From positions 310,001-374,000 of the forward strand of contig NZ_CP030848.1 of NCBI RefSeq assembly GCF_008274825.1: 64,000 nt of DNA, given 5' to 3'. The notes beneath the pieces were generated by a model, which did not search any database, was not told the origin of the DNA, and worked only from the letters and a program-made list of their open reading frames with translations. Shown here one piece after another: positions 1 through 64,000 of the stretch. A program made the position numbers and the translations under genes. This DNA is from Sphingobacterium hotanense. Lineage in GTDB: Bacteria; Bacteroidota; Bacteroidia; Sphingobacteriales; Sphingobacteriaceae. The first letter of the stretch is position 1, and each line of letters begins with the position of its first letter.

Positions 1-1
1 G

Positions 2-1909
2 AATAGCGAACAAGTTGAATCTTCACAAGTCATATGGAGCTCAGGTAACGGGCTACTCAACTTGATCGACGAAATTCTCGACCTGTCTAAAATCGAAGCG
101 GGCAAAATGTCCCTTGAAAAGGAGCAGTTTTTACTCACTGACCTGTTGCGCGATGTACAACAGATGTTCAGACCGCTCACCAAAGAAAAGGAACTTTATT
201 TCCATATAGAGAATTTGTTGCCCGCGGATATGCAATTGTCCAGTGACCGCATGCGCTTGGAACAAATTGTCCGCAATTTGCTTTCCAACGCGATCAAATT
301 TACGGAAGAAGGGGGCGTGACCATGCGTCTTGACTATGCGGGGGACCGCCAAGATGCCATTGTCTTAAGTGTCTGCGACACGGGAATCGGTATTTCACCA
401 GAGAAACAGCAATTGGTCTTCGAAGCCTTCCAACAGGCAGACGGATCTACTCGTCGTCGGTTTGGCGGAACGGGACTTGGACTTTCCATTAGCAGAGAAA
501 TTGCCCGCATGTTGCAGGGTGAGATAAGCGTGGAAAGCGAGCCGGGAAAAGGGAGTTGCTTTAAACTCGTATTGCCCATCGAGGGACAGCAGATCGAACT
601 ATCCGAATTGGAAGACAAGGTCCTTGATGGCAGGGAAGAACCTTCACATGTGGAGGAAGGTCCGTCGTTGATGCTCGCCACAACGATCCCCGAGGAGATC
701 CCCGATGATCGCAAGCATGTTGAGCCAGGCGAAAACACCATTTTGATTGTGGAAGATGATACCGTGTTTGCTAGAATCTTGCTTAATTATGCACAGGACG
801 CTGGCTACAAAGGTATCGTAATTGTGCGGGGCGACAAGGCGCTTGCCGCAGCCATCGCGTATAAGCCAAAGGCCATCCTATTGGATATCGTGCTTCCGAT
901 AATGGACGGCTGGCAGGTCCTTGACGCCTTGAAGGCCAATCTGCAGACCAGGCATATTCCTGTGCATATGATGTCATCCGAACAGGCGAAGAAAAACGAA
1001 AGTATCCGCAGAGGGGCCATCGATTTTATTCGTAAACCTTTTGAGATCGAGGGTTTACAGGGGATTTTTACAAAAATCGATGAGGCGCTAAAGAAAGATC
1101 CAAAAAAAGTCCTCATCGTGGAGGAAAATCCAAAGCACGCAGCGGCCCTCTCGACCTATTTAGAAAGCTTCGAGATTTCGACGGAAATAAAAAGTTCCTT
1201 AGAGGACAGCGTACACGCGTTAACACGAGGGGTGGTGGACTGTGTCATCCTAGATATGGGAATTCCAGATAATGTCGGATACGAAACGCTCGAGGCCATA
1301 AAAAGTAACAATGGACTGGAAGAGCTCCCTATCATCGTTTTTACAGGCAAGAGCCTTTCGGGGCATGAGGAAATGAAGATCAAAGAATACGCCGACTCGA
1401 TTGTCCTGAAGACCGTGCATTCTTATCAGCGCATCCTGGACGAAGTAAGCTTGTTCCTTCATTTGGTCGACCACCCTATCCAGAAAAAGAGCCTCACTTC
1501 GACACCTTCAACGGGCACCCTGGGCGATATCTTACAGCATAGAAAGATCTTGATCGCCGATGATGACATTCGCAATATCTTTTCCCTCTCCAGGGCACTG
1601 GAAAAATACCATGTTGAAGTATTTTCGGCCATGGACGGACAAGAGGCTTGTCAAATGCTGGAGAGCAATCCAGACATTGAAATCGTGCTAATGGACATTA
1701 TGATGCCTAATATGGACGGCTTTCAAGCAATTACCAAGATTCGAGAGCAGAGCAGATTCAAGAGCCTGCCAATTATTGCAGTGACTGCCAAAGCAATGGT
1801 TGGGGATCGGGAACGGTGCATCCGTGCCGGTGCTTCGGACTATATTTCCAAGCCGGTTGATACAGACCAGTTGATATCACTCCTGCGAGTATGGTTATTT
1901 GATCGATAA
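2..1909 (+). CDS. Hybrid sensor histidine kinase with three receiver domains (5' end outside window)
   Basis: The reading frame is open from the first bases of the window, so this is the 3' part of a longer gene. The visible start already lies in the second helix of the dimerisation/phosphoacceptor domain (LIDEILDLSKIEAGK); the phospho-histidine lies upstream. Counting residues from nucleotide 62, the ATPase domain covers about 40-172, with N box RNLLSNAIKF, G1 box CDTGIGI and G2 box FGGTGLGLS. Three receiver domains follow at about 226-343, 348-468 and 494-612, with phosphoacceptor Asp at 275, 398 and 545. The middle one is the most diverged: its acidic pocket is EEN and the loop after the Asp is MGIPDN. 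The family passes phosphate from ATP to His, then to internal or separate receivers. The stop abuts the start of the next response regulator, so the genes are probably cotranscribed. The sensory N-terminus is not visible, so the signal is unknown. Confidence 0.93.
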   Translation, partial: NSEQVESSQVIWSSGNGLLNLIDEILDLSKIEAGKMSLEKEQFLLTDLLRDVQQMFRPLTKEKELYFHIENLLPADMQLSSDRMRLEQIVRNLLSNAIKFTEEGGVTMRLDYAGDRQDAIVLSVCDTGIGISPEKQQLVFEAFQQADGSTRRRFGGTGLGLSISREIARMLQGEISVESEPGKGSCFKLVLPIEGQQIELSELEDKVLDGREEPSHVEEGPSLMLATTIPEEIPDDRKHVEPGENTILIVEDDTVFARILLNYAQDAGYKGIVIVRGDKALAAAIAYKPKAILLDIVLPIMDGWQVLDALKANLQTRHIPVHMMSSEQAKKNESIRRGAIDFIRKPFEIEGLQGIFTKIDEALKKDPKKVLIVEENPKHAAALSTYLESFEISTEIKSSLEDSVHALTRGVVDCVILDMGIPDNVGYETLEAIKSNNGLEELPIIVFTGKSLSGHEEMKIKEYADSIVLKTVHSYQRILDEVSLFLHLVDHPIQKKSLTSTPSTGTLGDILQHRKILIADDDIRNIFSLSRALEKYHVEVFSAMDGQEACQMLESNPDIEIVLMDIMMPNMDGFQAITKIREQSRFKSLPIIAVTAKAMVGDRERCIRAGASDYISKPVDTDQLISLLRVWLFDR

Positions 1910-2293
1910 ATGAAAATTGAAAAAATGAACGTTTTAATAATTGATGATGATCATCGAAACATCTTTGCGCTCAAGACTGCATTGAAATCTCGAGGCATAA
2001 CTGCCAATGGAATTTTGAACGGGAAGGAAGGACTGGAGATCCTCAGGAACGATCCAAGTGTAGACGTGGTGCTTTTGGATATGATGATGCCAGAGTTTGA
2101 TGGCTTTGAAGTGCTCGAGGAGATGCAGAGCTTAAGCCAGGTTAAGCTTCCTGCCGTTATTGCGGTAACAGCGAAAGCCATGAAGGGCGACCGAGAGCGA
2201 TGTTTGCTCGCAGGGGCGAAGGGGTATGTATCCAAACCCGTCGATATTGATCTGCTGATCGCGGAGATTAAACAGGTTTTAAGACACGGTTAA
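1910..2293 (+). CDS. Single-domain response regulator (CheY-like)
   Basis: A 127-residue stand-alone receiver domain with no output domain. The acidic pair is in IDDD (residues 11-14), the phosphoacceptor is Asp57 in VVLLDMMMP, the switch Thr/Ser region is AVTAKAM, and the conserved Lys is in YVSKPVD. It closely resembles the last receiver domain of the preceding kinase: both share the DRERC and KPVD neighbourhoods, which suggests duplication of that domain. The ATG directly follows the kinase stop codon with no gap, so translation is probably coupled. The likely role is a phosphorelay shuttle or phosphate sink for the kinase. This is inferred from gene order; the downstream target is not visible. 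Confidence 0.92.
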   Translation: MKIEKMNVLIIDDDHRNIFALKTALKSRGITANGILNGKEGLEILRNDPSVDVVLLDMMMPEFDGFEVLEEMQSLSQVKLPAVIAVTAKAMKGDRERCLLAGAKGYVSKPVDIDLLIAEIKQVLRHG

Positions 2294-2294
2294 A

Positions 2295-3104
2295 ATGATT
2301 GAGGGACAAGACCTAGAGTGGTTCACGCAGGCCTTTCTCAACGAGTTTGGTTTTGATTTAAGGGACTATAGCCGGAGTTCGCTGACTCGACGCATTCAAC
2401 GTATCCTCACAGTCTGGCGGCTGAACGACGTTCAGCAGTTGCTGGAGATGATACGTCTGGATCCCGCCTTAGTGACACCCTTTATTCAGCAGGTAACGGT
2501 CACGTTTACCACCATGTTTCGGGATCCTGACTTCTTTTTAGAGCTGCGGCGTACCGTGCTCCCCTATTTAAGTACTTTCCCGTTAATTCGTTTGTGGGTT
2601 GCTGGCTGCGCTACGGGTGAGGAGGCCTATAGTGCTGCGGTTCTGTTCAAAGAATGCGGATTGCTTGAACGGACATTGATCTACGCTACAGATTTAAATG
2701 CGATGGCGGTCGAACGTGCTCGAAAGGGCGTTTTCCCCATGGAAAGCGTTCCTGAATATGCAAACAACTATCTAAGTGCAGGCGGGGACAAAGGTCTTTC
2801 GACTTATTACTGCGCCAACCATGGCTATATCCAATTTAGCGAAGAGCTTCGATCTAGAATGGTGTTTTCTACGCACAATCTCGTCTCGGACGCTTCTTTT
2901 AACAGTTTTCAACTGATTCTCTGTAGAAATGTGCTGATCTACTTCAACCGCTCGCTACAAAACAAAGTGATTAGCCTGTTCAATGAAAGTCTGGAGAATT
3001 CGGGTTTTATTGGACTAGGGTCGAAGGAAACGCTAGCATTCTCTGCCGATACGGACCATTTCCAACGTTGGGGGACGCAGAAGATTTGGAAGAAAAATGG
3101 ATAA
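2295..3104 (+). CDS. cheR: CheR-type protein-glutamate O-methyltransferase
   Basis: 269 residues, the normal length for CheR. The N-terminal all-helical CheR domain (about 1-80) ends in TMFRDPDFF, the family's FFRDP-type signature. The S-adenosylmethionine site is LWVAGCATGEEAYSAA at about 100-115, followed by the adenosine-binding acidic stretch IYATDLNAMAVERA. The C-terminal signature LILCRNVLIYFNRS lies near residue 210. The ATG is 1 nt after the response-regulator stop, so the gene belongs to the same operon. CheR enzymes methylate glutamates of chemoreceptors using SAM. No chemoreceptor, CheA, CheW or CheB is present here. In Bacteroidota such CheR proteins often sit beside hybrid kinases rather than in flagellar clusters, so a role in kinase adaptation is more likely than motility. 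That role is inference. Confidence 0.92.
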   Translation: MIEGQDLEWFTQAFLNEFGFDLRDYSRSSLTRRIQRILTVWRLNDVQQLLEMIRLDPALVTPFIQQVTVTFTTMFRDPDFFLELRRTVLPYLSTFPLIRLWVAGCATGEEAYSAAVLFKECGLLERTLIYATDLNAMAVERARKGVFPMESVPEYANNYLSAGGDKGLSTYYCANHGYIQFSEELRSRMVFSTHNLVSDASFNSFQLILCRNVLIYFNRSLQNKVISLFNESLENSGFIGLGSKETLAFSADTDHFQRWGTQKIWKKNG

Positions 3105-3151
3105 ACAATATCTGCCGCAGCTGCGGATAACATTAAACCTAATAACAAGAA

Positions 3152-3535
3152 ATGATTAAGAAAACCATATTAATATTTGACGATGATCCGAACGTTCTGG
3201 AGGTCTTTAAGATCGTGCTGGAAGATTTGGGGTACCAGGTAAGACAATCCGCGACGTCACACGATGTGCTGGAAAAAGTTGGGCAATTCGAGCCTGATCT
3301 GATTTTGATGGATAACTGGATCCCTGAGATCGGAGGCATCCTCGCTACGCAAATGCTCAAGGCGCACCAAGAGTACAGCAAGATTCCGGTGATACTAGTC
3401 TCCGCCAATAGTGATATCGCCAAGCTAGCAAAGCAGGCTGGAGCGAACAGCTACCTACCCAAGCCTTTTGATTTGGATAAACTCGAGGAATGCGTCAGCA
3501 AATTTCTCCAATCGGAGGGTTCAGACTTCCCATAG
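3152..3535 (+). CDS. Single-domain response regulator
   Basis: A second stand-alone receiver of 127 residues. The acidic triad is FDDD (9-12), the phosphoacceptor is Asp54 in ILMDNWIPE, and the switch lysine is in LPKPFD near the C-terminus. The sequence is clearly different from the regulator at 1910-2293, so it is not a recent copy. It starts 47 nt after cheR on the same strand and probably closes the phosphorelay operon. It lacks a DNA-binding domain, so its output must be through protein contacts or phosphotransfer. Function beyond the receiver fold is not predictable from the sequence. Confidence 0.9.
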   Translation: MIKKTILIFDDDPNVLEVFKIVLEDLGYQVRQSATSHDVLEKVGQFEPDLILMDNWIPEIGGILATQMLKAHQEYSKIPVILVSANSDIAKLAKQAGANSYLPKPFDLDKLEECVSKFLQSEGSDFP

Positions 3536-3868
3536 TGGCCTGGGGAAGCCTCCTCATACCGCGTGGGGCGATCCTTAGTTAATCCAGCGAACGTACTTCC
3601 TGCTCGAACGTCTGTGCTTCGAGCTTTTTAAGCTCATCAGCGGTGCCTGCAAGGCGCAATTCCAGAAAAAGCTCCATAGGGGATGCGAGGGACCTTCAAG
3701 TTAATCCTTTATTAATTGGTCGTCCGTTCAAGATTCTTCTTAAACTATTCGAACTACTGTAAAATGGTAGGGTGGTATGCAGCCTTCACCGCGACATTTT
3801 TGGGTGAGATACTGGGTGTAGCTTAGCGCATTAAAAGTGCCCGCGCGTCAGCGGCTGATCAGTGGTGT
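3536..3868. other. Non-coding stretch with one short minus-strand ORF
   Basis: About 330 bases between the convergent regulator operon and small membrane gene. The only protein-like content is a 32-codon minus-strand ORF at 3579-3677 (ATG at 3677). Its translation reads like ordinary protein (MELFLELRLAGTADELKKL...), but it has no clear ribosome binding site and an in-frame stop a few codons upstream of the ATG. It may be a gene remnant or a micropeptide. No promoter, repeat or RNA gene was recognised. Confidence 0.35.
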
Positions 3869-3896
3869 CAAAACAAAAAAGCCCCCTTGGGGGCTG
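3869..3896 (-). terminator. Rho-independent terminator of the small membrane protein gene
   Basis: On the minus strand the stem AGCCCCC/GGGGGCT (3880-3895, two-base loop) is followed by a T-rich tail (3869-3879 read in reverse). It begins 4 nt beyond the stop codon of the gene at 3900-4136. The stem is short, pure GC and tight, the classic intrinsic-terminator form. Confidence 0.85.
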
Positions 3897-3899
3897 TTG

Positions 3900-4136
3900 T
3901 TAATCATGCCCTTCCGTTTTTACTATTTTGTTATAAATGCCCAGTAGCAAAAATGGTGCGGCCCATTGGCCGATGAACAATGCGTCTTTGTCGTCCTTCC
4001 AGTTGCAACATTTAAGGGCAGCAGAAACACCCATAGAAATTAATGCGGCACCAAGGAATACCACTGAAGGTACTTTTGCCGTTTGCGTTTCGATCGTCTT
4101 AGTTAACTTGTCTTCGTTTGCTGTAGTGAATGCCAT
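3900..4136 (-). CDS. Small two-helix membrane protein of unknown function
   Basis: Using the ATG at 4136 the product is 78 residues (MAFTTANEDKLTKTI...). An upstream in-frame start would add ten residues of poorly conserved look, so the shorter form is preferred. A charged N-terminal segment (1-20) is followed by two hydrophobic helices at about 23-43 and 54-71, separated by a short CCNWKDDKD loop that carries two adjacent cysteines. A strong intrinsic terminator follows immediately, which supports a real monocistronic gene. It is convergent with the phosphorelay operon and divergent from the susC at 4652. I do not recognise the family. Confidence 0.7.
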   Translation of the reverse strand: MAFTTANEDKLTKTIETQTAKVPSVVFLGAALISMGVSAALKCCNWKDDKDALFIGQWAAPFLLLGIYNKIVKTEGHD

Positions 4137-4651
4137 ATTATAAAAATTTAAAGTGTATGTAAGCAAAGGACACCTCGCTGATTATTTCGTTTGAATAAAT
4201 GTCAATTAGACAGGCAAAAGGAAAGCTATACATGGCGTAGCAACGCGCTCAACGTGCGATACCAAGCACTGAACTTCCAGATGAAGTGCATACGAGGCCC
4301 CTCGGAGGTTAAAAAAGTGATCGTTGTTATTTTTTCAGGAGAGTGCAGGATAGTATTGTCCTGTAAAATGCGATATTTGCCCGGATAATCGACACCTATT
4401 ACCGAAATGAAATACATATTTTGCTTTCCAGCAACCCGGCGGCACGCTAAACCCAATAAAATTGTTTATTCCCCTGTTTTTCTCGAGTTATTGTTTGCCA
4501 GCGAGGCTCCCACGTATAGAGCTTAATCTTTACGATCAGTATACCGCTAGTAGGGAACTGATAAGTGTGAGTACGCTCGCGCGATTTAAGCCCGGTCGGT
4601 TACACGTATTATGCAATAAATTTTGTCACATCTTATAACCTATTTTTTAAC
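4137..4651. other. Divergent intergenic region upstream of susC
   Basis: About 515 bases that must carry promoters for the minus-strand small membrane gene and the plus-strand susC/susD pair. Near 4616-4625 the sequence TAAATTTTG resembles the Bacteroidota -7 element (TAnnTTTG) but has one extra spacer base, so I do not call it firmly. Short open frames on either strand lack protein-like composition. No regulator gene is adjacent. Confidence 0.3.
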
Positions 4652-7600
4652 ATGAACAAACCTAAGAAGAGCTTGTGGCTCTCTCTCTTACTGTGCCTGT
4701 TGCTCACTTTGGGGGCTCAGGAAACGCTCTACGGGCAACGAAACCTCGTTGTTCGGGGACTGGTAAAGGACGCATCAAGTGGAGCGCCACTGGTCGGGGT
4801 CTCCGTTGCGGACCAACAAAGCAAGAACACGACGGCGACAAACGAAATGGGAACTTTCGAAATTGCTACCCAGGCAAACGGCAGCCTGTCTTTTCGTTAT
4901 GTGGGCTATCAACAGATGACTGTCCCGGTGGCAGATCAAACCAATTTACAGGTATCGCTTGTTCCTGAACAATCCGATTTAGAAGAAGTGGTGGTCATCG
5001 CCTTCGGCTCCGCCAAGAAGAAGGATCTGACCGGATCGGTATCTTCCATCGGATCGGAAACCCTAGAAAAAAGTCAGATTTCGACGATTTCCCGCGCTTT
5101 TGAAGGCGCGGTACCCGGAATCCAGTTCTCGACTAACTCGGGACAACCAGGGGCTGATGCCGCCCTGCGAATCCGCGGTCAAGGTTCTATCAATGCGAGT
5201 AACGATCCATTAATTGTTGTGGATGGTGCCCCCTATAGCAATGGCCTGAACTCCTTAAATCCTGCTGATATCGAATCCATTGTGGTTTCTAAAGATGCGG
5301 CGGCCAATGCCCTATACGGTTCTCGTGCGGCAAACGGACTTATCTTGGTGACCACGAAAAGTGGCCGCTCGGGTAAAACAAAGATCGCTTTCGATTCCCG
5401 TGTCGGGGTGTTGAGTAAAGGGCAAGCCGATTTTGATAAGGTGACAGACCCGGCAACCTATTACGAGTATACCTGGCAGGGAATTTATAACTTCTCGAAG
5501 TATTCACCAGATCGCGCGGACAAATTTAAAAGTATGAGTGATGCTGAATTACGTCAGTATGCTGCCACCAACCTATTTACTGCAAATGGTAATAATCTGA
5601 CGGCGCGCAACGGCTTGGGTAACTACATGCTCTATAAGATTCCCGATGGAACGACTTTAATCGATCCATCCACTGGAAAAATTCAGGCGGGGGCAGAGCT
5701 ACTTTACCACGATGACTGGGAAGATTATTTCTTTAAAAAGCCTATTCGCCAAGAATATAATGTGCAAATGAATGGTGGTTCAGAAAAAACGGATTTCTTT
5801 GTCTCTCTAGGTTACCTGAATGAGCCCGCTTACGTGATGGGTTCGAAGTTCGACCGTTTCAACGGCCGCATGAATATCAATACACAAATCAATGACTGGT
5901 TGAAAGGTGGAGCCTCGATGTACTATTCCCGCAGCAATTCGGATATTCCGAATTATAGCGGAGGTACAGTGAACACCAACTTGTTTACCTGGTTAAACTA
6001 TTTCAGCCCGATCAATGCGCTTTTTGCGCACGATGAGACCGGCGCCATCCGTCATGACCAATACGGTGAAGTGATATTCGACCTAGGAACAGGGGAGACC
6101 TACTCACCTTATGGTTCCACGGCGCGTCTTGCTTTTAATGGCTATTCGCCAGGGATCTACTTCCAAAAAGATTTAACCAACCAGAAACGCGATGTGTTTT
6201 CAGGACGTGGTTATTTGGAAGCCAGTTTTTTAAAGGATTTCAAGTTTAAGGTAGACTTTGCCTTAGACAACAATTATGTATACAACAAGACCTACACCAA
6301 TAATGAAAGTGGTGCTGGAGCACGCGACTATCAGGGTACCGTTTCGGGATATTGGGCAAAAGGTACGCAATTAAACAGTACACAAATCTTATCTTGGACA
6401 AGAGACTTTGATCAGCATCATATCGATGTGTTGGCTGGTCACGAATTCCGCTGGCAACGATCGGACGATCAGAGTGGGACACGCTACCTGATGTTGGCCT
6501 ACGATAAACCAAGTTTTGGTAACACAGTGGGCATTCAATCGCTAAGTGGTGGTGCCAGTTCCTCGACTCTGGAAGGGTACTTAAGTCGCGTGAACTATAA
6601 TTTTGCAGAAAAGTATTACCTTTCAGGTAGCCTCCGTGCCGATGGTTCTTCGTATTTCAGAGCCAACCAATGGGGAACGTTCTGGTCGCTGGGTGGGGCT
6701 TACCGAATCTCGCAGGAGCGCTTTCTGTCACAAGCCGATTGGATCAATGATCTGAAGCTCCGCGGGAGTTACGGTGTGCAGGGGAATAACGCTGTAGGAG
6801 CTACCAACTGGACGGATATCTGGGCACTTTCCAACGCAGGAAGCTTAGTGTCACCAGCGCCTTCCATTAGCCAGACAGGCTGGGGCAACTTAGACCTGAC
6901 TTGGGAAACCAATCATACCACGGGTGTGGGAATTGACTTTAATCTCTTCAATCGCCTTTCGGGATCTTTCGATTATTTTAATAGAGACACCAGGAATTTG
7001 TTGTTCAGCAAGCCTTTACCCAAATCAACGGGTAGGAGCTCAAGAATGGAAAATGCGGGTGAACTCAATAACAAAGGGGTTGAACTGGAATTAAACTACG
7101 CGATTCTACGCAATGATCGCGTGCGATGGTCGGTCGGAGCGAACGCTTCTCGGTACCGCACGACCCTAGTTTCGATGCCCGAGGGTGTGGGTAGCGCAGA
7201 TTACGACGGTGGTTTTGTTCAAGGAAACTACTTGCGCGGTCCAGGGCGCGACTATTACAACCTGTACATCTACCGCTACGCCGGTGTTGATCAAAATACC
7301 GGTTTAGGGATGACCTACAAAACGTTGAAGGCTTCTGATGATTTATCGAAGTATCCAGGTAGCCAGGTCGGTGATATCGTGACGACAACCGCTAACGATG
7401 GAACGCGTTACGAACTGGGTACGACTACACCGGATCTGATTGGTGGATTCAACACGAGTGTGAGCTATAAGAACTTTGATTTCTCGGTATTCGCAAGTTA
7501 TCAATTGGGCGGAAAGACGGTATCGCTTTCTTATCAAGGGTTAACAGGAAATAGTATCGGGCGTGGTATCCACGCCGACTTATTGGATGCCTGGACTCCG

Positions 7601-7942
7601 GAAAATACCAATTCGAATATTCCAATGCGGATGTTAGGTGGAACCAATCTGGGTAGCACACCGAACGGGGGAGGTGTGGGTCAGTATTCTGACTTCGCTT
7701 TATTCGATGCAAGTTACCTGAACATGAAGTCGATTACCCTAGGTTATACTGTGCCCAAACAGCTGCTAACGCAGTTAAACTTCGAACAACTTCGCTTGTC
7801 CCTAGCAGCAGAAAACTTGTTCTTTATCTCGGCTAAAAAAGGAGTGGATCCGCGCGTAGCGTTTGACGATGGTTCAGGCGTTGCCGCATTCGGTTATCCA
7901 CAAGCCAGAGTCGTATCATTTGCCATAAATTTAACGCTGTAA
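4652..7942 (+). CDS. SusC/RagA-family TonB-dependent outer-membrane transporter
   Basis: 1096 residues. A signal peptide (about 1-29, ending LYGQ) is followed by a carboxypeptidase-regulatory-like beta sandwich (about 31-110: LVVRGLVKDASSGAPLVGV) and a TonB-box-like DLEEVVVIAFG. The plug comes next (KKKDLTGSVSSI, LRIRGQGSINASNDPL, VVDGAPYSNG, DAAANALYGSRAANGLILV) and then the 22-strand barrel. The last strand ends in an aromatic/hydrophobic pattern (VVSFAINLTL). No N-terminal STN domain is present and no sigma/FecR pair is adjacent, so it is not an obvious signalling receptor. SusC proteins import large glycans or peptides with TonB energy and a SusD lid. The susD gene follows after 5 nt. No enzyme is linked, so the substrate cannot be inferred. 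Confidence 0.95.
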   Translation: MNKPKKSLWLSLLLCLLLTLGAQETLYGQRNLVVRGLVKDASSGAPLVGVSVADQQSKNTTATNEMGTFEIATQANGSLSFRYVGYQQMTVPVADQTNLQVSLVPEQSDLEEVVVIAFGSAKKKDLTGSVSSIGSETLEKSQISTISRAFEGAVPGIQFSTNSGQPGADAALRIRGQGSINASNDPLIVVDGAPYSNGLNSLNPADIESIVVSKDAAANALYGSRAANGLILVTTKSGRSGKTKIAFDSRVGVLSKGQADFDKVTDPATYYEYTWQGIYNFSKYSPDRADKFKSMSDAELRQYAATNLFTANGNNLTARNGLGNYMLYKIPDGTTLIDPSTGKIQAGAELLYHDDWEDYFFKKPIRQEYNVQMNGGSEKTDFFVSLGYLNEPAYVMGSKFDRFNGRMNINTQINDWLKGGASMYYSRSNSDIPNYSGGTVNTNLFTWLNYFSPINALFAHDETGAIRHDQYGEVIFDLGTGETYSPYGSTARLAFNGYSPGIYFQKDLTNQKRDVFSGRGYLEASFLKDFKFKVDFALDNNYVYNKTYTNNESGAGARDYQGTVSGYWAKGTQLNSTQILSWTRDFDQHHIDVLAGHEFRWQRSDDQSGTRYLMLAYDKPSFGNTVGIQSLSGGASSSTLEGYLSRVNYNFAEKYYLSGSLRADGSSYFRANQWGTFWSLGGAYRISQERFLSQADWINDLKLRGSYGVQGNNAVGATNWTDIWALSNAGSLVSPAPSISQTGWGNLDLTWETNHTTGVGIDFNLFNRLSGSFDYFNRDTRNLLFSKPLPKSTGRSSRMENAGELNNKGVELELNYAILRNDRVRWSVGANASRYRTTLVSMPEGVGSADYDGGFVQGNYLRGPGRDYYNLYIYRYAGVDQNTGLGMTYKTLKASDDLSKYPGSQVGDIVTTTANDGTRYELGTTTPDLIGGFNTSVSYKNFDFSVFASYQLGGKTVSLSYQGLTGNSIGRGIHADLLDAWTPENTNSNIPMRMLGGTNLGSTPNGGGVGQYSDFALFDASYLNMKSITLGYTVPKQLLTQLNFEQLRLSLAAENLFFISAKKGVDPRVAFDDGSGVAAFGYPQARVVSFAINLTL

Positions 7943-7947
7943 AAATC

Positions 7948-9471
7948 ATGAGTAAGAAAAAAATATATTTAGGTTTGGCAATCTGCAGTTTGATGCTGGG
8001 ATCTTGTCAAAAGCTGTTGAATATTGATCCGGAGAATAGCTTGACCCAAGAGGATATTCAGGAGGTCGTCAAACGCGACCCTGATAAAGTATTATCTCCT
8101 TTGGTGACCAATCTGATTTCTCAAATCAATGGTTATTCAGAGATCAACTCGGTTGATTCCAAAAATTATTCGGTTAACGGCTTGTTATTGAGCTTGAAAG
8201 GGAATGATATGGTCCTGGCGGCTTCTTCCAGCTGGTTAAAAACCGACTACGAAATGCGCTCTTACCGGGAAGAGGGATCACCCCGCGTGCAGATTTATTG
8301 GGGGACCTTTTATCGTTACATCTATATTGCCAACCAAATTCTATCGTTGATACCTGAAGTGGATCAAACAGATTTAAGTGTAGCGAATAAAAAGTTGATG
8401 AATTATAAAGCCACTGCGCTGGCCATACGCGCCTTCGCTTATACCAATTTGATGTGGCTCTACCAAGATGATTACATGCATGGTGGGAAAGATAAATTAG
8501 GTGTGCCCATCGTAGATGCAAGTGGAACGCCAAAACCGCGTGCTACGTCCGCAGATAACTGGGCGCTAATCATCGATGGACTGAAAGAAGCCGTTGCGTT
8601 ATTTAAGAAAGGGGAGGCATACTTTACGCCATCGCGAACCGATGTAGATGGTAGCGTGGCAGCCGCTTTTTTGGTGCGTGCTGCCTTGACAGTCGGTGAC
8701 TGGGAGACCGTGGTTGCTTCAGCAAATGAAATTTTAGCCGTTTATCCCGAGTTGTTCAACCAAAACGACTATACCAGCTCCGGCATGACCCTGCTGAACA
8801 AAGAGACCATCTTCGGTTACGAATTTTCTAGCGTGAACGGTAAAGGAACGTCCTCCTTCCCTGGCTGGATGAATCCCAAGTCTGAAGGTGGCTACGGCGG
8901 TTCGCAAGGCCATTGGTTAGCAATTGATCAACGCCTTTATGATGCCATTCCAAACACGGATTACCGGAAAGAAAACTTTGCAGCGCAAGCAATGGATTAC
9001 ACCTACCAGGTTTCGGGAGCTAAGGTGACTTTTCCGAAGTATACGAGCCTAAAATTCGATGCTGTTCGTATATCCTCAGCGATTCCGGAATATAACCAAA
9101 ACGAGATATACATTCGTAGCTCGGAGATCATTCTTGCCAAGGCGGAGGCCCTAGCGCGCGCGAATAAAAATGCGGAAGCACAGGATGCGCTTTTTCAGCT
9201 GGTGTCTAAACGTGATGCCGCTTACCAAAAGAGCAGCAAAACTGGAGATGCTTTGTTGACAGAAATTCAATTGCAACGCCGCATCGAATTATGGGGTGAA
9301 GGTGCACATGAATTTTTAGACAACAAACGTTGGCATATCGGAGTGGATCGTACGACTTCGGCGAACCATAGCGAAAAGAAGGTGGTTCCCGCAGGTAAAG
9401 ATTTTACGTTGCAGATTCCATTGAACACCGAATTGAACTATAACGACCAGATCCAGGAACAGAATCCTTAA
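7948..9471 (+). CDS. SusD/RagB-family surface lipoprotein
   Basis: 507 residues with a lipoprotein signal peptide (MSKKKIYLGLAICSLMLGSC, lipid-acceptor Cys20). The family's helical TPR-like core is visible, with the conserved pattern KATALAIRAFAYTNLMWLYQD around residue 155 and the C-terminal block ELWGEGAHEFLDNKRWH typical of SusD. SusD proteins sit on the cell surface, bind the substrate and act as a hinged lid on the SusC barrel. The start codon lies 5 nt after the susC stop and an intrinsic terminator follows 43 nt after this stop, so the two genes form a complete bicistronic operon. Confidence 0.94.
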   Translation: MSKKKIYLGLAICSLMLGSCQKLLNIDPENSLTQEDIQEVVKRDPDKVLSPLVTNLISQINGYSEINSVDSKNYSVNGLLLSLKGNDMVLAASSSWLKTDYEMRSYREEGSPRVQIYWGTFYRYIYIANQILSLIPEVDQTDLSVANKKLMNYKATALAIRAFAYTNLMWLYQDDYMHGGKDKLGVPIVDASGTPKPRATSADNWALIIDGLKEAVALFKKGEAYFTPSRTDVDGSVAAAFLVRAALTVGDWETVVASANEILAVYPELFNQNDYTSSGMTLLNKETIFGYEFSSVNGKGTSSFPGWMNPKSEGGYGGSQGHWLAIDQRLYDAIPNTDYRKENFAAQAMDYTYQVSGAKVTFPKYTSLKFDAVRISSAIPEYNQNEIYIRSSEIILAKAEALARANKNAEAQDALFQLVSKRDAAYQKSSKTGDALLTEIQLQRRIELWGEGAHEFLDNKRWHIGVDRTTSANHSEKKVVPAGKDFTLQIPLNTELNYNDQIQEQNP

Positions 9472-9512
9472 TCCCTGACTGCTACCTCATAAGTACCAAG
9501 AAAGATTCGTTT

Positions 9513-9551
9513 AGTACCCGCATGGCTTTTGCTTTGCGGGTACTTTATTTT
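9513..9551 (+). terminator. Rho-independent terminator of the susC/susD operon
   Basis: A 10-bp perfect stem AGTACCCGCA (9513-9522) pairs with TGCGGGTACT (9535-9544), with a 12-base loop and then a T-rich tail TTTATTTT. It lies 43 nt beyond the susD stop. Confidence 0.88.
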
Positions 9552-9890
9552 AAGATAAAATCTGGTTCGCAGGGCTTGTGATGGGACGATCAGAAGTGCC
9601 AAAGCGTACAGCTGACGCTGTTTGGCCCAGCTATATAATGACCCTTGCTAATCGATATGCGATGGGAAGTCCGGAACTGTTGCACAATTCAAACAGCCTT
9701 CGTTACAACCCTTTCCCCAAATAGACTCTTTTTTTGCCAGACAGCCAACATTGAGGCAGTGTTTCATATATGGAGCGGCCAGGAAAGGCCGCTATAATCT
9801 ACCGTATTAAGGGAGGATATTGCCTTTTTCTAGACGAAGCTTGAGCCGGTCTTGAATCGATATGCTATCCGTATTGTGCTGATCCTTTAA
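9552..9890. other. Gene-poor stretch with a hairpin and a minus-strand remnant
   Basis: No intact gene. A hairpin with 7-bp stem AGCGGCC (9774-9780)/GGCCGCT (9787-9793) has no T tail. Just upstream of it on the minus strand, the frame 9807-9935 is open for 42 codons and looks protein-like (for example RLKDQHNTDSISIQDRLKL) but has no start codon context. It is probably the tail of a decayed gene. I do not recognise the family. Confidence 0.35.
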
Positions 9891-10207
9891 GCGGTCCGAT
9901 ATAAGATACCATATCATACGATTCAGTACATCTTCTTACCATATTTTTATTTTACAGGTTATAGTATCCCTCCCTTTTGTGCGGACTCTTTGCCCGATCT
10001 ATTCGGAAACATGGTATTCAAAGAGTGGATGAATGCTAATAATAAAGTATTAACCCAACTGAGCAACTTGCCTACGTCGGTGTTCGTGGAATGGGCTCTC
10101 TTGAATATAGACCATCTAAAATTTTAATTAAAAATATTAGCAACGATATCCGTATAAATGAAATGACCAAATTGTCTAAAAGAATTTTAGACCTAAAACC
10201 AGAATAA
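9891..10207 (+). pseudogene. Frameshifted fragment of a HipA-family toxin kinase
   Basis: Two overlapping frames together spell the N-terminal half of HipA. Frame one (open from 9891, stop 10125-10127) contains PPFCADSLPDLFGNMVFKEW, matching the HipA block usually written FADSLPDxxGN. Frame two (about 10046-10207) continues with NPTEQLAYVGVRGMGSLEYR, the equally diagnostic LAYVGxRGMGALEY block, and ends at a stop after LDLKPE. The junction lies near 10040-10050, where a single indel would restore one frame. HipA proteins are serine/threonine kinases of type II toxin-antitoxin modules. The kinase catalytic C-terminus is absent and no hipB-like antitoxin gene was seen, so this is a dead remnant. 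Identification rests on the two adjacent signatures in the right order and spacing. Confidence 0.75.
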
Positions 10208-10938
10208 AATACCAAATGTAAATATCCTTGCTCATTCTGATAATTCTTGCCGCAAGAAAGATCCTGGTGTTTTCTTTCCTTGGAATTTCTACAGGCGAAG
10301 GGGTTTGGATATTAGTGAATAATAATGCCAAATGCTGTAAAAATTCGTTCTTCGACGTCAAACTTTGTTTGCATTCAATAGGATATGACGTGTCAAATCT
10401 GCACAAAGCAAAAAAGGCCTTTAAGTTGAGATTTGGCGAAAACAGGAGAGCTAGCGTATTTACAAAGATGGACAGCCAAGTCTCTTCAATGCTTTGATAA
10501 CGGCGTCCTTATTGCTCACCGAAACATCAAAATCATTATAAGTAAAACGTAACCAACTGGGAGTCTATCAAATTTATATAACACTAATTCAGATACTTTC
10601 AAAACGGTTTAATTTTATTCAAAATTAAGTAAAAGTCGAGTGTTTTCTAAAAAGAACTGGACGAAATAAATAGTTAATGCTATTCAATACTTCAATCCAT
10701 ACTTAAATAATCGAATCATAAAGATTCTTACTTTATTAAACATCATGTATCAGGTCAACGCTGGACAGTGTTAGGGTAGCCCGAATAAAGGAGCTGAGGC
10801 TTGTCGGTTGGAAAATGTACGTAGCGATGACTTAGAATCATTTACAGGGATCGCTGGGGTAACCAACCCCTTCATTCCGCTCGGCTGTTAAAGTTAACAG
10901 CGATAGTTGAGCGGAATGAGGGAAAGTCAGTCAGGATG
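10208..10938. other. Gene-poor AT-rich stretch
   Basis: About 730 bases with no convincing gene. Open frames at 10228-10497 (+) and 10176-10406 (-) overlap each other and show no recognisable domain. Near the end is a long dyad, CATTCCGCTC (10873-10882) and GAGCGGAATG (10909-10918), with a smaller CTGTTA/TAACAG hairpin inside. It lies 20 nt past the stop of the minus-strand M16 gene and could fold in its 3' end, but it lacks a T tail. Confidence 0.35.
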
Positions 10939-13812
10939 TTATTGCTTCGGTAATAAGGTAAAGGTTTTTAGTTCCGAAAGATTCAAGTATTTCTGCGCAG
11001 CCTGCGTGACAGCAGCTTCGTTGATCTCTTGAATGAGTTTCGGGTAACTTAGTATTTCCGTCGGGTCTTGTCCTTTAATATAGCTGTCTTTCAGGTAGGT
11101 CAACCAGAATCTATTCATGTGTAGTGCTTTCTCGTGGTTTAAAAGTGTCTCACTCTTAAACTTGGCCAAGTCATCGGCTTGGACACCTTGTGTCTGCATC
11201 AGTCTGATCTCTTCCAAGGTCGCCTCGGTTAGGCGGTCCGATTGTTCGGGGTTGCAGGCAAATATAATTTGCATGGTATAGCGAGGCTCCCAGATGGAGG
11301 ACGTGTTCAATGAAATTTGCGGCGTGTAAATGCCACTTTCTTTTTCCCGTAAGCGTGCCATGATACGTTTTTCCAACACGTCGCGGAGTGCCTGCAGTTC
11401 ATACGTGGATTTTGCGCTCTGCTTAAAGACATCCGAGAAATAAAGGATGACGGTAGCCCGGTTTTCCTCCTCTTTGTATATTTTGCTAGAAAATTTTCCT
11501 TCTAAACGGTCGACTTTGATCGGTTGGATTTGTTCTTTTTTTCCGGAAGCCGGAAGTGAGCCCAAGTAGGTTTCCAGAAGCGGACTGATCGAATCGATGT
11601 CAAAGCTGCCTACGAGTAAAAATTTGAAGTCAGCGGCATTGGCAAAGCGCTCTTTATAAATTTCAAGCATCTTGTCTTTATTTAACGCAGAAATTTCTTT
11701 CTTTTCTATCGCCTTATAGAGGTAATGCCCCTTGAACAGGAGTTGAACGATAGAATCCTGAAAGACCTTGATAGGTGACTTGGGCTGCTCTATGGATTTG
11801 TGGAGATGAGTCAGCAATTGCTCAAAAGCGGCATCATCTGCTTGCGGCGAGGTAAAATATAGATACGTCAGCTGCAAAGCGTCTACTAAGTTTGTACTCG
11901 TGGTTGTCGCGCCAATACCCTCCGAGTAATTGTCGATGTTTGGTCCTATTAAAAGCTGGCGATCCATGTGCATTTTCAGTAAGGTGTTGGCATCGATGCC
12001 GTTTAGGCCAGAAGCGCTAATTAAGCCGGTAGCATAACTAGCTGCTCGGTAGTCGCCTTGTTTATAGCGCGTAGTTCCGCCCGGACTGAAGCCCTGAAGA
12101 ATGATTTCATTGTTTTTAAAGCTGGTTGGTTTTAAAATAACTTGAACCCCATTAGCGAGCTTTAGCTTGGTGACATCCAATTCAGGGATGTACTCTTTGC
12201 TTATAATTTTCCCGCGCGTTGTCAACGGTGTTTTTATATAACTCGTTGGAATAGAGTTGGCGATGAAAGGTTCAAGCTTCCCTTTAGCAGCTTGCTGCAT
12301 CCACTGCTGAAGCTGATCTTGGCTGGGAATTGTAGCCTGACTGTTCTCCGGAACCGTTAAGAAGATGTCAAGATCCGGGCTGTTTAGCCAAGTAGCCGTA
12401 GCCTTGTGCAGGCTGTCGAGGGTCAATGTTTTGAAGTTTTCAGTTAACAAGGCATACTCCGTTTCGATATCCAGGGGAATGGTTCCGTCCAGGAAGTGCC
12501 TTTGATATTTGCTGGTATATTTATCCGAGGTGAGCTTATCCTTTTCCTGCAACAAATTCTTCGTTTGCTGCAGAATTCTTGAGCGGGCACGATCGAACTC
12601 TTCCTGAGTAAATCCATGCCTTTTGATGCGCTCTACTTCTGTCCAATACTTAGTAAATACCGGCTGAATTTTTTCCAGCGGCATGCTCATCGAAATATTG
12701 GTCGCCGCAATACCGTTGTATATTTCGCCAGAACTACCGTAGAGCTTATAGCCTTTGCTTTTGTCAGCCTGACTGATGTCCATCAACCGGCTGGAGATTA
12801 GGTTATGCCATAGCATTTCCACCATTTGGTTCTTGAAATCAGCTTGATTGATGACTTTACCCACGGTTCTTTTTAGGGAGATGGCCAAACTGCTCTCGGC
12901 AGATTCCGGGTTTTTGAAGACTTCGAATTGCGGCTCCCCCTTTAAGGGAATATTTCTGTTGGGAAGGCTAGGGGTTTCACTTGCTTTGGGTAAGCTGGCA
13001 AACTGTTTTGTCAGTTCTTGCTCCATCTGGTCCACGTCAATGTCGCCAACGATAATGATGGCCTGGCGGTCAGGGCGGTACCATCGGCGGTAGAATTGAA
13101 CAATGTCCTCGCGTTTGAAATTTTTGATCACTTCCTCAAGGCCAATTGGGCTACGCTCGGTATAGAGCGAATTTCGGAGCTTCATATCTAGTCGCTTTTG
13201 ACCCAAGCGTCGATCGGTGGTATTTAAAGTTCGCTTTTCTTCAATGATGACGCCCCGCTCCTGATCGATTTCCGTTTGATCGAAGCTTAGCTCACCGGCC
13301 CAATCGCGCATGACTTTTAAACCATTGTGCACCACTTGCTGGTCGGCCGTGGACATGGTGAAATGGTACACCGTCTCATCAAAGCTGGTGTAGGCATTTA
13401 AGTCACTGCCAAACTTTACACCTTGCTTTTCTAAGTAATCGATGAGGCTATTTCCAGGAAAATTTTTCGTGCCATTAAATGCCATGTGCTCCGTAAAGTG
13501 CGCTAATCCTCTTTCGTGTTCCTGTTCATATACGGAACCTACTTTGTTGACTAAGATAAAATTTGCGCTAGCCTTTTTGGTCTGGTTCGCCCGTAGGTAG
13601 TAGGTCAAACCGTTTGAAAGTTTCCCGATACGCACATCTTTGTCAATCGGTAATGTGGAATCTTTGAGTTCCTGTACGGCTTTTTGCTCGCTAATTACAC
13701 TCGCTGAGGGCCGCTGACCGTAAAGAGCAACGGGAGTAGCAAACGCCAAGAGACAGGCTAAGCGTAGACAAGTGAAGCCTTTATCGGGGATGGTAAATAA
13801 ATGCATTTTCAT
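10939..13812 (-). CDS. M16-family zinc metallopeptidase (PqqL/insulinase-like), exported
   Basis: 957 residues, the two-repeat size of periplasmic PqqL-type M16 peptidases. An N-terminal signal peptide ends near residue 32 (VALYGQ). The inverted zinc motif HxxEH is in GLAHFTEHMAFNGT (His105, Glu108, His109), with the third ligand Glu about 76 residues on, in the ERGVIIEEKR block. The second half is the inactive partner domain, as is usual. The enzyme probably cleaves imported peptides in the periplasm. It is the last gene of the FecR-susC-susD-DUF4843-PKD-TlpA set, starting 14 nt after the tlpA-like stop. A peptide-degrading enzyme at the end of a Sus-type operon suggests that the transported substrate is a protein or peptide. 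That is inference. Confidence 0.92.
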   Translation of the reverse strand: MKMHLFTIPDKGFTCLRLACLLAFATPVALYGQRPSASVISEQKAVQELKDSTLPIDKDVRIGKLSNGLTYYLRANQTKKASANFILVNKVGSVYEQEHERGLAHFTEHMAFNGTKNFPGNSLIDYLEKQGVKFGSDLNAYTSFDETVYHFTMSTADQQVVHNGLKVMRDWAGELSFDQTEIDQERGVIIEEKRTLNTTDRRLGQKRLDMKLRNSLYTERSPIGLEEVIKNFKREDIVQFYRRWYRPDRQAIIIVGDIDVDQMEQELTKQFASLPKASETPSLPNRNIPLKGEPQFEVFKNPESAESSLAISLKRTVGKVINQADFKNQMVEMLWHNLISSRLMDISQADKSKGYKLYGSSGEIYNGIAATNISMSMPLEKIQPVFTKYWTEVERIKRHGFTQEEFDRARSRILQQTKNLLQEKDKLTSDKYTSKYQRHFLDGTIPLDIETEYALLTENFKTLTLDSLHKATATWLNSPDLDIFLTVPENSQATIPSQDQLQQWMQQAAKGKLEPFIANSIPTSYIKTPLTTRGKIISKEYIPELDVTKLKLANGVQVILKPTSFKNNEIILQGFSPGGTTRYKQGDYRAASYATGLISASGLNGIDANTLLKMHMDRQLLIGPNIDNYSEGIGATTTSTNLVDALQLTYLYFTSPQADDAAFEQLLTHLHKSIEQPKSPIKVFQDSIVQLLFKGHYLYKAIEKKEISALNKDKMLEIYKERFANAADFKFLLVGSFDIDSISPLLETYLGSLPASGKKEQIQPIKVDRLEGKFSSKIYKEEENRATVILYFSDVFKQSAKSTYELQALRDVLEKRIMARLREKESGIYTPQISLNTSSIWEPRYTMQIIFACNPEQSDRLTEATLEEIRLMQTQGVQADDLAKFKSETLLNHEKALHMNRFWLTYLKDSYIKGQDPTEILSYPKLIQEINEAAVTQAAQKYLNLSELKTFTLLPKQ

Positions 13813-13826
13813 AAACGGAATTAATT

Positions 13827-15041
13827 TTAATTTTGTGTGAGTAGTTTAGAAACGAAAGCTTCAATTTTATCTCCTTCATTTCCTGTAAATTTTCCTAAAA
13901 TATTGCCCTGTCGGTCAAGCAAAATTTTAGTGGGATAGCCCGTGACATCGTAATCGGTCAATACCCGTTCTGTGCCGCGCACCAACATCGAATGAAGCCA
14001 AGGAAGTTCTTGATCTGCGATTGACTTCTTTAGTTTTTGCTCTACGGCTTGTTTATCGGTGCCGTTTTCACGGGCAATACTCCATATTTCCAGACCTTGA
14101 TCATGATATTTATCGTAGATTGATTTTAGCTTGGGATGGGACTGGATACACGGGACACACCAGGTACCCCAAAAACTTAACAATAGATATTTGCTGGTCC
14201 CTAAGCGTTCCTTTACACCCCGTCCATACAGTTCGGGTAGGTTTTTGACCAGGAAATTCAAATTCTCTTTTTCAATCGTTTTGCGTCGAGCAATTTCCGC
14301 TTGAAACTTCGACTGACCTTGGTCAATTCCGGCTAAGAGCGCGTTTTTGTCTTGCTCCATGGCCGGGTTCACGTTAATTTCGTTTAAGTAGACTGTGGCT
14401 AACACCTCAATGCCTTGCGCTTCTTTGCCCAGTGCGATTAACACTTTGGTGTATTGTAAGTATTGCTGCGCATCGGGGAGGACCTTATTTTCTCGATATA
14501 AATAATCCAAATGTTGATAGACTGTTTGATACGCTTGAAGCTGCAACTTCGTTTCCACGAAGCCGTTTAACCACATCTGGTATTCCGCATGACCACGGCT
14601 ATCGAGCCTTTTATCCGATACCATAACCTGATAGAGGCTGTCCATCTTAGGGGCAAGATAAGAATCGATATAGTTATACTCCCCTCTTTTAGCGAAGGTG
14701 ACAAACCAGGAACTATAGGCGAAGCGGTAGAACATTCCGAAATTTTCCATTTTACGCAGCCAGACCAGGGCGTTCCCTTTATCCCCCGTGGCTAGAAAAT
14801 GATCCAGCATGGCTTTGCTGAATTGTATGGCAGCTGACAGGTCGTCCTGTGAAAGTTGTTGATAATCTGGACTTTTAAGCAACGCTTTCTTCTGTTCAAT
14901 ATCAGTTTCTTGCCGGAGACTATCAGTAAACTTCGTCACCTGCTGTTGAAGCTTGCGCACCTGAGCAGTATCCACAATTTGTTGTGCCTTTAGATTTACG
15001 CTGAAGTATATCAGTGACAAAAGTAAAATTAGGTTTTTCAT
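13827..15041 (-). CDS. TlpA/ResA-like thiol-disulfide oxidoreductase with N-terminal extension
   Basis: 404 residues. A signal peptide (about 1-19, SVNLKAQ) precedes a helical region of roughly 250 residues with no recognised fold. A C-terminal thioredoxin-like domain follows (about 275-404). The redox motif is WCVPC (Cys295 and Cys298), the central element is LLLSFWGTW, and the cis-proline loop is GYPTKILLD (Pro370). The protein is expected in the periplasm, reducing or isomerising disulfides. It sits between the PKD-like lipoprotein and the M16 peptidase. Thioredoxin-like proteins are common in Bacteroidota peptide utilisation loci, where they may unlock disulfide-bonded substrates for the peptidase (inference). 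Confidence 0.9.
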   Translation of the reverse strand: MKNLILLLSLIYFSVNLKAQQIVDTAQVRKLQQQVTKFTDSLRQETDIEQKKALLKSPDYQQLSQDDLSAAIQFSKAMLDHFLATGDKGNALVWLRKMENFGMFYRFAYSSWFVTFAKRGEYNYIDSYLAPKMDSLYQVMVSDKRLDSRGHAEYQMWLNGFVETKLQLQAYQTVYQHLDYLYRENKVLPDAQQYLQYTKVLIALGKEAQGIEVLATVYLNEINVNPAMEQDKNALLAGIDQGQSKFQAEIARRKTIEKENLNFLVKNLPELYGRGVKERLGTSKYLLLSFWGTWCVPCIQSHPKLKSIYDKYHDQGLEIWSIARENGTDKQAVEQKLKKSIADQELPWLHSMLVRGTERVLTDYDVTGYPTKILLDRQGNILGKFTGNEGDKIEAFVSKLLTQN

Positions 15042-15077
15042 AGTTTTTTGGGTTTAATTAACATGATGCTGCGTCAC

Positions 15078-16631
15078 TTAGTTGACCGCCCGCCATGCCA
15101 TACTTTTAATTTTAATCAGATTAGACCATTTCGACCCTGCCACCGCTTGAAATTCGACCGTGTTCGGATTGGCCACAAGTTTAAACCGTTGTAAGGTTCC
15201 CTTGTCGGTAGCATTGTAGCTGGCCAAGTATAAATCATTCTCTAGGGGATGGATCTGTGTGTCAAAGCGGATCATCGTGACTTCGTTATTTTCGCTTAGG
15301 TTTAGTGCATAAAATCGCTCATTGCCGGGACTGTAATCGTAAGCGTATAACTTGCCCTCTACCACATACAAAACGAGGGTTCTATAGGAAGCAAAAGCGT
15401 AGCTGCTCGCTTTATCAAAATCTATGGCGATGGGCTTGATTTCATATAATCCATTTTGCGTAGGAACAGCACTGTTGGCATAGAACTTATAGATGAAATG
15501 TTTATTCTGCCCGTCACGCATGATGGCGAAAGAGTTGCCATTGGTTGCCCCACCATCTGAATTGAAAGAGTTTTCTCCGTAGACCAAGCTGCGCCCTACA
15601 CTACTTTGATCCCATGAAAATAAGTTCCCTGTATTTTCAGCGATCCGGTTTGAGGTATAGGTCGAAAAAAAACTTGGGATACGCATAAAACGCTTATGCT
15701 GGGTATCGAACCAAATCATCGAAGAGGTCGAGCGCAAGGGATAAAACAAGTACGGTGCAGCAGGAAGTAGAACTCTAGGTTGGTCAGCATCGCGATTGAG
15801 TGGGTCGGCATACATATCCCCCCCACTTTCTAATATATTGCCGCCAAAGATATGCCCCTCTTTGGTGACCATCAATCTACCGAATGAATCGCCAGTGGAA
15901 CCGCTAATGGAGTTGATTTGCGGCGCCAGCAGGACAGGGGTCATCTGATCCGAGGTGAGACCAAAGGAGTTGTAATTCAGCGATGCGAAGTTATTGTTTG
16001 CAGAACCCTTTAAGGTTGACAGGTCCAAATAGTAGGATCCCGAACTTGTAAAAGCCCATAGTCGATTTCGGGACGCTAGGGCGCCCCCGGAGTGCTGCAC
16101 ATGAATTGGTCCGGTTAGGCTCGGGAGTCCGTTACCAGCTAAAAGTTCTTTGATGACGACCGTGTCGCTGGACATAGCCAGCATGTTGATATCCGCGAGC
16201 TTCTGCTCATTTTCGCCAATCAGGAGCATCCCGCGTGATAACTTCGTCCCAATAGTCAATTTGCTCTTGGTAGTCCATCGTATTCCAGATTCAGGGTCAT
16301 AAACATGGAGAAACAAGTTATAACCACCCGGTGCTTGACGCACTGGGAGGATGAGGTTTTTGCTCGTTCCTACCGTATCCGTATTGAATAAATCTCGGAA
16401 GAGCAACCAGGTATAGCGGTACTGTTCACTGTTTTCTTGGTAATGTTCACTGCTCAACTGTGGGCTAATCTGGAGCGTGTCGATTTGGGTGAGCACGTTA
16501 TATTCGCTTTTTACGCCTTCGATCTTCAGGTCGTATTGCGTTGTATATTCATAGTTGCCTAGATCCTTCGCACAGGAAAACAGTACAAATAATAGGATCC
16601 AGTAACAGTGTTTATAATTGATGGTGGTCAT
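15078..16631 (-). CDS. PKD-like family surface lipoprotein
   Basis: 517 residues with a lipoprotein signal peptide (ILLFVLFSC, Cys20). The region after the Cys (LGNYEYTTQYDLKIEGVKS and a later YRYTWLLF) matches the PKD_2-type beta-sandwich lipoproteins found directly downstream of susC/susD and DUF4843 genes in Bacteroidota. The remainder (about 150-500) is beta-rich with repeated turns that could form a propeller. I cannot place it more exactly. It is probably a surface-exposed substrate-binding component of the SusC/SusD complex. It lies between the DUF4843 lipoprotein (27 nt upstream) and the TlpA-like gene (36 nt downstream). Confidence 0.82.
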   Translation of the reverse strand: MTTINYKHCYWILLFVLFSCAKDLGNYEYTTQYDLKIEGVKSEYNVLTQIDTLQISPQLSSEHYQENSEQYRYTWLLFRDLFNTDTVGTSKNLILPVRQAPGGYNLFLHVYDPESGIRWTTKSKLTIGTKLSRGMLLIGENEQKLADINMLAMSSDTVVIKELLAGNGLPSLTGPIHVQHSGGALASRNRLWAFTSSGSYYLDLSTLKGSANNNFASLNYNSFGLTSDQMTPVLLAPQINSISGSTGDSFGRLMVTKEGHIFGGNILESGGDMYADPLNRDADQPRVLLPAAPYLFYPLRSTSSMIWFDTQHKRFMRIPSFFSTYTSNRIAENTGNLFSWDQSSVGRSLVYGENSFNSDGGATNGNSFAIMRDGQNKHFIYKFYANSAVPTQNGLYEIKPIAIDFDKASSYAFASYRTLVLYVVEGKLYAYDYSPGNERFYALNLSENNEVTMIRFDTQIHPLENDLYLASYNATDKGTLQRFKLVANPNTVEFQAVAGSKWSNLIKIKSMAWRAVN

Positions 16632-16658
16632 CGTTAATTCATTAATGGTTTAGTAATT

Positions 16659-17531
16659 TTATTTCTTCCAAGGCGTACCGACAATGGATGTCCAAGGAAC
16701 ACCCGTGACATACATCAAACGTCCATCGTCTTCCAGGACTGGAGTTCCAGCGTTAAACTGCGCAATTAGATATTCGGCTGTTTGTCGAGCGATCAATAGC
16801 TGTCGAACAGTAGGCATGGTTTGGGTCGATTCAAAATCTGCGTAACTAAGTTGCATGAGCTCGCACATCAGCAGAATTTTTTTCTCCGTGTAGGCACCCC
16901 AGGTTAACGTTTCTTGGTTGACCGCAGATACCGAGCCTGACCAAACCGCAGGCTTGGGAAGGAAGTCTTGTATATACAGCGTATGCAGACTGGCGTTAAA
17001 CTGCTGGATAATGGGTTCTTGGGTATTCGTATATCCGGGGATAGCTTGAAATTTAGGAAAAGATAACCCCAATTCCGAACCTTCTTTTAAACGGAGCCCA
17101 ATGCTTTTTCGCGCTTTTTTAAGATCTACCGATTTAAAGAGCTTCACGAGCACTTCGGTGCTCGAGCTATGGGCAGGAATGATTGGCGTGGGATTCACTA
17201 TTTGGAAATGCTGATCAACCAGGGCACTGGTAGAATCCGGATTAATTTCCACATGGAAGCTACGTTCGTAATCTTTTTGGGGCCCAGCAAGAGCTACGGT
17301 TATCCCGACAATCGTATCGTTTTTCGTTAGGCTGAAGAGGTTGATACTAGTGGTGGGATGGTAGGGCCATTGCTGCATATAGATAGCATTTTGGCCGCGG
17401 CGTACGGCGAAGTATACCCCTTCCTCCCCCTGGTAGCCCATCAGTTCCTTTTCACAAGAAACCAGCGAAACACTCGCGATTAGGCTGCTTACCAAGGCAA
17501 GGATGTACAAATATTTGCTATTATTTCTCAT
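16659..17531 (-). CDS. DUF4843-type lipoprotein
   Basis: About 290 residues from the ATG at 17531. An in-frame GTG at 17555 overlapping the susD stop by one base would add eight residues, but the ATG gives a standard lipoprotein signal (LIASVSLVSC). The mature part starts EKELMGYQGEEGVYFAVRR, typical of DUF4843 proteins, followed by a beta-rich body with the family's INPDSTSALVDQHFQI-like segment. These lipoproteins are regularly encoded just after susD and are presumed surface accessory binding proteins. The biochemical role is not established. Confidence 0.82.
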   Translation of the reverse strand: MRNNSKYLYILALVSSLIASVSLVSCEKELMGYQGEEGVYFAVRRGQNAIYMQQWPYHPTTSINLFSLTKNDTIVGITVALAGPQKDYERSFHVEINPDSTSALVDQHFQIVNPTPIIPAHSSSTEVLVKLFKSVDLKKARKSIGLRLKEGSELGLSFPKFQAIPGYTNTQEPIIQQFNASLHTLYIQDFLPKPAVWSGSVSAVNQETLTWGAYTEKKILLMCELMQLSYADFESTQTMPTVRQLLIARQTAEYLIAQFNAGTPVLEDDGRLMYVTGVPWTSIVGTPWKK

Positions 17532-17554
17532 TTTGTGTGTCAATTTTATGGTCA

Positions 17555-19024
17555 CTAGTTGTTTTTCGGTGAGCGCATACTGGTCTCACTATCGGGTAGT
17601 GGTACTTGGTAATTCGCCACGTCCATTGTTGTATTACTCGTCAAGTGGGTCTCACTCGGACGGGTTGTAAAAGCATGACGTTTGTAATAGTAAAATTGTT
17701 GTCCCTCACCAATAAATTCCCGGCGGTATTCTTCGTAAATCAATTGCTTCAGGGCTGCGGCTGTCGCTGGCTGAAGGGAAATCGCATTGCGGTTCAGGCG
17801 GAGCTTGTTGACAAAATTTGTTGCAGTTGCCAGATCAGACTCACATTCTGCGGCGATCAGGTACAGTTCGCTGATCCGCACCAAGGGCAACATGTAACGC
17901 GCGGGTAAATCAACGGCGTCTTGGAATTTTTGATTGACAAGCACCAAGTTGCCATTGTTATTGACCACTTCCCAAATCTTATAGCGATAATCGTTTTTAT
18001 CCGAATACATGGCATCGACCCGTGTCATGACCGCATTACCTGTATTTGCGTATAGACGTGTTACTAAATCCAAATTGGCAGAAAACAGTGTGTTGTACAG
18101 GTGGGCCCGGTTTACCGTATACACCGCAAACATGACCTCTGAGGAGAACAGACGGTCGGGTAGAAGATTGTTGGTAGCGTCTGCTGCCTTGACGAAAGGA
18201 AAAATAGGTTTGGCCTCTTGCTGCACTGCCGCAATGGTTGCTTTGGCAATACTGCCGGCCTGCTCCAGATTACCCATCCACAAATGTACACGTGCCTGCA
18301 GTGCATCGATGGCGAAATAATTGAGGCGGTATTGCCGATAGTTCAGGCTATTGTCAAGCGTTTCTGCTGTTGGAATTCTTACGCCGTCAGTTTGAATCGG
18401 ATCAACATTTTTTAACAGTTGCTTGGCCAGTTGAAAGTCAGCCAGAACTTTCTCACAAATAACTTGTGAAGAATATAACGGTTCTATCTCGAAATTCGGA
18501 AGGGTGTAATAGGGAATCGCTTCTTTTTGGGAATCCGATGCGTAAATCGGTCCAAACACGCGAAGCATATCGAAATGTAGAAAAGCCCGTAAGGCTAATG
18601 CCTCGCCTTTAACCAAACTGAAATAAGGCTCGGGTAAGTTAGAAGACGGCTCGTCTCCACATTTTTCGAGCAGAATATTGATATTCATAATGCTACTGAA
18701 CGCTTTCTTCCAGGTAGCATCGAAGGCCGCTTTGCTCACCGCGTCGCTATGTTGGTAGGCCATAAACATACTGTAATTATGGTAAGTGCTGGCTTTCATA
18801 TAGTATTGCCCCATGACGTCCAGTTCCCCGGCGGTCAAAAATCTGCCATATAGTTCAGGGTCAGAAATCGCAATGTAAATCCCGTTTAATGCTTTCAAAA
18901 AACCTTCTTTTTTTGTAAAGAGTTCGTTTTCCGAAATCCGGTCGGTCGGATGTACATCAATCCACTTGTTGCAGGAAGTCATCGTCAGACTCAGCAGGAG
19001 GATATAGATTAAGTGTTTTTTCAT
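17555..19024 (-). CDS. SusD/RagB-family surface lipoprotein
   Basis: 489 residues with lipoprotein signal MKKHLIYILLLSLTMTSC (Cys18) and the SusD N-terminal motif NKWIDVHPTDRISENELFT. The core pattern GEALALRAFLHFDMLRVFGP lies near residue 135, and IYEEYRREFIGEGQQFYYYK near the C-terminus, both standard SusD blocks. It would cap the SusC encoded 21 nt upstream. The downstream DUF4843 gene begins at or next to the stop codon. Confidence 0.94.
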   Translation of the reverse strand: MKKHLIYILLLSLTMTSCNKWIDVHPTDRISENELFTKKEGFLKALNGIYIAISDPELYGRFLTAGELDVMGQYYMKASTYHNYSMFMAYQHSDAVSKAAFDATWKKAFSSIMNINILLEKCGDEPSSNLPEPYFSLVKGEALALRAFLHFDMLRVFGPIYASDSQKEAIPYYTLPNFEIEPLYSSQVICEKVLADFQLAKQLLKNVDPIQTDGVRIPTAETLDNSLNYRQYRLNYFAIDALQARVHLWMGNLEQAGSIAKATIAAVQQEAKPIFPFVKAADATNNLLPDRLFSSEVMFAVYTVNRAHLYNTLFSANLDLVTRLYANTGNAVMTRVDAMYSDKNDYRYKIWEVVNNNGNLVLVNQKFQDAVDLPARYMLPLVRISELYLIAAECESDLATATNFVNKLRLNRNAISLQPATAAALKQLIYEEYRREFIGEGQQFYYYKRHAFTTRPSETHLTSNTTMDVANYQVPLPDSETSMRSPKNN

Positions 19025-19045
19025 GGTTTGAAATATTGTAGGATC

Positions 19046-22000
19046 TTAAAAACCTAAAGTGAGTGAAAATGAAACGCTGTGGGCGAACGGGTTTTCAATG
19101 CCACGTTCGTTGCGGATAGTGGATAAATGGAACAGATCGTTAGCGTAAAAGCGTGCCATCACGTGCGCAAGTCCAACACGTCTAAGTAGGGCCCCCGAGT
19201 AGGTATCGTAGCCGAAGGAAAAGCTTTCCCCCACCAGCTCGTTTTTGTCCTGGACAAAACGCGAGGAAATTGGCGTGCTAATCGTCCGTGAAATTGCCTT
19301 AAATTTAGCTTCATCTCCAGGCGCTTTCCAACGATCGTACAAAGCCCGTTTATCCAGATTATTATATTGCTTTGCCTGACTGATATTTTCGACTTTATTG
19401 TAGAGGGTATTCATGAATTCCTGACCCCCATAACGATACCGTATGCTATAGTTGAAGGAGAAGGCCTTGTAATAGAAGGTCATCCCCAGGTTACCCGTTA
19501 AGGTAGGTTCGGAGTTACCCACGATTACTTCATCCTGATAACTGTGTTTATAGGTCTGTTCATTCTCTTTGGTGAGGAACATCTCATCCCCTGTCGTTGG
19601 GTTAATGCCTAATGAACGGACGGCCCAAAGATCGTTTGGACTTGCCCCATCGTAATATCGTGTTAAATTCAGGCTTTGATTTTGGTTGTTGTAGACGTCC
19701 ATTTTGTTGCCCAAATCTCCGTAGGTCGTTGTCATATGAATGGCGCTCAGATTCGCAAGCCAGCGAAAATCTTTATGGTTTAGCAATTGTAGATTACTGA
19801 TCAATGAGAAGCCTTTGCCTCTTTGGGAACCCATATTCTGGGGGTATTGGGTGACGCCTACAGAGGAAGGTAATCCAATATAAACCAATAAGGGGTCCGT
19901 TATTTTTTCAAAATATTCAGCGGTGATGCTTATCGCGTTAGCGAATCCTTTAAAGTCAAGGCCAAACGTTTTATTAATAGTTTTTTGCCAACGCAGGGCA
20001 GGGTTTGCAGCGCCTGAGGTGTACAAACTGGCCCCAAAAGGATTACGGTTTTCCTGATTGAAAATATAGATTCGGCTCGAAATATAATCATTGAAGTTTT
20101 GGTTTCCAGGGTTTCCCATTGAAGCACGTAAGCGTAGGGAATTGACCCATTCCCATTCATAAAAAGGCAAAAACGATTCTCGATGTAGGTTATATCCTAA
20201 TCCTGCAGACCAAATGGTCGTAAACTGTTTCCCTGCTCCAAAAACCGAGGAGCCGTCCGAACGTACCGTTGCATCGAACAGATACTTTTGATCGTAGGCG
20301 TAGCTAAAGCTTAAAAATGCGCTGGCACTACGTCTGGTGGACTGCAAATACTGACTATTTCCACCGTCGGGATAACCGAAGGAAAACGCCGGATTAGCGT
20401 ATTGATCATCAATGAATCCGACGGTACTGTAGGTACTGCTTCGATCGGTAGTTTCATCGAGGGTACCCCCGAGCACTGCATTTAGCGCATGCTTTTCCTG
20501 CAGTACGCGGAAGTATTTCAGCGTAGCTGTTGCATCGTACCGGAAATTGCGGCTATTGCTTTCTTGAAAAGAGCCTCTTTGATCGACATCCGTCTTCATG
20601 AATTCAGAATTGAAAGGTGATCGAAAGATCTCGGTTTGTCCGGTTGATTTTTGAAGGCCAAATCGCAGTTCAAAATTTAAATCTGGGCGTAATCTTCCGC
20701 GGAACTCGAAATTATTGATGAAGCTATTGACTTCGTTGGTGTTGATGTTGTGGTTGTTAAAATCGTATAATGGATTCAAAGCGATATAGCTGGCCACTTG
20801 GGTCAAACTATACCATCCTGGATCCACACCGCCTTGCTCATTGTACATCCGGCGGTAGGGGCTGGCATTGGCGAACTGTGAAAAGGGAACGGGTTGGGTG
20901 TTGGATTTGACGTAGTCGATGCTTAAGTTATTGGCAAAAGTATACCAGTCATTTTCGTAGATTAAGCGGATACTACCGCCACTGTTTTGACGGTCAGATC
21001 CCTTCATGACACCTTCTTTGGTGGAATGGCGGGCGGTCAGCGTATACAGGAGATGCTTATCACCCCCTGTGGCGCTGATGTTTTGGTCTAAGTTGAAACC
21101 TACGCGTAGTGGCTGGGCCAACCAATAGGATTCTACCCCGCTACGGATGTCTTGTAAATAGGCGAAGTAATTGATTTCTTCTTCGGGATTGGTATCCCCG
21201 TCTCCCGTAAAATTTCCGTAAACCAATGCCAGTTTTTCGTACTCAAGCTTCTCTTCGGCGTTCATTAAATTGTAATCCGATAAATCCGCCGTACTGACGC
21301 TGCTATTGGCATTGTAGCTGAATTTTAATTTTCCAGGTTTTGGTCTTTTGGACACCACAACGACCACGCCATTAGCAGCCTTGGAACCGTAGATCGCTGC
21401 GGCGGCCGCGTCTTTTAAGATCGTGATGGATTCCACGCGGTCCATACTGTAATCATTAATCACTGCTAAGCTGCTTTCGAATCCGTCCAAAATAAATAAC
21501 GGTTGATTGGGGTTGACCCCATAGGCGTCGGTTAATCCTATCACACTGGTCTTGCCGTTTACCTCGATGTCGGGTAGGCGGTTCGGATCGGAGCCGTAAG
21601 CGTTGTTTTCTTTAATTTGAAAGGAAGGATCCAAGGTTTTTAAACTTTGGAGGATGTTTTGGTTACCAATCATTTTCAGTTCCTTTCCAGAGAAGGTGGT
21701 CGAAGAACCGGTAAAACTTTCTTTTTTTCGGTCGAATATACCGTTGATCACCACCTCATCGATGTTTTCCCCTTCTTCTTCGAGTTCCAAGAGGTAGTAG
21801 AATTTATTAAATTCAGTCAACTCAATGTTCTTGTAACCTAAATAACTAATGGTCAGTTTATTGAGGATGCTGTAAAATGGGATTATAAAATTACCTCCGG
21901 TATCGGTTTTGATTGAGTTCATCTCGTTCATTCGGATGGTTGCTCCGGCAATACTTTCTCTAGTAGACCGATTGATCACTTTTCCCCGAATACTATTCAC

Positions 22001-22315
22001 TCTGTTGGGTAGTTCTTGCACCACGATGACGTTTTTATTAATCACATAGCGGTAACCACTGAGCTTGTTAAAATAGAAATTTAGGAAGCTTTGTAGATCC
22101 GTACGAACTGAGTGATCAAGGTCGATTTGGGTAGATACGTTTAAGTTGGTGCCGCTCAGAACAATGTCCATTCCGGTTTGTTTTTTGATTTGCTGGAAGG
22201 CTTCTTCCAAGCTCATGACATCTTTTCGAAGATTAATTTGTTGCGCATAGCCATAACTGCTGATGACCAACATCAAAAAGGTGAGGACATGTTTAAATTT
22301 GAAAATGTTATTCAT
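19046..22315 (-). CDS. STN-containing SusC-family transporter (signal-transducing TonB-dependent receptor)
   Basis: 1089 residues. A signal peptide (to SSYGYAQ, about 25) is followed by a secretin/TonB N-terminal (STN) domain at about 27-102 (LEEAFQQIKKQTGMDIVLSG, VINKNVIVVQEL). Then come a carboxypeptidase-regulatory-like domain (SIRGKVINRSTRESIAG), a plug with DAAAAAIYGSKAANGVVVVV, and the barrel ending VSFSLTLGF. The STN domain is the part that contacts a FecR-type anti-sigma factor in the periplasm, and the fecR gene lies only 10 nt upstream. The receptor should therefore both import and report its substrate. The linked peptidase and thioredoxin suggest peptide or protein substrates. Confidence 0.95.
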   Translation of the reverse strand: MNNIFKFKHVLTFLMLVISSYGYAQQINLRKDVMSLEEAFQQIKKQTGMDIVLSGTNLNVSTQIDLDHSVRTDLQSFLNFYFNKLSGYRYVINKNVIVVQELPNRVNSIRGKVINRSTRESIAGATIRMNEMNSIKTDTGGNFIIPFYSILNKLTISYLGYKNIELTEFNKFYYLLELEEEGENIDEVVINGIFDRKKESFTGSSTTFSGKELKMIGNQNILQSLKTLDPSFQIKENNAYGSDPNRLPDIEVNGKTSVIGLTDAYGVNPNQPLFILDGFESSLAVINDYSMDRVESITILKDAAAAAIYGSKAANGVVVVVSKRPKPGKLKFSYNANSSVSTADLSDYNLMNAEEKLEYEKLALVYGNFTGDGDTNPEEEINYFAYLQDIRSGVESYWLAQPLRVGFNLDQNISATGGDKHLLYTLTARHSTKEGVMKGSDRQNSGGSIRLIYENDWYTFANNLSIDYVKSNTQPVPFSQFANASPYRRMYNEQGGVDPGWYSLTQVASYIALNPLYDFNNHNINTNEVNSFINNFEFRGRLRPDLNFELRFGLQKSTGQTEIFRSPFNSEFMKTDVDQRGSFQESNSRNFRYDATATLKYFRVLQEKHALNAVLGGTLDETTDRSSTYSTVGFIDDQYANPAFSFGYPDGGNSQYLQSTRRSASAFLSFSYAYDQKYLFDATVRSDGSSVFGAGKQFTTIWSAGLGYNLHRESFLPFYEWEWVNSLRLRASMGNPGNQNFNDYISSRIYIFNQENRNPFGASLYTSGAANPALRWQKTINKTFGLDFKGFANAISITAEYFEKITDPLLVYIGLPSSVGVTQYPQNMGSQRGKGFSLISNLQLLNHKDFRWLANLSAIHMTTTYGDLGNKMDVYNNQNQSLNLTRYYDGASPNDLWAVRSLGINPTTGDEMFLTKENEQTYKHSYQDEVIVGNSEPTLTGNLGMTFYYKAFSFNYSIRYRYGGQEFMNTLYNKVENISQAKQYNNLDKRALYDRWKAPGDEAKFKAISRTISTPISSRFVQDKNELVGESFSFGYDTYSGALLRRVGLAHVMARFYANDLFHLSTIRNERGIENPFAHSVSFSLTLGF

Positions 22316-22325
22316 TCGATTAAGG

Positions 22326-23552
22326 TTAATTTTTATTTGTTATTTGGATTTGGCTGTTTGTTCTGACAATCGACACTTGCGGGTCCATGGCTAAAATTGC
22401 TAAGAGTTCTTCCAGGGGTTTATCTCTGGAAAAGTCGATATGGAATCGAAGGTTTTCTAAGGATTTATCGTAAGCAATCTCGACGTTGTACCAGCGGCTT
22501 AATTCGCGGCAGAGTTCGTCAAGCCCCACATTTTTCAAGTAGAACGTACGGTTCCTCCAAGCCGTGGCGGAAGTTAGATCGGCCGGCCTGATAGCGACGC
22601 CATGATCTACCGTCAACTCTTGGTTAGGTTGGAGGACTAACAGATCTTTACCCAGGCCGCGAGCTTGGATTTTGCCTTGAATTAAAGTCGTTTTTATGGA
22701 GGGGTCGTTCGGATTTGCTTTGATGTTGAATTGTGTGCCCAACACCTCAATCTGGTGTTTCTTAAGCAATTTATTCCCGCTAACCGCTACAATAAAACGT
22801 CGGTTGGGAAGGTGGGCCACGTCAAAATAGGCTTCTCCTTGCAAGCTTACGCGTACCTCGGATCGCTCCATGGCAATCGGATAGCGTAGGGAAGACCCCG
22901 CGTTCAGCGTGATTTTCGTGCCGTCTGTCATTTGCACATCCAGGGTTTTTCCCGCAGGTACTTGAACCTGATGGTAGATGTTCGCACCAAGCGATGCGCC
23001 AGCTATTTTTTCGTATGTAATCGAATGCGCTTTTTGCGTGATTTCAACGCCGGCGTGCGAAAGCTGAAGCTCTTCCCTGTTTGAATCGGTGTTTAAGGTC
23101 TTTGCATTGTCTGGGCTCAAAGTCAATAGCACGTCCTCGTATTTTGAGTTGGATTTGGGGATTACGTGTATCGAGGCCTCATTGGCAACAGGTTGCCGCT
23201 GTGTGGGGAGGAGTTGCAAAGCCTGCTTCATTTCTGTTCGAAAAAGTAGCATCGGAATGGAAAGGAAAAGCAGGATGGCAGCAGCATACCGAAGAATGGA
23301 AACGATTTGCGGCTTGCTATGAAGCGGTTGAACAGGATGCAGCTTGTCCCATAAGATGTCGAAGCGATCCTGCGAGGCGGGTAGATTGGTCTTTTCTTGG
23401 AGAAATGCACGCTCTACGAGGCGGTCCACGCCGGGTCCCTTCCCATATTTTAAAAATAAGGTGAGGAGTTTTTGCTCATTAGGATCGATGGTGCCCGCTA
23501 GGCTTTTTTCGATAAGTTCTTCTAAATAGTTCTGGTCAAAATTTTGGCTCAT
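22326..23552 (-). CDS. FecR-family anti-sigma factor
   Basis: 408 residues. The short cytoplasmic part (1-80) would bind the sigma factor. A single transmembrane helix lies at about 83-104 (IVSILRYAAAILLFLSIPML). The periplasmic FecR domain covers about 190-300, with QVPAGKTLDVQMTDGTKI and GEAYFDVAHL typical of the family. The C-terminal DUF4974 domain (about 335-405: FYLKNVGLDELCRELSRWYN) is expected to touch the STN domain of the SusC partner. In the usual order an ECF sigma gene precedes fecR, but the region upstream (23553-24535) contains none. The nearest sigma gene on the same strand is at 34904-35491. A run of ten cytosines lies 74 nt upstream of the start codon. Confidence 0.93.
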   Translation of the reverse strand: MSQNFDQNYLEELIEKSLAGTIDPNEQKLLTLFLKYGKGPGVDRLVERAFLQEKTNLPASQDRFDILWDKLHPVQPLHSKPQIVSILRYAAAILLFLSIPMLLFRTEMKQALQLLPTQRQPVANEASIHVIPKSNSKYEDVLLTLSPDNAKTLNTDSNREELQLSHAGVEITQKAHSITYEKIAGASLGANIYHQVQVPAGKTLDVQMTDGTKITLNAGSSLRYPIAMERSEVRVSLQGEAYFDVAHLPNRRFIVAVSGNKLLKKHQIEVLGTQFNIKANPNDPSIKTTLIQGKIQARGLGKDLLVLQPNQELTVDHGVAIRPADLTSATAWRNRTFYLKNVGLDELCRELSRWYNVEIAYDKSLENLRFHIDFSRDKPLEELLAILAMDPQVSIVRTNSQIQITNKN

Positions 23553-23625
23553 GAATGTGTATAATGCTCGACCGACCGCTTTAGTATGTCGGCCTTTCTT
23601 GTATAGATGAAAAAAAAGGATCTTT

Positions 23626-23635
23626 GGGGGGGGGG
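23626..23635. repeat. Homopolymer tract of ten G (ten C on the fecR strand)
   Basis: An uninterrupted run of ten G on the plus strand, 74 nt upstream of the fecR start and next to A- and T-rich runs. Homopolymers of this length slip easily during replication. It is in the likely 5' leader or promoter of fecR, so slippage could change expression. A homopolymer of this length is also prone to sequencing error. Confidence 0.7.
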
Positions 23636-24095
23636 CAGACTTATTTTTTTTCTAAAAAAAGATTAATAAGTGGCAAAATTAAACAAATTGGATAAATCGG
23701 TTGCGATACGTTTTAATAAATATTGCTGTCTTCGCTCACAAGGCGAGCTCGTTTAGGGTTTAGCGTGTAATGACCTTGTTACTCCGTGTAAGCTATTTTA
23801 GCGTTTGACCTAAGCTATGGAGTAGGGAGAAAATTGAAAATCACACTAGTTTTCTGTTTGAAAAAGGGTTATTGTGTAACCTAATAGCACCTCCCACCCA
23901 CGCAACAAATAAATTTTATCATGCAATTGAAAGTTGATAAAATCAATATGCACTGCCCTGTCCATAGTTTTTTTTATCTAGCCAATAAAAATCTTTTTAA
24001 GATTCTATCATAAAATGACTTTTAGCGACAGCAGTCTGGAAGAATCATAAGAGAAAGGTGCATGTTTTTATGAGGAAATTTGCGAATAAAAATAA
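23636..24095. other. AT-rich divergent intergenic region
   Basis: About 460 bases between the minus-strand fecR locus and the plus-strand iron operon. A short T8/A7 inverted run lies at about 23644-23661. No open frame with protein-like composition was seen on either strand, and specifically no ECF sigma gene or remnant upstream of fecR. Confidence 0.45.
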
Positions 24096-24125
24096 TTTGA
24101 AAATTAAAATTATAATTTATATTTG
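24096..24125 (+). promoter_or_regulatory. Bacteroidota-type promoter of the xus-like operon
   Basis: A -33 TTTG (24096-24099), an 18-base spacer and a perfect -7 TATATTTG (24118-24125, consensus TAnnTTTG). An AT-rich dyad, ATTATAA (24109-24115) and TTATAAT (24133-24139), straddles the -7 element and could be an operator, perhaps for an iron-responsive repressor. The operator role is inference. Confidence 0.65.
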
Positions 24126-24219
24126 CATTTGTTTATAATGAGTCTAAATAAAAACTGCAGGAATGTTTAACATGCTGTAAGCAGGAATCAGAAAAAAGAC
24201 ATGATTTATAAAACAAAAG

Positions 24220-24309
24220 AGCGCCATGCGCAAGACGGTAATCTTCGCATGACGCTATCCTAAATCAGCGGTAACTGATTTAAGAAATTCATACATAAAA
24301 TTGTATGAA
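24220..24309 (+). promoter_or_regulatory. Three consecutive hairpins in the long 5' leader of the xus-like operon
   Basis: Hairpin 1 pairs 24220-24230 with 24246-24256 (11 positions, one C/A mismatch). Hairpin 2 pairs TAAATCAG (24261-24268) with CTGATTTA (24275-24282), 8 bp with a six-base loop. Hairpin 3 pairs TTCATACA (24288-24295) with TGTATGAA (24302-24309), 8 bp with a six-base loop. They start about 95 nt after the promoter and lie about 230 nt before the first start codon. No known riboswitch consensus was recognised. Alternatives are a small RNA or a transcription attenuator. Confidence 0.55.
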
Positions 24310-24535
24310 GACCCCTCTACAAGCAATTATGGAAGGGCATGCAAGATAAGAAAAATCAAACAATTTTACACTTGTTTGGGATTTTGTCGAAGCTGTCCTT
24401 TCCTATTTTTTAATGCGATTCTAGGGGATCGTATGGAAGGAAGTATCAGGAATAGCATAGTAACAAAAATGCTTTGAAAAGTGCACAGCCATTTTTTTGA
24501 GCCAAAATGACAGATCGACAAATTCTTATTAACAC

Positions 24536-25237
24536 ATGAAAACCTTAAAATTAATGATTACCCTCGTTGCCATTTTTACCTCTAAAATGGTGAGTGCGCA
24601 TGCCTTGTGGATAGAAACAGCGGCCATAGGTGTGAAAAATAAAGCACAGGAAGTGAAAATATACTATGGCGAATACAGCCATAATCTGATCGAACCTGTA
24701 GAGAAATGGTACTCGGATGTGAAAGCTTTTAAACTTTTTTTGATTTCTCCGGATCAACAAAAAACTGAAGTCAAGACAACGCCCCATTCAAACTACTTCA
24801 GCGCCACCTTCAATCCTACACAGCTGGGAACTTATATCCTTACAATTGAACATCCCGCAAAAGAAGCCTACCAAACTACAGCTTTTGAATTCACTGCGCT
24901 CGCGAAAGTCCAGGTGGGGAAACAATCGGAAACTAAAGCAGCTTTACCATTAGCCATCCATCTAGAACCTAGGGACTACCAGGTCGGCGATATGATCCAC
25001 GCAGAGGTTGAACGAAATGACTTAGCGTTGCCACAGGCAGAAGTGGAAGTGGTTATGCCGGATGGTTGGGTAAAATCCTTAAAGACCGATGAGAAGGGAT
25101 CAATAAGCTTCAAAACGCCGGTGAAAGGCAAATACTTACTGGAAGTAACGGACACGGAGGACAAAAAAACGGATTGGTTCGGCAAATCAATTGAAAAGAT
25201 TTACAGAGCGAACACTTCTGCTCTTTTTGTTAACTAA
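24536..25237 (+). CDS. DUF4198-type exported protein (first gene of iron operon)
   Basis: 233 residues with a cleavable signal peptide (about 1-21, ending VSAHA). The mature protein starts with HALWIET and has a YYGEYSHN segment, as in DUF4198 proteins often linked to metal uptake. Two beta-sandwich lobes are visible. The C-terminal lobe (about 140-215) carries HAEVERNDLALPQAEVEVV and DEKGSISFKTPVKGKYLLEV, an Ig-like arrangement. The N-terminal histidine after signal cleavage is notable, since free N-terminal His can bind metal, but that is speculation. The TonB receptor follows after 32 nt. The likely role is periplasmic or surface handling of metal or metal chelate. Confidence 0.82.
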   Translation: MKTLKLMITLVAIFTSKMVSAHALWIETAAIGVKNKAQEVKIYYGEYSHNLIEPVEKWYSDVKAFKLFLISPDQQKTEVKTTPHSNYFSATFNPTQLGTYILTIEHPAKEAYQTTAFEFTALAKVQVGKQSETKAALPLAIHLEPRDYQVGDMIHAEVERNDLALPQAEVEVVMPDGWVKSLKTDEKGSISFKTPVKGKYLLEVTDTEDKKTDWFGKSIEKIYRANTSALFVN

Positions 25238-25269
25238 CTCGCCTGGTCACTTTATCAAAAGATAAAAAA

Positions 25270-27660
25270 ATGTATTTTTTTGTTTCAAAGCCGTTATTAA
25301 GTAAGGTTTATACGCATATCGATCAACAAGTTAATCGTCGAGGTGTGAAGCTTCTCACTCTGTTGTTGTGCACGCTCATCAGCAATCTCTCCCTTGCACA
25401 ACAGAAGGTCAGCTTATCGGGAAAGGTAAAAGATAACCAGCATCAAGCAATCCCTGGTGTCACCGTTCGGCTGGATGGACAGTCCATGTGGACCGATGAC
25501 CAGGGCAAGTTTAAGTTCATCAACATCAAGAATAAAAATCTTGAAATTACCGCACAAGCTGTCGGGTATCAGGCTTTTAAACAGAAGCTTGTACTGAAAG
25601 AGGGGAGCAATAGTTTTGACATCATTCTTGTCGAAAAAGATCAACGTATTGAAGAAATCGCTGTAACCGGTTTGACGAAGTCACAGATGACCAATCGAAC
25701 GGCCTTCAACGTTACCTCCATAGATGCTACAAAATATTATAATAGCACCATCAATCTGGCGGATGCGCTCGATCAGGTACCTGGTGTCCGTGTTCGAGAG
25801 CAAGGTGGTTTGGGATCAAATATCAATTTAGCAATCAATGGTTTCTCAGGGAATCATATTCGATTCTTTATCGACGGCGTGCCCATGGATAATATGGGTT
25901 CCACGTTTCAAATGAACACGATTCCAATAAACTTAGCCGAAAATATAGAGGTATTCAAAGGAGTAGTTCCAATTTGGTTAGGTTCAGATGCGCTCGGCGG
26001 TGCCATTAATATTGTAACCAATAAATCCAACAGGAACTATATCGACGCTTCGTATTCGTATGGATCTTTTAATACACATAGAACGACTATCAATACCGCG
26101 CTAACTCATAGAAGCGGATTAACCCTTGAACTAAACGCCTTCCAAAATTACTCTGACAATAACTACAAAGTGTTTATAGAAAAGCATAACAATAGAAAAG
26201 ATAACTACGCGCATGCTACAGAAGTGGCGCGTTTTCACGATCAGTTTCACAACGAATCCATTATTGCGAATGTTGGGGTAGTCAATAAATCATATGCTGA
26301 CCGGCTACTATTTGGCATAACACTCGGTCAAAACTATAAGGAAATACAAACCGGAGCGAGGATGGAATCCGTATTTGGGGCCTGGCACCGAAGAGGTAAT
26401 ATTGTTATGCCGAGTTTGAAGTATAGCAAAAATAATCTAATCAACGGATTAGATGTCATGCTAAACGCAAATATTAATCTGGGTACAGAACAAACCATAG
26501 ACACGGTTGCCAAGCGGTTTGATTGGTTTGGTGATACCCATGCGGATTTACCACCAAGCTCAGGCGAACGTTCCAGAACGATGTACAAATACAAAAATCG
26601 CGACGGTATTGTGACTGCGAATGTAAACTACAATTTGGGGAATAAGCATGTTTTTACCCTCAACAATGTTTTTAATACGTTCAATAGAAGTGGTTCAGAC
26701 GAGATAAATCCCCAGAACAGTGCCTATGAATACGCGAAGCTATCTCAGAAGAACGTATTAGGCGTTGGTTATCAAATCAAGGAAGAGAGGCTTTGGAGTG
26801 CTCATATTTTCGGGAAATTCTTATCTCAAAGAAATAAAAACGGAAATACAAGTTCCGTTAACTCAAGTCGTTTCGGCTATGGAACGGCAGTATCCTATTT
26901 CTTAAATGCTGATTTACAACTAAAAGCAAGTTATGAGCTGACCAACAGAATGGCCACGCCCTATGAATTGTTTGGCGACGTGGAAAACCAGGATGCAAAT
27001 ACAAATCTGAAGCCCGAGAGTAGCAACAATTTCAACCTGGGTGTGCTGTATCAATTCGATATGAACCAGAACAACCAATTTGCATTAACTGCAGGCGCAT
27101 TGTACAGAAATGCGAAAGATTTTATCTATCAACGGTTAAACCAAAATCAAAGTAAATACATGGCTGATAATCGAGATGGCGTACGAACCATAGGAGCCGA
27201 TTTGGAGCTGCGATATTTCCATAAAAAGTGGTTGTCTGCGGCTACCAGCTGGACCTACCAATACCTGCAGAATATGCAGCAATATGAAGAGGGGTATACC
27301 GAAGTAAGTCCGGTCTATAAAGATCAGATGCCGAATATTCCCTATCTATTCGGAAACTTTGATTTGAACGTATATTTCCCAGAATTTACAGGATCGGGTC
27401 ATAAGCTTAATGTGGGTTACAACCTACAGTATGTGCATGATTTTTACCTGTATTGGCCAAGTCGGGGAGCTACTAAAAACACCATTCCTCAACAATTGAG
27501 TCATGATCTAAGCCTCGTTTATAGTATGAGAAATGGTCGCTATAATATCGGTATGGAAGCTAGAAATATCACCAACGAGCGCCTGTACGACAATTTCAGT
27601 ATGCAAAAACCAGGTCGAGCATTTTACCTGAATCTACGCTATTTTATCACTAAAAAATAA
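25270..27660 (+). CDS. TonB-dependent receptor, XusA-like (siderophore/iron chelate uptake)
   Basis: 796 residues, siderophore-receptor size rather than SusC size. A long signal region (to about 44, SNLSLAQ) is followed by a carboxypeptidase-regulatory-like domain (LSGKVKDNQHQAIPGVTVRL), a TonB box-like IEEIAVTG, and a plug with ALDQVPGVRVREQGGLGSNI, FFIDGVPMDNMG and GSDALGGAINIVTN. The 22-strand barrel ends in AFYLNLRYFITKK. The gene order DUF4198, receptor, DUF4374 lipoprotein, small membrane proteins, PepSY protein matches the xenosiderophore utilisation system (XusA-XusB-XusC) known from Bacteroides thetaiotaomicron, with extra small genes. The substrate is therefore probably a ferric siderophore; which one cannot be told. 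Confidence 0.92.
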   Translation: MYFFVSKPLLSKVYTHIDQQVNRRGVKLLTLLLCTLISNLSLAQQKVSLSGKVKDNQHQAIPGVTVRLDGQSMWTDDQGKFKFINIKNKNLEITAQAVGYQAFKQKLVLKEGSNSFDIILVEKDQRIEEIAVTGLTKSQMTNRTAFNVTSIDATKYYNSTINLADALDQVPGVRVREQGGLGSNINLAINGFSGNHIRFFIDGVPMDNMGSTFQMNTIPINLAENIEVFKGVVPIWLGSDALGGAINIVTNKSNRNYIDASYSYGSFNTHRTTINTALTHRSGLTLELNAFQNYSDNNYKVFIEKHNNRKDNYAHATEVARFHDQFHNESIIANVGVVNKSYADRLLFGITLGQNYKEIQTGARMESVFGAWHRRGNIVMPSLKYSKNNLINGLDVMLNANINLGTEQTIDTVAKRFDWFGDTHADLPPSSGERSRTMYKYKNRDGIVTANVNYNLGNKHVFTLNNVFNTFNRSGSDEINPQNSAYEYAKLSQKNVLGVGYQIKEERLWSAHIFGKFLSQRNKNGNTSSVNSSRFGYGTAVSYFLNADLQLKASYELTNRMATPYELFGDVENQDANTNLKPESSNNFNLGVLYQFDMNQNNQFALTAGALYRNAKDFIYQRLNQNQSKYMADNRDGVRTIGADLELRYFHKKWLSAATSWTYQYLQNMQQYEEGYTEVSPVYKDQMPNIPYLFGNFDLNVYFPEFTGSGHKLNVGYNLQYVHDFYLYWPSRGATKNTIPQQLSHDLSLVYSMRNGRYNIGMEARNITNERLYDNFSMQKPGRAFYLNLRYFITKK

Positions 27661-27684
27661 TCTTTTAAATTAATAATATTCCTC

Positions 27685-28905
27685 ATGAAAATCAAAAATT
27701 TACTAATCACAGCACTTACCTTGAGCACCTTGGCTGCTTGTACAAAGGACGATACAGAACCCGGCGAAAAGGGCAATTTTATTGTTGCTGTTACACCTGT
27801 GGCAGCCACTGGCGTTGCAGATTATTTGCTAACAGCCAGTAGCTTAGATACGGGGAAAGTGTCAACAGCAGGGAGAGGGGTCGAACAAGATGGAACTTAT
27901 AGATACTATGTAACTCATAACAACAAGTTTTTCAGCATGTTGTATGGACAGGGAAATCCTGGTGCGATAACCGTGTATAATATCCTAGACAGTAATTTGA
28001 ACAAGCTAGCAAACTCGGTGACGGAAACCGTACAAGCTTTTGCGCCGGTGAATGATGATATATTGATGATGAAGATTTCCAGAAGTATCACCAATCCGGT
28101 AACGTCCTGGTATCAATTTAATACAAATTCGCTGAACATCACCAGTCAGGGTAATATTAATACTGCAGAGCTAAATAATAACGGCGAGTTAGCGTTCTTC
28201 AGCTGGATCAAGCAGGTGGGGTCAAAGGTGTACGCACCTTACTTTTCTGTCAAAGCGTGTTGTGATGCCGCTTTCGGAACTGCCTTCCCTGATCAAGCTT
28301 GGATCGCTGTCTACGCATATCCAAGTATGACACTCGAAAAGATCATCAAAGACGACCGTACAAGCTTCATCGGTCGCTATTTTACAGATGGATTAGAGCT
28401 TGTGGAAAATGGAGACGTTTATGCTTTTTCCTCTTCCGTAGCGACCTCTATGGGGACCAATACGAGCATGAACAGTACAAAGCCCTCTGCAGTGACCCGA
28501 ATTAATGCTGGAACTACCGAGTTTGACAAATCTTTTTATATCAACTTCGAAGAGATTTCGGGAGGCTTAAATATTACTAACTGGCTATACGTCGGAAATA
28601 ATAAGTTCATTACTTTTTCAAACAGCAAAGAAGCCAAAGGCGCTTATTCGGTTGGAAATATAATCGGTGTGTTGGATGTTGCGTCAAAGACCTGGAAAGC
28701 AGTATCCGGCTTACCTAAAATAGCGGACATTAAGGGATTCACCAGTAATAACTATTCCGATAAGGCTGGTCGTTTCGGATATATCGGATTGAACCTAACG
28801 ACAGGAATAGGTTATGTTTATAAAATTGATGCCTCCACAGCGGTCGCTACGCGAGGCTTAAGAATTGAGGGTGGGACTTTAACTGCTATAGAATATTTAA
28901 ACTAG
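27685..28905 (+). CDS. DUF4374 surface lipoprotein, XusB-like siderophore binder
   Basis: 406 residues with a lipoprotein signal (LITALTLSTLAAC, Cys19) followed by an acidic stretch DDTEPGEKG typical of surface export of Bacteroidota lipoproteins. The body is a series of repeated beta-sheet units consistent with a propeller, as in DUF4374 proteins. XusB of B. thetaiotaomicron, a family member, binds ferric enterobactin at the cell surface. This protein should present iron chelate to the receptor encoded 24 nt upstream. An adjacent Cys pair (KACCDAAFG) is unusual for an exported protein. A strong inverted repeat follows the gene. Confidence 0.85.
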   Translation: MKIKNLLITALTLSTLAACTKDDTEPGEKGNFIVAVTPVAATGVADYLLTASSLDTGKVSTAGRGVEQDGTYRYYVTHNNKFFSMLYGQGNPGAITVYNILDSNLNKLANSVTETVQAFAPVNDDILMMKISRSITNPVTSWYQFNTNSLNITSQGNINTAELNNNGELAFFSWIKQVGSKVYAPYFSVKACCDAAFGTAFPDQAWIAVYAYPSMTLEKIIKDDRTSFIGRYFTDGLELVENGDVYAFSSSVATSMGTNTSMNSTKPSAVTRINAGTTEFDKSFYINFEEISGGLNITNWLYVGNNKFITFSNSKEAKGAYSVGNIIGVLDVASKTWKAVSGLPKIADIKGFTSNNYSDKAGRFGYIGLNLTTGIGYVYKIDASTAVATRGLRIEGGTLTAIEYLN

Positions 28906-28918
28906 CTTATATAACCGC

Positions 28919-28967
28919 TTATGGTCTACCAAGGTAGACGACCGTGGAATGAGCCGGTAGACCATAA
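28919..28967 (+). promoter_or_regulatory. Intercistronic 12-bp inverted repeat
   Basis: TTATGGTCTACC (28919-28930) and GGTAGACCATAA (28956-28967) are perfectly complementary, with a 25-base loop that itself contains another GGTAGAC. There is no T run, so it is not a standard terminator. It begins 14 nt after the XusB-like stop and ends 16 nt before the next gene. It may stabilise the upstream mRNA or limit read-through into the membrane-protein genes. Confidence 0.7.
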
Positions 28968-28982
28968 TAACCCCAATCAACT

Positions 28983-29330
28983 ATGTATACCCTTATTTTA
29001 GGAATGATTCTAGTCGCCGCTTTTATTTGGTTCAATACCAGTAAGAAGGTCAGGTTTCCTAAGCGAGCGATTTGGCTAGAGAAGGTTGTAGCAAAGCGAA
29101 CGAAAGCCCAAGTAATAAGCGCAGTATTAGCGATCAGCAGCCTGTTGGCTACGGTCTATCTTCAAGGCTTGGGAGCGGGTATTTTCGCCTGGTTAATTTA
29201 TGGTATGGGCTTTCTGAGTTTAATTGTGTTACTTTTTCCTTACCAGTATCTCACGTATAAACATGTGCTTATTCTCTTTGCTTTTTGCCTTGTGTTTGAA
29301 TTAACGTTTACCTATATCTCTTCTCGATAA
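28983..29330 (+). CDS. Small integral membrane protein, DUF3325-like
   Basis: 115 residues with hydrophobic helices at about 1-17, 43-62, 66-85 and 92-110 and a basic loop (KKVRFPKRAIWLEKVV) after the first. Position and helix pattern (a GLGAGIFAWLIYGMGFLSL stretch) resemble the DUF3325 proteins that accompany PepSY reductase genes in siderophore operons of other bacteria. It lies 5 nt before a second small membrane protein, and both precede the PepSY gene. It is probably a subunit or helper of the inner-membrane iron-releasing reductase. Family assignment is tentative. Confidence 0.65.
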   Translation: MYTLILGMILVAAFIWFNTSKKVRFPKRAIWLEKVVAKRTKAQVISAVLAISSLLATVYLQGLGAGIFAWLIYGMGFLSLIVLLFPYQYLTYKHVLILFAFCLVFELTFTYISSR

Positions 29331-29334
29331 AGCC

Positions 29335-29610
29335 ATGCCAGCAAATAAAAAATATCTAAGCAGCCCCTTTCAACGGTTTCTAAAAATTACCGCCGGTTTT
29401 ATCGGAGGATATCTTGTCATGTTTAGTTTTCACTTGCTAATGACTCTTCTTTTTCAGAAGAAGAATGTCATTGTAACGGCGGGCATCACAGGTTATATAC
29501 TGTGGGCAACTTTGCTATTATTAGCTTTTTTAGCGAAGAACGCCTGGAAAATATGGATTATTTATCTGCTATTGGCAACGCTTTTTTATTTGCCATTTTT
29601 ACTCAAGTAA
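29335..29610 (+). CDS. Small integral membrane protein, DUF3649-like
   Basis: 91 residues with three predicted helices (about 15-35, 44-64, 70-90). The N-terminal SPFQRFLKITAGFIGGYLVM resembles the R-x3-GGY start of DUF3649 iron-uptake proteins, which occur with DUF3325 and PepSY genes. It begins 4 nt after the preceding stop and ends 9 nt before the PepSY gene. It is likely part of the same inner-membrane complex. Homology is judged by eye only. Confidence 0.6.
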   Translation: MPANKKYLSSPFQRFLKITAGFIGGYLVMFSFHLLMTLLFQKKNVIVTAGITGYILWATLLLLAFLAKNAWKIWIIYLLLATLFYLPFLLK

Positions 29611-29619
29611 ACACTAAAT

Positions 29620-31293
29620 ATGAATATTAGAAATTACAATATTTATTTTAATACGCATACCATTTCTGGGATTATCATTTGCGTCCTTTTGTATATTATC
29701 TTTTTCGCGGGCTCTTTTTCTTTCTTCAAAAAGGAAATCTCGGCATGGCAGAATAATCGCAGCTATCACAATCAGCAAGTTGACCCCAAGCAATATGCTG
29801 AATTTTTAGATTCCCTATCAAAGGGCTACAATTTGAAGGGCAGAGATATTATTTTTTATCTACAACAAAATGGGGCAAAAGGGTATGTCAGCTTTAGCGG
29901 ATCAAAGGATACCATTGTCAACAAAGAGAATTTAGCGGAACTCGCGAAAACCTCGCAAGGAGCTAAGCCAGCAAATGGACGGCGTGGGCGTGGGGGCCAG
30001 GGTGACGGAAGATACATCACCCATGATTTCGTACACAACAAAACTGGCGATTATTCGACGAACTATGATATGGGGGAATTTCTATATCGCCTGCATTTCT
30101 TAGCACAATTAAATGAAGTACCTATTCGAATCGGCATTGCTCCATTTGGCTACCTGATCGCCGGTATAACTGCGTTCTTATTCTTATTTGCGCTAATCAC
30201 TGGGTTACTATTGCATTGGGATAAAATAGTGTCTAATTTTTTTACCTTCCGCCCCTTTAATAGATGGAAAACGGTATGGACGGATATGCATACTGCCCTG
30301 GGTGTTATCGGTTTTCCTTACCAGTTTATGTTTGCCGTTACTGGTGTAGTATTGATCATAAACACCGTGTTAATCACGCCTTTTGCAAATCGGTTGTACG
30401 ATGGTGATACGGAGAAATTGTATGAAGATTTAGAAACTACGCAAAATTTCCCTTTGACCTACGCTTATCAAGAATTGAACAAAAATTTTAGTTTGGAAGC
30501 TTACTTGAGGCAAGCTAAAGAGAAGTGGCCGCAGAGCACATTTAAACGGATCACCATCAAGAACTATGGGGACTGGAATATGTATGTTGTCGTCGAAGTC
30601 GAACCTCATTTTAATAGGAGTTTCGCTGGAGCTGGGGTCCTAGCGGTCCAAGTTGTAAATGATACGATATTGGCAGAGAAATCGCCTTATACCGATGTTT
30701 CTTATGTTGATCGCGTACGCAGTATAATCTATCGCTTGCACCTGGCTGACTTTGGCGGATATCCCGTTAAAGTTATTTACTTCGTATTAGGGGCAATGGG
30801 CTGTCTAGTTATTATTTCTGGTATTTTGATCTGGTTGGTAGCTCGCGATAAAAATAATGTCATTCCAATTAAAAGAAAGTTTAACTTTTGGACAGCAAAT
30901 GTGTTTTTGGCGATATGTTTAAGCATGCTGCCTGTAACTGCTATATCGTTTATTGCCATAAAATTGACCTCTACCGTTACGCAGGAGTTTATTTACGCTT
31001 TTTATTTCCGGGTCTGGTTAATATGCACGGCTTACTATATTATTCGTAGAAACTTAAATCGCACGAATCGCGAAACCCTGTTTTTGGGAGCTATAACTTC
31101 ATCGCTTGTGCCGATCGTCAATGGTATAAAAACCGGCAGCTGGCTTTGGAATAATTTTATCAACGGTAAAATGGATTTGTTTATTATTGATTTTCTATGG
31201 TTAGTATTAGGCGTTCTATCTTCGGTGGCATTTATGAAAGTAAGATCTTTTAATTTAGGTTTAGGCAAATCGGTTGGTGCTCAGATAAAATAA
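29620..31293 (+). CDS. PepSY-associated transmembrane protein, XusC-like siderophore reductase
   Basis: 557 residues. The first helix (about 15-38) follows the family-typical NTHTISGIIICVLLY, and a large periplasmic segment (about 40-165) contains a low-complexity GRRGRGGQGDGR patch. Further helices lie at about 180-205, 225-255, 385-410, 425-450 and in the C-terminal 100 residues. The motif WTDMHTALGVIGFPYQFMF is the conserved second-helix histidine region of PepSY_TM proteins, which bind heme and are thought to reduce ferric siderophores at the inner membrane. It is the last gene of the operon, with close spacing throughout. XusC is the B. thetaiotaomicron counterpart by gene order. Confidence 0.88.
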   Translation: MNIRNYNIYFNTHTISGIIICVLLYIIFFAGSFSFFKKEISAWQNNRSYHNQQVDPKQYAEFLDSLSKGYNLKGRDIIFYLQQNGAKGYVSFSGSKDTIVNKENLAELAKTSQGAKPANGRRGRGGQGDGRYITHDFVHNKTGDYSTNYDMGEFLYRLHFLAQLNEVPIRIGIAPFGYLIAGITAFLFLFALITGLLLHWDKIVSNFFTFRPFNRWKTVWTDMHTALGVIGFPYQFMFAVTGVVLIINTVLITPFANRLYDGDTEKLYEDLETTQNFPLTYAYQELNKNFSLEAYLRQAKEKWPQSTFKRITIKNYGDWNMYVVVEVEPHFNRSFAGAGVLAVQVVNDTILAEKSPYTDVSYVDRVRSIIYRLHLADFGGYPVKVIYFVLGAMGCLVIISGILIWLVARDKNNVIPIKRKFNFWTANVFLAICLSMLPVTAISFIAIKLTSTVTQEFIYAFYFRVWLICTAYYIIRRNLNRTNRETLFLGAITSSLVPIVNGIKTGSWLWNNFINGKMDLFIIDFLWLVLGVLSSVAFMKVRSFNLGLGKSVGAQIK

Positions 31294-32287
31294 GTGATGT
31301 TTTATCATAATTGGTTAAGTTGTCGCATTTCCGAGAATAATTTAAAAGGGACTCTAAAAAAGTAAAGTCAAAGCCTCTACGTTGGAATACTGATAACTCC
31401 TCGTTTAGCGTTACGTTGAAAATTCAGCATGGACGGGGCCATCCAATTTTTTTGATAGCCTCATTGTTGTTGACTTTTCCCTACCTTACCTAAATGTTTC
31501 GCTCCAGTCTTTCGAATGGTGCGGCATCAATGTCTCTTGCTGCGGCCTTTTCCGTTATGCAAGCTCGTAGAATAAAATCATCCATGTCTTATACTACAGG
31601 GCTTCCCAGTAGGTATCAATTATTATCTCCCATAAAGTCAGCTAAGGTCAGCCTAGGATAAAGTTTTTCATGAGGTGAAATCTATAGAGCTCCCCGATGT
31701 GCATCCTAGGCACTTTACGCAATTATCGGTTTTTTTGTTTGGGTTCATCTTGCTGCTATGTGGTATCTTATTGTCTATATATTGATGCATCTGGAAAGGT
31801 TTTATACTTAGGGAAGTAGCAGCTTTCCTGAGAATCGTCTACGAGTATGACAAGGCTTTTTATTAGGATATTGGACACGTTCTACTAGAGTTCTGATGAT
31901 GCAGGAGCACTCCTTTTCAAGCATTGTCCAGACCTACAGCGTCGTATGCTGAATGTATGTCAGTTCGGGTAACTAGGTTGCACAATCATACGGCGAATAT
32001 ACTCGGATTAAATGCCCTGATCACCGCCGCCCGCTACTGGAAACATAAAAGATTCCAGGCTTTGTAGACCGGACCTGAGATTATCGATCGCTATTTATCG
32101 ATCATGGAAACTGTTGAGAATATACCTCTCAACTTTTTCACAAGCGGCGCCAAAATTTCGTAAATGGTTGAAACTGCGATACGAAGGAATAATGTCGTAA
32201 CCACGATCTGCCTACATTATAGAGTGATTTAGCTACTTTTTATTATACGAAATATATAATCTTTGCATAACATTTAAAATTAAGTCA
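31294..32287. other. One-kilobase region of decayed coding sequence, family unknown
   Basis: No intact gene. Several short frames read like protein but are broken by stops and shifts. On the plus strand these include about 31795-31900 (EVAAFLRIVYEYDKAFY then DIGHVLLEF), 31900-31970 (FKHCPDLQRRMLNVCQFG), and about 31960-32163 (ANILGLNALITAARYWKHK, then TGPEIIDRYLSIMETV after a stop). A 31-codon minus-strand ORF lies at 31490-31585. The plus-strand pieces follow each other in order, consistent with one dead gene. I could not name the family. Confidence 0.4.
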
Positions 32288-33133
32288 ATGGATACAAAAA
32301 AAGTATGGTTTGTTACTGGAGCATCTAAGGGATTAGGCCTTACACTGGTAAAAAAACTATTAGCAAACGGATATCGGGTTGCCGCAACCTCAAGAAACCT
32401 TAAATCTTTAGAAGAGCAAGTAGGTCCCTCGTCGTTCCAATTTCTACCGATTACCATGGACCTTACCAATAATGAAAATGTCAAGGCCGCGATTCAACGT
32501 TGCGTGGAGTATTTTGGGAAAATTGATGTTGTAGTCAATAATGCGGGGTTTGGATTGATCGGTACGCTGGAAGAACTTAGTGATTTAGAGGTCCGCGAGA
32601 ATTTCGAAGTGAATGTATTTGGATCGCTTAATGTAATCAGAAATGCCGCTCCTTACTTACGTAAACAACGCTTTGGCCATATTTTTAACATAGCTTCTAT
32701 CGGAGGTTATTCTGGCGGATTCGCTGGGTTTGGCATTTATTGTTCTACTAAATTTGCTGTTGCTGGATTTACTGAAGGTCTAGCAGAAGAAATGAAAGAG
32801 TTTGGAGTAAATGTTTCGGTCATTTATCCAGGATATTTCAGAACAACGTTTCTTTCCAGCGGATCGGTGAAGACCGCTACCGAACCTATTTTAGCATATA
32901 AAAGTGCCAGGGAATCGGAACAGGCGCACCTCAGCGATATCGATGGCAATCAGCCTAATGATCCTGAACGTGCAGCAGAGATATTAATAGAAGTGAGTGA
33001 ATTATCAAAACCGCCCGTACACCTTTTCTTGGGAAAAGATGCTTATGCCGTCGCTGAGCAGAAGAACAAACTTATTCAACAGACAATGGCGCAATACGAG
33101 ATTATGGCCACATCGACAGATCTAATCACATAA
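32288..33133 (+). CDS. Short-chain dehydrogenase/reductase
   Basis: 281 residues, classical SDR fold. The cofactor motif TGASKGLG is at 10-17, the structural NNAG at 84-87, the catalytic Ser at 137 (NIASIGGYSG), and Tyr151/Lys155 in the YxxxK motif YCSTK. The Arg (ATSRN) after the second strand suggests preference for NADP(H). The C-terminus carries the usual substrate-loop PGYFRTTF. The substrate is not deducible. It is followed on the same strand by an Atu4866-like protein and an AraC regulator, which may control it. Such SDR/AraC neighbours are common in this phylum. Confidence 0.92.
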   Translation: MDTKKVWFVTGASKGLGLTLVKKLLANGYRVAATSRNLKSLEEQVGPSSFQFLPITMDLTNNENVKAAIQRCVEYFGKIDVVVNNAGFGLIGTLEELSDLEVRENFEVNVFGSLNVIRNAAPYLRKQRFGHIFNIASIGGYSGGFAGFGIYCSTKFAVAGFTEGLAEEMKEFGVNVSVIYPGYFRTTFLSSGSVKTATEPILAYKSARESEQAHLSDIDGNQPNDPERAAEILIEVSELSKPPVHLFLGKDAYAVAEQKNKLIQQTMAQYEIMATSTDLIT

Positions 33134-33439
33134 AGATCTTAGGCATTGTAAATACAAGATCAATTGACTATCCTTACAGCCGAAACAGCTCCGGGATGGT
33201 TCTAAGGATGGCTCAAAAAATTGACTTAGGTTGAAAAAATATGGTTCGGAGCCGTTATGCCCGCTCCGAATCTTCGTAAGAGCTATTTACGACAAGATGC
33301 GATCGCAAGTGATATTACCGTTACTGATATGTCTAACCAACAGATTCAGCCAAGTCAATAGTCTCGAATAGATCTTCATATATGAGATCAAGAAGGAATT
33401 AACGTTGAAAAAAAATATTAAAAAATCAAAAAAGCAGTG
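33134..33439. other. Intergenic region with a hairpin
   Basis: About 300 bases between the SDR and Atu4866 genes. The only structure seen is an 8-bp perfect stem TTCGGAGC (33245-33252)/GCTCCGAA (33263-33270) with a ten-base loop. It has no long T run, so it is at best a weak terminator for the SDR gene. No convincing promoter or small gene was found. Confidence 0.4.
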
Positions 33440-33697
33440 ATGAATAACAGTATGGAAGAAAATCTCGAATATATAGGTTTGTGGGTTACTAAAGACGGTT
33501 ACATTCGGCATGAACTCTTATCCAATTACCGGTATGACGAGGCAAGAGGCAATAAGAATCATGCTTACCAAGGAAGTTATAAGATAAGAGGGAACTATAT
33601 TGACTATAAAGATGATACAGGGTTTACCGCGGATGGGGAATTTAGAGATGGTGTTCTGTACCATGCTGGCATGATTTTGTACAAACAGGTCAAATAA
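33440..33697 (+). CDS. Atu4866-family small protein
   Basis: About 85 residues from the ATG at 33440 (a GTG just upstream and an ATG at 33452 are alternatives). The sequence follows the Atu4866 pattern closely: YIGLWVTKDGYIRHELL, then NYRYDEARGNKNHAYQGSY and YIDYKDDTGFTADGEF, ending GVLYHAGMILY. The fold is a small beta barrel/lipocalin-like protein of unknown activity. It ends 10 nt before the AraC regulator gene, with which it is probably cotranscribed. Confidence 0.85.
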   Translation: MNNSMEENLEYIGLWVTKDGYIRHELLSNYRYDEARGNKNHAYQGSYKIRGNYIDYKDDTGFTADGEFRDGVLYHAGMILYKQVK

Positions 33698-33707
33698 ATC
33701 CACGCCA

Positions 33708-34622
33708 ATGAAAAGAACTTATCGTTTTAATTCAATAGCAGAATTTCATGATTTCTGTAATCTGCGAAAACCAGACCATCCCCTGATTAGCTTGATAGAC
33801 TATAGCCAGGTTTCCTATCCCACCGAGGAAAATGAACTGAAATGGATTCAGAATTTTTATTCTATTGGTCTAAAACGGGATGTTAACGCAAAATTCAATT
33901 ATGGACAACAAGAGTATGACTTTAATTCTGGTGTGCTAACGTTTGTTTCACCACTACAGTTCCTCAGGCTGGAGGTCAATCCCAAAGTGATGGTAGAGCC
34001 CTCGGGATGGTTATTGCTCATTCATCCAGATTTTATTTGGAACACTCCCTTAGTGAAAAAAATAAAGAACTATGACTTTTTTAAATACGCCGTAAACGAA
34101 GCTCTTTTCTTGTCCGATAAGGAAGAAAAAGTAATTATAGAAGTCCTTCATAATATCGAAAAAGAATATCAATCCAACATCGACAAGTTCAGCCAGGAAA
34201 TCATCATTTCACAATTAGAGTTGCTATTCATCTATTCTGAGCGATTTTATGAACGTCAGTTCGTTACTAGAAGAAAATCAAATTATGAGTTGTTGGAAAG
34301 GTTTGAGAAAGTACTTTTAGAGCACTTCAAAAATAGCCGCTCATTGCGCAGTGGCACACCCACCGTGGCAGCAATTGCAGAGGAAATGAATATATCTCCT
34401 AATTATCTAGGAACGTTATTACGCTTACATACAGCGCAAACAACGCAACAACATATTCAAAATAAATTGATTGATTTCGCAAAAGAAAAATTGACTACCA
34501 CCCAATTATCGGTAAGCGAAATTGCATATGAGCTTGGATTTGAACATCCACAGTCGTTTAACAAACTGTTTAAACAAAAAACGAAATTAACGCCATTGGC
34601 ATTCCGAAAACTACATGATTAA
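33708..34622 (+). CDS. AraC-family transcriptional regulator
   Basis: 304 residues. The N-terminal 200 residues form a cupin-like sensing region without recognisable ligand motifs. The C-terminal double helix-turn-helix covers about 205-304, with first recognition helix region VAAIAEEMNISPNYLGTLLR and second SVSEIAYELGFEHPQSFNKL, followed by the conserved FKQKTKLTPLAFRK. It probably regulates itself and the upstream SDR and Atu4866 genes. The inducer is unknown. It converges with the sigma factor gene that follows. Confidence 0.92.
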   Translation: MKRTYRFNSIAEFHDFCNLRKPDHPLISLIDYSQVSYPTEENELKWIQNFYSIGLKRDVNAKFNYGQQEYDFNSGVLTFVSPLQFLRLEVNPKVMVEPSGWLLLIHPDFIWNTPLVKKIKNYDFFKYAVNEALFLSDKEEKVIIEVLHNIEKEYQSNIDKFSQEIIISQLELLFIYSERFYERQFVTRRKSNYELLERFEKVLLEHFKNSRSLRSGTPTVAAIAEEMNISPNYLGTLLRLHTAQTTQQHIQNKLIDFAKEKLTTTQLSVSEIAYELGFEHPQSFNKLFKQKTKLTPLAFRKLHD

Positions 34623-34903
34623 TGGAGCCTCTTAAATCGATAGATAGATAACCATCGAATTCAGAAGCAAGAGTAACACATTAGAAATAGATAAAGGATT
34701 ACGTTTATTAGCGTCGTTCGTGGACGGGATTGCGACATAGACGGTTAAAGCGAAGCAAATTGCCTATCGACATCTTTCCCATAGATGTGAAATAATAATT
34801 TTCAAGGTAATCATAGGTGAGCAAATGCTATAAACGCCATGACAAAAGCACTGTTGATCATGTTTTCAGTTCGTGAACACTGATCGTCTTTAAGCAGGTT
34901 AGG

Positions 34904-35491
34904 TTATAGTAACCTCTTTAATAAGAAAAGAAGAATCACTGCTAACGGAATGTCATTTAAATATTTAATCAGGTAATTTCTAACCTTCTCGTTAGCTTGT
35001 TCATAGTTGTACTTGACGGTTTCAGGAGACACTTGGAGCATGACGGCGACCTGTTTTCGGGATAGGCCTTCATTTTTGATGAATTGATAGGTCAATCGCT
35101 GCTTTTCCGGTAACGCCGCTATTGCCTTTTCAAAATGATTTTCCAACTCTTTGTATTCAGCACTGTCGCGGGAAAGTTGACCGTCTCGTAAATCATGTAC
35201 ATAGGCGTCTAAGGTTTCCGTCGGAATCACACGTTGGCGAAGTTGACTAAGAAAAACATTTTTAGCGATTCGATATGCCCATGCATCAAAATTCATCACC
35301 TCGGTGAGCTTTTCTCTATTTTTCCATATCAAAATAAAAGTTTCTTGAAGGACTTCTTCGGCGACGTATTCGTCATTTGACAAACGAAAGGCAGTATAGT
35401 AAATGTTATCTTTATAGGCACGGTACAGCGCCCTAAAAGCGACTTCACTTCCTTTGGCTACTTCCCTAAGAATGTGCTTAGTATCAGACAT
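34904..35491 (-). CDS. ECF-type RNA polymerase sigma factor without adjacent anti-sigma gene
   Basis: 195 residues from the ATG at 35491. Region 2 covers about 20-90 (AEEVLQETFILIWKNREKL, AYRIAKNVFLSQLRQR). Region 4 covers about 130-180 (LPEKQRLTYQFIKNEGLSRKQ, helix-turn-helix VSPETVKYNYEQANEKVRNY). The last 15 residues are strongly hydrophobic (IPLAVILLFLLKRLL). In Bacteroidota such sigma genes normally precede fecR and an STN-type susC. Here the gene downstream on this strand is instead a convergent AraC gene, and the next same-strand gene is the sigma-less fecR at 22326-23552, 11.4 kb away. The two may be a separated pair. Confidence 0.93.
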   Translation of the reverse strand: MSDTKHILREVAKGSEVAFRALYRAYKDNIYYTAFRLSNDEYVAEEVLQETFILIWKNREKLTEVMNFDAWAYRIAKNVFLSQLRQRVIPTETLDAYVHDLRDGQLSRDSAEYKELENHFEKAIAALPEKQRLTYQFIKNEGLSRKQVAVMLQVSPETVKYNYEQANEKVRNYLIKYLNDIPLAVILLFLLKRLL

Positions 35492-35519
35492 CAAGATTTA
35501 TGTATTAGGTATAGGGATA

Positions 35520-35527
35520 CAAAAGTA
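35520..35527 (-). promoter_or_regulatory. -7 promoter element of the ECF sigma gene
   Basis: TACTTTTG on the minus strand fits the Bacteroidota -7 consensus TAnnTTTG and lies 28 nt upstream of the ATG at 35491. A matching -33 TTTG at proper spacing is not obvious. Confidence 0.5.
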
Positions 35528-36048
35528 AAAAATTAAATAATTAAATCTAATGTTTAGCGATAATGACCTCAGAGCGGCGATCGATGCCGAGCTTAATCCA
35601 ATTTCTTCGAGGTGGATATTATCCCGTGGCGGAGTAGACGCTTCGGTTCAAGCGGAGGTAGCGTGGCACGCAGGCTAGAATTTCCTCAGTGATCTTTTTA
35701 AGCCAGCATACAGATATTATTTTTCAACTGTTTTCACTAATGGAGTACTCCCGTTTGAAAAGAGCTATCGAAGCTTAGAAAGAACATACCTTTTATATTT
35801 TGGTGCAATAGTGATGGGCTATTACCGCTTATAATCGGAATTATTTGCTTCCTCCTCCAGCGAAGTTTCATCGCTCGGTGATAACTTAAGGCAAAGAAAG
35901 GCCAACAAAACCTCCTTAGGTGCGGGGTTCGACGCGCTAAGGTTTTCACCCCCGTTAAGGGATTGAACAAGGCAATTGGATGACATCCTGCTGCGCAAAA
36001 ATAATTAATGAAGGCATCTGCGCGGGATGTGGGGGATCTTAGTTTAGA

Positions 36049-36162
36049 CTAACCTAGTGATTGTTCGAGTAGACACCAAACGGATAAAAATGTGATCAGG
36101 GCCACTAACAATGTAGCCAAGATAGCTCTGATCCTAGATAAAGTAGCGGATTTAAGTTTCAT
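36049..36162 (-). CDS. Putative 37-residue single-helix membrane peptide
   Basis: An ATG at 36162 opens 37 codons. The product has a basic N-terminus (MKLKSATLSRIR) followed by one hydrophobic helix (AILATLLVALITFLSVW) and a short polar end. It could be a genuine small membrane peptide or the stranded signal peptide of a decayed exported protein. No clear ribosome binding site or promoter was seen. A second small ORF on the same strand starts about 320 bases upstream. Confidence 0.3.
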   Translation of the reverse strand: MKLKSATLSRIRAILATLLVALITFLSVWCLLEQSLG

Positions 36163-36339
36163 GATGATCTAGAATTCTGTCGAAAAGACGATTAAGCAAT
36201 TCATTATTTATTGTAACAACTTCCATGCCTGTTTCATTAATTAGACTAGGAGCGAAACGATCCCAATGTATATGTCGAAAAACAATGATTGGGGGTTTCA
36301 ATACCCGCCACGGGATGCACTAACTCCAATGTTGAAGTT

Positions 36340-36486
36340 CTAAAAAGCTGTACTGTTGATCTTACACGTATCTTTGTATTTGGCATGTGCCTTACTATAC
36401 GCTTGTTTGTACTCCGCCCAATTGGTGGGTTTCCTTAAAGAAATGTCATGTAGATTCACTAGGCATTTCGACTTAATTGATTTCAT
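36340..36486 (-). CDS. Putative 48-residue protein
   Basis: An ATG at 36486 opens 48 codons with normal protein composition, for example LRKPTNWAEYKQAYSKAHAK. The product is basic, without a hydrophobic segment. It resembles no family I know and may be a small protein gene or a gene end that acquired a start. It is same-stranded with the 37-residue ORF downstream. Confidence 0.3.
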   Translation of the reverse strand: MKSIKSKCLVNLHDISLRKPTNWAEYKQAYSKAHAKYKDTCKINSTAF

Positions 36487-37217
36487 GACGTTTTTAAGGG
36501 CCCACTAGCTATTATTTATGCTAATTGCTGGCATGGCACTAAGTTGCTGCCAGATTCGGAAGGAAGTCCGCTAAAGCCGAATAGGGATCCCGATGAATAC
36601 TATTTATTGATGGAAGTTCCTGACCGGGAGTCTCCGATGATTCCGCGGTTGTCTCCTGACACTGGAATTCGTATCTGATCGCCCCTTATAGTTGCCTTTG
36701 ACTGCAGATTTCTTTAGTCGTTTCAGAGATATCCTGCTTCTGGATTTGATAATGGAACTCCGTGGGCGCCAGATTTCCTAACCACAGTCGTCCAGTGGCC
36801 TCTGCTTTTTTATTCTGTGATGCTTTGGAGAATTCACCCTCACTTCAAGCCCGAGAAGTATTTACTGAACGCATCCTAAGCTTGCCGTAGGGGAATCGGT
36901 TTTTTGAATTTTTGGTCAACCGGAGCAGGGTTAAGTCATTAAGCCAACATTCGAACAGCAGATATAATCCCTCCCAATGGATGTACTAACAGGTCAGTAT
37001 GTTATTGCAGGTTGAAAGCATGAAATCATATGATGATTTCCAAAAGATAGACTCGGAATTTATAAGCATACTTCGTGCTTGAAGAATAGCATGAGCGTAC
37101 TTCCGCTAAGGAAGCGGAAAGGATAGCGACAGAGCTTGGTTGCCCAGCCTTAAATTTTGCAGTCCGGATTTTTGATAAGGAAAGTTTGTTCGGATAATTT
37201 TAAAGGAAAGCTGATCG

Positions 37218-37517
37218 TTGTGGAGTTACGGGCTGCTTAATTTAGAATTCAAGGGCTTTAACATAAAAATTGAAGCCCACCTTGATGATGCTGCGCCTAA
37301 AGAGAAGTATATGTACGATGAATTAAATTCCTCTTTCTACATATCTGATCGCTATGTCGATTTAAAGAAAAGAATTTCTGTAACTTATAATGGCAAACAG
37401 GTATTTAATAAGAAATTAAAATTGTCTGAGGCTGCTTTGGTTGAAAGTACAGCGCTCTTTGCAGATCCAGGAAGGATATTTCCTGCAAAAATTGAAATTA
37501 ATAGTAACCATAAATAA
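37218..37517 (+). pseudogene. C-terminal fragment of an unidentified protein (likely truncated gene)
   Basis: Up to 99 codons, open from just after a stop at about 37212, with only a TTG as possible start near the 5' end. The sequence is clearly protein-like and beta-rich: ISDRYVDLKKRISVTYNGKQ, then LVESTALFADPGRIFPAKIE. This resembles the C-terminal beta domain that some Bacteroidota alpha/beta-hydrolase-type esterases carry (NGK-V-x-K ... DP-x-x-I/VFPA), but the catalytic part is missing. A shared bidirectional terminator follows immediately. Most likely it is the 3' end of a gene whose front was lost. Confidence 0.45.
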
Positions 37518-37522
37518 TTCTA

Positions 37523-37568
37523 AATTCTCGTGTAGCACTCTCTAAAAGAGCTACACGAGAAATTTTTT
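37523..37568. terminator. Bidirectional terminator between fragment and heparinase gene
   Basis: A 12-bp perfect stem TTCTCGTGTAGC (37525-37536)/GCTACACGAGAA (37550-37561) is flanked by a T run on the plus strand (37563-37568) and a weaker T-rich side on the minus strand. It lies 3 nt past the heparinase stop in that gene's direction and 7 nt past the plus-strand fragment. Confidence 0.85.
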
Positions 37569-37571
37569 CTT

Positions 37572-40310
37572 CTACCTCATTTCAACACTATACTCTCCCG
37601 CACGATCCAGTTCAAAGTATGCCGTCCTTTCTTTCGCACTAACTTCTTTCTCCGCCACAACACGCTTACCGCGACGCAAAACCCATTTTCCGGGTTTCAA
37701 CCCAGTTAAAATAGCCTTGCTATTCTTCTTCCGATTATTTTTAAATCCGAATTTTTCATCGATCTCTTTTCCAGAACTGGCTACGACTAAGTCATCTCCA
37801 ATATATATCAAATCAACATTTCCGCTCTTTTCTTGCGAAAGAACAAGGGGAGTACTGTTTCCTTCACACACCTGGAATACCGTAAGGTAATGATTCGACT
37901 TATCCTTTGCTTGGTGAGAAATCAGTGTTCTATGTCCTTTTCCCTCTGCTAAAGGCGTTTCAGGAACTTCTAACTGTTTTCCGAAAACGTTTGTCGTCAT
38001 AGCGTCCGAAAGCACTTTAACATCATAACCACCCGAAGGGCTTAAGATAGAAACATGCGTTTTCCCCACGCGTCCATTCAAAGAATTGTGCAATACAAAT
38101 CCATTAGGAGTAAGTTCTGGTTTATTAAGCGATGCAATCTGCCAATATTTATCGATATCTGGGGTCCTGGTTTCCATCTGATCGGTTAATACAATCACCG
38201 CAGGTATATCTTTCCGGCCAGTATTAATAAAGCAAAACTGCCGTGTGTAATTCAGCATTTTTTCCGAATAGGCACTGCTTAAGTCCGCGGCAAAATAACT
38301 GAAATACGGTTGCTTTGGATCGGGACCTACAGCAGTCGCCATTACCTTTCCATTGTGGAACCATGGATCGCTTTCAACTTCTTTTTGAGAGCGTGGCGCA
38401 CGCTGGTTGAAGCGAGTACCACCATCATTTACTTCGCTACGGTAATACTTTTCATTCGGATCGACAGCAAGCATCACGCTGTGGGAAACCGAGCGCTTGT
38501 TGAATCCCATATCATAGGGAGTTCCGTAGAATCGATAGAGTCCGATATCACCAAATTGAAAGCCTCTGTAATATAATTGAATGGCGCCAGCGTCCGCGTG
38601 CTGATGGTTCCCGAAATGATAACCACCACCTTTGATCTCTGCCACCACATCGTCGCTATCAGGACCGATATTCCAACCGGTCCTGGCTACCATGGATCCT
38701 AAAATTGGTCCAAAGTCCTTTGTAAGAGCTAAACTATTCAAGCTAGGTTCGGCTTTCAAAGTTGGGTCGTTCAGCAATAGAAACATCGTCGGGTTATTGA
38801 GCTGGCCATGCCGAAGGAATTCTCCCTTCACAATAGGATCTCGCCCGTAAGTGGACATTAAAAACATCACTTGTGGCGATTTCCAATAGAAAGGCTCACC
38901 AGCTTTCCCTGATGCAAAACCATCTCCATCTCGTAACATCTCGCCTGCAGGAGAACGCATATACATAAAATAGGAAGGCATCGAAGTGATATTATCATCA
39001 AAGACCTTCTGTCCCGACATTCGATAATACAACCATGCCGCATGCATTTCCCAAGCAAAACGATAAGCCGCATAACCAATACCTTGGTTGTGACGTGGTG
39101 ATTGATACTCAAAACGGCGCATCGGTACTAAATCTTCTAATATTTGATAGGATACATATTGATAGGGTACAGGATCTTCGTCATAAATCGCAATGCTCAT
39201 TGCTAAGAAGTCACGGTTGACCATTGCTTCGTTTCCGTGGCCATTCAATATATTCGTACGAAACGGAGGCCAGCCGATTTCCATATCCATCGAGAGGCGC
39301 ATAAAATCTTTGACCAAATTTTTCTTCTCCTCCTTCGATAGAAGATCATATGTCCAATCGTACACCAAAGCCGCCGTATAAATTGCACGGCCCAGCTCCC
39401 GCGTGATGTCCAAAATATTACCGAACTCCACATGAGAAAGATACGCCTTTGTCAGGTCAATAGCCTCCCGACCTATCTTTCTGTCACCAGACATTAAATA
39501 ATAGAACGCTTTTAGCTCCATCGCCTTCTCCAGGTCAACATTATAAGACATCTCTTCGTTGGGGTCGAAAACAAGCGGAAATGGCTTTAATGCATCGTCC
39601 TTAAGTTTGTTCCAAATGGGCGCATGTTCTGGATCAGACAGATTCTTTTTGACCATAGGTAGTGTTTCCTGATTCACCCAAAGCCGTGGCCGACTGCTCG
39701 GAGGGCTGACTGATGGCTGATAGGAAGCGGCAGCCGTAGGGACTTTAGGAGCGACATAGTTTTGAATCTGTACGTATTCAAATCGCACTCCTCGAGGCAA
39801 CCAGATTTTGACATCCTGCTCGCCCGCAGGAAGGTCAAAAATTCCGGTATGCTGGACAGGTCGGTCCCAAGGGACATAGACAACTCGTTTGGTCCCTCGT
39901 TTGTCGCCAAATTGTATCCGCATAAACAATGACTCGAACTTCGATTTCGCTTTTTTCATCAATTGAGCTCCCTCTGCGTCGGTCACCGCGTTCGTATAAA
40001 TCGTATAATGGCCGGCAGTAGGAATACGAATGCGGAAGGCTATATCCGATTCCTCTCGCTCAGAATTTATCGCCTGAGCAACACCTGCTTTCAAGGTAAT
40101 TCCTGATTTAGTTGTTAACCTAGAATCGATAATTCGTTCGCTGCTTTTCTCGTTAATAAGCATTGCATCGCTATTGATTTTGATTGCCTCGGTTGCCGGA
40201 ATGATTGTTAGCTTTTTTTCCTGACCTAGAACGATGTTTAGGCAAAAAATCGATAAAAGAAATAGAAACAAATGAGGTTTATATCGTCGGTTCTTTTGGT
40301 GTAAAATCAT
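37572..40310 (-). CDS. Heparinase II/III-family polysaccharide lyase
   Basis: 912 residues with a signal peptide (about 1-29, LNIVLGQ). An N-terminal beta domain (about 35-185) is followed by the alpha/alpha toroid (about 205-520), with conserved elements VYDWTYDLL (317-324), NGHGNEAMVNRD (356-367) and RHNQGIGYAAYR (406-417). The beta-sandwich (about 530-900) carries the family signature GYHFGNHQHADAGAIQLYYR near 563-582, which supplies catalytic and metal-site histidines. The closest relatives known to me are heparinase II enzymes of Pedobacter (about 770 residues). This protein is longer because of the N-terminal domain. It would cleave uronic-acid-containing glycans such as heparin/heparan sulfate in the periplasm. 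No sulfatase or glucuronyl hydrolase is in the window, so the true substrate is open. Confidence 0.9.
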   Translation of the reverse strand: MILHQKNRRYKPHLFLFLLSIFCLNIVLGQEKKLTIIPATEAIKINSDAMLINEKSSERIIDSRLTTKSGITLKAGVAQAINSEREESDIAFRIRIPTAGHYTIYTNAVTDAEGAQLMKKAKSKFESLFMRIQFGDKRGTKRVVYVPWDRPVQHTGIFDLPAGEQDVKIWLPRGVRFEYVQIQNYVAPKVPTAAASYQPSVSPPSSRPRLWVNQETLPMVKKNLSDPEHAPIWNKLKDDALKPFPLVFDPNEEMSYNVDLEKAMELKAFYYLMSGDRKIGREAIDLTKAYLSHVEFGNILDITRELGRAIYTAALVYDWTYDLLSKEEKKNLVKDFMRLSMDMEIGWPPFRTNILNGHGNEAMVNRDFLAMSIAIYDEDPVPYQYVSYQILEDLVPMRRFEYQSPRHNQGIGYAAYRFAWEMHAAWLYYRMSGQKVFDDNITSMPSYFMYMRSPAGEMLRDGDGFASGKAGEPFYWKSPQVMFLMSTYGRDPIVKGEFLRHGQLNNPTMFLLLNDPTLKAEPSLNSLALTKDFGPILGSMVARTGWNIGPDSDDVVAEIKGGGYHFGNHQHADAGAIQLYYRGFQFGDIGLYRFYGTPYDMGFNKRSVSHSVMLAVDPNEKYYRSEVNDGGTRFNQRAPRSQKEVESDPWFHNGKVMATAVGPDPKQPYFSYFAADLSSAYSEKMLNYTRQFCFINTGRKDIPAVIVLTDQMETRTPDIDKYWQIASLNKPELTPNGFVLHNSLNGRVGKTHVSILSPSGGYDVKVLSDAMTTNVFGKQLEVPETPLAEGKGHRTLISHQAKDKSNHYLTVFQVCEGNSTPLVLSQEKSGNVDLIYIGDDLVVASSGKEIDEKFGFKNNRKKNSKAILTGLKPGKWVLRRGKRVVAEKEVSAKERTAYFELDRAGEYSVEMR

Positions 40311-40333
40311 AATGTTGGTTTATTAATGTTGAT

Positions 40334-41032
40334 TTAATTGGTTTTGACTTCTGCAAAATCTACATAAAAGGTATCTATCGCCAATGAGTCTGGCAAAAAC
40401 CCAGAACGAAACTCAAAGTTGCCTTTCAATGGAAATTGAGCTAAAGTCGTAGTATCCTTAAAATTCTTGTTAAGGATCAGCCTCTGATTATTTGTCATAT
40501 CCAAATACTTAATCTCAGTTACACTCAATCCTGCCGGTTGATTGACATTCCAAATGATTTTCAGATCATCAGATTTTCTAAGAACTTTCGAAATAGTAGC
40601 ATTCAGTAGAGATTTTTCATAGAGCGTCCCATAAACGCGTCCGGAGATTTCTGCTTTAACAGAGCTATTTCCTGCATCATCATAAGTGAAAATTTGAAAA
40701 GTCTGATTGCCTTCTGGAAGATTGTTAATGATGACTCGTACGGTGTCGACTTCTTCTGATTTATTAACAACGTTTTCTAAAGAATCACGCCGCTGATTCC
40801 AATATATCTTATATTTCTTCACCTTCGGATCTGATAAAAGTAACCACGATAGTTCAATCCGATTTCGTCCTGATTTTAGCTTTAGCGAGTCTGCTTTTGC
40901 TACGTATATTTTTTCTCCACCCTCCAAAAATTGCACATAAGTATCATCCATACGTCCGCATGAGCCTGCAGAGCAAACGAAAGCGAACAAGATGGTAAAT
41001 AGTACAAAGGGAGAATTAATTTGCTTTTTCAT
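40334..41032 (-). CDS. DUF4998-type lipoprotein
   Basis: About 232 residues from the ATG at 41032 (MKKQINSPFVL...). Upstream in-frame starts overlap the previous gene and would not give a clean signal peptide. The lipoprotein signal ends at FVCSAGSC. The mature start RMDDTYVQFLEGGEKIYVAK and the following RIELSWLLLSDPKVKKYKIY are the hallmark of DUF4998. A second fibronectin-like lobe follows. Such lipoproteins accompany SusC/SusD and DUF4959-type proteins in heparinase-containing loci and are presumed surface glycan-binding proteins. It lies 23 nt after the upstream gene and 23 nt before the heparinase. Confidence 0.83.
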   Translation of the reverse strand: MKKQINSPFVLFTILFAFVCSAGSCGRMDDTYVQFLEGGEKIYVAKADSLKLKSGRNRIELSWLLLSDPKVKKYKIYWNQRRDSLENVVNKSEEVDTVRVIINNLPEGNQTFQIFTYDDAGNSSVKAEISGRVYGTLYEKSLLNATISKVLRKSDDLKIIWNVNQPAGLSVTEIKYLDMTNNQRLILNKNFKDTTTLAQFPLKGNFEFRSGFLPDSLAIDTFYVDFAEVKTN

Positions 41033-41055
41033 ACACTTTGTTTTTAAGTTCATAA

Positions 41056-42252
41056 CTATTGATCCATTGGTTGACCATATAAATCTAGTTGAGTAAGCAT
41101 CAAGTTTTGTGCACCAGTCCAAGAACGGATCGTTTTGAATCGGATGTAACGATATGCTTCGGTTTCTGTGGGGAAATTATAGTTCTCTCCTGCAAGTGCA
41201 TACGCGCTATCCTCAGGAGTCCGCTCACCTACAGGGCTGCCCGAAGGCTTTATAGACTCACAATGAATTAGCAGAGTCCAGCCGTCAAATGAGCCGTCTG
41301 GATTCGGATTATTTGACCCCCAAACTTCATAGGTTCGAGGTGTTCCATAGTTATATGCATAGGTCGGACGTTCCGTAGGTGCTTGAAAAACAACCATTCG
41401 GCTAAATTTAGATTTTTTGCCTAAATCAATTGTGAACCAATTGGGCATAGACGCACCGGCAGTAGCTTGATAATATAACTTGGAAAGACGAACATAATCT
41501 CCGTCCCATATATTGCTAATAGGTCCCCAACTTCCCTGCACCGTATAATTGTCACTTGGTAGTGGATAAGCTTTCCACAACTTTTTCTCCAACATTTCTT
41601 CATACAGCGGAGTGATATTCGTCTTTAAAGTGTCCGAATGATTCCCCCATTCATCACGGAAGAAAAAAGCAAAATCGGTCGGATTCGGAAGTAATCCTCG
41701 AACGGAATAGTCACGAAACTTCGCGGAGGTGAAGAGGCGATCGTACTGTACCCAGTTCCCTTCTTCATCTTTATAAAGGGTATAAAAAACAATGCCCTTT
41801 TCCTTCTCGTTGCTAAACTTAGCATTTAGTCCTCCAAAATCTCGGTTAACAACCAACGTTTTAAAGACTTCGTCGATTGGAGGATTTAATGGATTAATTG
41901 TGAATTCGGCAGGACTTGAACGAACTTCAGCTTTATTAACACTATACAGTTTAATTTGATAAGGATTGGTATCGCCAAATCCTTCAAGCTCAATGTAATT
42001 CTTATAAACTGACGATTTAATCTCCCGTTCCTCGCCCTTCCCAGTATTATAAACAGCAACAACATATAATATACTTGGGTCGTTGGGTATTGAATAAGTT
42101 ACTTTTGCCCCGCCGTTTATATTCTCAATTTTCGTTACGGTCGGTTGCCCGGGCGTTGAAGAGACTTCTTCTAAAGGGCTATGAATCATTTCTTGGCAAG
42201 CTGCTAATACCATGATAACAGCAATTGCGATATATGTGGTTATTCTTTTCAT
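41056..42252 (-). CDS. DUF4959/DUF5126/DUF5000-type surface lipoprotein
   Basis: 398 residues with lipoprotein signal (IAVIMVLAAC, Cys19). Three beta modules are visible: an Ig-like DUF4959 module (about 35-125, GQPTVTKIENINGGAKVTYS), a middle DUF5126-like module (about 130-215), and a C-terminal discoidin/F5-8-type DUF5000 module (about 240-395). The last has GSWGPISNIWDGD, FTIDLGKKSKFSRMVVFQ and YRYIRFKTIRSW. Discoidin-type modules bind carbohydrate. The protein is therefore likely a surface glycan-binding protein working with the SusC/SusD pair encoded upstream. Confidence 0.85.
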   Translation of the reverse strand: MKRITTYIAIAVIMVLAACQEMIHSPLEEVSSTPGQPTVTKIENINGGAKVTYSIPNDPSILYVVAVYNTGKGEEREIKSSVYKNYIELEGFGDTNPYQIKLYSVNKAEVRSSPAEFTINPLNPPIDEVFKTLVVNRDFGGLNAKFSNEKEKGIVFYTLYKDEEGNWVQYDRLFTSAKFRDYSVRGLLPNPTDFAFFFRDEWGNHSDTLKTNITPLYEEMLEKKLWKAYPLPSDNYTVQGSWGPISNIWDGDYVRLSKLYYQATAGASMPNWFTIDLGKKSKFSRMVVFQAPTERPTYAYNYGTPRTYEVWGSNNPNPDGSFDGWTLLIHCESIKPSGSPVGERTPEDSAYALAGENYNFPTETEAYRYIRFKTIRSWTGAQNLMLTQLDLYGQPMDQ

Positions 42253-42264
42253 GATTTTATCATT

Positions 42265-44148
42265 TTACCATCCTGGACTTTGAACTAAGTTTTTGTTGAC
42301 GATTAAGTCGTATTCGCGAATCGGCCAGAAATAATCTTTCAGGGCGAACGATTGACGAAATATGGTTTTTTCACGATAGTAATCCTCAGCCCGAGCTTGG
42401 TCCATATCCCAACCGCTAATTACATCATTATAAACTTCAATGGCGGTTTTCCAACGACGGACATCCCAAAATCGCTGCCCTTCTAAGCAAAATTCAATAT
42501 TACGCTCCTGCTGGATAATCTCTCTAAGCCCTTGTTGAGTGTTGAACTTTGTTGGATTTCTCGAATAGGTTGTCCACGATTCCTTGACACCGGCTAAACC
42601 TGCTCGCTTGCGTACGAGGTCTAAATAGATGAAGCTTTCATCATTTGGACCCTGCAACTCATTTAATGCTTCTGCGTATAACATGTAGAGGTCTGTTAAT
42701 CGAAGCATAGTCCAAGGGTAGTCTACAGATGTATAGGTGTTTGCCGTCGTTGATAAAACATTCGTATAGTAAATGTATTTCTTCGGGTAATATCCCGTTA
42801 CTGTGTGATTTAGATTTCCTCTTTTGCCGCCGCTTTGTCCAAGTTTTAATTCTAGCCAATATGCGTTTTCCTGATCAAAGTTACCTTGGCCAAACCAAAC
42901 TCCTCCATCGAAGCCAAGCGTCGAATAAAACCTTGATTCTCTGTCAAAATTGTATTCCGCTGTCGTATATCCTTTCCGAATAAAAAAGCGATCTTTATCA
43001 ACGGCCGTTCGCAAAGAAAACCGATTGTCATATGGCCAGCTGATATCCTCATCGATGGGTATACCATGTTCGCTGTAAAATAAATCGGCAATTCGCATCG
43101 GAACTGCAAAATGTCCTTCCACTGCGCCATTGCCTATGGCTGCGGCCGGCAAACTTTTAGGCATGGCATTGACTTGCAAATCGCGCGCATTATTCTTCGT
43201 ATGTGCCCAAATGATTTCTGAGTTCCAACGTTCTACAAACGAATTCCGCGTATTCATTTGTGTCTTCAGAGAATCCGATAAATTTCTCGCAATATTGGTT
43301 TCCTCAAAATAGTACAATTCCATTCCCAATGAATGGCACTTATCAATTGCCTCTTTACACGCAGCTACGGCTTTCGCCCATTTTTCAGGACTCGCAGATT
43401 GGCTAAACAGTAGCGTACCGTCTTTATTTGAATAACCAGAGTAATCTGGGTTTCCATTAAATAGGGGACTTGCTGCATAGACCAATATTTTTGCTTTCAT
43501 ACCCATCGCAATAGGCAATGTGATTCTTCCTAATTCCGAATTCTCGTCGTCAACAAGATCTGGCAAGTCTAGGCAAGCTTCATCAATTAATTCGACAATA
43601 TAATTGAACACCTCGTCGACAGGTTGGCGCGAAACGCGAACTTCCTCTTCGGATGCAGAAATTGGGATGTTTTCCTTCATAATTGGAATTGGCCCATACA
43701 TTCGCAAAAGGAAAAAATGATAATAGGCCTTTAAGAACTTTACTTCGGCCGCCCATTTCCTTTTTTCAAAATCTTCTACATCCTTGACGTTCATTATGTT
43801 TTCTAAGAAAATATTACATTCACGTATAGCGCGCCAAAGGGGGTAAGTGTCATTCCAAAAGTTTAAATAGGGATTAGTGACGTTTTGATTTCCTCTCGCG
43901 ATGTGCCAAGGATTAGAAGAGATACTCTCACGTACCCACCATAACTCATCACCTCCAAATAGTGCTGGACTTGTGTTTCTATTTCCAAGCTGAGGGAGGT
44001 ATGAATAGCAGGTAAATAGATAACGTTCAGTAGTCGCACGTAATCGAAATGCATATTCGATCGTGGCGATATTATCCGGAACGATATCCAAGTATTTGTT
44101 ACAGGAAGTCGCCAGAAATAGTATGAGGAGAAAAATGTATTTTTTCAT
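42265..44148 (-). CDS. SusD/RagB-family surface lipoprotein
   Basis: 627 residues, longer than average. The lipoprotein signal is MKKYIFLLILFLATSC (Cys16), followed by NKYLDIVPDNIATIEYAF. Core SusD elements AEVKFLKAYYHFFLLRMYGP (near 132) and LREIIQQERNIEFCLEGQRF with WDVRRWK (near 540) are intact. The extra length lies in loops of the middle third, where glycan-specific SusD proteins carry their binding surface. It is cotranscribed with susC (18-nt gap upstream) and the DUF4959-type gene (12-nt gap downstream). Confidence 0.94.
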   Translation of the reverse strand: MKKYIFLLILFLATSCNKYLDIVPDNIATIEYAFRLRATTERYLFTCYSYLPQLGNRNTSPALFGGDELWWVRESISSNPWHIARGNQNVTNPYLNFWNDTYPLWRAIRECNIFLENIMNVKDVEDFEKRKWAAEVKFLKAYYHFFLLRMYGPIPIMKENIPISASEEEVRVSRQPVDEVFNYIVELIDEACLDLPDLVDDENSELGRITLPIAMGMKAKILVYAASPLFNGNPDYSGYSNKDGTLLFSQSASPEKWAKAVAACKEAIDKCHSLGMELYYFEETNIARNLSDSLKTQMNTRNSFVERWNSEIIWAHTKNNARDLQVNAMPKSLPAAAIGNGAVEGHFAVPMRIADLFYSEHGIPIDEDISWPYDNRFSLRTAVDKDRFFIRKGYTTAEYNFDRESRFYSTLGFDGGVWFGQGNFDQENAYWLELKLGQSGGKRGNLNHTVTGYYPKKYIYYTNVLSTTANTYTSVDYPWTMLRLTDLYMLYAEALNELQGPNDESFIYLDLVRKRAGLAGVKESWTTYSRNPTKFNTQQGLREIIQQERNIEFCLEGQRFWDVRRWKTAIEVYNDVISGWDMDQARAEDYYREKTIFRQSFALKDYFWPIREYDLIVNKNLVQSPGW

Positions 44149-44166
44149 AATTAAAGAATTAATAGG

Positions 44167-47100
44167 TTAAAAGGATAGGTTGATTCCAAAATTGACAACT
44201 CTTTGCAACGGGTAGCCAAGACCGTTTCCGCCCATTTCGATATCCCATAATTTAAAACCACTTATTAAAAACAGGTTCGTACCACTTGCATAAATTCTTA
44301 GCTTATCTGTGTAAAGTCTTTTTGCTAATCTATCTGGTAGAGAATAGCCGATTTCTGCTTGTTTCAATCTAAGGAATGCGCCATTATTCAACCACCAAGT
44401 GCTAAGTTGAGTATTGTTTGCTTGATTTTGTGTGCTTAAGCGTGGCCATAGCGCATATAGATCTTGATTTTCCATAGAGAAATGGCTGTCGGAAAATGCT
44501 TTTAGAATTTGTTTACCTCCAACGAAAGGTTGTACATTGGCTGGCCCAGTAACACCGTCGACTACGCCTCCTGTCCAAAAGGACGAACGTGCAGAACCTT
44601 GGAAGAATGCCGAAATATCAAAGTTTTTATAGCCAATAGAGAATCCGCCTCCATAAATAATCTCTGGGATAGTAGGGAATCCGATTGGAACCTGATCCAA
44701 TGTGGTTATTAAACCATCGCCATTGACATCTTTATATTTGATATCACCCGCAACATTGGTGGAGCCAAATTGTTGACTCGGTGAATTCGCAACTTCACTG
44801 TCATCAACGAATAGGCGTTCAGCAATATATCCCCAAGGCTGATGAATCGAATATCCTAAGCGCGACTTCCACCATTCTTTTTCATAAATAGGCTCTTCGT
44901 AAGCCAAGTATTTGCTCTTTGCATAAGTGAAGTTTCCACGAAGCTGCATCCAAAAACCGTTAGAAAAGTTTTCTGAATAGTCAACTGATATATCCATTCC
45001 CTGACCGGAGGCACGACCAACATTCGCGCGAACAGCAGCCGACAGACCCATCGTCGTTGGGATAGCCGAGCGGTTCATCAATATATCTTTTCTTTCTTCT
45101 TTGAAGAAGTCCGCTTGAATATTAACCTTATTAAATAAGCCTAATTCAAGAGCCAGATTCGTCTTATAGGACGTTTCCCAAGTAATGTCAGGATTTGAAT
45201 ACCGTGTTACATTGATTCCTGGTTGAGTAGTACCATATTCTCTTCCAAAAGTAAACCCTTTGGCGGCATCATTCATTACCACGTTGGATAAATAAAAGAA
45301 ACGATCTGTAGCCGAGCCGATAGCGTCATTTCCTACTAGTCCGTAGGTACCACGTAGGCGAAGATTGTTAATTTTGCCTTTTAAAGGTTCCCAAAATTTC
45401 TCGTTAGAAATGCTCCAAGCTAATCCAAATGAAGGGAAAAATCCGTATCGATGACTTTCATGAAAGCGTTCTGAACCGTTGTAACCGAAGTTCACTTCGG
45501 CATAGTAGCGATTATCATAAGAATAAGTTGTGCGGCCTGATAGTCCAAAATTTCTTGACGGTAATGAAAGTTGTAGACTACCTGCAACGGCATTGGTGCT
45601 AGAACGGAGGATATTTACCAATAAAGCACTAATGCTATGTTTCTCATTGAATGTTCGTGAGTAATCAATCGCATTCTCCATGTAAAAAACGGAGTTTTGA
45701 GCACGAAGCTCGTTGTCAAGACCGAAGCTTAAAAATTCCTCCCCTGAGTTTTCATTCGTGATAGAAACCACATAATCTAAGGTTCGACGATCGTAATAGG
45801 CTAATTCATAGAAGAAAGGTTTATATGCGCGTTCGATATCGTATCGGGAGATTCTGTTGGTATTGAACATGGAGCGAAAGCGTAATCCTTCTGTTAAAAA
45901 CGATAAGTTCTGCTTTATCTCCATCTGCGCCATCATCAGCGAACGATCGTAATCTTTGTAGCCTTTAACCATGTCGGCATATGGATTTAAGAATGCGCGT
46001 TCTCGCAAGCCGCCAAACATGATGTGTTCGATATGGCTATGTAAATCATCCACCGGATAGAAAGGGACGAAATCTACAGGATTTGCGCGAACTACTTTGT
46101 TATACATGGCACCACCACCTTCAATGGGACCTGTATAATTATCAAAGTTTCCATTTAGGCGGACAATTAATTCTGTGCTTTTTGTCAAATCTATATTGAC
46201 ATTGGCGCGTAGGGTATAGCTCTTTAAATCGACGTTGTTATTGAAGTTGTTTTTTCCGTCAACTCGTAGCATACCGTTATCTTGCGCAAACGACCCGGCA
46301 ACATAGTAACGAGCAACTTTTCCGCCACCCGTCACGTTCAAGTTGTATCGATGATTAAACGTTTGATCTTTAAAGAGAGCAGAACGCCAATCAACCGCTG
46401 GAAATATAATGGGGTGTAAACCCTCGCGTGTCGATTCGATTTTTTCTTGTGTATAGAGGGGTTCGGCGAAAGGGTCACGTGAAACCAAAGCATTGTTATA
46501 AAGTTCCATGTATGTTACTGGATCGGCTAATTCAACATTACTTGTTGGAGCAGATACAGATCCTTCTGCGCGCAAAGAAATGTTAGCTTTTCCCTCCTTA
46601 CCCTGCTTTGTTGTTACGAATATTACACCGTTGGCTCCGCGAGCGCCATATAAAGCGGTGGAAGTCGCATCTTTCATGATAGAAAAGCTCTCGATATCAT
46701 CGGGACGTAGTCGGGCAAGTTCCGTAACACTCAATTCAACCCCATCAATTAAAATCAATGGATCCACTTTGCCCGTACCAAAGGAAGTCACACCGCGAAT
46801 AAAGAAATCAGCATTATCCATCCCCGGTTCACCACTTCTTTGAAAGGCAATGATACCTGCGGCTTGTCCTGCCAGAGCCGTGGTCAAATTACTACTGGGG
46901 ACCCGTAGGTTGTTAGGCTTAATTTGTGTTACAGAGCCCACCATATCCGTCTTTTTCTGAGTTCCAAAAGCAACAACAACAACCTCCTCCAGTGCTTCAG
47001 GATCTTCAACAAGCACAATATCGATGCTTTTTTGATTCTGGAGAGTGACTTCCTGAGTCAAGTATCCGGTAAAACTGAACACTAAAACACTGCCCTTCTC

Positions 47101-47391
47101 TAAATTGGGAAACATAAAATGTCCGTTGCGATCTGTTTGGGTTCCGACTGAAGTACCCCTAATTGTAACTGTCGCTCCTTCAATGGGCTTTCCATCTTTG
47201 TCCTTCACAATACCCTGTGCTGTTTGTAGGCTGATTAAACGAATGCTTGAGTGTGCGTAAAGGACGCTCGGAGGGATTCCCAGAAATACTAAAGGAAATG
47301 ATAGCAGGACAAGCCGCTGTCGTGTTGCGATTTTTAATGTTCTAAATCCTCTGTAGAAATAGGATTTAGAGCATGCTGGTTTGTTGCTCAT
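44167..47391 (-). CDS. SusC-family TonB-dependent transporter of the heparinase locus
   Basis: 1074 residues. The N-terminal export signal is long (hydrophobic stretch about 28-45, with ATRQRLVLLSFPLVFLGI before it). A carboxypeptidase-regulatory-like domain (about 58-130, GIVKDKDGKPIEGATVTIRG) precedes ALEEVVVVAFGTQKKTDMVG, the plug (FFIRGVTSFGTGKVDPLILI, DATSTALYGARGANGVIFVT) and the barrel ending VVNFGINLSF. No STN domain is present, so control is not by FecR-type signalling. Two palindromic operator candidates lie upstream, the nearer only 30 nt before the start codon. The protein would import oligosaccharides captured by its SusD partner. Confidence 0.94.
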   Translation of the reverse strand: MSNKPACSKSYFYRGFRTLKIATRQRLVLLSFPLVFLGIPPSVLYAHSSIRLISLQTAQGIVKDKDGKPIEGATVTIRGTSVGTQTDRNGHFMFPNLEKGSVLVFSFTGYLTQEVTLQNQKSIDIVLVEDPEALEEVVVVAFGTQKKTDMVGSVTQIKPNNLRVPSSNLTTALAGQAAGIIAFQRSGEPGMDNADFFIRGVTSFGTGKVDPLILIDGVELSVTELARLRPDDIESFSIMKDATSTALYGARGANGVIFVTTKQGKEGKANISLRAEGSVSAPTSNVELADPVTYMELYNNALVSRDPFAEPLYTQEKIESTREGLHPIIFPAVDWRSALFKDQTFNHRYNLNVTGGGKVARYYVAGSFAQDNGMLRVDGKNNFNNNVDLKSYTLRANVNIDLTKSTELIVRLNGNFDNYTGPIEGGGAMYNKVVRANPVDFVPFYPVDDLHSHIEHIMFGGLRERAFLNPYADMVKGYKDYDRSLMMAQMEIKQNLSFLTEGLRFRSMFNTNRISRYDIERAYKPFFYELAYYDRRTLDYVVSITNENSGEEFLSFGLDNELRAQNSVFYMENAIDYSRTFNEKHSISALLVNILRSSTNAVAGSLQLSLPSRNFGLSGRTTYSYDNRYYAEVNFGYNGSERFHESHRYGFFPSFGLAWSISNEKFWEPLKGKINNLRLRGTYGLVGNDAIGSATDRFFYLSNVVMNDAAKGFTFGREYGTTQPGINVTRYSNPDITWETSYKTNLALELGLFNKVNIQADFFKEERKDILMNRSAIPTTMGLSAAVRANVGRASGQGMDISVDYSENFSNGFWMQLRGNFTYAKSKYLAYEEPIYEKEWWKSRLGYSIHQPWGYIAERLFVDDSEVANSPSQQFGSTNVAGDIKYKDVNGDGLITTLDQVPIGFPTIPEIIYGGGFSIGYKNFDISAFFQGSARSSFWTGGVVDGVTGPANVQPFVGGKQILKAFSDSHFSMENQDLYALWPRLSTQNQANNTQLSTWWLNNGAFLRLKQAEIGYSLPDRLAKRLYTDKLRIYASGTNLFLISGFKLWDIEMGGNGLGYPLQRVVNFGINLSF

Positions 47392-47420
47392 AATTTGTAT
47401 AAATTGGTTATTAATATTTT

Positions 47421-47436
47421 CCGGTTACGTAACCGA
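47421..47436. promoter_or_regulatory. Palindromic operator candidate 1 of the heparinase locus
   Basis: CCGGTTACGTAACCGA: the inner 14 bases CGGTTACGTAACCG are a perfect palindrome with a CG centre, the form used by LacI-type repressors. It lies 30 nt upstream of the susC ATG, so a bound protein would block transcription start or early elongation. Confidence 0.65.
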
Positions 47437-47580
47437 AGTGTTTTTGAAGTTGATTCTGTTCAGGTAAACCCCGCCAACCTATTCCCGAAAGTGGATTAAC
47501 AGCTCGTATATCTGGAGCCTCACACGTAAGACGGCTGTGGCAATGTCTATAGAAAATTTATCAACTTGGTTTAAGCTATT

Positions 47581-47596
47581 CCGGTTACGTCACCGG
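47581..47596. promoter_or_regulatory. Palindromic operator candidate 2 of the heparinase locus
   Basis: CCGGTTACGTCACCGG is identical to operator 1 over its first ten bases and palindromic except for one position pair. The start is exactly 160 bp from operator 1. Two copies at this distance suggest DNA looping or cooperative binding by one regulator. Confidence 0.65.
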
Positions 47597-48339
47597 TTGG
47601 TTATTAGTAAAATGCCACATTCGAAGATAGGAAGCATTTTAGTAACTAACAATTTTTTTTATAATTCTTTTGGTTTGTGACGCATAAAAGGTCCAACTTT
47701 TAAGCTATAGGACGGTTGATCCCTTCGATATTTCAATTATTGTTGGAGCGGTAGAATGAGCTCTCGTCTGGGAAATCGAGCTTTCAACCACCGCGTATTA
47801 AGATTTACGTCAATGTTACATTCAGCGGGGTAATTCGCGATAACGCCTAGAGCAGGATAATAAAAACCAGCCGGCGCGAAGGGGAAATTTTGCAGCAGGG
47901 CAGTTCTCCAAACCGATGATAGGATTGCTAGGATGGTTGCATTTTTGGTGCGTTAGACGCCCCTTAGCGTGTTTTATCGATCCGGGGAGCCTAGCATTAT
48001 TCAACAAATCTACGAGCAGGGGACAGGCCTAAAAAGAGCATCATGCTGATAGATTAGTTGAAATAAAAAGAAAAAAATGTTGTATAATCAAAAGTTTTAG
48101 TTATCATTGTGAATAATCAGGCTCTGCCAATGCTTTTCTGAATGCGATCAGTTTACTTTTCCCTTTTAGTTTCGCGATTTTCAGCTGCTAAGTTTGTTTC
48201 AATCTAAAAGATGTAGCACCGATCCAAATTATTCGGATTCACTGATTCGCTCCCCTTTCTTTTTAAACAAGTCGATTAATTTTGTTACCGTTGATTCACG
48301 GTAGTCAAGCATGATTTTTTTTATTTTAAACACAATACA
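47597..48339. other. Intergenic region with one minus-strand coding remnant
   Basis: The minus-strand frame 47737-47952 is open for 71 codons, without a start codon, and reads like the end of a real protein (LLQNFPFAPAGFYYPALGVI and TRWLKARFPRRELILPLQQ before the stop). It is probably the 3' remnant of a decayed gene of unknown family. A 27-codon minus-strand ORF (48229-48312, MLDYRESTVTKLIDLFKKKG) lies divergent to the cold shock gene, but there is little evidence that it is expressed. No regulator gene for the palindromes is present. Confidence 0.4.
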
Positions 48340-48531
48340 ATGGCACAAGGAAAAGTTAAGTTCTTTAACAACACGAAAGGTTTTGGATTTATTAGCCCAG
48401 AAGACGGTAGTCAGGAAATTTTCGTACACTCGACCGGACTAAGAGACGATATTAGAGAAAACGATTTGGTTACATACGACGTGGAAAGAGGGCAAAAAGG
48501 GCTCAATGCAGTTAACGTCCGTATCGCATAG
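48340..48531 (+). CDS. Cold shock domain protein (CspA family)
   Basis: 63 residues, a single cold shock domain. RNP1 is KGFGFISPE (13-21) and RNP2 is EIFVHST (26-32), with the starting GKVKFFNNTKGFG typical of the family. The protein is a five-strand OB fold that binds single-stranded nucleic acid and acts as an RNA chaperone. A terminator-like hairpin follows 25 nt after the stop, so it is monocistronic. The next genes on the strand are a desaturase and a DEAD-box helicase, both classic cold-response functions. Confidence 0.95.
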   Translation: MAQGKVKFFNNTKGFGFISPEDGSQEIFVHSTGLRDDIRENDLVTYDVERGQKGLNAVNVRIA

Positions 48532-48556
48532 GAAACTCCATCTTGCGATGTTAGGG

Positions 48557-48596
48557 CTGCGGCATTAGCAATATTGCTTCTGCTGCAGTCTTATTT
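48557..48596 (+). terminator. Terminator of the cold shock gene
   Basis: An imperfect long hairpin from CTGC (48557) to GCAG (48587) has the perfect core AGCAATATTGCT and is followed by TCTTATTT. The centre is self-complementary, so the apical loop would open a few pairs. Confidence 0.6.
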
Positions 48597-48886
48597 GATA
48601 ACGTTACGAAACTATTGAACCGATCCTGAACGATCAATTATACCTTTAATCATCTTTACCATCCCATTTCCCAGTTTTTTCCGCGCATCTAAATTAACGA
48701 GCAATTTTTGTTCGTTAGGATTTATCCGTGCCTACTCCACTTGCCGTTCGTGTTTTTATCGTTTTGGAATACAAAATGTGTAGTCAATTGATACTTAACA
48801 AGCCTATTGTGGCGAGCGCAGCAACCCATGCTCCAGTGAGCGTCCCTGTCGCCCCATCTTCGATCTCAGCTTAATACCACTCTTGA
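48597..48886. other. Leader/intergenic region upstream of the desaturase
   Basis: About 290 bases without a gene. One hairpin is visible, TAACGAGCAA (48697-48706) pairing imperfectly with TTGTTCGTTA (48710-48719). It could be a leader structure of the desaturase transcript. No consensus promoter was recognised with confidence. Confidence 0.35.
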
Positions 48887-49972
48887 ATGAAATCAACCCT
48901 CAATAAACCTTCCGTTAAATTTTGTAAAGACAGTTCTTCGTTTTCGCAGACTTTGAAAGCTAGGATACACCGTTATTTTACGGATCACCATAAGAAAAAA
49001 ACGGGCAACCGCCGCCTCTTCTTAAAGGCCGCTATCTTACTGATCACGCTAATCGGCCTATATGCGCTACTGCTGTTCAACATTGCTCATTGGTCACTCC
49101 AACTGCTATTGTGCATGCTCTTGGGGCTAAATCTCGCGGCTATCGGATTCAACATCATGCACGACGCCGGTCATGATACATTTAGTAGTAATAAAAAGCT
49201 GAATACCTTGCTTTCCTATTCACTGAATCTACTTGGTGGAAATATCTACTTTTGGAAATTAAAACACAACATTGCCCACCACACCTATACGAATATCGAT
49301 GGAGAGGACCATGATATAGAGATCAAGTTCATGCGAATCCATCCCGACCAGCCCCTCAAAAAGCATCATCGATACCAGAGATGGTATTTCCCATTATTGT
49401 ATAGTATTTCTTATTTGGCATGGATCTTTTATCAGGATTATGAAAAATATTTCAGGCAACGAATGGGAGTGAGCGCCAATAAATTTGACTTTCCCCTGAA
49501 AGAAAAACGTATTTTCTGGTTAAGCAAGGGTATTCATTTCTTCCTTTTCTTAATCGTTCCTTGTTGCCTTTTAGGTATAATTCCCACGCTGATTGGGTTG
49601 ATTGTAGCAGGTATGGCCTGCGGAATCAGTCTTGCCACGATATTTCAGTTGGCTCACGTAGTGACGGAAACCGAGTTTAAGACCTTGACGACTAGGAGGG
49701 TGCCGGAAGACTGGATGGTTCATCAGATTCAATCCACTGCTAACTTTGCTACTGACAATAAATACTTAACGTGGTTGCTCGGAGGATTGAACTTTCAAGT
49801 CGAGCATCACCTTTTTCCAAAAGTGAGTCATACCCATTATCCGGCGATCAATCGCATCGTTATAGCAACCTGTCAAGAATTCAATATTCCATATACCGAA
49901 TTTAAAACGCTGCGCGGGGCCTTTGCATCTCATTTAGAAACTTTGAGAAGGATGTCGCATGTGGACAGCTAA
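48887..49972 (+). CDS. Membrane fatty acid desaturase (acyl-lipid/acyl-CoA type)
   Basis: 361 residues. The three histidine boxes of di-iron desaturases are present: HDAGH (92-96), HNIAHH (127-132) and QVEHH (about 309-313, in FQVEHHLFPKVSHTHYP). The first residue of the last box is Gln, as in front-end and many bacterial acyl-lipid desaturases. Two pairs of transmembrane helices flank the boxes (about 46-66, 70-90, 215-235, 238-258). There is no fused cytochrome b5 domain. The enzyme introduces a double bond into membrane acyl chains, increasing fluidity. Position between cspA and a DEAD-box helicase gene suggests a cold-adaptation role. Confidence 0.92.
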   Translation: MKSTLNKPSVKFCKDSSSFSQTLKARIHRYFTDHHKKKTGNRRLFLKAAILLITLIGLYALLLFNIAHWSLQLLLCMLLGLNLAAIGFNIMHDAGHDTFSSNKKLNTLLSYSLNLLGGNIYFWKLKHNIAHHTYTNIDGEDHDIEIKFMRIHPDQPLKKHHRYQRWYFPLLYSISYLAWIFYQDYEKYFRQRMGVSANKFDFPLKEKRIFWLSKGIHFFLFLIVPCCLLGIIPTLIGLIVAGMACGISLATIFQLAHVVTETEFKTLTTRRVPEDWMVHQIQSTANFATDNKYLTWLLGGLNFQVEHHLFPKVSHTHYPAINRIVIATCQEFNIPYTEFKTLRGAFASHLETLRRMSHVDS

Positions 49973-50189
49973 AGCTCTGCCCGTACGCTCGAAAGAATCG
50001 GTTCATGAACAAAACAGTAGGGCTGGTATTCACCCAAAGAGGGAAAGCATATCTTTTCCAGTCGCTCGGGACAGATGTCTTAGTGATTCTAGAAACAGTG
50101 TAGAACAAAAGCAAACGCTAGCGACGGAGCCTTGCCTAAGCCACAACTCAAATTGATCCCAATAGCGACCTAACTAAAAAAATATTTTA

Positions 50190-51296
50190 ATGACGTTTAA
50201 AAACATGGGAATCATAGCGCCCTTATTGAAAGCTATTCAGAAGACAGGCTATCAGGAACCTACGGAAATTCAGAGTCGGGCAGTTCCGCTGATATTGAAA
50301 GGACACGATATCATTGCCTGCGCCCAGACCGGTACGGGTAAAACGGCCGCATTCGCACTTCCTATATTGCAGCTTTTGCATACTGCAAAAGTCGATCGCA
50401 GCCATCCTAGAGCGCTGGTCATTGTTCCTACGCGCGAACTTGCTGTGCAAGTCTCAGAAAGTCTATCAAGCTTCGCCAATGCCCTGGCGTTGCGACATGT
50501 GGTGCTCTTTGGCGGTGTATCTCAGCAGCAACAGGTTGCCAAGTTGAAAGAAGGAGTCGATCTAATCGTAGCGACTCCTGGAAGACTGCTCGATTTGCAC
50601 GCTCAAGCGCATCTAAATATTTCAAAGGTTGCTTGCTTAGTCTTGGATGAGGCAGATAATATGCTCGATATGGGATTTCTGCATGATATTAAAAAAATAA
50701 TGTCCGCTCTTGCGAAAAAGCGTCAGACGCTATTGTTTTCAGCGACGATGCCCCTTGGAATTCGCAAACTGGCCAAAGAGATGATGCAGCATCCAAAGGA
50801 AGTTGCTATTTCCCCTGTTTCCTCAACTGTACCCACAATAAACCAGTCGGTCTACCTAGTGGATAAAACGGAGAAATTATCGCTACTTAAGCAATTTCTC
50901 TCTGGAAGGGCCGGGCAGCAAACACTTGTGTTTCTGCGTACAAAACATGGTGCTGATCGCTTGTCAAAGAATTTGTCGAAGTACGGCATCACTGCGGCCT
51001 GTATTCACGGAAACAAAACGCAGAGCGCTCGTCAGAAATCGTTAAATTCCTTTAAAGAAGGTAAAGTAGATGTGATGTTGGCGACAGATATAGCAGCAAG
51101 AGGGATCGATATCAAGGAACTTCCCATGGTTATCAATTACGATTTACCGGAAGACGCCGAAACGTACGTGCACCGCATAGGTAGAACAGGCCGAGCGGGA
51201 AAGACAGGAGAGGCGGTCTCTTTTTGTAGCAATGAGGAAAAGTCATTGTTACTGAAGATTCAAAAGCTGATCGGACGTCAACTGACCTGCAAATAA
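50190..51296 (+). CDS. DEAD-box ATP-dependent RNA helicase (RhlE-like, core only)
   Basis: 368 residues, almost exactly the two RecA-like domains with no C-terminal RNA-binding tail. Q motif YQEPTEIQ is at 21-28, motif I AQTGTGKT at 45-52, motif Ia PTRELA at 80-85, motif II DEAD at 153-156, motif III SAT near 184, and motif VI HRIGRTGRAG at about 331. Such helicases remodel structured RNA, ribosome precursors and mRNA, and are often needed at low temperature. It is separated from the desaturase gene by about 217 bases with no gene. The region after it contains the dead GH3 gene. Confidence 0.94.
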   Translation: MTFKNMGIIAPLLKAIQKTGYQEPTEIQSRAVPLILKGHDIIACAQTGTGKTAAFALPILQLLHTAKVDRSHPRALVIVPTRELAVQVSESLSSFANALALRHVVLFGGVSQQQQVAKLKEGVDLIVATPGRLLDLHAQAHLNISKVACLVLDEADNMLDMGFLHDIKKIMSALAKKRQTLLFSATMPLGIRKLAKEMMQHPKEVAISPVSSTVPTINQSVYLVDKTEKLSLLKQFLSGRAGQQTLVFLRTKHGADRLSKNLSKYGITAACIHGNKTQSARQKSLNSFKEGKVDVMLATDIAARGIDIKELPMVINYDLPEDAETYVHRIGRTGRAGKTGEAVSFCSNEEKSLLLKIQKLIGRQLTCK

Positions 51297-51671
51297 AGCA
51301 CTCCAATCTTATTCGCAGACATATTTTGAACGCTTCTCTCTACTGGACCGAAATTCGGTAGGCAGACCGTTCCTTGCCTGTTTAGCTTCAAAAGTAATAT
51401 AGGTGAAAATGATCACATCCGATATCGAAAATAGGCAGTTTCTCTGCGACATGATGAAAATTTTGTTATATTAACAACATAATCGGGAGAGCCACGAGCC
51501 CCCCCTTTTTAAGCAAACCTTTAACCATACGTCTAGGTAAATCTCTGTTATTAATGGGCTTAGCCTCCGTTCTTAGATTGCTGCCATTTTGATAGGTTGC
51601 CTCCTCCCTTTCCTAGGCTTCGGACACCAGCAGTAGTCACCAGAAAAACTAGGCAAGGTCATCAACATCAA
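51297..51671. other. Spacer before the GH3 remnant
   Basis: About 375 bases with no recognisable gene. A protein-like frame begins within the last part (around 51597) and runs into the GH3 remnant, but its first residues do not match the family, so the original gene start is lost or unrecognisable. Confidence 0.35.
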
Positions 51672-52750
51672 ATGACTGACACGGTGTGTTTCGAGTTAGA
51701 AATCAGTCTGGTAGACGATATGCCGACGTTGAGAATTCCCACGGAGCCTGGGATTCATGATGACATCTCGATGAGCGCCGCTTGAAGAAGTGCCAAGGTC
51801 GATCTCCCGAACAACCAAAGTATCTATGCTAGCAGGAGTGTCACAAACCCAAGTTACCTGCCGGTCAATCCTGAGGCTACCGCAATGCCTTCATCGATTC
51901 TCGTCATCTCTAAATTCGATCCGCACCAAAAGTATTTCGCGGGTCGTGCCATAGGAAAGGAGGCTCGAATGCGCGGATTCAACGTGCTTCTAGCGGTTGG
52001 TATCAACTTGATTTGTGACTCGAGTAACGGACACAACTATGAGTAATACTCGGATAATCCAACCCATTCTGGCTTCTTCGGAGGAGCTGCTGTACATAGT
52101 ATTCAGTGCAACAGGTTATCTCATCGCTCAAACGTTACTCATTGAATACAAATGAAACCAACAGACATTGGCTTAACGCGGTGATCGAACCGGAGGCTTA
52201 TATGAAGTCTGACCTTTGGGCTTTGAAGGTCGGGCATGAAGAGTCAAATTCTGGGAGTATTATTGGGGCTTCAATAAAATCGATGAGGAATAAGCCAGTA
52301 GTAATACCTACTTACTCCAGAACTTGCTTCGTGGTCAATTGGTCGCTGGTACTGGAAACATGATAAGAAATTAACATATCCCTTCGGATTCGGTTTGAGT
52401 TACACTAACTTTGCCTTGAGTGAGCTGAAGCTAACGTACGGAAAAGGCTCATTACATCGTTTAACGTTTCCAACACTTAAAATCGTAAAGTAATGCCGCC
52501 TTGCGTTCTGGCTGAGGGTAAATCGCCCAATAAAAGATTAGTAGGATTCCAACGCGTAGAGCTCGAGGCGGGGGCAACAAAACAGAATTTCTTGGAAATT
52601 GACCAAAGGCTGCTAGCAGGTTATCATTGGGATAAATAGGGCCGGCAAATCAACCCTGGAAATATGACTTTCCTCCTTGAGAACGATTCCCAATGCATGT
52701 TCGATCAGGAGTGGATACATTTCCAGAAACTTTTTTTAAATAATCTATAG
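51672..52750 (+). pseudogene. Destroyed GH3-family beta-glucosidase gene
   Basis: Consecutive blocks of a GH3 enzyme are recognisable in three frames and in the correct order. First is LRIPTEPG, then (after a stop at 51783) MPSSILVISKFDPHQKYFAG with AIGKEARMRGFNVLLAVGIN and NGHNYE, then after another stop HSGFFGGAAVHSIQ. After a shift come QQVISSLKRYSLNTNETNRH and WLNAVIEPEAYMKSDLWALK, then ASSNTYLLQNLLRGQL in another frame. The text then jumps directly to LTYPFGFGLSYTNFALSEL, the start of the C-terminal part, and ends with RLVGFQRVELEAGATKQ and LAGYHWDK of the fibronectin-like domain. The nucleophile region (SDW) and most of the second sugar domain are deleted. With at least three stops, two shifts and a large deletion, the gene cannot make an active enzyme. 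Confidence 0.87.
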
Positions 52751-53392
52751 TTCAAAACAGCCTGCTCTAAGCGTTGCACCACAATGGGTTGGCTATTTTT
52801 TTAACGAGTTAATCGTTTCCCGGATAGCAAAGCCCCTCGCACTGGAAACAAACACCCGATGGATAGGGGAGCTTTGAGTCGCTCGTGTGATCGAAATCAA
52901 TGCTTTTCTTCGATCTCTTTTAAAAATTTATGACAAGATGCTTGACGCTTTATCAGGCATGCTCGTCGTGGAAACTTTTTCATCACTTCGGGTGGATATT
53001 TTTTCTTGTAGAAATGGACGATTGCGCTGGCTAGCAACTGGAATCTCGCACCCTCGCCCAAGGTCTATTTGCTATATTGCTCGGATCGATCGGTCGGAGT
53101 TCAACTGTTATTTTGCTGATCTCGATTTTTGGCTTAACCTGTTCAATGTCTACGTACGTATACGCCTGCGGAACATGTTATTATTTTTTCTCCGCAGCTC
53201 TCACAGCAACCCATCTATCCGACTGAGATGCCATTTACTTGCAGTTGATACCGGTGGCCGTATTGCTGTTATGGTAAATGCATATTTGAATACGCTTAGC
53301 TACCAGGTCAGTTCGATAACTCCACAAATCTGATAAGGCCCAGTATAAAAGCGCACTCGTTCTACTATGAAGTATGTGTCAAAACAGTAAAA
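52751..53392. other. Region of decayed sequence after the GH3 remnant
   Basis: A 148-codon plus-strand frame (52887-53333, starting GTG) has an odd composition and no recognisable domain. A minus-strand frame of 56 codons (about 52890-53060) looks more like protein (QLLASAIVHFYKKKYPPEVM, KFLKEIEEKH) but has no start. Both overlap, so at most one can be a relic of a gene. I make no functional call. Confidence 0.3.
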
Positions 53393-54613
53393 TCAAGGGA
53401 TGATATGGCCTATCTCTAGGCGAAACTTCATTTTATGATCTAAAGGTACGCTCGGGCTTTCTAGTTGCTGTTCCAATCGGTCTGGGTATAAGATACCATA
53501 GAGGTGGTCAACTTCATGTTGAAAAATAACAGCAGTAAATCCTTCAATATTTTCTTCAACAACATTGCCCTTCCTATCCACATATTGTAAACGAATGGCA
53601 TAGCTACGTTGAACATCCTCTTTGCGATCCGGAATAGAGAGGCAGCCCTCAGCACCGATGCGGATCAGTTTCGAACGCCAGATAATCTTTGGATTGATAT
53701 AAAACTCAAAAGGTTCATCGGCTTTATCGAAGCGCTGCACCCAAATAACGTTCTTATTGATTCCTACCTGTGGACCAGCGATTCCCACCCCTCTATGCCG
53801 CGCATCTTGCACCGTTTTAAACATTCGTGAAGCCAATTTATCGACGAGAGGATCATCAAATTTCAAATCTTCCGATGGTTTTCTCAATACCGCCAATTCC
53901 TTCTCGTCGGTAATCAGATAAACATGCATGAGCGTAGTATCATCAGCAGAATTGATGATCTTTCGCTCCGTGTCGTTAAAGTTTTTTGCCGCTGATATAT
54001 TCACTTTTCGCTCGTTTTTAGGACCTTTGTATTTTTTCTCGCCAGCTTCGATAGCCAAGGATAAGATATTATCCTTAGGTGGCTGTGGGCATCTATAACC
54101 ATTACTATATGCGCAATACGGATTATAGGCCTTGTTGAAATCTATTGTTAATTCGTTATTTTTAATCTCTTTGATACTTAAATCCAAGTATCGGCCTCCT
54201 TCATAGCTGCTAACACCATTCGTGTTGTCCATAAAAGGAACAAATAAATGATCCCTGTAAGCTTCGGTCTGAAATAATGCAACACTTTGATAGGCAGTTA
54301 GTGTATGTTTTGCTCCTGATAAATCAAAATGTAATAAAGCATAGCGCTTATACTCATTCGATGTGCCGTCATAGGTTGGCATTCGGAATGTCGGTTCATC
54401 GGGCAGTAATTCAACCTTTGCCTTAACAAGGTACTGTTGGTTCGCAGGGAAGTAATCTAAATAAGATAGCTGATCTGCTTTCAACGGTCCATATTCATTT
54501 TTTAAATAGGCTGCGTCTTTTTCCTTCCTATATGTTGCTATTTCTTGCGCATGATTTTGTGCAAAAATTAACGAAGGAACGAAGATGAGTAGCAGGAAAA
54601 CGATTCTTTGCAT
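53393..54613 (-). CDS. Exported fusion of a DUF1684 domain and a peptide deformylase domain
   Basis: 406 residues. A Sec signal peptide (1-18, LIFVPSLIFAQ) precedes a DUF1684 domain (about 22-195) with its signatures YEGGRYLDL (137-145), DFNKAYNPYCAY (158-169) and CPQPP (175-179). A peptide deformylase domain follows (about 225-400). Its metal motifs are complete: motif 1 GVGIAGPQ (275-282, Gly where most have Ala), motif 2 EGCLS (322-326) supplying the Cys ligand, and motif 3 HEVDH (366-370) supplying two His and the catalytic Glu. Deformylases normally act on nascent chains in the cytosol, so a signal peptide and an N-terminal partner domain are unusual. It is divergent from ruvX with 80-92 bases between. 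The substrate is unknown. Confidence 0.88.
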   Translation of the reverse strand: MQRIVFLLLIFVPSLIFAQNHAQEIATYRKEKDAAYLKNEYGPLKADQLSYLDYFPANQQYLVKAKVELLPDEPTFRMPTYDGTSNEYKRYALLHFDLSGAKHTLTAYQSVALFQTEAYRDHLFVPFMDNTNGVSSYEGGRYLDLSIKEIKNNELTIDFNKAYNPYCAYSNGYRCPQPPKDNILSLAIEAGEKKYKGPKNERKVNISAAKNFNDTERKIINSADDTTLMHVYLITDEKELAVLRKPSEDLKFDDPLVDKLASRMFKTVQDARHRGVGIAGPQVGINKNVIWVQRFDKADEPFEFYINPKIIWRSKLIRIGAEGCLSIPDRKEDVQRSYAIRLQYVDRKGNVVEENIEGFTAVIFQHEVDHLYGILYPDRLEQQLESPSVPLDHKMKFRLEIGHIIP

Positions 54614-54633
54614 AGCTTATTATTTATCTCTAT

Positions 54634-54641
54634 CAAAAGTA
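54634..54641 (-). promoter_or_regulatory. -7 promoter element of the deformylase-fusion gene
   Basis: TACTTTTG on the minus strand matches the TAnnTTTG consensus and is 20 nt upstream of the ATG at 54613. Confidence 0.5.
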
Positions 54642-54688
54642 TAGATTTTTAAGAAACATTGAATAAGAATACTTACAAACTTTAATCG

Positions 54689-54696
54689 TACTTTTG
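54689..54696 (+). promoter_or_regulatory. -7 promoter element of ruvX
   Basis: TACTTTTG on the plus strand, identical to the element facing the other way. It is only 9 nt before the preferred ruvX ATG at 54706, so the transcript would be nearly leaderless, or the ATG at 54712 is used. Confidence 0.45.
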
Positions 54697-54705
54697 TGGA
54701 AAACA

Positions 54706-55125
54706 ATGCCTATGAGATTGATGGCTTTCGATTACGGGACGAAACGTATCGGCATCGCCGTTTCTGATTCTTTACAGATTATCGCTACAGCACTCGATAC
54801 AGTGCATCCTGAGGAAATCTGGAACTTCCTTCAAAAATACTTAGCAACCGAACAAGTGGAAACATTTGTAGTAGGAAAACCTATGCGACTAGACGGAAGC
54901 CCTTCGCAATCAGCACAGCATGTCGTTGGATTTATGCGTAAGTTAAAGAAGACATATCCAAGCATTCCCGTGGTGGAAGTCGATGAACGCTTCACCTCGA
55001 AGATTGCCTCTCAAGCCATCGCACAATCGGGACTGAAAAAACAAAAACGCCAGGAGAAAAGTTTTGTCGATACGGTATCTGCCACGCTTATTCTTCAAAC
55101 TTATATGGACAGCAAAGCATTCTAA
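54706..55125 (+). CDS. ruvX: Putative pre-16S rRNA nuclease / RuvX (YqgF family)
   Basis: 139 residues from the ATG at 54706; the conserved domain starts at RLMAFDYGTKRIGIAVSD, so the GTG four codons upstream is not needed. The RNase H-like fold carries its catalytic Asp in FDYG, a Glu/Asp pair in VVEVDERFTS, and a C-terminal Asp in FVDTVSATLILQTY. The family processes the 5' end of pre-16S rRNA (E. coli YqgF) and was earlier called a Holliday junction resolvase. The ybeY gene, another rRNA maturation factor, starts 2 nt after the stop, so the two rRNA-processing genes are cotranscribed. Confidence 0.92.
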   Translation: MPMRLMAFDYGTKRIGIAVSDSLQIIATALDTVHPEEIWNFLQKYLATEQVETFVVGKPMRLDGSPSQSAQHVVGFMRKLKKTYPSIPVVEVDERFTSKIASQAIAQSGLKKQKRQEKSFVDTVSATLILQTYMDSKAF

Positions 55126-55127
55126 CA

Positions 55128-55562
55128 ATGGCTCTTAAGGATATACATTTTTTTGCAGAAGACATCGCTTTCACCTTAAAAGAAAAACAGAAGGTGCGTG
55201 AATGGATCAACCAAACGATCAAAAATGAAGATTTTATTCGCGTAGCAGAACTCAATTTCATTTTCTGTTCTGACGAATATTTATTGACAATCAATAAGCA
55301 ATATTTGGGTCATGATACCTATACCGATATCGTGACCTTCGATTCTTCTGAAGAGGAAGACATCATCGCCGGCGATATCTTTATCTCTATCGATCGTATT
55401 CGTGAAAATGCGGAGAAGTTTGCTGTTCCAGAACGCGACGAACTTCATCGTGTTATTATCCACGGCGTTTTGCACTTGTGTGGATACTACGATAAGAAAA
55501 AAGAAGATAAAGCACTAATGACTCAAAAAGAAGATCAATATCTGAAAGCTAGAGCGTTTTAA
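55128..55562 (+). CDS. ybeY: rRNA maturation endoribonuclease YbeY
   Basis: 144 residues. The UPF0054 core is intact: LNFIFCSDEYLLTINKQYLG, then DTYTDIVTFD and AGDIFISIDR. The zinc motif reads HGVLHLCGYYDKK, so His112 and His116 are present while the usual third His is replaced by Asp122. This HG-x-LHL-x-GY-x-DK form is what I know from Bacteroidota YbeY proteins, so it is a lineage variant and not a defect. The enzyme acts in 16S rRNA 3' maturation and ribosome quality control. Confidence 0.94.
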   Translation: MALKDIHFFAEDIAFTLKEKQKVREWINQTIKNEDFIRVAELNFIFCSDEYLLTINKQYLGHDTYTDIVTFDSSEEEDIIAGDIFISIDRIRENAEKFAVPERDELHRVIIHGVLHLCGYYDKKKEDKALMTQKEDQYLKARAF

Positions 55563-55600
55563 GATTACCTTTTGTCCATAAGTAAGTATGATTAGCATCG

Positions 55601-56044
55601 ATGACCAATATTACCTTTAATAATCAAAGCTTTTTCGAGGGCTTAGAGGATTTAATTGCCCAAGGGAAGTCGGTGCAGTTCCGATTGAAAGGACGTAGCA
55701 TGCAACCTTTTATTCTGGATGGATGTAAAATAACCGTCGCCCCCATAAAATTCGAAGACGCGACGATGGGCGACGTCGTTCTTGCGCGTTGGCGGACGGG
55801 CTGGATATTACATCGTGTTCTATTTAAAAATAAGAATTACCTATTTCTCGTGGGCGATGGAAATCTCGCACAGATTGAAAAAGTGAACAAAGATGATTTA
55901 ATCGCCATTCTGACTTCCTATGAAGGCAAGGATGGCATAGCATATAAAGTCACGACCACATCTAAGTTCCTCTCTGCCGGATGGTTCGCATTTCGCCCGT
56001 TTCGACGCCTTTTTCATAAATTGAAGTCCACAACATTTCGTTGA
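55601..56044 (+). CDS. S24/S26 (LexA/signal peptidase-like) family protein
   Basis: 147 residues, one compact domain. The candidate catalytic Ser33 is in KGRSMQPFILDG, the family's G-x-SM-x-P motif. Then come MGDVVLARW, where a Lys would be expected in LexA-type dyads but Ala-Arg is seen, and ILHRV and VGDGN, as in S26-like members. No DNA-binding domain or clear transmembrane helix is present. The start lies 38 nt after ybeY, perhaps in the same operon. Small S24/S26 proteins of this kind occur in many Bacteroidota with unknown substrates; it could be an active peptidase or a degenerate one. Confidence 0.75.
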   Translation: MTNITFNNQSFFEGLEDLIAQGKSVQFRLKGRSMQPFILDGCKITVAPIKFEDATMGDVVLARWRTGWILHRVLFKNKNYLFLVGDGNLAQIEKVNKDDLIAILTSYEGKDGIAYKVTTTSKFLSAGWFAFRPFRRLFHKLKSTTFR

Positions 56045-56473
56045 TTTCCAGTTCAGTGCGGCGATAGAATTTAAACTTTTGCCCTCCCTCTTGCACTGTC
56101 AATCTAAGTCCTAATACAATTCACTAGCTTAATTGGGAGATCAGCAGTTATAGTTTAAGTTTCAAAATTGATATGTACCCCTTCCATTACTCAATACTTT
56201 GCATCTCAGTTCAGATACTATTTTTTTGATAACCGGTATTAATGCATTATTTCTCCTATAAAATTAGATACCCCTTTTCCCAACTGACTCAATCATAATT
56301 TTGAATAGTAAAAAAAAAGTGTAATATTGCTGTTATAAACCTAAGGTGGCTTTGTGTAAATCAACCAAATCACAAGCTTTTTTCGGAATTGTTAAAAATT
56401 TGCAGATGATCCGTGAAGCGGAGTAAGCTTTGTTAAGCGATGATTAACGTATTGTTATCAAATTAGTTGATAA
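56045..56473. other. AT-rich intergenic region
   Basis: About 430 bases between the S24/S26 gene and the promoter of the sigma locus. No open frame with protein-like composition, no repeat and no terminator with a clear T tail was recognised. Confidence 0.4.
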
Positions 56474-56503
56474 TTGGAAGGCTAAAGTGAATTCCTATTT
56501 TTG
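56474..56503 (+). promoter_or_regulatory. Promoter of the sigma/FecR locus
   Basis: A -33 TTG (56474-56476), a 19-base spacer and a perfect -7 TATTTTTG (56496-56503, consensus TAnnTTTG). Transcription should begin near 56510, just before the short leader ORF. Confidence 0.6.
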
Positions 56504-56514
56504 ACCAAATTGCT

Positions 56515-56622
56515 ATGAAGAAAGATCACACGCTGACTTCTAAAATTATTTTTATTGGCTACGGAACAACAAAATGTTCGTTTGATGCGAGGTTTAATAG
56601 ATGTTTAAGGATTGTTATTTGA
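56515..56622 (+). CDS. Putative 35-residue leader ORF abutting the sigma gene
   Basis: The ATG at 56515 opens 35 codons (MKKDHTLTSKIIFIGYGTTK...). Its TGA (56620-56622) is separated by one base from the sigma ATG at 56624. The ORF starts only 11 bases after the predicted -7 element. The arrangement fits translational coupling of a leader peptide with the sigma factor. The peptide itself shows no known motif, and chance cannot be excluded. Confidence 0.35.
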   Translation: MKKDHTLTSKIIFIGYGTTKCSFDARFNRCLRIVI

Positions 56623-56623
56623 T

Positions 56624-57214
56624 ATGGAGAATCAGAGGATAATTGAGCTATTATATCGGTTAAAGCAGGACGATGTCTCTGCCTTTGAAGAACTGTATAA
56701 TTTCTACAAGCGACCAATGGCCCAAAGGTTACATAAATTATTGAAAAGCGAAATTTTAGCACAGGATGCGCTTCAAGAGTTATTTATCCGGATTTGGACT
56801 TCGAGAGCGAAAATAGATGATCGTCAGCCATTCACTGCCTACTTATATAAAATCGCCCAAAACCTCGTCATCGATTACTATAGAAAGATCGCTAAGGACA
56901 GGAATTTGCAAAATGCAATAATGATTGAAGGTAATCTTCAATCTGAATTTAATCATCTAGAACGTAAGGAACAGAGGCAGCATATTCAACGACTCATCGA
57001 TAAACTTCCCCCCCAACAAAGGCTTGCCTTCACTTTGCATAAAATTGAAGGAAAAAGTCATCAGGAAATATCCGAAATCATGAAGATCGGTCGCTCGACC
57101 GTGAACAAACATATTTTTTATGCCAATCAAACTCTAAGAAAAGAGTTGTCAGAATCGATGTCGCTATATACGATTGTAATAATTTGTAATCTCTTTCAAA
57201 ATATTGCAATCTGA
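56624..57214 (+). CDS. ECF-type RNA polymerase sigma factor
   Basis: 196 residues from the ATG at 56624 (MENQRIIELLYRLKQDD...). An upstream TTG in frame would add four residues and is less likely. Region 2 covers about 15-85, with AQDALQELFIRIWTSRAKI and LYKIAQNLVIDYYRKIAK. Region 4 covers about 120-175, with KLPPQQRLAFTLHKIEGKSH and helix-turn-helix IGRSTVNKHIFYANQTLR. The C-terminus ends in a hydrophobic tail (YTIVIICNLFQNIAI), like the other sigma factor in this window. It is followed by fecR, STN-susC and susD, so it is the output of that surface-signalling cascade. Confidence 0.94.
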   Translation: MENQRIIELLYRLKQDDVSAFEELYNFYKRPMAQRLHKLLKSEILAQDALQELFIRIWTSRAKIDDRQPFTAYLYKIAQNLVIDYYRKIAKDRNLQNAIMIEGNLQSEFNHLERKEQRQHIQRLIDKLPPQQRLAFTLHKIEGKSHQEISEIMKIGRSTVNKHIFYANQTLRKELSESMSLYTIVIICNLFQNIAI

Positions 57215-57421
57215 TTTTAAAAATTTATTTGAAAGCGATCTCTCGTCCCCAAAATTGAACTAACTATCAGATAGATTCAATTCCTTAGCAAAGGGAATTG
57301 GCAGTTTATAATTTTACTTATTACCCTTTTACAACCAATTTTTTAAAAAAAATAATATTCCACTGGATACATTTTACTTTTCATTCGTAATACCTTTATA
57401 AACTAACCATTCAATTGACTT
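57215..57421. other. Spacer between sigma and fecR genes
   Basis: About 207 AT-rich bases with no recognisable gene, repeat or hairpin with T tail. Such a gap is usual between the sigma and anti-sigma genes of these loci and could hold a separate promoter. Confidence 0.35.
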
Positions 57422-58597
57422 ATGGATCAATCCTATTTTGTCCATTTATATCAAAAGTTTTTGAACTCTTCAATCACATCAGAAGAGTTAGAACTGCTTT
57501 TCGAACACTTCCGTGAGAAGGAAATCGATGCAGGAATCCTAGCAGAAATTGAAAGCGTATTGAAAACGCAAGAATTAAAAAATGAAAACGATCTATTGCA
57601 GTCCGCAAGTGTTGAATCAATTGTTTCAGGCTCAGATCGGATTGTTTTTCAGCATATTGCACAGTCAATTAAGGTTCAGTCTTTAAAAAGAAGAAGGTAC
57701 GTTAGGTATATTGGTATAGCAGCAAGCTTTTTTCTGATTGTAGTTGCCGGAATTCTTGGCCGCAATTGGCCAGAAAAAGACATGACGGGCCGAAATCTTA
57801 GCCATGAAATGGTAGAGGAAATCGTTCCGGGAAGTGCGAAGGCATTTATTAAACTCTCCGATGGGAGCGAAATGGAATTGAACTCCTTAACAGGGGAACT
57901 AACGACTGGTCAGGATGGAAATATCCTTTATGGTGATGGAGAAACAATTGTCAAAAACAATAAATCTAAATATGTAACGGTAAGCACGCCGCGTGGTGGC
58001 AATTATAAAATAAATCTTCCCGATGGAACAACAGTATGGTTGAACTCAGAAAGCAGCATTCGCTTTGAATCGACGTTTCGGGATACAATTCGATTGGTAG
58101 AGTTAACCGGGGAAGCATACTTCGATGTTGTACACAAGAGCCACTCTCCCTTCTTGGTTAAGCAGGGGGACCATATTGTACGAGTATTAGGAACTGAATT
58201 TAATCTAAAAAACTACGGCAATGGATCTTTTGAAACCACCTTAGTTAGAGGCAAAGTGGAAGTTCAGTCAACCGATGGCAGAAAAAATATCGTGCTACGG
58301 CCAGGATTTCAATTTAAGTTAGAAAATAATGTTCGTAGCGTAGAGAAGGTTGATGTTATGTCGTATGTAGGTTGGAAAGAGGGAGTATTCTATTTTCATG
58401 GATTAAACTTACCTGAAGTACTTGGGCAGATAGAACGATGGTATGATATCGAGATTCCAAAACAAGGCATTCCGAATGTACCAGTCTACGGCGAGATCGC
58501 TCGTACTACACCTATTGGAGAGGTACTGGAGTTATTAACATTGGTGACAGAACTAAAGTTCAATTTAAGAGGGAGGAGGCTACAGATAAGCAATTAA
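57422..58597 (+). CDS. FecR-family anti-sigma factor
   Basis: 391 residues. The cytoplasmic sigma-binding part covers about 1-92. A single transmembrane helix lies at about 97-115 (YIGIAASFFLIVVAGIL). The periplasmic FecR domain covers about 185-285, with STPRGGNYKINLPDGTTVWL and LTGEAYFDVVHKS. The C-terminal DUF4974 domain is at about 318-390 (FYFHGLNLPEVLGQIERWYD). It holds the sigma factor encoded upstream until the STN domain of the partner SusC reports substrate. The short acidic/polar FVHLYQKFLNSSITSEELEL start is the usual N-terminus of these proteins. All parts are intact. Confidence 0.94.
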   Translation: MDQSYFVHLYQKFLNSSITSEELELLFEHFREKEIDAGILAEIESVLKTQELKNENDLLQSASVESIVSGSDRIVFQHIAQSIKVQSLKRRRYVRYIGIAASFFLIVVAGILGRNWPEKDMTGRNLSHEMVEEIVPGSAKAFIKLSDGSEMELNSLTGELTTGQDGNILYGDGETIVKNNKSKYVTVSTPRGGNYKINLPDGTTVWLNSESSIRFESTFRDTIRLVELTGEAYFDVVHKSHSPFLVKQGDHIVRVLGTEFNLKNYGNGSFETTLVRGKVEVQSTDGRKNIVLRPGFQFKLENNVRSVEKVDVMSYVGWKEGVFYFHGLNLPEVLGQIERWYDIEIPKQGIPNVPVYGEIARTTPIGEVLELLTLVTELKFNLRGRRLQISN

Positions 58598-58614
58598 TTA
58601 TTACTAATTATAGA

Positions 58615-58647
58615 ACAGCCAGAAGGGCTTGCAAACCTTCCAGCTGT
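58615..58647 (+). promoter_or_regulatory. Hairpin between fecR and susC
   Basis: ACAGCCAGAAGG (58615-58626) pairs with CCTTCCAGCTGT (58636-58647) at ten of twelve positions, with a nine-base loop. There is no T run. It lies 17 nt after the fecR stop and 64 nt before susC. It may limit read-through or stabilise the abundant susC mRNA. Confidence 0.55.
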
Positions 58648-58711
58648 CATTCAGCGCTCTAAGCTCTACGGTTAAATAATAAACTTAAAACAACCAAATT
58701 TCTTCAAAGTT

Positions 58712-61700
58712 ATGAATAAAAAGCATCCCATCAATTTCTTGAGGGTGAAATTTCCGCTATCAAGATTTTACGAAGATGTAAACCTAACAAGCAGCATCAT
58801 CAAAATGAAACTGATCATCGTCTTTGTTTTATTATCTTTCGCCTCAGCATTTGCAAACGTGAATGCTCAACGTGTCAGTCTGAACGTCAAGAATGTTTCT
58901 CTGAATGAGGTGATGCGTTCGATTCGGAAACAGACCGGATATAATTTTGTGCTTCATCCTAATCTTCAAAACAGGTCGATTACCATAACCTCAAATGTCA
59001 AAGACCTGCCGTTAGAAAACGCAATTGATGAAATCCTTAAAGATCAGCCAATTGAATATTCAATTAAAGGTAAGTCAATTGCATTGATGCCTAAAACTGC
59101 CGATGCGTCTAGAAATGCTGCTATCGATGAGGTTGTTGATCAAGAAACGATTACCGGTCGAGTTGTATCTAGCAATGGCGAAGGTATACTCGGAGCGGTT
59201 GTGAAATTAAAGGGGACATCATCTCAGGTACCTACCGAACAAAACGGCTCCTTTACTATCGCTGGACAAATTGGACAAGTTCTACAAGTTAGCTCGATTG
59301 GATTTAAAAGGGCAGAACATACCGTCCAAAACCTTAATGTAAACAACATTACATTGATTGAATCGCAAGTAATGATCGAAGAAACTGTGGTTTCCGTGGG
59401 ATACGGACAGGCTAAAAAAACAGATTTAACGGGCTCCATCTCCACCGTTTCAGGGAAAGACCTTGAAAAGGTTGTACTTACATCTCCTGATAAAGCCTTA
59501 CAAGGACGTGCGGCAGGCGTATCCGTACGTACAGCCTCGCACGCACCGGGTGGAGGAATCTCAGTAAATGTACGTGGAGCATCCTCCATTACAGCTAGTG
59601 GACAGCCTTTATATGTCGTGGACGGCTACCCAATTTCGACAAACTTTTTCAGACCAAATAATGCGATCGAAGGGGGGGATGCTGATGGAAATCCTTTGGC
59701 GGCAATCGACGCGTCGAACATTGAGTCTATCGACGTACTAAAAGACGCTTCAGCGACAGCGATTTATGGGTCTCGAGGAGCTAATGGAGTGGTGATTATC
59801 ACAACTAAGCGCGGAAAACTTGGTAAACCGAAAATCGATGCAGAATCTGTTGTGGGAATTCGGCAGGTATCAAAAAGATATGATCTGATTAGTGGAAGCG
59901 AATATGCTCAGCTTCTTAATGAGGAACAAGCTTTAAATAATGCAAAGTTGATTTTCACTCAGGCGGAAATTGATGGTTTTGGCGCAGGGACGGACTGGCA
60001 GGAAGTAATGTTTAGAAATGCTGTGAGCCAGCGATATCGCGTCAATGTCTCTGGAGGGACAGAAGGAGTGCGTTATGCTGTTAATTCAACTTACGATAAT
60101 CAAGATGGTATAATTTTGGGAACAGGCTTTAAAAAGTTTGCTAACACTCTTAATCTTGACGCTAATTTAACACCTAAATTGAAATTTGGAACTTCTTTGA
60201 ATGTTGCAAATACCTCAGAACAACAGGTGCGGAATGATACCAAAGGTAGCAGCAATTGGCCGAGTATGATTATGAACATTTTCCGAGCACCAATACACAT
60301 ACCTGCAAGGGATGCAAATGGCGTACCGACTAACTTCTCCAATTTTGCTGGGGGCAGCAGTGAGGAAAACCCACTGTATATGGCCGAAGAATACGATATT
60401 AATTCTAATACAGTACGTATGTTAGGTTCTTTTTTCGCGAGCTACGAATTGACCAAAGAAATTACAATCCGTTCGCGTTTAGGTTTAGATTATAGGGACT
60501 GGCGCCATAAATACTACTATCCGATTAATTCTCGTTCCGCACGCGCGACCCTAGGTGAGGCGGGACAGTATACAGATAGGACCACTAATTTGTTGAACGA
60601 AAACCTAATTGAATACAATAAGGAATTCAGTCAGGAACATAAGTTGAATGTCTTATTAGGAATGACCTATCAGCGGGAAAATTCTGAATATCTTTCAGCT
60701 TCGGCATATGGTTTTCCCGTCGATTATTATAAATACAACAATTTAGGTATCGCAACTACTCCGTTGCCTGGAAATTCAAATCGCACGCAATGGACACTAC
60801 TATCTTATTTAGGACGCGTTAATTATAATTTTAATGAACGTTTTATTTTAAGTGGTACCGCTCGTATAGATGGTTCATCCAAGTTTGGAAAGAATAATAA
60901 GTTTGGTTTTTTCCCTTCTGCTTCTTTCGCATGGCGTTTGATTGATGAGTCATTTATTCAAAATCTTAATTTTTTCAACGATCTTAAATTACGTGTGGGG
61001 TATGGAAATACAGGAAATGAATCTATTGGTATGTATAATTCCATAGGGACTATGGCTGCTTCACGTGTTGCCGCTCTTAGCTATATTTTCGGGGATCAAC
61101 CTGTAACGATCGCATATCCTAAAAATATTCCGAACCCTGATTTAACATGGGAAAAGGCACGCGATATTAATATCGGGTTAGATTTTGGAATCTTAAATAA
61201 TAGAATCACCGCAAGTATTGATGCTTATCACAAAAAGACGAATGATTTATTATTGGAAGTGCCACTACCTGGCGAAAGCGGCTACGATTTTATCCTGCAA
61301 AATCTGGGCTCTATGGAAAATAAAGGAATTGAGGTGGCCGTGCAAAGTCAGAACTTTAAAGGGAATTTTAATTGGACATCGAATTTTAACATAGCCTTTA
61401 ACCGAAACAAAATCTTAGATCTAGGTGGTTCCGATTATTTGTTCACGGGATGGGTCGGTGGAAACCTTCATTCTAATAATGGAACAAATGTAGTTCGCTT
61501 AGCGCCAGGGATGCCGGTCGGGGCTTTTTATGGTTCTATATACGAAGGTATTTGGCACAGTGCGGAGGAGATTGCTAGCGTAGGTACAATGCCATCGGCA
61601 CGACCTGGGTCAATGCGCTTTAAAGACACAAACGGAGATGGCGTCTACAATGCACACGATGACAGCTATATCGGGAATCCTAATCCCAAGTTTAATTTTG

Positions 61701-62176
61701 GATTAACCAATACGTTCAACTATCGACAATTTACTTTAAACGTAATGATGTATGGCGAGTATGGTCAGGATGTAATTTGGCTGACAAAAAAGCGCTTGGC
61801 GGGCGGAATTTCACCCGTTAAGGAAGATCGTGAACGTCGTTGGACCCCAGAGAATCCTAACAGAGAAGGCGTAACTTTAGCTGCAAATCAAATTTATCCA
61901 AGTGCGCTCAGCACGGATAACACCTATGATGCTTCATTCTTGCGAATTAGCAACGTAAGCTTGTCCTATCTCCTTAACAAGGAACAGTTGGGATGGAATG
62001 GTGTGGAAAGTATTCGATTGACTCTCGCTGCAGACAACCCATTTATCATCACCAATTATCCCGGGTATGATCCAGAAGTAAATGCTTACGGGAATAACAA
62101 CGTAATCAAGGGGATGGATAAATACGGATACCCATCTTCTAAATTTTATTCGTTTGGCATTAACCTTTCATTCTAA
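58712..62176 (+). CDS. STN-containing SusC-family transporter (signalling receptor)
   Basis: 1154 residues. The start has a 35-residue polar extension before the signal helix (LIIVFVLLSFASAFANVNAQ), a form common in STN-type SusC proteins. The STN domain is at about 55-125 (VSLNEVMRSIRKQTGYNFVL), then a carboxypeptidase-regulatory-like domain (about 147-215, ITGRVVSSNGEGILGAVVKL). A TonB-box-like IEETVVSVGYGQ follows, then the plug (VRGASSITASGQPLYVVDGY, DASATAIYGSRGANGVVIIT) and the barrel ending FYSFGINLSF. The STN domain is expected to contact the DUF4974/FecR protein encoded just upstream. No hydrolase is in the window, so the substrate is unknown; enzymes may lie beyond the right edge. 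Confidence 0.95.
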   Translation: MNKKHPINFLRVKFPLSRFYEDVNLTSSIIKMKLIIVFVLLSFASAFANVNAQRVSLNVKNVSLNEVMRSIRKQTGYNFVLHPNLQNRSITITSNVKDLPLENAIDEILKDQPIEYSIKGKSIALMPKTADASRNAAIDEVVDQETITGRVVSSNGEGILGAVVKLKGTSSQVPTEQNGSFTIAGQIGQVLQVSSIGFKRAEHTVQNLNVNNITLIESQVMIEETVVSVGYGQAKKTDLTGSISTVSGKDLEKVVLTSPDKALQGRAAGVSVRTASHAPGGGISVNVRGASSITASGQPLYVVDGYPISTNFFRPNNAIEGGDADGNPLAAIDASNIESIDVLKDASATAIYGSRGANGVVIITTKRGKLGKPKIDAESVVGIRQVSKRYDLISGSEYAQLLNEEQALNNAKLIFTQAEIDGFGAGTDWQEVMFRNAVSQRYRVNVSGGTEGVRYAVNSTYDNQDGIILGTGFKKFANTLNLDANLTPKLKFGTSLNVANTSEQQVRNDTKGSSNWPSMIMNIFRAPIHIPARDANGVPTNFSNFAGGSSEENPLYMAEEYDINSNTVRMLGSFFASYELTKEITIRSRLGLDYRDWRHKYYYPINSRSARATLGEAGQYTDRTTNLLNENLIEYNKEFSQEHKLNVLLGMTYQRENSEYLSASAYGFPVDYYKYNNLGIATTPLPGNSNRTQWTLLSYLGRVNYNFNERFILSGTARIDGSSKFGKNNKFGFFPSASFAWRLIDESFIQNLNFFNDLKLRVGYGNTGNESIGMYNSIGTMAASRVAALSYIFGDQPVTIAYPKNIPNPDLTWEKARDINIGLDFGILNNRITASIDAYHKKTNDLLLEVPLPGESGYDFILQNLGSMENKGIEVAVQSQNFKGNFNWTSNFNIAFNRNKILDLGGSDYLFTGWVGGNLHSNNGTNVVRLAPGMPVGAFYGSIYEGIWHSAEEIASVGTMPSARPGSMRFKDTNGDGVYNAHDDSYIGNPNPKFNFGLTNTFNYRQFTLNVMMYGEYGQDVIWLTKKRLAGGISPVKEDRERRWTPENPNREGVTLAANQIYPSALSTDNTYDASFLRISNVSLSYLLNKEQLGWNGVESIRLTLAADNPFIITNYPGYDPEVNAYGNNNVIKGMDKYGYPSSKFYSFGINLSF

Positions 62177-62180
62177 CGTC

Positions 62181-63701
62181 ATGAAAATTAAGAAATTTAC
62201 TTACCACGTAAAAGGAATATTACTACTAGCTCCACTGTTTTTTTCGTTGCAGTCTTGCGAAAAATTGTTAGACGAAAAAATTTACAACAGTCAAAATATT
62301 GAAAGCTTTTACAGTACTGCTTCTCAAGCAGAGATAGCCCTAAATGGTGTATATAGTAGCTTATGGGATTACATGTATAAAGACGGTTATCATGTCATTC
62401 TTGGAGACATCCCGGGCGAAGTTGCACAAGCGAATAACAATCCAAATGAATTCGATTTGTTTGCATGGACAAGTAGCTCTTCGGAATTGAATAATTATTG
62501 GGTTGCAGCTTATACGGGAATCAATCGTGCTAATACGTTGATTGATAATTTAGTGAAATCCAGTGTCGAAGCCAAAGATCAGAATCGAATTATTGGTCAG
62601 GCAAAGTTTCTTCGAGCACTGTATTATTTTAACTTGGTAAAAGTATTTGGTGGAGTCCCGTTGCATTCAACCGCGACAATGAGCAGTAACGATGCAGCGA
62701 AAGAACGTGCTAGCCAACAAGATGTTTATGATTTCATCGTAAAGGACTTAATTGAGTCGACTGAGCTCTTAGGCAGTTTTTCGTCAGCAGACCACACGGC
62801 GGGAAGGGTAACTTCAGCAGCAGCCAGATCTTTGTTAGCAAAAGTTTATCTACAGCAGAGGAAATGGGGGGAAGCAGCATTGACCGCCAAAGCTGTAATC
62901 GATCTGGGGGTGTATCAATTATTATCAGATTATAACCAAGTAAACGACCCTGCATTTAAAAATTCAAAAGAGCATATTTTTTCCATTCAGAACGGAGGAA
63001 AGGACAATTTACCAACTTCATCGGATGGTAATTTTAACTACTTTACGATTCCCGCTATCAGTTTTGAAGGAAAGCAAGTAGAGTTTTCTGCTTCTGGTGG
63101 AGGCGCGAGAATACAAATTGAGGAATCGTTTTATGCAAATGAGCCAAAGACCAATAGACAGTATTACTCTTACAGAGATTTTATGCCCTACTATTTTGCC
63201 TTAGGTTCTTTTGATAAAATAAACGCTAGAGTGCCCTTAGATCGGGTTCGATTAGTGAAATTTTTTCATCCTAACCTAGCGACAAAGGAGTTAAGAAGTA
63301 GCGTCAATACGCCAATCCTCCGTTATTCTGATATGCTATTGACATATGCTGAAGCATTAAATGAACAGTTGGGCCCCAATAGCGAAGCTATAGCGGCATT
63401 AAACCAAGTGAGAAGACGTGCGCGCGGCGAAGGAACAGTAAACGAACAGTCAGAAAGCATCTATCCAGATTTATCATTGGCTCTGTCCAAAGAACAGTTC
63501 CGTCAGGCAATTTTAATAGAGCGAGCTCGAGAGTTTATTGCAGAAGGCGAGCGCCGCAATGAACTCAATCGACACGATTTATTGGCTTCAACTATAAAAG
63601 AACACAGAAATATCACGATTAAACCTGGATATGTTCTTTATCCTATTCCTGAAGTTCAGCGTTCTTTAAACAGTTTGCTGTCTCAGAATCCGGATTACTA
63701 G
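62181..63701 (+). CDS. SusD/RagB-family surface lipoprotein
   Basis: 506 residues from the ATG at 62181, 4 nt after the susC stop; an upstream start would overlap susC and spoil the signal peptide. The lipoprotein signal ends LLLAPLFFSLQSC (Cys22), followed by EKLLDEKIYNSQNIESFY. Core SusD motifs are IIGQAKFLRALYYFNLVKVF (near 138) and the C-terminal ILIERAREFIAEGERRNEL. It is the surface lid of the SusC transporter encoded upstream. Confidence 0.94.
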   Translation: MKIKKFTYHVKGILLLAPLFFSLQSCEKLLDEKIYNSQNIESFYSTASQAEIALNGVYSSLWDYMYKDGYHVILGDIPGEVAQANNNPNEFDLFAWTSSSSELNNYWVAAYTGINRANTLIDNLVKSSVEAKDQNRIIGQAKFLRALYYFNLVKVFGGVPLHSTATMSSNDAAKERASQQDVYDFIVKDLIESTELLGSFSSADHTAGRVTSAAARSLLAKVYLQQRKWGEAALTAKAVIDLGVYQLLSDYNQVNDPAFKNSKEHIFSIQNGGKDNLPTSSDGNFNYFTIPAISFEGKQVEFSASGGGARIQIEESFYANEPKTNRQYYSYRDFMPYYFALGSFDKINARVPLDRVRLVKFFHPNLATKELRSSVNTPILRYSDMLLTYAEALNEQLGPNSEAIAALNQVRRRARGEGTVNEQSESIYPDLSLALSKEQFRQAILIERAREFIAEGERRNELNRHDLLASTIKEHRNITIKPGYVLYPIPEVQRSLNSLLSQNPDY

Positions 63702-64000
63702 GCGATTTTTGCTCGCTGCGGTTTATGTTTTAAAGAGTAGAGCTGCAAATATTCAAGCTTTAACGATCAGGAATGTTCTCAGCAACTGAAGATCAATATC
63801 AAAATCCGATATCCTATTGAATCGTCCTCACCAGCAAGCAGCGAGGACGGTGAGGATTTTCGAACGGATAACCGTAGTTGAGTATAAAAGCTGTTTATAT
63901 AGACGAATTACTCCCCTGATAAATGGGGGGCTGGAATTCATTTCTCGATACGTCAATAAGAATTATAATGAAACACTCGTTATTTACGCTTTGTCTTAGT
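63702..64000. other. 3' flank of the last susD; possible terminator
   Basis: A dyad TCCTCACC (63825-63832)/GGTGAGGA (63849-63856) with a 16-base loop is followed by TTTT (63857-63860). This may be a weak terminator for the sigma/FecR/SusC/SusD locus. A 60-codon frame from 63817 to the window end overlaps it and shows no recognisable domain, so it is not called as a gene. Confidence 0.4.

Follow-up and report, generated by a model that had tools for sequence, protein, structure and literature searches.

The 64,000-nucleotide stretch of the Sphingobacterium hotanense genome analysed here, referred to below as the window, carries on its reverse strand a single open reading frame of 406 codons at positions 53393-54613 (-), precisely the coordinates, strand and frame given in a preliminary description of this locus. 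The gene encodes a fusion between a domain of unassigned role, DUF1684, and a peptide deformylase (PDF), preceded by a predicted export signal. From the N-terminus, the protein consists of a signal peptide (residues 1-18, 54560-54613), with cleavage predicted by a rule-based method before Q19; the DUF1684 domain (residues 50-193, 54035-54466), containing a Cx7C motif formed by C167 and C175; a linker and N-terminal extension (residues 194-240, 53894-54034); and the PDF domain (residues 241-382, 53468-53893), all of them encoded on the (-) strand. Both domains are recognised by Pfam over almost the full length of their profiles: DUF1684 as PF07920 (E 1.2e-43; 149.2 bits against a cut-off of 25; profile positions 4-139 of 139) and the PDF as PF01327, Pep_deformylase (E 4.7e-39; 133.9 bits against a cut-off of 22.8; profile positions 10-152 of 156). 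Pfam gives no third domain in the fusion protein when searched up to E 0.1. Alignments indicate that, within residues 194-240, the extension starting at about F212 is common to stand-alone exported PDFs, and that the linker is kept in a protein without DUF1684 (L063). The three PDF motifs are GVGIAGPQ (motif I, residues 275-282, 53768-53791 (-)), EGCLS (motif II, residues 322-326, 53636-53650 (-)), which includes the metal ligand C324, and HEVDH (motif III, residues 366-370, 53504-53518 (-)), which includes the metal ligands H366 and H370 and the catalytic E367. When compared with the NCBI equivalog model for PDFs, TIGR00079, the protein scores 116.6 bits and passes the cut-off of 103.95, and with the subfamily model NF001159 it scores 120.7 bits, below the cut-off of 125. 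The combination of signal peptide, DUF1684 and deformylase in one protein, as originally described, is therefore found alike by the reading frame, by Pfam and by the signal rule, and full-length orthologues are present in other genomes.

Divergent from the fusion gene lies ruvX (54694-55125 (+); RuvX E 1.4e-38), and the next gene on that side is ybeY (55128-55562 (+); YbeY E 9.5e-31). On the opposite side, the approximately 2.1 kb before the fusion gene (51297-53392) contain no convincing open reading frame, with GTG frames of 85 and 148 codons having no Pfam match, and this gap is bounded at its other end by a helicase-like gene (50190-51296), presumably of the DEAD-box type judging by its motifs. 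A search of 51200-56700 with Rfam returned no match at gathering level. A sequence box, TANNTTTG, found upstream of both the fusion gene and ruvX was discarded as a candidate motif, with six instances in 4.2 kb compared to 4.09 expected.

The N-terminus of the fusion protein, MQRIVFLLLIFVPSLIFAQ, is by inspection a typical Sec signal peptide, and MQRIVFLLLIFVPSLIFA-Q conforms to a home-made signal rule, with a core hydropathy of 3.82. Q19 is invariant in the 26 fused proteins compared. In its strict form, the rule identified signals in 37 of 37 fusions, 41 of 50 stand-alone members of the family and none of 21 canonical PDFs, as well as in 78 of 1740 shuffled N-termini. The fusions and stand-alone members in this count represent 87 of the 110 rows fetched, near copies included, with seven broken, cut or mis-started rows dropped and 16 others left aside, among them second copies of the same species and also L031, a 200-residue frame from Sphingobacterium that has no visible signal by a looser rule and lies outside the strict count. 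The nine stand-alone proteins without a signal by the strict rule are L064-L068, which show one by eye, L079, L100, which looks more like an anchor, L102 and L109. The looser rule, which admitted late Met starts, was abandoned because it flagged 11 of 20 canonical PDFs. A lipoprotein box is fitted by 33 of the 87 rows; none of these, by eye, contains C-x-K-(D/E)2, given as the optimal surface signal of lipoproteins in PMC5080379, the nearest being L092 with KEE starting at +6, and the periplasmic side is consequently favoured for such proteins. By its predicted signal, the window protein appears to be an exported rather than a housekeeping PDF.

An AlphaFold model of the fusion, generated from 61 sequences, has a mean pLDDT of 89.4 and a pTM of 0.77, superseding an earlier model with a pLDDT of 78 that was poor over motif III; in the later model, this motif sits in a helix (residues 359-371). 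When aligned to solved structures with VIA-align, the PDF part of the predicted model matches the Thermotoga PDF 1lme_B over 147 residues (Z 23.0, rmsd 1.3 Å) and 6jf3_B with a Z score of 22.7, and the first part matches the haloarchaeal DUF1684 protein 4dlh_A over 169 residues (Z 21.3, rmsd 2.6 Å).

Comparison with the motifs printed in PMC12690207 indicates that all the residues essential to PDFs are present, as GVGIAGPQ, EGCLS and QHEVDHLYG. The observation that the metal motifs are complete accordingly holds, with the Cys ligand, the two His ligands and the catalytic Glu all in place. In a set of 61 proteins, 60 of which are 36-75% identical to the window protein, PF01327 matches every member, no substitution occurs at Q282, E322, G323, L325, S326, H366, E367, D369 or H370, and C324 is nearly invariant. 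Similarly, the ratio omega, estimated by the Nei-Gojobori method, ranges from 0.010 to 0.091 in the PDF part (10 usable of 13 hand-picked pairs) and from 0.018 to 0.087 in DUF1684 (7 usable of 10 hand-picked pairs), values which are rough, since two pairs are saturated, one is identical and several have dS >1. The sole departure from the motifs in the window protein is the replacement of the second Ala of motif I by Gly, which had been taken as a hint of altered specificity; the substitution is real here, but it is no family trait, occurring in 13 of the 110 fetched rows and also in the ordinary def of another genome (L118, from G036), and so says little about specificity. Another Gly, two residues before EGC, characterises 83 of 95 exported rows, compared with a Phe at that position in 17 of 20 canonical rows; as the solved Acinetobacter class I type b PDF 6jes likewise aligns with a Gly before EGC, this is not used as an argument. 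More radical changes affect the Cys ligand in some relatives. Asp replaces it, giving EGDLS, in nine Weeksellaceae-type proteins (L032, which equals L138, L075, L078 and L139-L144), all of which keep both His ligands and hence represent a natural ligand swap, and L110 reads EGYLS, with Tyr at the ligand position, so the chemistry may be altered or lost in these relatives. Iron PDFs are oxygen-sensitive, a drawback for an enzyme outside the cytosol if it does not use a different metal.

The S. hotanense genome, a single contig of 4,490,254 bases, contains two PDF genes: the fusion, near 0.36 Mb, and a second at 4391832-4392320 (E 1.5e-51), which is an ordinary def of 195 residues with no export signal. 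The fusion is thus not the sole deformylase of its host, whereas being the only one, and essential for translation, would have undercut the preliminary description; a canonical PDF is likewise present in 36 of 36 genomes of the genus (G000-G035). The two types of PDF are phylogenetically distinct. A quick tree of 99 rows splits 78 exported from 21 canonical PDFs with an SH-aLRT of 95. A more careful tree was built from 48 rows, comprising 25 hand-picked from the 78 exported proteins, 18 canonical Bacteroidota proteins and five of E. coli, phage or plasmid origin; in it, the exported proteins make up one clade (99/92) and the canonical Bacteroidota PDFs another (100/99), with several rows on long branches, among the exported ones L107 most of all. 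This separation argues against a recent duplication of the host def as the source of the exported PDF. With a separate def in the genome, a predicted export signal and a position in another clade, the window protein is not the housekeeping Def. L107, the protein at the base of the exported clade, is a lipoprotein-type PDF of odd composition from a Myxococcota MAG, and L132 (from G016) and L133 (from G024), both in members of the genus, are additional, divergent PDFs of the cytosolic type that occupy a long branch inside the canonical group.

Nor is the window protein a lone oddity; it is one member of a clade in which most other lineages are without DUF1684. Among the best 80 of 320 relatives from a search of genome contigs, the PDF part alone, from about residue 204, was found in Flavobacterium, Emticicia, Chryseobacterium, Lewinella, Bacteroidales, Alistipes, Prevotellaceae and one Myxococcota MAG, mostly as proteins of around 190-230 residues with their own signal or lipoprotein sequence. 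In the same set, most Sphingobacterium loci, together with Rhinopithecimicrobium, carry the fusion of DUF1684 and PDF, which is confined to this genus among the genomes and loci examined. A contig from a MAG titled Thermoanaerobacteraceae (L037) has a Sphingobacterium-type fusion, 66% identical to the window protein, and is probably mis-binned. Plasmid and phage matches amounted to 906 and 157 records, respectively, all below 60% identity, and the 40 and 15 of these listed were an ordinary PDF, something else or an unannotated feature.

Within the genus, counted as Sphingobacterium including Rhinopithecimicrobium, an exported PDF was detected in 82 of 93 genomes (E up to 1e-45) and not found in the other 11. 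DUF1684 occurs in 66 of the 93, each time with the exported PDF: the two domains share a single frame of 399-461 aa in 62 genomes, and in four (G005, G473, G035 and G453) the frame is broken or cut. A further 16 genomes have the exported PDF without DUF1684, 11 have neither, and in the 93 genomes DUF1684 never occurs apart from the exported PDF; in the window's own genome, DUF1684 is present as a single copy, inside the fusion gene. Further proteins with both domains, a search for which had been suggested at the outset, are therefore common in the genus, and the recurrence of one frame of this size in 62 of 93 genomes, the low omega and the AlphaFold matches to solved folds together indicate that the fusion is not a chance event. 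In a sample of 395 Bacteroidota genomes, an exported PDF was found in at least 10, at 206 bits or more with the next match at 132 bits; the count of 10 is a lower bound, as mostly seven candidates were scored per genome and the weak rows were truncated. Seven of these ten come from one family, with proteins resembling L075 and L078 of Chryseobacterium, two from the same family as Sphingobacterium and one from another; the eight from outside that family are not fused, given frames of 209-230 aa. The lack of a detected gene in 11 of 93 genomes of the genus and 385 of the 395 sampled suggests the exported PDF meets no general need.

The distribution of DUF1684 within the genus reflects loss as well as presence. 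The Sphingobacterium proteins L063 and L064-L068, which are without DUF1684, nest within the fusion clade in the quick tree, and L063 retains the signal peptide and linker of its fused sister L041, pointing to losses of the domain in these lineages. The exported PDF is the constant part of the protein, and DUF1684 an optional, dispensable module. Where the module is present, the two cysteines of its Cx7C motif, C167 and C175, are invariant (26 of 26 fused proteins). The same motif is found in the haloarchaeal DUF1684 protein HVO_1043, which is placed in a thiol-relay group in PMC9426492. The domain may thus be a helper, perhaps through binding or through redox protection of the thiolate metal site.

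Different partners have been joined to the exported PDF elsewhere. In Bacteroidales MAGs, two proteins of 764 (L072:4938-7229) and 762 residues (L076:4944-7229) have a lipoprotein signal and a PDF followed by what Pfam identifies as Peptidase_M14, and a third (L073:4920-7232) is assigned to the same type by its length and start, which are like those of L072. This M14 fusion was encountered at three MAG loci in the set of the 80 best relatives (of 320); two of these loci are near copies, and the Pfam assignment was made for two. The L072 sequence contains HAGE, NRD and DVH, which we take to be zinc carboxypeptidase motifs. Of all the observations, the M14 fusion gives the strongest clue that peptide breakdown may be the function. 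At L072, a gene with thioredoxin-like domains is situated directly upstream of the PDF-M14 gene. In another, single MAG, a 591-residue frame (L104:3747-5519) combines an acyltransferase-3 membrane protein with an exported-type PDF, a joint frame that may have arisen through a lost stop codon.

The position of the fusion gene beside ruvX is conserved in the genus, with the exported-PDF gene upstream of and opposite to ruvX in 27 of 28 genomes, and on a different contig in the 28th. The preliminary description had noted that this is where a normal def might be expected, and canonical def does follow ruvX on its own strand, at a distance of no more than 1 kb, in 21 of 23 genomes of the same class outside the genus (G036-G058); the ruvX-def pair is seen in 1 of 36 genomes within it (G000-G035). 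The exported gene did not simply replace the old def, as it stands on the other side of ruvX and belongs to another clade. Outside the genus, gene calls were obtained around 43 of 45 loci (L069-L113, with L090 and L103 yielding none) and the neighbours were mixed, ten of them being classified by Pfam as a glycosidase, thioredoxin-like, M64 peptidase, rhomboid, radical SAM, DUF2264, Lnt-like, GDPD and others. Such varied company makes no partner pathway apparent, and operon partners were rejected as a guide to function.

The window protein has the same domain, predicted fold, three motifs and metal ligands as class I Def (PF01327/TIGR00079), from which it differs in its export signal, separate clade, N-terminal extension and fusion to DUF1684. 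Accessory PDFs, the subject of a 2025 survey (PMC12690207), are likewise extra copies beside a housekeeping PDF. No exported PDF is described in the sections of that survey consulted; its main text contains neither 'secreted' nor any term starting with 'bacteroid', and it uses 'signal peptide' once, in connection with substrates, and 'periplasm' a single time, in connection with a vector. The Def-Fmt fusion of Exiguobacterium, covered in PMC12690207, also joins a PDF to another domain, although there two enzymes of the formylation cycle are linked and DUF1684 is not involved. Similarly, the solved haloarchaeal DUF1684 proteins 2lnu, 2lok, 4dlh and 4fj4 have a domain and fold in common with the window protein, but they are without the PDF part, as are the stand-alone DUF1684 frames examined in other Bacteroidota. 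A literature search that covered few subscription papers found no description of an exported, secreted, periplasmic or extracellular deformylase; an earlier description may exist. Judged from its sequence, the window protein seems to be a member of the PDF family of a new, exported kind, distinct from housekeeping Def.

Deformylation is conventionally described as taking place in the cytosol during translation, and the preliminary description considered that there was no obvious formyl-methionine substrate elsewhere. This conflicts with work on the clients of the signal recognition particle (SRP), which, according to PMC5454389, blocks the deformylation of nascent chains bearing SRP signals; it is proposed there that N-out inner-membrane proteins and released signal peptides retain the formyl group, and any role of the group retained on membrane or periplasmic proteins is stated not to be known. 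On balance, the window protein is probably an exported enzyme, active outside the cytoplasm, that deformylates N-formyl peptides or N-termini, most plausibly for peptide salvage. We infer that Sec would export the fusion, after which the signal peptide would be removed, and that the PDF domain, by means of a Cys-His-His metal site, would cleave the formyl group hydrolytically from these substrates in the periplasm. Formylated fragments would be supplied by signal peptides, N-out membrane proteins and lysed neighbours and, because a formyl group blocks aminopeptidases, deformylation is proposed to open these fragments to degradation and uptake. DUF1684 would act as an add-on module with which the process could dispense. 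The existence of an exported clade most of whose members carry signals suggests that some bacteria trim formyl caps outside the cytoplasm too.

Salvage is favoured over a compulsory maturation step by the patchy distribution of the gene and by the M14 fusion. Under the latter hypothesis, formyl would be removed after translocation from the cell's own N-out inner-membrane proteins, shielded by SRP from the cytosolic PDF. Formylated N-termini of this kind have been reported or proposed (PMC5454389), the motifs are intact and the lipoprotein forms would be membrane-sited, although perhaps in the outer membrane instead; yet such substrates are general in bacteria and the gene is not, being detected in at least 10 of 395 Bacteroidota and missing from 11 of 93 genomes of the genus, and the M14 fusion points to peptides, making this explanation unlikely. 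It is also quite unlikely that the PDF fold has been reused on a formylated or acylated envelope component, antibiotic or signal in place of formyl-Met peptides. The separate clade would fit such a change, as would the invariant R294 and D296, at which the genome's own Def has Ala and Pro in an ungapped comparison by eye, the prevalent Gly before EGC where canonical proteins have Phe, and the Cys-to-Asp ligand change of the Weeksellaceae-type proteins; nevertheless, canonical PDF residues are kept, and the solved Acinetobacter enzyme shares the Gly. Formyltransferases of family PF00551 number 2-4 in each genome that has the gene and 2-3 in those lacking it, so similar that a formylated sugar is not indicated, and sugar deformylation was rejected after no link emerged between these counts and the gene across the 93 genomes of the genus.

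Two further explanations are given less weight still. The exported PDF might be a decoy or reserve against PDF inhibitors (actinonin), binding the drug in the periplasm or replacing def if made unexported, and a Met does occur at a possible internal start, residue 229, in 17 of 26 fused proteins. A reserve needs to be in the cytosol, however, and nine of the 26 have Leu at 229; moreover, around the position presumed to align with an Arg-to-Tyr change, the window protein has Lys or Arg by eye. Accessory PDFs less susceptible to actinonin are described in PMC12690207, but the Arg-to-Tyr change reported there is absent from the window protein, and the idea is very improbable. Least credible is that the protein is a relic, or an inactive binding protein in which the fold is kept without catalysis: Asp or Tyr stands at the Cys ligand in some relatives, and the genus exhibits losses and broken reading frames (G005, G473 and L042), but the catalytic residues are invariant over long divergence and omega is low. 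A wider version of the favoured explanation, exported deformylation for salvage, can be put forward more tentatively and is open to considerable doubt. In it, some Bacteroidota would maintain a dedicated deformylation step outside the cytoplasm, performed by an exported PDF clade joined to DUF1684 or M14 depending on lineage, in which the Cys-to-Asp substitution of the Weeksellaceae-type members is an adaptation to an oxidising compartment and the substrates are both the cell's own exported N-termini and foreign formyl peptides.

That the window protein passes TIGR00079 means that annotation-based counts of accessory PDFs may include exported proteins that would have no part in translation, and annotators should be warned that assignments made with this model may take in such proteins as well. 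With a clade of exported deformylases, one knockout would suffice to test what becomes of the retained formyl group. If the proposal is true, dedicated extracytoplasmic deformylation would also lower the formyl-peptide signal that is sensed by hosts.
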